Part shown: piece by piece, positions 1 through 5,794 of the stretch
Layout: every line of letters begins with the position of its first letter
Position numbering within the stretch: position 1 is the stretch's first letter
Made by a program: the position numbers and the translations under genes
Notes under the pieces: generated by a model
Databases searched by the model: none
The model's input: the letters and a program-made list of their open reading frames with translations, nothing else
Told to the model about the DNA's origin: nothing
Origin: Noviherbaspirillum sp.
Lineage (GTDB): Bacteria > Pseudomonadota > Gammaproteobacteria > Burkholderiales > Burkholderiaceae
Direction: 5' to 3'
Length of the DNA stretch: 5,794 nt
NCBI GenBank assembly: GCA_028292785.1
Contig: JAQGLQ010000247.1
Span: 1-5,794, forward strand

Positions 1-393
1 CTGCCGTTCATCATGCCGACCGCGCCGCATACTTTCAGGCCGCTGCTCGAGGCAGCCATGGCGCGCATGAACACGACGCTCAATGTCAGTTATGAAATCG
101 ATGCGATCCCGTCGCTGATGGATGTGGTCGCCACAGGCCTGGGGTATACGCTGATTCCGGACAGCACGCTGCATACGGTCCCCCTTCCGGGGAACCTGAG
201 CTGCCAGAAGATCGCAGCGCCCGAGTTGTATACGACGCTCTGCTTCGTCACGCCCGCGCGCAGCCCGACGACCCAGCTTCCGCTCGAGGCGGCTTGCCTC
301 ACGCGCGAAGTTTTGCTGCGCGAACTTCGCCTGAACCGTTCGGAAAAGAAAAAAACGCCGCCGCGACGCGCCAAGGCTTCTCGTACCGCATAG
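1..393 (+). CDS. LysR-type transcriptional regulator, C-terminal part (5' end outside window)
   Basis: The frame is open from the first base and ends at the TAG at 391-393, so about 130 C-terminal residues are present and the N-terminal helix-turn-helix lies upstream of the window. The visible protein reads PFIMPTAPHTFRPLLE, then an EIDAIPSLMDVVATGLGYTLIPDS stretch (codons about 30-54). A segment of this form, with a hydrophobic 'V..G.GY.L.P' core, is typical of the second subdomain of the LysR substrate-binding (effector) domain. The family acts in the cytoplasm as tetramers that switch a target promoter, often divergent, in response to a small ligand. Neither ligand nor target can be read here. 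The tail after the fold is short, very basic and probably disordered (RSEKKKTPPRRAKASR). Family assignment is fairly sure; specificity is unknown. It is co-directional with the receptor gene, but a 126-base spacer with its own operator separates them, so they are probably not one operon. Confidence 0.8.
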   Translation: MPFIMPTAPHTFRPLLEAAMARMNTTLNVSYEIDAIPSLMDVVATGLGYTLIPDSTLHTVPLPGNLSCQKIAAPELYTTLCFVTPARSPTTQLPLEAACLTREVLLRELRLNRSEKKKTPPRRAKASRTA

Positions 394-435
394 AAGAACA
401 ATGTTCCGTTTCGTCCGGATTCGGCGTCTTTTGGT

Positions 436-462
436 GTATGATATTTTTAAAAATGTTCATAC
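436..462 (+). promoter_or_regulatory. Predicted NikR operator in front of the TonB-dependent receptor
   Basis: Two perfect inverted half-sites, GTATGA (436-441) and TCATAC (457-462), flank a 15-base AT-rich core that itself contains the palindrome TTTTTAAAAA (444-453). The E. coli NikR operator has the same half-sites, GTATGA and TCATAC, separated by 16 bases. This site therefore matches both arms exactly with a spacer one base shorter. A -10-like hexamer TATGAT (437-442, 5/6 to TATAAT) overlaps the left arm, so bound NikR would cover the promoter. No convincing -35 was found. A nikR gene lies just beyond the receptor, which makes nickel-dependent repression of the receptor the natural reading. 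Confidence 0.8.
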
Positions 463-508
463 GCCCTGCGCCAGCAGGTGGGTTGCCGGGCGATACCAAT
501 AAAAAAAC

Positions 509-513
509 GGAGA
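509..513 (+). promoter_or_regulatory. Ribosome binding site that fixes the receptor start at 520
   Basis: GGAGA stands six bases before the ATG at 520. It supports this start over the in-frame GTG at 478, which would add 14 residues ahead of a clean signal peptide, and over the in-frame ATG at 538. Confidence 0.7.
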
Positions 514-519
514 CATCGC

Positions 520-2598
520 ATGACCCGCAGAACAAGAATGACAAGCCGGCAAATCCGCCTCACCGCAATGGCATCCGCCCTCCTCGGCGCACCGCTGCTT
601 GGAGGAACGGCCTATGCCGCCGATGAGGAGACCACACTGCCTGCGGTAGTCGTCGAGACCTCGCGCAACAGCCAGCTCGGCATCGCGGAATCGGCCAATG
701 CGGGCGTGGTTACGCAACAGCAGCTCGAAGCCCGCACCGTGTATCGCGCCGGCGAACTGCTCGAGACCATGCCGGGACTGATCGTCAGCCAGCATAGCGG
801 CGAGGGCAAGGCCAACCAGTTTTACCTGCGCGGATTCAATCTCGATCACGGCACCGACTTGCGCACCACGGTTGACGGCATGCTGGTCAATCAGCGCAGC
901 CATGGACACGGACAGGGATGGACCGACCTGAATTTCCTGATCCCGGAACTGGCGGCGCGGCTCGAGTACCGTAAAGGGCCGTACTATGCGTCGGAAGGAG
1001 ATTTCGCATCGGCGGGCGCGGCGAGCGTCGTGTATGCCGACAAGCTGGAGCAAGGCATCGCCAGCATCGGCATCGGCCAGAATGGATATGTGCGCACCCT
1101 GCTGGCCGACTCGCCCCGGCTGGGCCGCGGCAACCTGCTGTATGCGCTCGAGCTGTTTCATAACGATGGCCCATTCACCAATCCGGATGACTATCGCAAG
1201 TTCAATGGCGTATTGCGTTATTCGGAGGGTACATCCGCCAACGGCTTCAATCTCAGCGCCATGGCATATCGCGCAAAGTGGAACGCCACCGACCAGATTC
1301 CGCGGCGCGCGGTCGACAACGGCACGCTGTCACGTTTCGATGCGTTGGATCCGACCGATGGCGGCCGCTCCCATCGCTACAGCCTGTCGGGCGGATGGCG
1401 CAGAGCCGATGCATGGACTTCGGACGCGATCAATGCTTATGTCATTCACAACAAGCTGGACTTGTTTTCCAATTTCACCTATTTCGACGTGGATGCGGTC
1501 AACGGCGATCAATTCGCGCAGCCCGACCGGCGCACGACCACCGGCCTGAACCTCAGCCATGCCTGGCGCGCGCCGCTGCTCGGCCGCGATTCGGAAAACA
1601 CGATCGGCCTGCAACTGCAAAACGATAATATCTTCAACGGCCTGTACAACACGATGGCGCGGCAACGCATATCGACCACGCGCGAAGACCATATCGTGGA
1701 AAGCAGCGCCAGCGCTTATTTCGAAAACAATACTCAGTGGGCTGACAAGTTCCGCACGGTCGCCGGCCTTCGCGGCGATTATTACCGCTTCGACGTGCGC
1801 AGCGACAACCCGGCCAATTCCGGCAAAAGCAGCGACGGCATCGTCAGTCCGAAGCTGAACATGATTTTCGGGCCATGGGCGAAGACCGAGTATTACTTCA
1901 ACATCGGCCGCGGCTTTCACAGCAACGACGCGCGCGGCGCCACCATCACGGTCGATCCGCGCGAGGGTACCCCCGTGGAGCGGGCCACGCCGCTGGTGCG
2001 CTCGAAGGGCGTCGAGGTCGGCGTGCGCAGCGAGTTCATTCCAGGCTTGCAGAGCTCGCTCGCGCTGTACCGGCTGGACCTCGATTCGGAACTGCTGTTC
2101 GTCGGCGATGCCGGCACCACCGAGGCGAGCCATCCGAGCCGCCGCCATGGCATCGAGTTCAACAACTATTACCGCGCCACGAAGTGGCTGACCATCGATG
2201 CCGATATCGCATTCGCGCGCGCGCGCTTTCGCGGCGTGGGCACCGGGGATCGTATTCCCGGCGCGGTCGAGGGCGTGGCCTCGGCGGCGCTTGCGGTGGA
2301 CAATCTCGGGCCATGGTTCGGCGCGCTGCAGCTGCGCTATTTCGGCCCGCGCCCGCTGATCGAGGACAATAGCGTACGGTCGAAACCCACCGCGACGCTG
2401 AACGGTCGCATCGGCTACAAGATCAGCCGCGCCATGCGTGTCGAACTGGAAGGATTCAACCTGACCAACCGCCGCGATTCCGCGATCGATTATTACTACC
2501 CGTCACGCCTGCGCAATGAGCCGGAAGCGGTGGACGATATCCACTTCCATCCGATCGAGTCGCGCTCATTCCGCGTCACGCTCACGGCGAATTTCTGA
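520..2598 (+). CDS. TonB-dependent outer-membrane receptor, probable nickel (or Ni-chelate) importer
   Basis: A complete 692-residue receptor, the usual size for the family. With the ATG at 520 it begins with a basic Sec signal peptide (MTRRTRMTSRQ, hydrophobic core, likely cleavage after AYA at residues 31-33). A TonB-box-like LPAVVVET follows (40-47), then a plug domain (about 55-175) containing GEGKANQFYLRGFNLDHGTD, VDGMLV and HGHGQGWTDLNFL. The remainder is rich in aromatic, alternating strands expected of a 22-stranded barrel, and it ends in the outer-membrane terminal Phe (TLTANF). Such proteins import scarce metal complexes or other ligands into the periplasm using TonB/ExbBD energy; no tonB is in the window. 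Nickel is inferred from the NikR operator upstream and the convergent nikR downstream. His residues in the plug (H110, H128, H130) and near the C-terminus (HFHP, 675-678) would suit a metal ligand, though this receptor subfamily may carry them generally. Receptor class is near certain; substrate is moderately supported. Confidence 0.93.
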   Translation: MTRRTRMTSRQIRLTAMASALLGAPLLGGTAYAADEETTLPAVVVETSRNSQLGIAESANAGVVTQQQLEARTVYRAGELLETMPGLIVSQHSGEGKANQFYLRGFNLDHGTDLRTTVDGMLVNQRSHGHGQGWTDLNFLIPELAARLEYRKGPYYASEGDFASAGAASVVYADKLEQGIASIGIGQNGYVRTLLADSPRLGRGNLLYALELFHNDGPFTNPDDYRKFNGVLRYSEGTSANGFNLSAMAYRAKWNATDQIPRRAVDNGTLSRFDALDPTDGGRSHRYSLSGGWRRADAWTSDAINAYVIHNKLDLFSNFTYFDVDAVNGDQFAQPDRRTTTGLNLSHAWRAPLLGRDSENTIGLQLQNDNIFNGLYNTMARQRISTTREDHIVESSASAYFENNTQWADKFRTVAGLRGDYYRFDVRSDNPANSGKSSDGIVSPKLNMIFGPWAKTEYYFNIGRGFHSNDARGATITVDPREGTPVERATPLVRSKGVEVGVRSEFIPGLQSSLALYRLDLDSELLFVGDAGTTEASHPSRRHGIEFNNYYRATKWLTIDADIAFARARFRGVGTGDRIPGAVEGVASAALAVDNLGPWFGALQLRYFGPRPLIEDNSVRSKPTATLNGRIGYKISRAMRVELEGFNLTNRRDSAIDYYYPSRLRNEPEAVDDIHFHPIESRSFRVTLTANF

Positions 2599-2632
2599 TC
2601 CGCAGGTCGCGTCGCCAAAATCCCGCTGCACC

Positions 2633-2648
2633 GCTTGCCTGCGCAAGC
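2633..2648. terminator. Small hairpin between convergent receptor and nikR genes
   Basis: GCTTGC (2633-2638) and GCAAGC (2643-2648) form a perfect 6-bp stem with a four-base CTGC loop, in the middle of the 60-base gap between the two convergent stops. Its place suggests a shared transcription end. No T-run follows on either strand, so it is not a textbook intrinsic terminator and the call is weak. Confidence 0.3.
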
Positions 2649-2658
2649 AGCCGCCAGT

Positions 2659-3114
2659 TCACGTCTTCGGATGAAAATGCGGATGGCGATGCTGCGCCAG
2701 CGACGGCGTCGCCATGTCGACCGGCACGATGTTGACGCTGCCATGCCGCACGCCGCTGCGCGCGATCACGCTGTTGGCGAATTCATTGACCTGCTTGTAG
2801 GGACCGCGCAGCACCAGCGTTTCGAGGCAGCTGTGATGATCGAGATGGACATGCATGCTCGACACGCACAGGTCGTGATGTTCATGCTGGATCTCGGCCA
2901 GCCGGCTGGCGAGCTCGAGCTCGTGATGATTGTAGACATAGCTCAGGCTGGCGATGCAATAGCGGGCCTGATACGTCACCTTGCGTTCCTCCTCGATGCG
3001 GCTGCGCACCAGGTCGCGGAAGGCTTCCGAACGGTTTTCGTAGCCATGACGCTCGATCAGTTCATCGAACTGCTCGGCCAGCGAATCGTCGACGGAGATG
3101 GTTATGCGGCGCAT
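2659..3114 (-). CDS. nikR: Nickel-responsive transcriptional regulator NikR
   Basis: A complete 151-residue NikR. The N-terminal ribbon-helix-helix DNA-binding domain (about 1-48) reads RRITISVDDSLAEQFDEL, then RHGYENRSEAFRDLVRSRIEE, as in known NikR proteins. The C-terminal ACT-like nickel-binding domain (about 52-133) has every high-affinity square-planar ligand. H77 (in QHEHHD), H88 and H90 (in HVHLDHHSC) and C96 correspond to E. coli H76, H87, H89 and C95. GVRHGSVNIVP closes the fold. The family forms tetramers that bind DNA when loaded with Ni(II) and repress nickel uptake genes. A target is visible here: the operator at 436-462. Residues 142-148 form a His-rich tail (HRHPHFH) beyond the usual end. 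The start ATG at 3114 gives the family's N-terminus exactly; the ribosome site is weak. A possible -10 (TAATAT, minus strand, 3161-3156) lies upstream, and no second NikR operator was seen before this gene, so autoregulation is not supported. Confidence 0.95.
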   Translation of the reverse strand: MRRITISVDDSLAEQFDELIERHGYENRSEAFRDLVRSRIEEERKVTYQARYCIASLSYVYNHHELELASRLAEIQHEHHDLCVSSMHVHLDHHSCLETLVLRGPYKQVNEFANSVIARSGVRHGSVNIVPVDMATPSLAQHRHPHFHPKT

Positions 3115-3220
3115 GGTCGTGCTTGTCCGTGGTATGGCTGTTGAGGGGAACCGGTATATTACACGCTAAGGAAGCGCGTCGATGCCACGCGAACTACGCG
3201 CGACGGCGGTTTTTATTTTG

Positions 3221-3226
3221 AAGGAG
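3221..3226 (+). promoter_or_regulatory. Strong Shine-Dalgarno of the EamA transporter gene
   Basis: AAGGAG lies five bases before the ATG at 3232 and settles that start. No clear -35/-10 pair was found in the 117-base divergent region between this gene and nikR. Confidence 0.75.
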
Positions 3227-3231
3227 ATCAG

Positions 3232-4155
3232 ATGAGGCCCGGCGACTATTTTCGAATGGCGTTGCTCGCCGCCATATGGGGCGCGAGCTTCCTGTTCATG
3301 CGGATCGCCGCCCCCGTTCTGGGCGCCATCCCTTCTTCGTTCTTCAGGGTTCTGTTCGGCGCCCTCGGATTGGCGGCGATATTGGCGGTGCTGCGCGTGC
3401 GTTGGGTATTCAATGGAAAATTTCGCGCCACGCTCGGCCTCGGCATCATCAACTCCGGGATTCCATTCCTGATGTACTTCCTTGCGGCACAGCTTCTTCC
3501 GGCAGGCTATCTCGCGATTTTCAATGCGACCACGCCATTGATGGGCGCCCTGATCGGTTATCTGTTCTTTCAGGAGGAAATCAATGCCAGGAAGGCGGTC
3601 GGCATCGCCGCCGGCATCGGCGGCGTGGCACTGCTGACAGCCACCGGCCCGATCTCGATCAATGCCTCCGTTGTCCTGGGGGCGCTGGCCTGCATGGTGT
3701 CGACCGGATGCTATGGCGCCGCCGGGTTTCTGACCAAGCGATGGATCAGTGAGCGCGGCGGGCTGGACGCGAAGCTGGTGGCCTGCGGCAGCCAGATCGG
3801 CGCGGCCTTGTTTCTGACACCGTTCTTCGCGGCATCGGCAACCATCGCGCCGCCGCCGAGCTGGGGCGGCCACGCGGTGTGGCTGGCCTTGGCGGCGCTC
3901 GGGCTGGTCTGCACCGCTTGGGCTTATATCCTTTATTTCCGTTTGATTGCCGATATCGGGCCGGTGCGCTCGCTGACGGTGACCTTTCTCATTCCTCCAT
4001 TCGGCGTGCTGTGGGGCGCGCTATTTCTCGGCGAGCAGGTCTCCTGGGCACATCTCGCTGGGGGCAGCCTGATCGGCATTGCGGTGTGGCTTGTGTTGGG
4101 CCGGGCGAAACCGCCGGCATCGGCGGCGCGCGCCGCAACCGAACGATCGATTTAA
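3232..4155 (+). CDS. DMT-superfamily (EamA) inner-membrane transporter
   Basis: A complete 307-residue, very hydrophobic protein with about ten predicted membrane helices arranged as two EamA repeats, the standard length and layout of this drug/metabolite transporter family. Repeat one starts with LLAAIWGASFLFMRIAAP (about 11-28) and ends near FNATTPLMGALIGYLFFQEEI (about 97-117). Repeat two carries the equivalent PVRSLTVTFLIPPFGVLWGALFLGEQ segment (about 244-269). The acidic residues just after these helices (QEE, GEQ) and the early WG.SF motif are family hallmarks. A short basic cytoplasmic tail follows the last helix. Family members mostly export amino acids, metabolites or toxic compounds, and the substrate cannot be read from sequence. 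It is divergent from nikR and separated from the next gene by a 106-base spacer with its own LexA-controlled promoter, so it is probably monocistronic. A link to nickel is possible only by position and has no direct support. Confidence 0.92.
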   Translation: MRPGDYFRMALLAAIWGASFLFMRIAAPVLGAIPSSFFRVLFGALGLAAILAVLRVRWVFNGKFRATLGLGIINSGIPFLMYFLAAQLLPAGYLAIFNATTPLMGALIGYLFFQEEINARKAVGIAAGIGGVALLTATGPISINASVVLGALACMVSTGCYGAAGFLTKRWISERGGLDAKLVACGSQIGAALFLTPFFAASATIAPPPSWGGHAVWLALAALGLVCTAWAYILYFRLIADIGPVRSLTVTFLIPPFGVLWGALFLGEQVSWAHLAGGSLIGIAVWLVLGRAKPPASAARAATERSI

Positions 4156-4199
4156 CGACGATTCATGAATATAAAGATACATAAGCATGGGACCAAAAC

Positions 4200-4228
4200 T
4201 TGGATCGCGGACTCTGATAAAGTAAAAT
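4200..4228 (+). promoter_or_regulatory. Candidate sigma70 promoter of the radical SAM gene
   Basis: TTGGAT (4200-4205) and TAAAAT (4223-4228) are separated by exactly 17 bases. The -10 matches TATAAT at 5/6; the -35 is weak (3/6). The LexA box begins at the last base of the -10, so the repressor would sit over the -10 and the start point, a common arrangement for SOS promoters. Confidence 0.6.
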
Positions 4229-4247
4229 ACTGTATATATATACAGCA
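4228..4247 (+). promoter_or_regulatory. LexA (SOS) box
   Basis: TACTGTATATATATACAGCA differs at one position from the E. coli LexA consensus TACTG-(TA)5-CAGTA. It keeps the essential CTGT-N8-ACAG core (4230-4245) with a fully alternating TA centre. It lies 14 bases before the ATG at 4262 and overlaps the proposed -10. Such a close match usually means tight repression until LexA cleavage after DNA damage. The site faces only this gene; the upstream transporter ends 72 bases earlier on the same strand. Confidence 0.9.
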
Positions 4248-4261
4248 TAAGCGGACCGAAG

Positions 4262-5431
4262 ATGTCAGACCACCAACCCCCGGAGGAAAAGGAAGCGCGA
4301 GCGGCTCGCTCGAAGATAACTGTGCTCAAAGGTCGCGGCTCCGTATCGAATTTGCAAGGTCGTTACGAACTTCACGCCCGCGAGAGTTTCGACGACGGTT
4401 GGACGGACGGCTGGGACGATGATGGTGCTGATACAAGAGCGTCTGTGAAAACACAGGTATTCGAGGAAAAAGCCAAAAGCATCCTGACTCGAAACGCGTC
4501 TCCCGATATTCCGTTCAACGTCTCTCTGAATCCGTTTCGGGGATGCGAGCACGGTTGCATTTACTGTTTTGCCCGTCCGTCGCACAGTTATCTAAGCTTA
4601 TCGCCAGGGCTGGATTTTGAAACCAAGATCTTCGCCAAGGTCAATGCGCCGGAGCTGCTGAGGCGCGAACTGGCGCACCCATCCTATGTCCCCGAGCCGA
4701 TCGCCCTCGGCGTCAACACCGACGCCTACCAGCCTTGCGAACGTACGTTGCGCCTGACGCGGCGCGTGCTCGAAGTGCTGCATGAATGCGAACATCCGGT
4801 GGCGCTCATCACCAAGTCGTCGCTGATCGAGCGCGACATCGACCTGCTGGCCGATATGGCGAGCCGCGGATTGGCAATGGCGGCGCTGACCATCACCACA
4901 CTCGATCCCGCCATCGCCCGCACGCTCGAACCGCGCGCCGCCGCGCCGGCGCGGCGCCTGCGCACCATACGCGCACTGAGCGAGGCGGGCATCCCGGTCG
5001 GCGTGAGCATCGCGCCGGTGATTCCATTCATCACCGAACCGGATCTCGAGCGCGTGGTGGCGGCCGTGGCGGAAGCCGGGGCGGTCAGCGCCAGCCACAT
5101 CGTGCTACGTCTGCCATGGGAAGTGAATCCGCTGTTCCAGCAGTGGCTGCAGGCGCATTTCCCGGAGCGCGCGCAACGCGTCATGAACCGGCTGCGCGAG
5201 ATGCGAGGGGGCAAGGACTACGATGCCAGCTTCGGCAAGCGCATGCAGGGCGAAGGGGTGTGGGCCGACCTGATCCGCCAGCGTTTTGAAAAGGCGGCCG
5301 AGCGCGTCGGCCTCGGCGCGCGCGATCGCGGTTTCAAGGCGCTCGACGCATCGCGCTTTCGCCGGCCGCTGACGGTACCCTCCAGCTCCAAGGGAACGGA
5401 AAATTCGAGCGGCCAACTCGATCTCTTTTAG
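4262..5431 (+). CDS. SOS-controlled radical SAM protein, PA0069/SplB-like family, with C-terminal beta-clamp motif
   Basis: A complete 389-residue protein. The family-typical N-terminus KGRGSVSNLQGRYE (23-36) is followed by an acidic DDGWTDGWDDDGAD stretch. The radical SAM cluster motif CEHGCIYC (C95, C99, C102; CxxxCxxC) follows, binding a [4Fe-4S] cluster that cleaves S-adenosylmethionine to a 5'-deoxyadenosyl radical. The barrel continues through ALGVNTDAYQPCE, ALITKSSLIERD, ALTITTLD and GVSIAPVIPFI. This order matches the PA0069/Rv2578c group, related to spore photoproduct lyase, whose reaction is not known to me. The last five residues, QLDLF (385-389), match the beta-sliding-clamp binding pentapeptide QL(S/D)LF and sit after a flexible Ser-rich linker. 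With the LexA box upstream, a DNA-repair role is inferred. The first 120 codons are clearly less GC-rich than the rest. The ATG at 4262 has only a weak CGGA ribosome site, but the conserved N-terminus begins soon after it, and later starts would cut into it. Confidence 0.93.
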   Translation: MSDHQPPEEKEARAARSKITVLKGRGSVSNLQGRYELHARESFDDGWTDGWDDDGADTRASVKTQVFEEKAKSILTRNASPDIPFNVSLNPFRGCEHGCIYCFARPSHSYLSLSPGLDFETKIFAKVNAPELLRRELAHPSYVPEPIALGVNTDAYQPCERTLRLTRRVLEVLHECEHPVALITKSSLIERDIDLLADMASRGLAMAALTITTLDPAIARTLEPRAAAPARRLRTIRALSEAGIPVGVSIAPVIPFITEPDLERVVAAVAEAGAVSASHIVLRLPWEVNPLFQQWLQAHFPERAQRVMNRLREMRGGKDYDASFGKRMQGEGVWADLIRQRFEKAAERVGLGARDRGFKALDASRFRRPLTVPSSSKGTENSSGQLDLF

Positions 5432-5608
5432 TTCCTTTTATCGCCAGGGAGATTCGGATCGCTTTGGCCTACCCTTCCCCTGTCAGTCCATGACATTCGG
5501 CGCGCCGGCCTCCCCCGACAGCGGGAGCGCGGCATGACGATTGGCGTCTTCGTGCATGTCCAAATCCGCGCATACTCTTGCCAGAACACACGATGTTGAT
5601 TTTCAATC

Positions 5609-5626
5609 GATATTGACTGATATTGA
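5609..5626 (+). repeat. Tandem GATATTGA repeat around the -35, possible operator
   Basis: GATATTGA occurs at 5609-5616 and again at 5619-5626, a 10-base period placing both copies on one face of the helix. The first copy contains most of the -35 hexamer. Nearby TTGA/TCAA dyads (5596-5606, 5604-5616) add further symmetry. This suggests a regulator site for the downstream gene; the regulator is unknown. Confidence 0.4.
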
Positions 5627-5641
5627 ATACATGAATATAGT
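5613..5641 (+). promoter_or_regulatory. Strong sigma70-type promoter for the downstream Rieske-like gene
   Basis: TTGACT (5613-5618, 5/6 to TTGACA) and TATAGT (5636-5641, 5/6 to TATAAT) are exactly 17 bases apart in an AT-rich stretch. Transcription would start near 5648, about 94 bases before the GTG at 5742. The position argues against translation starting at the in-frame ATG at 5631, which lies inside the promoter. Confidence 0.65.
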
Positions 5642-5741
5642 ATTTTCACCGCTTCCTGCCAAAGAGACATTGGCGCCGCGTCGGTGGCCGTGCGGGCTTC
5701 CCGCTCCTGCCGATACGCGAACCAGACTTCAAAGGGGAAAT

Positions 5742-5794
5742 GTGACGACACGCGAACACACCGACATCCTGACCCGCACCGGCCCCGGCACCTC
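5742..5794 (+). CDS. Start of a probable Rieske [2Fe-2S] ring-hydroxylating oxygenase (3' end outside window)
   Basis: Seventeen codons from a GTG start are visible: MTTREHTDILTRTGPGT, open to the window edge. The 'LTR.GPGTP' signature about ten residues from the N-terminus is characteristic of phthalate-dioxygenase-like Rieske oxygenase alpha subunits, where it precedes the Rieske domain. Full-length members oxygenate aromatic substrates using electrons passed through the Rieske cluster to a mononuclear iron. None of the cluster ligands is in view, so the assignment rests only on this short stretch. AAAGGGG (5731-5737) is a fair ribosome site four bases before the GTG. The overlapping ATG at 5740 is followed at once by TGA and cannot be used. 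The in-frame ATG at 5631 would add 37 residues unlike the family and lies in the promoter. Confidence 0.65.
   Translation, partial: MTTREHTDILTRTGPGT

Follow-up and report, generated by a model that had tools for sequence, protein, structure and literature searches.

Clamp-binding proteins carry a short peptide with the consensus QL[S/D]LF or QxxLF, and mutating its positions 1, 4 and 5 weakens or abolishes the binding, according to the cited sections of a 2025 study (PMC12309361); a study of transposases, in the part used here, gives the motif as Q-L-x-L-F, usually C-terminal (PMC4549789). A separate body of work concerns the SOS response. In the cited parts of these papers, LexA-controlled splB-type genes are described in alpha- and beta-Proteobacteria (PMC3323433), LexA-controlled splB-type or radical SAM genes in Bacteroidetes (PMC8565304) and in Gram-positives and Balneolaeota (PMC7739468), and a LexA-controlled gene, vnz_31145, in Streptomyces venezuelae (PMC9380542), while SplB-like genes sit in operons with ImuB-C proteins (PMC3765255). 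The cited sections of these open-access papers name no demonstrated substrate outside spores for the SplB-like genes of LexA regulons. SplB-like radical SAM genes are found repeatedly in the LexA regulons of several phyla, and, as far as the cited sections go, LexA control of the splB-type family is already known. In the portions of open-access full texts covered we found no report of a PA0069, Rv2578c or COG1533 protein with a clamp-binding motif; as this range takes in few subscription papers, the motif may be noted elsewhere.

The window, a stretch of 5,794 nucleotides from Noviherbaspirillum sp., encodes on its forward strand (4262..5431) a PA0069-family radical SAM protein of 389 aa plus stop. 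The protein scores 476.8 bits with the family model NF033668 (cut-off 360) over residues 23-370 and 56.5 bits with the Pfam Radical_SAM model PF04055, which together with its CxxxCxxC motif places it in the radical SAM superfamily; the motif, CEHGCIYC (C95, C99, C102; 4544..4567, forward strand), is the iron-sulfur motif of radical SAM enzymes. Among the best 120 of 8000 scored sequences, the closest named match (92% identical) comes from a Herminiimonas metagenome bin, which makes an Oxalobacteraceae bacterium the probable source of the window. The protein end reads GQLDLF, and its last five residues, QLDLF (385-389 in the translation of the ORF 4262-5431), form a predicted canonical beta-clamp-binding pentapeptide encoded on the forward strand by CAA CTC GAT CTC TTT (5414..5428), with the stop codon TAG at 5429-5431. 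The preliminary description had read this end correctly, whereas its position for the motif, 5417..5431, lies three bases (one codon) late and covers LDLF and the stop. A hypervariable linker (residues 371-384; 5372..5413, forward strand) leads from the enzyme core to the motif.

Elsewhere in the window, a gene for a TonB-dependent receptor (478-2598, forward strand) is convergent with one for a NikR-type nickel regulator (2659-3114, reverse strand), and at a guess the receptor may be NikR-controlled. An EamA-family transporter gene (3232-4155, forward strand) precedes the radical SAM gene.

A perfect LexA box, CTGTATATATATACAG, is located at 4230..4245 on the forward strand, 16 bases upstream of the ATG; 200 shuffles yielded no box with three or fewer mismatches. 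That a LexA box stands at this gene had been proposed earlier, and it is borne out both by this 16-base palindrome and by the orthologues. In the region from -300 to +150 around the projected start, CTGT-N8-ACAG was found in 29/111 orthologues and GTTC-N7-GTTC or its reverse complement in 66/111, so that either strict box occurs in 95/111, as compared with a mean of 1.5 and a maximum of 4 in first-order shuffles (50 rounds). Neither strict form was found in 16/111; a few of these carry near forms, and one of the 16 has a Xanthomonad-type box. We also take PA0069 itself to be a LexA target in Pseudomonas aeruginosa. By analogy with the splB-type genes, for which it is reported, the gene is probably induced by DNA damage.

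The enzyme core was modelled with AlphaFold2. The model used comes from the job with 65 sequences (pLDDT 76.5, pTM 0.77), a job with 24 close sequences having given a poor pLDDT of 59.6. Most of the core is confident; residues 1-60 and the loops at approximately 101-117, adjoining the cluster cysteines, are of low confidence. In the fold comparison the top six rows are all spore photoproduct lyase (SPL), approximately two Z units above the remainder, and the predicted fold is thus SPL-like. The identity over the aligned part is 11-13%. Neither of the SPL families TIGR04070 and PF20903 matches the window protein at E 0.001, and SPL was not recovered when PDB sequences were searched with a profile; hence the substrate is not readable from homology. 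We take C140 of the solved SPL to be its catalytic hydrogen-donor cysteine; in the 65-sequence alignment C95, C99 and C102 are the only invariant cysteines. From residue 366 onwards the modelled tail is a coil devoid of secondary structure, with a mean pLDDT of 68 at 371-380 and 49 at 381-389, and values below 50 at 379-382. Such a low-confidence coil is as would be expected of a tether, and, together with the variable linker seen in the alignment, it accords with the earlier statement that the motif sits at the extreme C-terminus behind a flexible linker.

We therefore propose, with a probability of roughly 0.75, that the gene product is a radical SAM enzyme of the SPL fold, induced in the SOS response, that would be tethered to DnaN via the flexible linker and QLDLF and would act on DNA where replication has stalled or left gaps. 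Under this scheme, damage would lead to the cleavage of LexA and derepression of the gene; the last five residues of the enzyme would dock in the hydrophobic cleft of the clamp, bringing it to those clamps that sit at gaps or at forks that have stalled; and there SAM-derived radical chemistry would be applied to DNA, most likely to reverse a crosslink or a damaged base directly. The steps differ in strength: judged from the sequence, docking on the clamp is very likely, while DNA as the substrate and lesion reversal are likely.

The alternative that survives best, still a rather improbable one, is that the tail docks on the clamp and the protein performs no DNA repair, instead modifying some protein by radical chemistry (a component of the replisome, the clamp itself or a further partner), or chiefly competing for the clamp while the SOS response lasts. 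It shares the docking step with the preferred reading, but the top six rows of the fold comparison, all occupied by SPL, speak against a non-repair role, and the invariance of the three radical SAM cysteines makes a purely passive role unlikely.

How widely the tag is kept was assessed in three samples: the 120 best homologues, 80 loci from species-level genomes, and 299 evenly drawn Pseudomonadota genomes, the last being the least biased. The first sample (the best 120 of approximately 8000 scored, closely related, comprising the window's own protein and 119 homologues) has Q..LF at most eight residues from the end in 120/120, exactly terminal in 101/120. In the second (approximately 50-75% identical) it is terminal in 73/80 and at most eight residues from the end in 75/80, and the looser pattern Q..[LMI][FLIWYM] at the same distance is found in 77/80; the three proteins missed by these simple patterns end in QFDFFDDGM, QGDFFL and QGQLAW. 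In the third sample, 117/299 genomes have a match, and the 111 over the family cut-off were analysed (30 + 80 loci and L001, which also belongs to the second sample). Here strict regular expressions detect terminal Q..LF in 54/111 and Q..LF at most eight residues from the end in 68/111 (labelled "last 13" in the computation), and a loose penta- or hexapeptide at most eight residues from the end is present in 107/111. When the whole tail is scored, the pentapeptide Q..[LMF][FLIWM] is found in 107/111 and a hexapeptide form in 3/111 (QMALDL, QMALDL and QMGLDF). The one remaining orthologue, L126, has QLTLPGL, which we take to resemble the Hda motif. Two apparent misses, L139 and L153, carry QGDLF followed by 24 further residues and QMDLF followed by 75. 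Comparison of orthologue C-termini, the check suggested beforehand, has therefore turned out in favour of the motif: a clamp-type penta- or hexapeptide stands behind the core in 110/111, with the Hda-like variant in the last. Since the tag is retained in almost every orthologue sampled, replication sites are probably where the enzyme works.

Two observations concern single loci. A Massilia orthologue (L050:699-1958) has the motif twice in its tail (QLDLFGGG...SPQLDLF), as if it had been duplicated with the linker. Three IMG/VR contigs (L081, L082 and L083) end inside a PA0069-like gene and may be host DNA in viral bins.

The position-wise pattern was derived from an alignment of 65 sequences picked for spread, 35-79% identical to the window protein (12 of the 120 close homologues, 40 of the 80 loci and 13 of 120 Streptomyces-type sequences). 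It covers Pseudomonadota PA0069-family and Streptomyces Rv2578c-type proteins; L018, L055 and five Streptomyces-type misses were left out. Only 39 columns are invariant, among them Gln-385 and the three cluster cysteines. Within the motif, 100% of the sequences have Gln-1, 98% have Leu-4 and 80% have Phe-5, whereas positions 2 and 3 vary; the column entropies of positions 1-5 are 0.00, 2.20, 2.61, 0.11 and 0.72 bits. The linker, residues 371-384, has an entropy of approximately 2-3.5 bits and many gaps. QLDLF therefore both fits the clamp-binding consensus and is conserved in orthologues behind a flexible segment, and its conserved positions 1, 4 and 5, as read from the alignment, closely match the published clamp-critical positions in place and tolerance.

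At the DNA level, the 107 copies of the 15-base motif comprise 96 distinct versions, and Leu-4 and Phe-5 are each written with several synonymous codons; thus selection acts on the peptide. A weak terminator-like hairpin at 5405-5421 takes in codons immediately ahead of QLDLF and some inside it; since the orthologue codons are diverse, a DNA-level cause of the conservation is disfavoured.

The motif could also be conserved for another reason, as a degradation tag that clears an SOS protein or as a contact with some other partner having a similar groove. Hydrophobic C-terminal residues are common degradation signals, and 92/110 of the motifs lie at the very end, as such a tag would have it. Yet no member of the 65-sequence alignment departs from Gln-1; in the other 18/110 residues follow the motif, up to 75 of them, and hexapeptide and internal forms occur, so that a C-terminal degradation tag is disfavoured; and the positions are constrained in the way known from clamp motifs. 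We regard this explanation as quite improbable.

The weakest reading, a functionless chance match at the C-terminus, has practically no probability left: short motifs do arise by chance, but the Gln is invariant across an alignment of two phyla, and Q..LF at most eight residues from the C-terminus was found in 0/552 other ORFs in the flanks of the 80 orthologue loci, as against 54/56 target ORFs, so that chance is rejected. In this comparison the background ORFs were of at least 150 aa, and 56 of the 80 targets were retained by the rule of the longest non-overlapping ORF; a much looser penta- or hexapeptide pattern gave 7/552 and 56/56, respectively.

Genomic context names no pathway. The neighbours shared in one Burkholderiaceae block, in up to 19/80 loci, encode an acyl-CoA dehydrogenase, an FAD-dependent oxidoreductase and a tRNA m1G methyltransferase, and a second Burkholderiales group has DnaJ, ribosomal L9 and DnaB helicase in 10-12 of the other 61 loci (counts are for the best clusters, and families were named by Pfam from one member each). 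We take these recurrent neighbours as housekeeping synteny within Burkholderiales. The ribosomal L9 and DnaB helicase genes lie at most 5 kb from the radical SAM gene in approximately 10/80 loci (L036:189-2215 and about nine further Burkholderiales loci). In the 299 genomes, ImuA has a match at E 0.001 in 284 and passes the cut-off in 44; in the paralogue control with TIGR04470 on the same genomes, nearly all matches are the PA0069 genes themselves.

Beyond the PA0069 family, similar ends were observed in several groups. Among the homologues of a Streptomyces protein (the best 120 of approximately 8000 scored, closely related to each other), Q..L[LIMF] ends 115/120, with QLTLL or QLTLI in 106/120, and 5/120 miss the simple patterns. 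Four actinomycete relatives from plasmid records end in QLTLL (the query), QESLF, QLRLL and QEPLF, and both of those tested pass the Rv2578c cut-off. A Gemmatirosa relative ends in QLSLGI. In the clostridial group (again the best 120 of approximately 8000) the loose pattern is present in 104/120 and the end EQLSFF in 72/120; neither of the two members tested reaches any NCBIfam cut-off. Because position 4 is Phe, this set is weaker and less certain evidence. Of its four plasmid-record members, only L239 has Q..LF (QQSLFD), the others ending in QLSFF (L242), QLSFL (L237) and EQLGF (L238, one residue short).

As controls we read 18 distant radical SAM relatives: three mob_pairB, two Paenibacillus, one each of Priestia, Staphylococcus, Runella and Nostoc, four haloarchaeal, and five phage-like (IMG/VR L084-L088). 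Outside this set stand a fifth haloarchaeal locus with no annotated gene (L249), the weak matches L089 and L090, and the three contigs that end before the tail (L081-L083). None of the 18 has Q..LF at most eight residues from the end; two give loose matches that are absent from their own kin, QKFLLDI in L084 and QSELL, ten residues before the end, in L250. The idea that the motif is a general feature of all SplB-like relatives was thus rejected, and to judge from these sequences it marks certain branches.

Some motif-less relatives have neighbours of their own. On a Staphylococcus saprophyticus plasmid (L251:766-3540) the related radical SAM gene lies between a PF09859 oxygenase gene (damaged-DNA type) and an HhH-GPD DNA glycosylase gene, which an Ada-domain gene adjoins, the cluster being alkylation-repair-like. 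On a Runella conjugative plasmid (L244:443-3606) it lies between HipA-domain and UvrD-type helicase genes. On haloarchaeal and Nostoc plasmids (L246, L247, L248, L250 and L252) a second radical SAM gene and/or the three-Cys-motif partner gene tcmP adjoins, a recurrent pairing.

The branches with the motif suggest a broader reading, which we hold only slightly more probable than its negation: the PA0069 and Rv2578c families, with the clostridial and gemmatimonad relatives, may together make up a wide group of radical SAM enzymes for repair coupled to replication, carried on the bacterial sliding clamp. SplB-like enzymes would then be clamp-linked in both domains, directly in bacteria and via a PCNA-binding Nre partner in archaea. 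A clamp tether would place SplB-like enzymes at replication sites and suggests a replication-blocking lesion as the substrate to look for, and the five-residue tag offers a handle to separate localisation from catalysis.

Among known systems, SPL is the nearest in predicted fold, with the low identity and the failing family models given above. The SOS-regulated splB or COG1533 genes are alike in LexA control, and the clamp motif in this protein was not found in the cited parts of PMC3323433, PMC8565304, PMC7739468, PMC9380542 and PMC3765255. In archaea, NreB is encoded next to SplB-like genes, and the Nre proteins have a PCNA-binding motif at the C-terminus (PMC4929162, in the part cited); in that pair the sliding-clamp motif described belongs to the Nre partner, whereas in the present case the radical SAM protein carries it. 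Another enzyme of DNA repair that stands alone is EndoMS/NucS of Actinobacteria and Archaea, which docks on DnaN or PCNA by its C-terminal residues and is activated by docking (PMC8228993, in the part cited), but it is a nuclease of another fold and chemistry, with the motif [E/K][L/Y][T/R]LF. In its tail the protein resembles the clamp-binding-motif proteins of bacteria (DNA polymerases, ImuB, MutS/MutL and transposases), which, in the cited sections of PMC12309361 and PMC4549789, have the same short QL[S/D]LF or QxxLF, often C-terminal and with positions 1, 4 and 5 decisive; of these, ImuB too is a client of the clamp with a link to damage (PMC10421592, in the part cited). Whereas those clients are polymerases, mismatch-repair proteins or transposases, the putative one here belongs to the radical SAM enzymes, and the list of clamp clients would thereby extend to radical SAM chemistry: a new kind of client on a known docking system.
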